Source: Chloroflexota bacterium (GTDB taxonomy: Bacteria; Chloroflexota; Dehalococcoidia; UBA2979). Taken from it: 5,418 bases of DNA. Shown here piece after piece: positions 1 through 5,418 of the stretch. The notes beneath the pieces were generated by a model, which was not told where the DNA came from, made no database searches, and was given only the letters and a program-made list of their open reading frames with translations. The first letter of the stretch is position 1. Every line of letters starts with the position of its first letter. Made by a program: the position numbers and the translations under genes. The stretch spans positions 1-5,418 of the forward strand of contig PAJB01000018.1 in NCBI GenBank assembly GCA_002710905.1, read 5' to 3'.

Positions 1-37
1 GGACTAATACAAATCCTGGTAACGATTTAAAAAACAT
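1..37 (-). CDS. 5' end of an unidentified gene running off the left edge
   Basis: Only the first 12 codons are in the window (MFFKSLPGFVLV), so the product cannot be identified. The hydrophobic start could be a membrane segment, a signal sequence or simply a buried beta strand. The call rests mainly on the translation start. A purine block GAGGGGGG (complement of 44-51) sits 6 nt upstream of the ATG at 37-35, which is an exceptionally strong Shine-Dalgarno for this AT-rich region. The reading frame stays open to the edge. The gene lies downstream, on the same strand, of the putative attenuator at 174-342, so it is the likely regulated gene, unless a second promoter lies within 38-173. The competing plus-strand frame here, which ends with TGA at 60-62, has no visible start and is less convincing. 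Confidence 0.5.
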   Translation of the reverse strand, partial: MFFKSLPGFVLV

Positions 38-100
38 ATCTATCCCCCCTCACATATTTTGATTCTCACAAGCAAAAAACCGAAATCATAATCACTAAAA

Positions 101-121
101 ACTAATAACCATGTTATTGGT
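101..121. repeat. Imperfect inverted repeat (operator-like dyad)
   Basis: ACTAATAAC (101-109) and GTTATTGGT (113-121) are inverted copies matching at 8 of 9 positions around a 3-nt centre. The dyad lies 64-84 nt upstream of the minus-strand start at 37, a position compatible with a regulator binding site. In such AT-rich DNA a dyad of this size could arise by chance. I could not fit a convincing promoter around it. Confidence 0.3.
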
Positions 122-173
122 ACAATTATTAAAGTTCAGTTCGTTATTTGATGTTGGCATTGAAAAATTTCCC

Positions 174-204
174 AAAAAAAAACACCCTATTTCTAGGGCG
201 CCTT
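174..204 (-). terminator. Rho-independent terminator, minus strand
   Basis: Read on the minus strand, CGCCCTA (200-194), a GAAA tetraloop (193-190) and TAGGGTG (189-183) form a 7-bp stem with one G-U pair. Two more wobbles and two A-U pairs can extend it to 11 bp (204-194 with 189-179). Nine T follow at once (182-174). The G-U pairs and the GNRA loop exist only on the minus strand; on the plus strand they become A-C mismatches and a TTTC loop, so the direction is clear. It terminates a transcript from the promoter at 349-377. It lies about 140 nt before the minus-strand start at 37 and may be conditional. Confidence 0.82.
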
Positions 205-238
205 AGCTTTTTTCTTTCCGTTATATGCTATTAAAAAA

Positions 239-319
239 TTAAAAGGAAACAGTGCGCCCATATGTAATTAGGGTGCAACACAAGCAGCTTATTAAATTGT
301 TTATATTAATTGTTTCCAC
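239..319 (-). CDS. Putative cysteine-rich leader peptide (26 aa)
   Basis: A minus-strand frame starts at GTG (319-317) and stops at TAA (241-239). Its Shine-Dalgarno is TAAGG (331-327), 7 nt from the start, and the predicted 5' UTR is about 23 nt. The peptide has Cys at residues 12, 14 and 15 (codons TGC-TTG-TGT-TGC, 286-275), and the last Cys codon is the first triplet of attenuator arm A. In known amino-acid leaders, control codons sit next to or inside the first arm in this way. A ribosome stalled at the Cys codons would cover A and free B to pair with C. A ribosome reaching the stop would cover B and let the terminator form. The cysteine-sensing role is inferred. The ORF is short, starts with GTG, and could be a chance frame. 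Confidence 0.42.
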   Translation of the reverse strand: METININNLISCLCCTLITYGRTVSF

Positions 320-348
320 GATGTAACCTTAAAATTTGTCTTGATCGA

Positions 349-377
349 ACTATACAGAAAAGATATTAACCTGTCAA
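349..377 (-). promoter_or_regulatory. Sigma70-type promoter of the leader RNA, minus strand
   Basis: On the minus strand a perfect -35 TTGACA (377-372) and a -10 TATAGT (354-349, five of six consensus bases) are separated by exactly 17 nt. Transcription would start near 342 and run leftward into the leader peptide, the attenuator hairpins and the terminator. No conventional gene lies between this promoter and the terminator, so its product is a leader or a small RNA. The plus-strand gene at 466 diverges from it. Confidence 0.75.
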
Positions 378-465
378 AACAATGTTCTTTGTAGATGTTA
401 AGTTTTTTATATTTTGGTATATTAATGAAGTAATTATATTAATTAACTTAACCTTAGGTGGCAAA

Positions 466-696
466 ATGGCTGGAGATGAAATAGAAATTAACATATTTTG
501 TGCTAAAACAGAATGTCGCTCAAAAATAGAAACAGTTTCAGTAAAAAAAGAAAATATGATGCTAACATCATCAGAAAAAATATTTTGTCCAACATGTAAT
601 GAGGAAGTAACTGAATATCGTGAGATTACTGGAAGAAATGAGTCAAAAGAAGAAGAACTCAATACTCTCCCAGCAAGTGACTATATGAACTTATAG
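466..696 (+). CDS. Small zinc-ribbon-like protein, unrecognised (76 aa)
   Basis: I do not recognise the family. The protein has a CAKTEC (C-x4-C, Cys12 and Cys17) and a CPTC (C-x2-C, Cys41 and Cys44) knuckle about 23 residues apart, which suggests one structural Zn site. A charged, Glu/Lys-rich C-terminus follows. No signal peptide or membrane segment is visible. The start at 466 is preferred over the upstream in-frame ATG at 382. AGGTGG (456-461) lies 4 nt before it, and the extra N-terminal translation is low-complexity Phe/Ile, typical of untranslated AT-rich DNA. The reading frame ends at TAG 694-696, just as the -1 frame becomes protein-like and continues into the next ORF. It may therefore be the front half of a single frameshifted gene. 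Confidence 0.62.
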   Translation: MAGDEIEINIFCAKTECRSKIETVSVKKENMMLTSSEKIFCPTCNEEVTEYREITGRNESKEEELNTLPASDYMNL

Positions 697-731
697 ATAT
701 CCTAAAACATACAAATCAAGATAAAAATGCC

Positions 732-920
732 ATGGAAAAATCCATAAATCATTCAATAATAATTGTAAATAAAATTTCTGAAACTCTTAGTTGTAATAAT
801 TGTGCTACACGTTTAAGATTTGGGGATACTGAATGCCCACATTGTGGGAACGATATGTGGCAATTACTTGAAATGTGGGCTGAAGAACTACTGGATCGTT
901 TAAACATTGCAAACAGCTAA
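732..920 (+). CDS. Small zinc-ribbon protein, unrecognised (62 aa); possibly the 3' half of the preceding gene
   Basis: A rubredoxin/zinc-ribbon-like C-x2-C-x10-C-x2-C pattern is present (Cys21, Cys24, Cys35, Cys38; knuckles CNNC and CPHCG). It is followed by an amphipathic helix rich in Trp, Leu and Glu. Such ribbons bind Zn and usually serve structural, nucleic-acid or protein-binding roles; no specific function can be assigned. ATG 732 has no convincing Shine-Dalgarno. The same frame is open back to 681, and its 17 extra codons look coding (YELIDILKHTNQDKN), but that stretch has no ATG, GTG or TTG start. This suggests a -1 frameshift, natural or an assembly error, joining it to the ORF at 466-696 into a protein of about 150 aa with two Cys4 sites. 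It ends 7 bp before the 3' end of the convergent tRNA, with no terminator between. Confidence 0.6.
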   Translation: MEKSINHSIIIVNKISETLSCNNCATRLRFGDTECPHCGNDMWQLLEMWAEELLDRLNIANS

Positions 921-927
921 GAAAATG

Positions 928-998
928 CTGCCCGACCTGGATTCGAACCAGGGATTTCAACTCCAAAGGTTGACGTGCTACCGCTACACTATCAGGCA
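928..998 (-). tRNA. trnQ: tRNA-Gln (anticodon UUG)
   Basis: A complete 71-nt cloverleaf reads on the minus strand. The acceptor TGCCTGA (998-992) pairs with TCGGGCA (935-929) through one U-G pair. The D arm is GTGT/GCAC with the loop AGCGGTA. The anticodon stem TCAAC/GTTGA carries the loop CTTTGGA, giving anticodon TTG. The variable region is 4 nt (AATC). The T arm CCTGG/CCAGG has the loop TTCGAAT. The U1-A72 pair and discriminator G73 are typical glutamine identity features. CCA is not encoded (GCAT follows), so it must be added by nucleotidyltransferase. The gene stands alone with its own promoter just upstream, convergent to the zinc-ribbon ORF and divergent from the LLM gene. Confidence 0.97.
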
Positions 999-1003
999 AT
1001 AAG

Positions 1004-1039
1004 GAATATCTACCATACTATAAAACCATGTAGATATTC
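1004..1039. repeat. Perfect 10-bp inverted repeat around the tRNA promoter / LLM leader
   Basis: GAATATCTAC (1004-1013) and GTAGATATTC (1030-1039) are exact reverse complements separated by 16 nt. The centre of the dyad falls on the predicted tRNA-Gln -10 element. The left arm covers its start site and the right arm abuts its -35. In plus-strand RNA the same sequence would form a hairpin ending 15 nt before the Shine-Dalgarno of the LLM gene. It could be an operator in the divergent tRNA/LLM region or an mRNA structure. The sequence alone does not decide which. Confidence 0.6.
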
Positions 1040-1044
1040 AACAA
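1017..1044 (-). promoter_or_regulatory. Predicted promoter of tRNA-Gln, minus strand
   Basis: On the minus strand, TTGTTG (1044-1039) and TATAGT (1022-1017) are spaced by 16 nt. The -10 hexamer is the same as in the promoter at 349-377. Predicted initiation near 1010 leaves a 5' leader of about 12 nt before the mature tRNA end at 998, which is normal for a single tRNA gene. Confidence 0.55.
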
Positions 1045-1064
1045 TTTACAGAAAAGAGGCAATA

Positions 1065-2102
1065 ATGGAATATGGAATTGGACTAGATACTAGTTTAGGT
1101 ATTACTTATGACCAAGACCTAGAAATGAGCACATATGCTTCAAAATATGGATATACTAGCATTTGGACACCCGAACATCGAGTATACGATAGTTTTGTTT
1201 TATGTTTGGAAAGATGGAATGCCACAAGAGAACATAAAGCTGCTGGTTTAAGTACAGGAATCGGTGTTTCACCAGTAAATTTGCGAAGTCCATTTGCCTT
1301 GGCAATGACTGCTTCTACTATTTCTAAACGAACAAATGGTAAATTTATTCTTGGAATAGGATCTGGGGGCGTTTATAGAGAAGCAACAAGAAATTCTTTA
1401 GGATTTAATAAAGTTTCTGTATTGAGTCTAATGACAGATTATCTTTCTATAATTAAACCATTAGTACATAATCAAACAGTTAACTATACAGGTGATACTG
1501 TAAGCCTACACAATACAAATTTAGGTACAGAAAATAAATATCCTACACCAATATATCTTGCTGCTTTAGGCCCTAAAATGCTTGGTGTCGGTGCCAGATT
1601 AGCAGATGGAATTGCACTAAATTGGTGTTCTACAGAACAAATTGCATGGAGCAGAGAAATAATTAAAACAGAAGCAGAACTAAGTGGAAGAAATCCCGAT
1701 GAAATAAAAGTTGTTCAATATATACGCATGTGTATTGATAATGATGTTGATCTTGCAAGAAAAGCTTTTATTCAATCGATGCTAGGATATGCCCTTGGCA
1801 GTCCTAATGCCAGTCCTTCAGAAAAAAGAATGGGTTACAGGGGGCATTTTGAAAGAATGGGATTTTCAGAAGAATTGAATAAATTAGATGCAATGCGATC
1901 AGAAGGAGCAAGCCAAGAAAAACTAATAGATAGCTTCCCTGATGAATTAGCTCTCAAAGTTGGGTATTTTGGCAAACCTGAAGGAGCAAAAAGTCATTTT
2001 ATTAAGCTTTCTGAAGGATTAGATACTGCCATTGTTAGAGTAGTTGCAGCAAAACCGGAAATAAATTCTACAAAACTTGTTATAGATACCTGCAAACCTT
2101 AG
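1065..2102 (+). CDS. LLM class (luciferase-like, probably F420- or FMN-dependent) oxidoreductase, 345 aa
   Basis: This is a cytoplasmic TIM-barrel flavin- or F420-dependent oxidoreductase of the bacterial luciferase-like superfamily. Near the N-terminus is the strand MEYGIGLD and the segment GYTSIWTPEH (residues 29-38). The family core includes STGIGVSPVNLRSP (63-76), a helix ending KRTNGKFILGIGSGG (88-102), and the C-terminal cofactor-binding strand PIYLAALGPKMLGVGARLAD (162-181) followed by GIALNW. The length is normal for the family, which covers F420-dependent dehydrogenases, reductases and FMNH2 monooxygenases. Substrate and cofactor cannot be told from the sequence. The start at 1065 is chosen because AGAGG (1055-1059) lies 5 nt upstream; the upstream in-frame ATG at 975 lies inside the tRNA gene. 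The stop codon overlaps that of the convergent FAD gene. A 10-bp dyad in the leader may regulate it. Confidence 0.95.
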   Translation: MEYGIGLDTSLGITYDQDLEMSTYASKYGYTSIWTPEHRVYDSFVLCLERWNATREHKAAGLSTGIGVSPVNLRSPFALAMTASTISKRTNGKFILGIGSGGVYREATRNSLGFNKVSVLSLMTDYLSIIKPLVHNQTVNYTGDTVSLHNTNLGTENKYPTPIYLAALGPKMLGVGARLADGIALNWCSTEQIAWSREIIKTEAELSGRNPDEIKVVQYIRMCIDNDVDLARKAFIQSMLGYALGSPNASPSEKRMGYRGHFERMGFSEELNKLDAMRSEGASQEKLIDSFPDELALKVGYFGKPEGAKSHFIKLSEGLDTAIVRVVAAKPEINSTKLVIDTCKP

Positions 2103-3325
2103 TTTCTAGATAATAGGGTTTCGGCTATTACCAACCCAGATTTTATTGCATCATTAACAGAAGCCCCGTATAAATAATCACCACAAAAATAAACTCCATT
2201 TTCACCTTGTGGTATTTGTTTCATTCTATCAAATACAGAAGGTGTATGCTTTGGTAATGCATTTGGGATTTCATATAGTCTTATAAAATCAAAACTAATC
2301 CCAGGAAACCAAGATATTAGTTCTAAATTTATCGCATCTACAATTTCTTCTTGGGAAGTATTATATAAAATCTGATTAACATTTACCGAAATGAGATTTT
2401 GAGAAGAATAAGAGGGGTTTATGTTTGTTAAACAACATATAGTATTAATTAATCCCCCACCAGCATTAGTAATTATCATAGGTTCTTTTATAAGCTTTTT
2501 TGAAGTTGCAAAATATAAACAAGTTGTTCCACAATATTGTGGCGCTTCAAATAGTTGAGTGAGATTTGAAGCTGTACTTGCATCGGTTGCCAAAACAATT
2601 GATTTGGATGTTGTTGATGAACCATCAGCAAAACTAACTCTATGGTCTTCTATCGAAATTACTTCAGTATTAAAAGAAAATTGATCTTTGGGTAATTGGT
2701 TGTAAATACTTTTCGGGAAATCTGCAATACCATTTTCCAGCAAACATATATCATCTGAAGACATTGCTTTATATATGGTTTCAAAGGTACTTTTAACAGT
2801 AGATAGATCTTGATCGAGAAGTACTGAACCAAAAAATGGTATAAAAAAATTATTGATCATTTCATCACTAAAACCATTTTGTTTTAAATAGTTATATGTT
2901 GAAATATTATTTTTTATATTATCAGTTTTTTTTAATAACAAACTTATGCGAAGCTTAAGTATTTTCAATTTATCGATAAACGAACCAATAGGGGTAAAAA
3001 TAGATTTAAAACCTCCAATAATATTCCTAAAGGGATCTACCACTTTATAAAAACGATTATTTATACGAATTGATGCACCTGGTGAAAAAGAATGTAATGG
3101 AAGTTGCTTTACATTAGTTACAGCGTCATATAATGGATACCCTTTAATAAATACTTGAAACCCTCTATCTAATTGATGGTCACCCACTAGATCTGTGGAC
3201 ATACGTCCACCAACATCAGGTTGTGATTCTAAAAGAAGATATTTCTTATTGTTATCGGATAAGATTTTGGCACAAGTCAATCCTGAAATGCCTGCACCTA
3301 TAATAATAATATCGTGGTCATACAT
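2099..3325 (-). CDS. FAD-dependent amine oxidase / phytoene desaturase-like oxidoreductase, 408 aa
   Basis: The N-terminus is a classic Rossmann FAD-binding site: DIIIIGAGISGL (residues 5-16), an acidic strand end LLLES (30-34), and the GGRM motif (39-42) typical of the amine oxidase / protoporphyrinogen oxidase / phytoene desaturase superfamily. LDRGFQVFIKGYP (52-64) marks the 'GFQV' subfamily of uncharacterised FAD oxidoreductases common in bacteria and plastids. The C-terminal FAD-closing motif GVYFCGDYLYGASVNDAIKSG is present near residue 380. The length is normal and no membrane anchor is obvious. The substrate is unknown. ATG 3325 has no close Shine-Dalgarno (GAGG is about 25 nt upstream), and an in-frame stop 12 nt upstream rules out a longer form. 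It lies 38 bp downstream of the coiled-coil gene with no terminator between, so co-transcription is likely. Confidence 0.93.
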   Translation of the reverse strand: MYDHDIIIIGAGISGLTCAKILSDNNKKYLLLESQPDVGGRMSTDLVGDHQLDRGFQVFIKGYPLYDAVTNVKQLPLHSFSPGASIRINNRFYKVVDPFRNIIGGFKSIFTPIGSFIDKLKILKLRISLLLKKTDNIKNNISTYNYLKQNGFSDEMINNFFIPFFGSVLLDQDLSTVKSTFETIYKAMSSDDICLLENGIADFPKSIYNQLPKDQFSFNTEVISIEDHRVSFADGSSTTSKSIVLATDASTASNLTQLFEAPQYCGTTCLYFATSKKLIKEPMIITNAGGGLINTICCLTNINPSYSSQNLISVNVNQILYNTSQEEIVDAINLELISWFPGISFDFIRLYEIPNALPKHTPSVFDRMKQIPQGENGVYFCGDYLYGASVNDAIKSGLVIAETLLSRN

Positions 3326-3363
3326 AGTTATATATTAACGATATTTACCTCAATATGGAAAGA

Positions 3364-4152
3364 TTAATTTTCAGATTTATCCTGCTCAGGAGTAGCTGGT
3401 GTGGGATCTGGAGTAGCTGGTGTGGGATCCGAAATAGGAGCCTGTTGTGCAACAGGTTTCTCCTCATCTTTTTTACCTCCGAAAGGTAAAGAGAAACGTG
3501 ATTTCTTTGGCCTAGCACTAGCAGCAAGTAAATCAAGAGTTTCTGCTTCTATTTCAGGGGTCTTTTTATATGCTAAAAATATCATAACACCCGCTAATAC
3601 AATACCTATGAGTACTACTAAATTACTCATTACATATATATTAAAACTCGCTACAATAACTGCAACTCTACCTAAACCTTCAGTACCTTCAGCAGGAGAA
3701 ACAATGGATATACCTTTTCCAATTTCCTCTCCAGAATCACTAATTTCAGTAGAAGTAGCTTCAAATGATAGTGCTGAACCAAATATCAAGCTTCCGAAAA
3801 ACATTATATTCCCAATTAATAACGCTCCTGCAAAAATAGAAATTCCTAATCTCCATCCTTCAGATATTGCTGACCGTTTCCGTTCTTCAACAACTTGTTC
3901 TTCTCTAACCGTCTCTTCACTTAATTGATCTTGCAACTTTTTCTCAGCAGCTTTTGATTGTTCTGAAGCTAACTTAACTCGTTCCTCACTTATTGCACGT
4001 AAGTCTTCAAGTTGCTGTTTCAAACGATTGATTTCAACATCTTTTCTTTGTGAAGTGGCGCTTTGGACTCTCCAAGCAGCTGCAGCTAAAGCACCTACAA
4101 CACCAATTGCACCTGGAACAAACATGAAACCTAACAAATTTCCCGCGTCCAT
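3364..4152 (-). CDS. Membrane protein with coiled coil and Pro/Thr-rich repeat tail, unrecognised (262 aa)
   Basis: I do not recognise the family, but the architecture is clear. There is an N-terminal hydrophobic segment (residues 7-27) and a long charged helix predicted as a coiled coil (35-97, rich in K/R/E/Q). A second membrane segment follows (103-128), then an acidic loop (131-160) and a third membrane segment (about 163-195). The tail is basic, then acidic, with two DPTPATP repeats near the C-terminus. The positive-inside rule puts the coiled coil and tail in the cytoplasm and the acidic loop outside. Such a protein could be a scaffold or membrane organiser, but that is conjecture. The start is secure: AGGAAGG (4164-4158) lies 5 nt before ATG 4152. 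It is probably the first gene of an operon with the FAD oxidoreductase. Confidence 0.9.
   Translation of the reverse strand: MDAGNLLGFMFVPGAIGVVGALAAAAWRVQSATSQRKDVEINRLKQQLEDLRAISEERVKLASEQSKAAEKKLQDQLSEETVREEQVVEERKRSAISEGWRLGISIFAGALLIGNIMFFGSLIFGSALSFEATSTEISDSGEEIGKGISIVSPAEGTEGLGRVAVIVASFNIYVMSNLVVLIGIVLAGVMIFLAYKKTPEIEAETLDLLAASARPKKSRFSLPFGGKKDEEKPVAQQAPISDPTPATPDPTPATPEQDKSEN
3389..3430. repeat. 21-bp tandem repeat coding for DPTPATP x2
   Basis: Two adjacent 21-bp units (3389-3409 and 3410-3430) are identical except for their last base. They lie in frame in the minus-strand coiled-coil protein, where each encodes seven residues (DPTPATP). Near-identity at the DNA level points to a recent duplication, and copy number could vary between strains. 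Confidence 0.9.
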
Positions 4153-4212
4153 ATTAACCTTCCTGTATATATTTCAAATTCTAATAATAGTTTTAGTTAT
4201 ATTTTTAATATT

Positions 4213-4241
4213 ATTGCACAAATAAAATACCATTTTGTGAA
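4213..4241 (-). promoter_or_regulatory. Possible promoter of the coiled-coil/FAD operon, minus strand
   Basis: TTCACA (4241-4236) and TGCAAT (4218-4213) are spaced by 17 nt in the 181-bp gap upstream of ATG 4152. They match consensus at 5/6 and 4/6 positions and would give a leader of about 55 nt. In such AT-rich DNA this is only suggestive. The rest of the gap (4153-4333) shows nothing else convincing. Confidence 0.3.
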
Positions 4242-4333
4242 AAAACTAGCTAGACGGTTTAAGCATTTTTTGAACAAATTATCTTAATCATTAAAAAAAT
4301 GGGAATTACAACTCTCAAAATTTATTTATAGGT

Positions 4334-4621
4334 TTAGGAACCATCAACAAAAATAATTTTTGAATCGGTATACATTTGTCGAATCTTTTTCCAAGGAGCA
4401 TATTCTTCACCTTCGTAAAAATTCATAGCATCTTCTCTCGTTGGAAACTCAATTATTACCATTCTTGCTGGTTCCCAATCGCCTTCATGTCTTGTAAGTT
4501 CTCCACCTCGAACTAAATATTTGCCTCCATGTTTTGCAGCAATTTTTGGTACCTCAACTAGGTATTCCTTATATTTATCTGGCTCTACTACGCGAACATC
4601 CCCTACCAAATAAGTTGACAT
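4334..4621 (-). CDS. DUF1330 domain protein (95 aa)
   Basis: This is a single-domain protein of the DUF1330 family, small ferredoxin-like (dimeric alpha+beta barrel) proteins of unknown reaction. The family signature runs along the whole length: YLVGDVRVVEPDKYKEY (residues 4-20), VPKIAAKHGGKYLVRGGE (23-40), EGDWEPARMVIIEFPT (45-60), and a C-terminal helix with EEYAPWKKIRQ. The length is normal for the family. The start at 4621 is chosen over the in-frame ATG at 4645 because AGAGGG (4632-4627) lies 5 nt upstream and the conserved domain begins here. The protein is soluble and probably cytoplasmic. It is divergent from the DUF1295 gene, with a perfect palindrome between them. Confidence 0.94.
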   Translation of the reverse strand: MSTYLVGDVRVVEPDKYKEYLVEVPKIAAKHGGKYLVRGGELTRHEGDWEPARMVIIEFPTREDAMNFYEGEEYAPWKKIRQMYTDSKIIFVDGS

Positions 4622-4660
4622 GAGTTCCCTCTTTCTCTTTATCAAATGTATAAAAAATTG

Positions 4661-4677
4661 CTACAATGTCATTGTAG
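4661..4677. promoter_or_regulatory. Perfect 8+1+8 palindrome, operator-like
   Basis: CTACAATG (4661-4668), a central T, and CATTGTAG (4670-4677) form a perfect 17-bp dyad in the 108-bp divergent region. It is 39 nt from the DUF1330 start and 52 nt from the DUF1295 start. Size, symmetry and position fit a dimeric regulator site (TetR, GntR or MarR type) controlling one or both genes. No regulator gene is in the window. I could not place confident -35/-10 pairs around it. Confidence 0.55.
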
Positions 4678-4729
4678 ATAAAATTATTATGAATTACTAA
4701 TATCAAAACAATTATAAATTGGAATTATT

Positions 4730-5418
4730 ATGACAGAAAGTATAATACTTACAGGAATTACTGGATTAGCTGTTGTAACTGTAACATGGTTAATCAGTAT
4801 ATATCTAAGAGATTCATCTATTGTTGATATCGTTTGGGGACTAGGTTTTATCATAATAGCAATAACGAATTCCTTCTACTTTGAAATTATTTCTATTCGG
4901 CAATTACTAATTCTTGTAATTGTGACTATATGGGGTGCAAGACTCTCAGGGTATCTAGCAATAAGAAATGCTAACAAACCTGAGGACTGGAGATATCAAA
5001 AGTTCAGAGAAAATGCAGGGGATATATATTGGCTTACAAGCTACTTTAAAGTATTTCTCTTACAAGGAAGCTTAATGTGTATAATCTCATTACCTATAAT
5101 AGTTATATTTGGTGACAATAATCCCTCTTCATTATCCATAATTGACTATCTTGGAGTATCCGTTTTCTTCATAGGATTACTAACAGAAAGCATTGCTGAT
5201 ATCCAGATGTTTATTTTCAAGAAAAAACACGCAACATCAAATACAAAAGAAAGTGTTTGTAATACCGGGTTATGGAAATATTCTAGACACCCTAACTATC
5301 TTGGAGAAATAGTATTATGGTTTGGCATAGGAATTATAGGGTATTCTTCAGAATATGGATATCTTAGTTTGATTAGCCCATTTTTACTAACATTTCTGAT
5401 GATAAAAATTTCAGGCGT
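4730..5418 (+). CDS. DUF1295 / steroid 5-alpha-reductase-like membrane protein, 3' end cut by the window
   Basis: The first 229 codons of an integral membrane protein of the DUF1295 family (steroid 5-alpha-reductase C-terminal-like, related to ICMT and sterol reductases) are present. Family landmarks are an N-terminal TM, then SIVDIVWGLGF (residues 30-40), IWGARLSGYLAIRN (67-80), YFKVFLLQGSLM (105-116), LTESIADIQMFIFK (151-164), and the signature NTGLWKYSRHPNYLGEIVLW (178-197). The frame stays open to the edge, ending KISG followed by a partial codon. In this family that point is some tens of residues before the C-terminus. Members are assumed to reduce a lipid-like C=C bond with NADPH, but the substrates are unknown. 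The start at 4730 has only a weak GGA (4721-4723) upstream, yet the next upstream region lacks protein character. Confidence 0.94.
   Translation, partial: MTESIILTGITGLAVVTVTWLISIYLRDSSIVDIVWGLGFIIIAITNSFYFEIISIRQLLILVIVTIWGARLSGYLAIRNANKPEDWRYQKFRENAGDIYWLTSYFKVFLLQGSLMCIISLPIIVIFGDNNPSSLSIIDYLGVSVFFIGLLTESIADIQMFIFKKKHATSNTKESVCNTGLWKYSRHPNYLGEIVLWFGIGIIGYSSEYGYLSLISPFLLTFLMIKISG

Follow-up and report, generated by a model that had tools for sequence, protein, structure and literature searches.

What controls the gene at the left edge of this DNA, and what signal does the control respond to? The window, the whole 5,418-nucleotide stretch that was analysed (GenBank contig PAJB01000018.1), comes from a Chloroflexota bacterium of the class Dehalococcoidia, a strain that we take to be a likely member of SAR202. 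The original prediction was of a four-arm attenuator with mutually exclusive hairpins, located on the minus strand before the left-edge gene. It named no sensor and overlooked a short leader ORF with a run of cysteine codons. The element appears to be a real cysteine leader-peptide attenuator, more specific than the device first proposed and one of many in front of sulphur-related genes in marine Dehalococcoidia. From evidence that is computational throughout, we put the probability that it is a ribosome-mediated, cysteine-responsive transcription attenuator at about 0.87.

The leader region and the gene behind it

The leader features are collected in Table 1. A near-perfect sigma70 promoter had been claimed and is confirmed at its place, with 11 of the 12 consensus bases; it is the best match of the promoter scan (4 sites versus 3.1 +/- 1.7 in shuffles), and transcription would start near 342. 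The leader ORF lies between this promoter and the terminator. Its three cysteine codons are located 18-27 nt 5' of arm B, the codon run ends 15 nt before B, and the run overlaps arm A of the original prediction. A ribosome on this poly-Cys leader is the likely sensor. The GAAA-loop stem ending in nine T was also borne out (stem 204-179, -14.0 kcal/mol), and the terminator scan of positions 1-480 found one terminator versus 0.2 +/- 0.4 in shuffles. B is perfectly complementary to six bases of the terminator 5' arm (GGGCGC/GCGCCC), as had been noted, and in its letters CACCCTA (275-269) does match arm D as proposed, being its reverse complement. The folding stability of the whole leader is ordinary (z -0.28).

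Table 1. Features of the attenuator region and of the left-edge gene (window positions)
Feature	Position	Strand	Remarks
Sigma70-type promoter	349..377	-	TTGACA (377-372), 17 nt, TATAGT (354-349); consensus scan
Candidate Shine-Dalgarno of leader ORF	327..330	-	AAGG, 7 nt 5' of GTG; by inspection
Leader ORF	239..319	-	GTG start, 26 codons, VETININNLISCLCCTLITYGRTVSF*; stop codon 241-239; poly-Cys leaders recur in relatives
Cys-Leu-Cys-Cys codons, presumed sensor	275..286	-	TGC TTG TGT TGC; Cys at 286-284, 280-278 and 277-275
Arm A of the original prediction	271..277	-	A:B pairing unsupported (window p 0.62; mean z -0.59 across 29 leaders)
Arm B (antiterminator)	254..259	-	GGGCGC; 18 nt from start of last Cys codon, 13 nt to leader stop
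Terminator 5' arm (arm C)	194..204	-	201-196 (GCGCCC) pairs with B
Terminator 3' arm (arm D) and T run	174..189	-	D core 189-183, nine T at 182-174; terminator scan
Lipoprotein gene, Shine-Dalgarno and first 12 codons	1..50	-	AGGGGGG (50-44), ATG at 37, MFFKSLPGFVLV; runs off the window

The left-edge gene is the start of a member of a beta-propeller lipoprotein family. It has 79% identity over 77 nt with a related locus (L013), and its first 12 residues are those of protein P0124. For the lipoprotein no Pfam family was found above the cut-off, no NCBIfam family, and no PDB sequence up to E 1. The structure search returned many beta-propellers at similar scores; the fold is therefore assigned, and not the function. 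In the family alignment (A1) several residues are invariant, among them C135, C213, C262, C319 and C408, and H111, H152, H314 and H443, which could possibly act as disulphides or metal ligands. A DNA search of 250 genomes with positions 1-380 gave five matches, and three of them (L013, L014 and L017) mark the lipoprotein gene start. The other two were dropped, L015 as a match inside an ORF on the other strand and L016 because the gene start is absent at the match (by eye). A search of phage records gave two weak matches.

Downstream of the promoter the setting differs from that of the closest genome, G001, a Dehalococcoidia MAG from ALOHA. The Bac_luciferase-family protein (1065-2102) is 92% identical to a protein in the G001 locus L001, and the window and that locus are collinear, with 83% identity, between 375 and the right-hand end. 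Synteny breaks near 375 (L001 5220-5311), beside the attenuator promoter, and an NAD kinase gene stands there instead; with this break and no leader present, L001 was rejected as a leader comparison. The lipoprotein gene of G001 is located elsewhere (G001:C15) and has another poly-Cys leader type. Two small neighbouring ORFs are conserved in L001: that at 732-920 is a zinc ribbon (PF13248), and that at 466-696, without a Pfam family, has CxxC-like pairs. A T run at 79-86 (CGGTTTTTTGC) aligns with the terminator T run of relatives such as L013 and has no hairpin before it; it may possibly be the trace of an older attenuator that was replaced by the present upstream one.

Poly-cysteine leaders in related genomes

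Each upstream region was searched for a short ORF that has three or more cysteines within six codons and has a T run behind it. Leaders of this kind precede 11 of 16 lipoprotein-family genes (15 relatives and the window; from the 19 matches L031, L033, L034 and L035, which lack the N-terminus, were removed). The motifs include CCCLCCCLCCC, CCICCCC, CSCC and CLCSCCC, and two of the 11 leaders, L026 and L027, are near-identical. YeeE/YedE sulphur-transporter genes, represented by 30 loci fetched out of 47 genomes with YeeE, have the leader in 18 cases. Of 130 background genes, tested over a slightly shorter region, two were positive, both of them in a sulphur cluster (Sulf_transp and DUF4395 of G145); these were set aside after being seen, and the rest gave 0 of 128. 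Other residues were counted in the same sets, and the larger counts, given in the order 16 lipoprotein, 30 YeeE and 128 other genes, were Leu 5, 16, 38; Val 5, 3, 9; Ile 3, 7, 8; Asn 1, 9, 2; Lys 2, 4, 14; Tyr 0, 5, 4. Asparagine is also raised before YeeE; cysteine is the one residue that is common in the lipoprotein and YeeE sets alike and missing in the 128 others. Promoters with two mismatches or fewer are found 5' of 21 of the 29 poly-Cys leaders, versus 2 of 29 reversed controls.

Some regions depart from this pattern. Twelve of the 30 YeeE regions fail the test; by eye, three of these (L188, L189 and L207) appear to have another operon gene in front of them, and two (L204 and L215) have short ORFs with two or three cysteines, below the filter. 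L018, L019 and L023 share a conserved leader peptide, MLIRF(K/E)DDLFHLC, with one cysteine codon only, a strong promoter and a hairpin downstream. Pairing of GGGCA(T) with (A)TGCCC is present in L018 and L019 but is not significant (p 0.30 and 0.18), and the upstream region of L023 has no T run; these leaders may stall by another rule. No such leader was found upstream of L022 and L032.

Leaders were also sought by pattern and by peptide. A CCxCC search of 14 genomes gave many matches, those listed including none from G228, G232, G233 or G238. Of 81 distinct sites (the listed loci and 60 stretches from six genomes), 4 among the matches listed passed a mechanical filter; L085 and L127 were accepted, and L094 and L102 were rejected. 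Leader-peptide searches gave matches in 11, 22 and 5 of 250 genomes, many of them weak, and among 12 matched loci whose leaders were read, L142 (an already-known leader), L143, L149 and L176 were accepted. The genes behind poly-Cys leaders include Sulf_transp, DUF4395 and peroxiredoxin: at L127 (G145:C63) the leader ...SCCTCCLLKQKNLEVSLGKF* and a terminator-like hairpin precede an AhpC/TSA peroxiredoxin gene. L085 and L176 have the leader before a 205-residue protein without a Pfam family. Related leader peptides also stand before different genes within one genome (G145:C36, with three in G145; G001:C7 and C15; G227:C23 and C61), as if leader cassettes had been duplicated within genomes.

Arm pairing and the proposed switch

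For the window by itself, the pairing of B with C is of borderline significance (p 0.077, 0.057 and 0.047, according to which of three regions was shuffled), and it becomes convincing only through the relatives. The 75 nt before each terminator were compared with the terminator 5' arm against dinucleotide shuffles. Complementarity at p<=0.05 was obtained in 23 of 29 poly-Cys leaders, a set that includes the window and L214. Among other terminators it was seen in 5 of 32, and among 742 cross-family pairings in 13.9% (Mann-Whitney p 5e-7 and 2e-12); the 32 terminators come from a loosened filter, the stricter one having kept a single terminator. Arm sequences vary and the pairing stays, for example GGGCGC/GCGCCC, GAGGTC/GACCTC and GCGAGGT/ACCTCGC. 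Leader counts are inflated by relatedness, and with one leader per group B:C passes in 10 of 14 groups, which were made by eye (13 or 14 groups). The signal is absent in L030 and L199 and misses p 0.05 in L192, L202, L203 and L212.

Across the 29 leaders, the median distance from the first base of the last cysteine codon to the beginning of B is 16 nt, and that from the end of B to the leader stop is 5 nt. The window distances are those of Table 1, the 13 nt being counted from the six-base B; the automatic duplex extends past B (B-end to stop, -14). Thus a ribosome stalled on the cysteine codons would leave B open, and one that finishes the leader would cover it.

Arm A had been proposed as the working partner of B. 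The two can pair with one mismatch, yet no better than chance: in the window the region 290-245 folds at -8.2 kcal/mol, not better than shuffles (p 0.62). Over the 29 leaders the mean z for A:B is -0.59 (Stouffer -3.2), hardly beyond the mean of about -0.5 that two control sets give on the B:C measure, and z is below -2.5 in five leaders only (L020, L021, L202, L206 and L210). The protector hairpin that a four-arm (trp-type) attenuator requires is not supported by the window or by the 29 leaders taken together, and the element is therefore read as three arms with the ribosome as the switch. The relatives bear out the rest of the predicted switch: a leader with its own promoter, in which an antiterminator and an intrinsic terminator are the alternatives, and which stands before the left-edge gene. 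A functional arm A is not supported. The homologues keep B, with its sequence changed and its complementarity preserved, and their testimony goes against arm A.

The lack of support for A:B weighs against a switch made of RNA alone, like a riboswitch or T-box, in which a ligand or a tRNA would decide between A:B and B:C. Such a switch would account for the pairable A and B and for a B:C pairing that is real across relatives. However, A:B does not exceed chance either in the window or over the 29 leaders, and the feature that recurs is a set of cysteine codons in a short ORF, with RNA sequences that differ. Within the attenuator no Rfam family attains its gathering score, and the window as a whole yields neither a T-box nor a riboswitch up to E 10; the only sub-threshold overlaps with the attenuator are Phe_leader (25.1 bits versus a gathering score of 55) and mir-454. 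We consider an RNA-only switch very improbable.

A constitutive small RNA, or a plain upstream terminator, would give a 170-nt transcript ending at 174, with the lipoprotein promoter between 174 and 37. The distance from terminator to ATG, about 120 nt here versus 21-63 nt in most relatives (101 in L036), speaks for it, as does the homology with the relatives' post-terminator sequence, which starts only near 79. It is nonetheless improbable: the consensus scan shows no promoter-like site on the minus strand from 174 to 37, and the leader ORF, cysteine codons, B and C are all present, spaced as in relatives. The leader might also be a remnant, one that has decayed or has been copied to the wrong place; this is suggested by the synteny breakpoint beside the promoter, by the borderline B:C pairing and by the fact that just three cysteine codons are left. 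A remnant is hard to reconcile with an 11/12 promoter, a terminator of -14.0 kcal/mol, an exact six-base B:C match and an open leader ORF, and this possibility can be given hardly any weight.

The preferred reading is thus ribosome-mediated attenuation. The promoter is followed by a short ORF in which regulatory codons are clustered, and this in turn by an intrinsic terminator 5' of the structural gene. The region also has an antiterminator arm, complementary and suitably spaced when the 29 leaders are taken together, borderline in the window alone. We infer the course of expression from this layout. Transcription would begin near 342 and a ribosome would translate the 26-codon leader. When charged Cys-tRNA is short, the ribosome would stall on the cysteine codons at 286-275 with its leading edge just before B; B would pair with C before D is made, no terminator would form, and transcription would enter the lipoprotein gene. 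With ample cysteine, a ribosome at the leader stop would cover B, allowing C:D to form and transcription to terminate near 174. In masked folds, a ribosome on the cysteine codons gives B:C before D is made and one at the stop codon gives no B:C. The terminator appears in 6 of 6 full-length folds, whether or not a ribosome is masked in them, which means that any switching would need to be kinetic. In leader RNA that is not translated, B:C likewise arises ahead of the synthesis of D, and loss of translation is therefore predicted to favour read-through.

The putative regulon and known leader attenuators

On a broader view, marine Dehalococcoidia may have a cysteine-starvation (sulphur) regulon that operates largely via poly-Cys attenuators, with cassettes that have spread by copying between the genes of one genome, and with YeeE/YedE import, DUF4395, peroxiredoxin and the orphan lipoprotein under one signal. 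We lean slightly towards this proposal. If true, control by the same signal as the sulphur genes implies a sulphur-acquisition or thiol role for the lipoprotein, an orphan family that becomes approachable through regulation instead of homology. With the attenuator, cysteine supply becomes a signal that can be tested for these genes, which belong to uncultured bacteria of the ocean.

Amino-acid leader attenuators of the trp/his type consist of a promoter, a short ORF with regulatory codons, an antiterminator arm and an intrinsic terminator. The window shares the promoter, the regulatory-codon ORF, an antiterminator arm between the codons and the leader stop, and the intrinsic terminator. It differs in the amino acid, cysteine, in having no conserved protector hairpin (arm A) and in phylum. 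The genes controlled differ as well, import and lipoprotein genes in the Dehalococcoidia leaders versus a biosynthetic operon in the trp/his type.

Closer in amino acid are the poly-Cys leader ORFs described in PMC1262725, which lie upstream of the cys operons in Mycobacterium and Propionibacterium and upstream of cbs in Bifidobacterium. As in the window, a short ORF rich in consecutive cysteine codons stands ahead of sulphur genes. In the actinobacterial leaders a conserved terminator hairpin was not found and Rho was suggested, whereas the window has an intrinsic terminator and a matching antiterminator; poly-Cys leaders with intrinsic terminators are thereby extended to Chloroflexota. A citing paper (PMC13236596) refers to the mycobacterial ORFs as translation attenuation. 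For SAR202 genomes, PMC5864207 reports thiosulphate/sulphate transporters and rhodanese. Searches of an open-access library, judged by their listings, yielded no report of cysteine leader-peptide attenuation in Chloroflexota/SAR202 or before YeeE.

In Firmicutes, histidine leader peptides are described upstream of hisZ and of paralogues of hisS (PMC2965389); 'Chloroflex' and 'Dehalococcoides' are absent from the text of that paper. Those leaders differ from the present ones in amino acid, phylum and genes, and share with them leader-peptide attenuation outside the classical phyla and the placing of similar leaders before different genes. The mechanism is of a known kind; what is new, as far as was searched, is the lineage, the regulon and the connection with an orphan lipoprotein.
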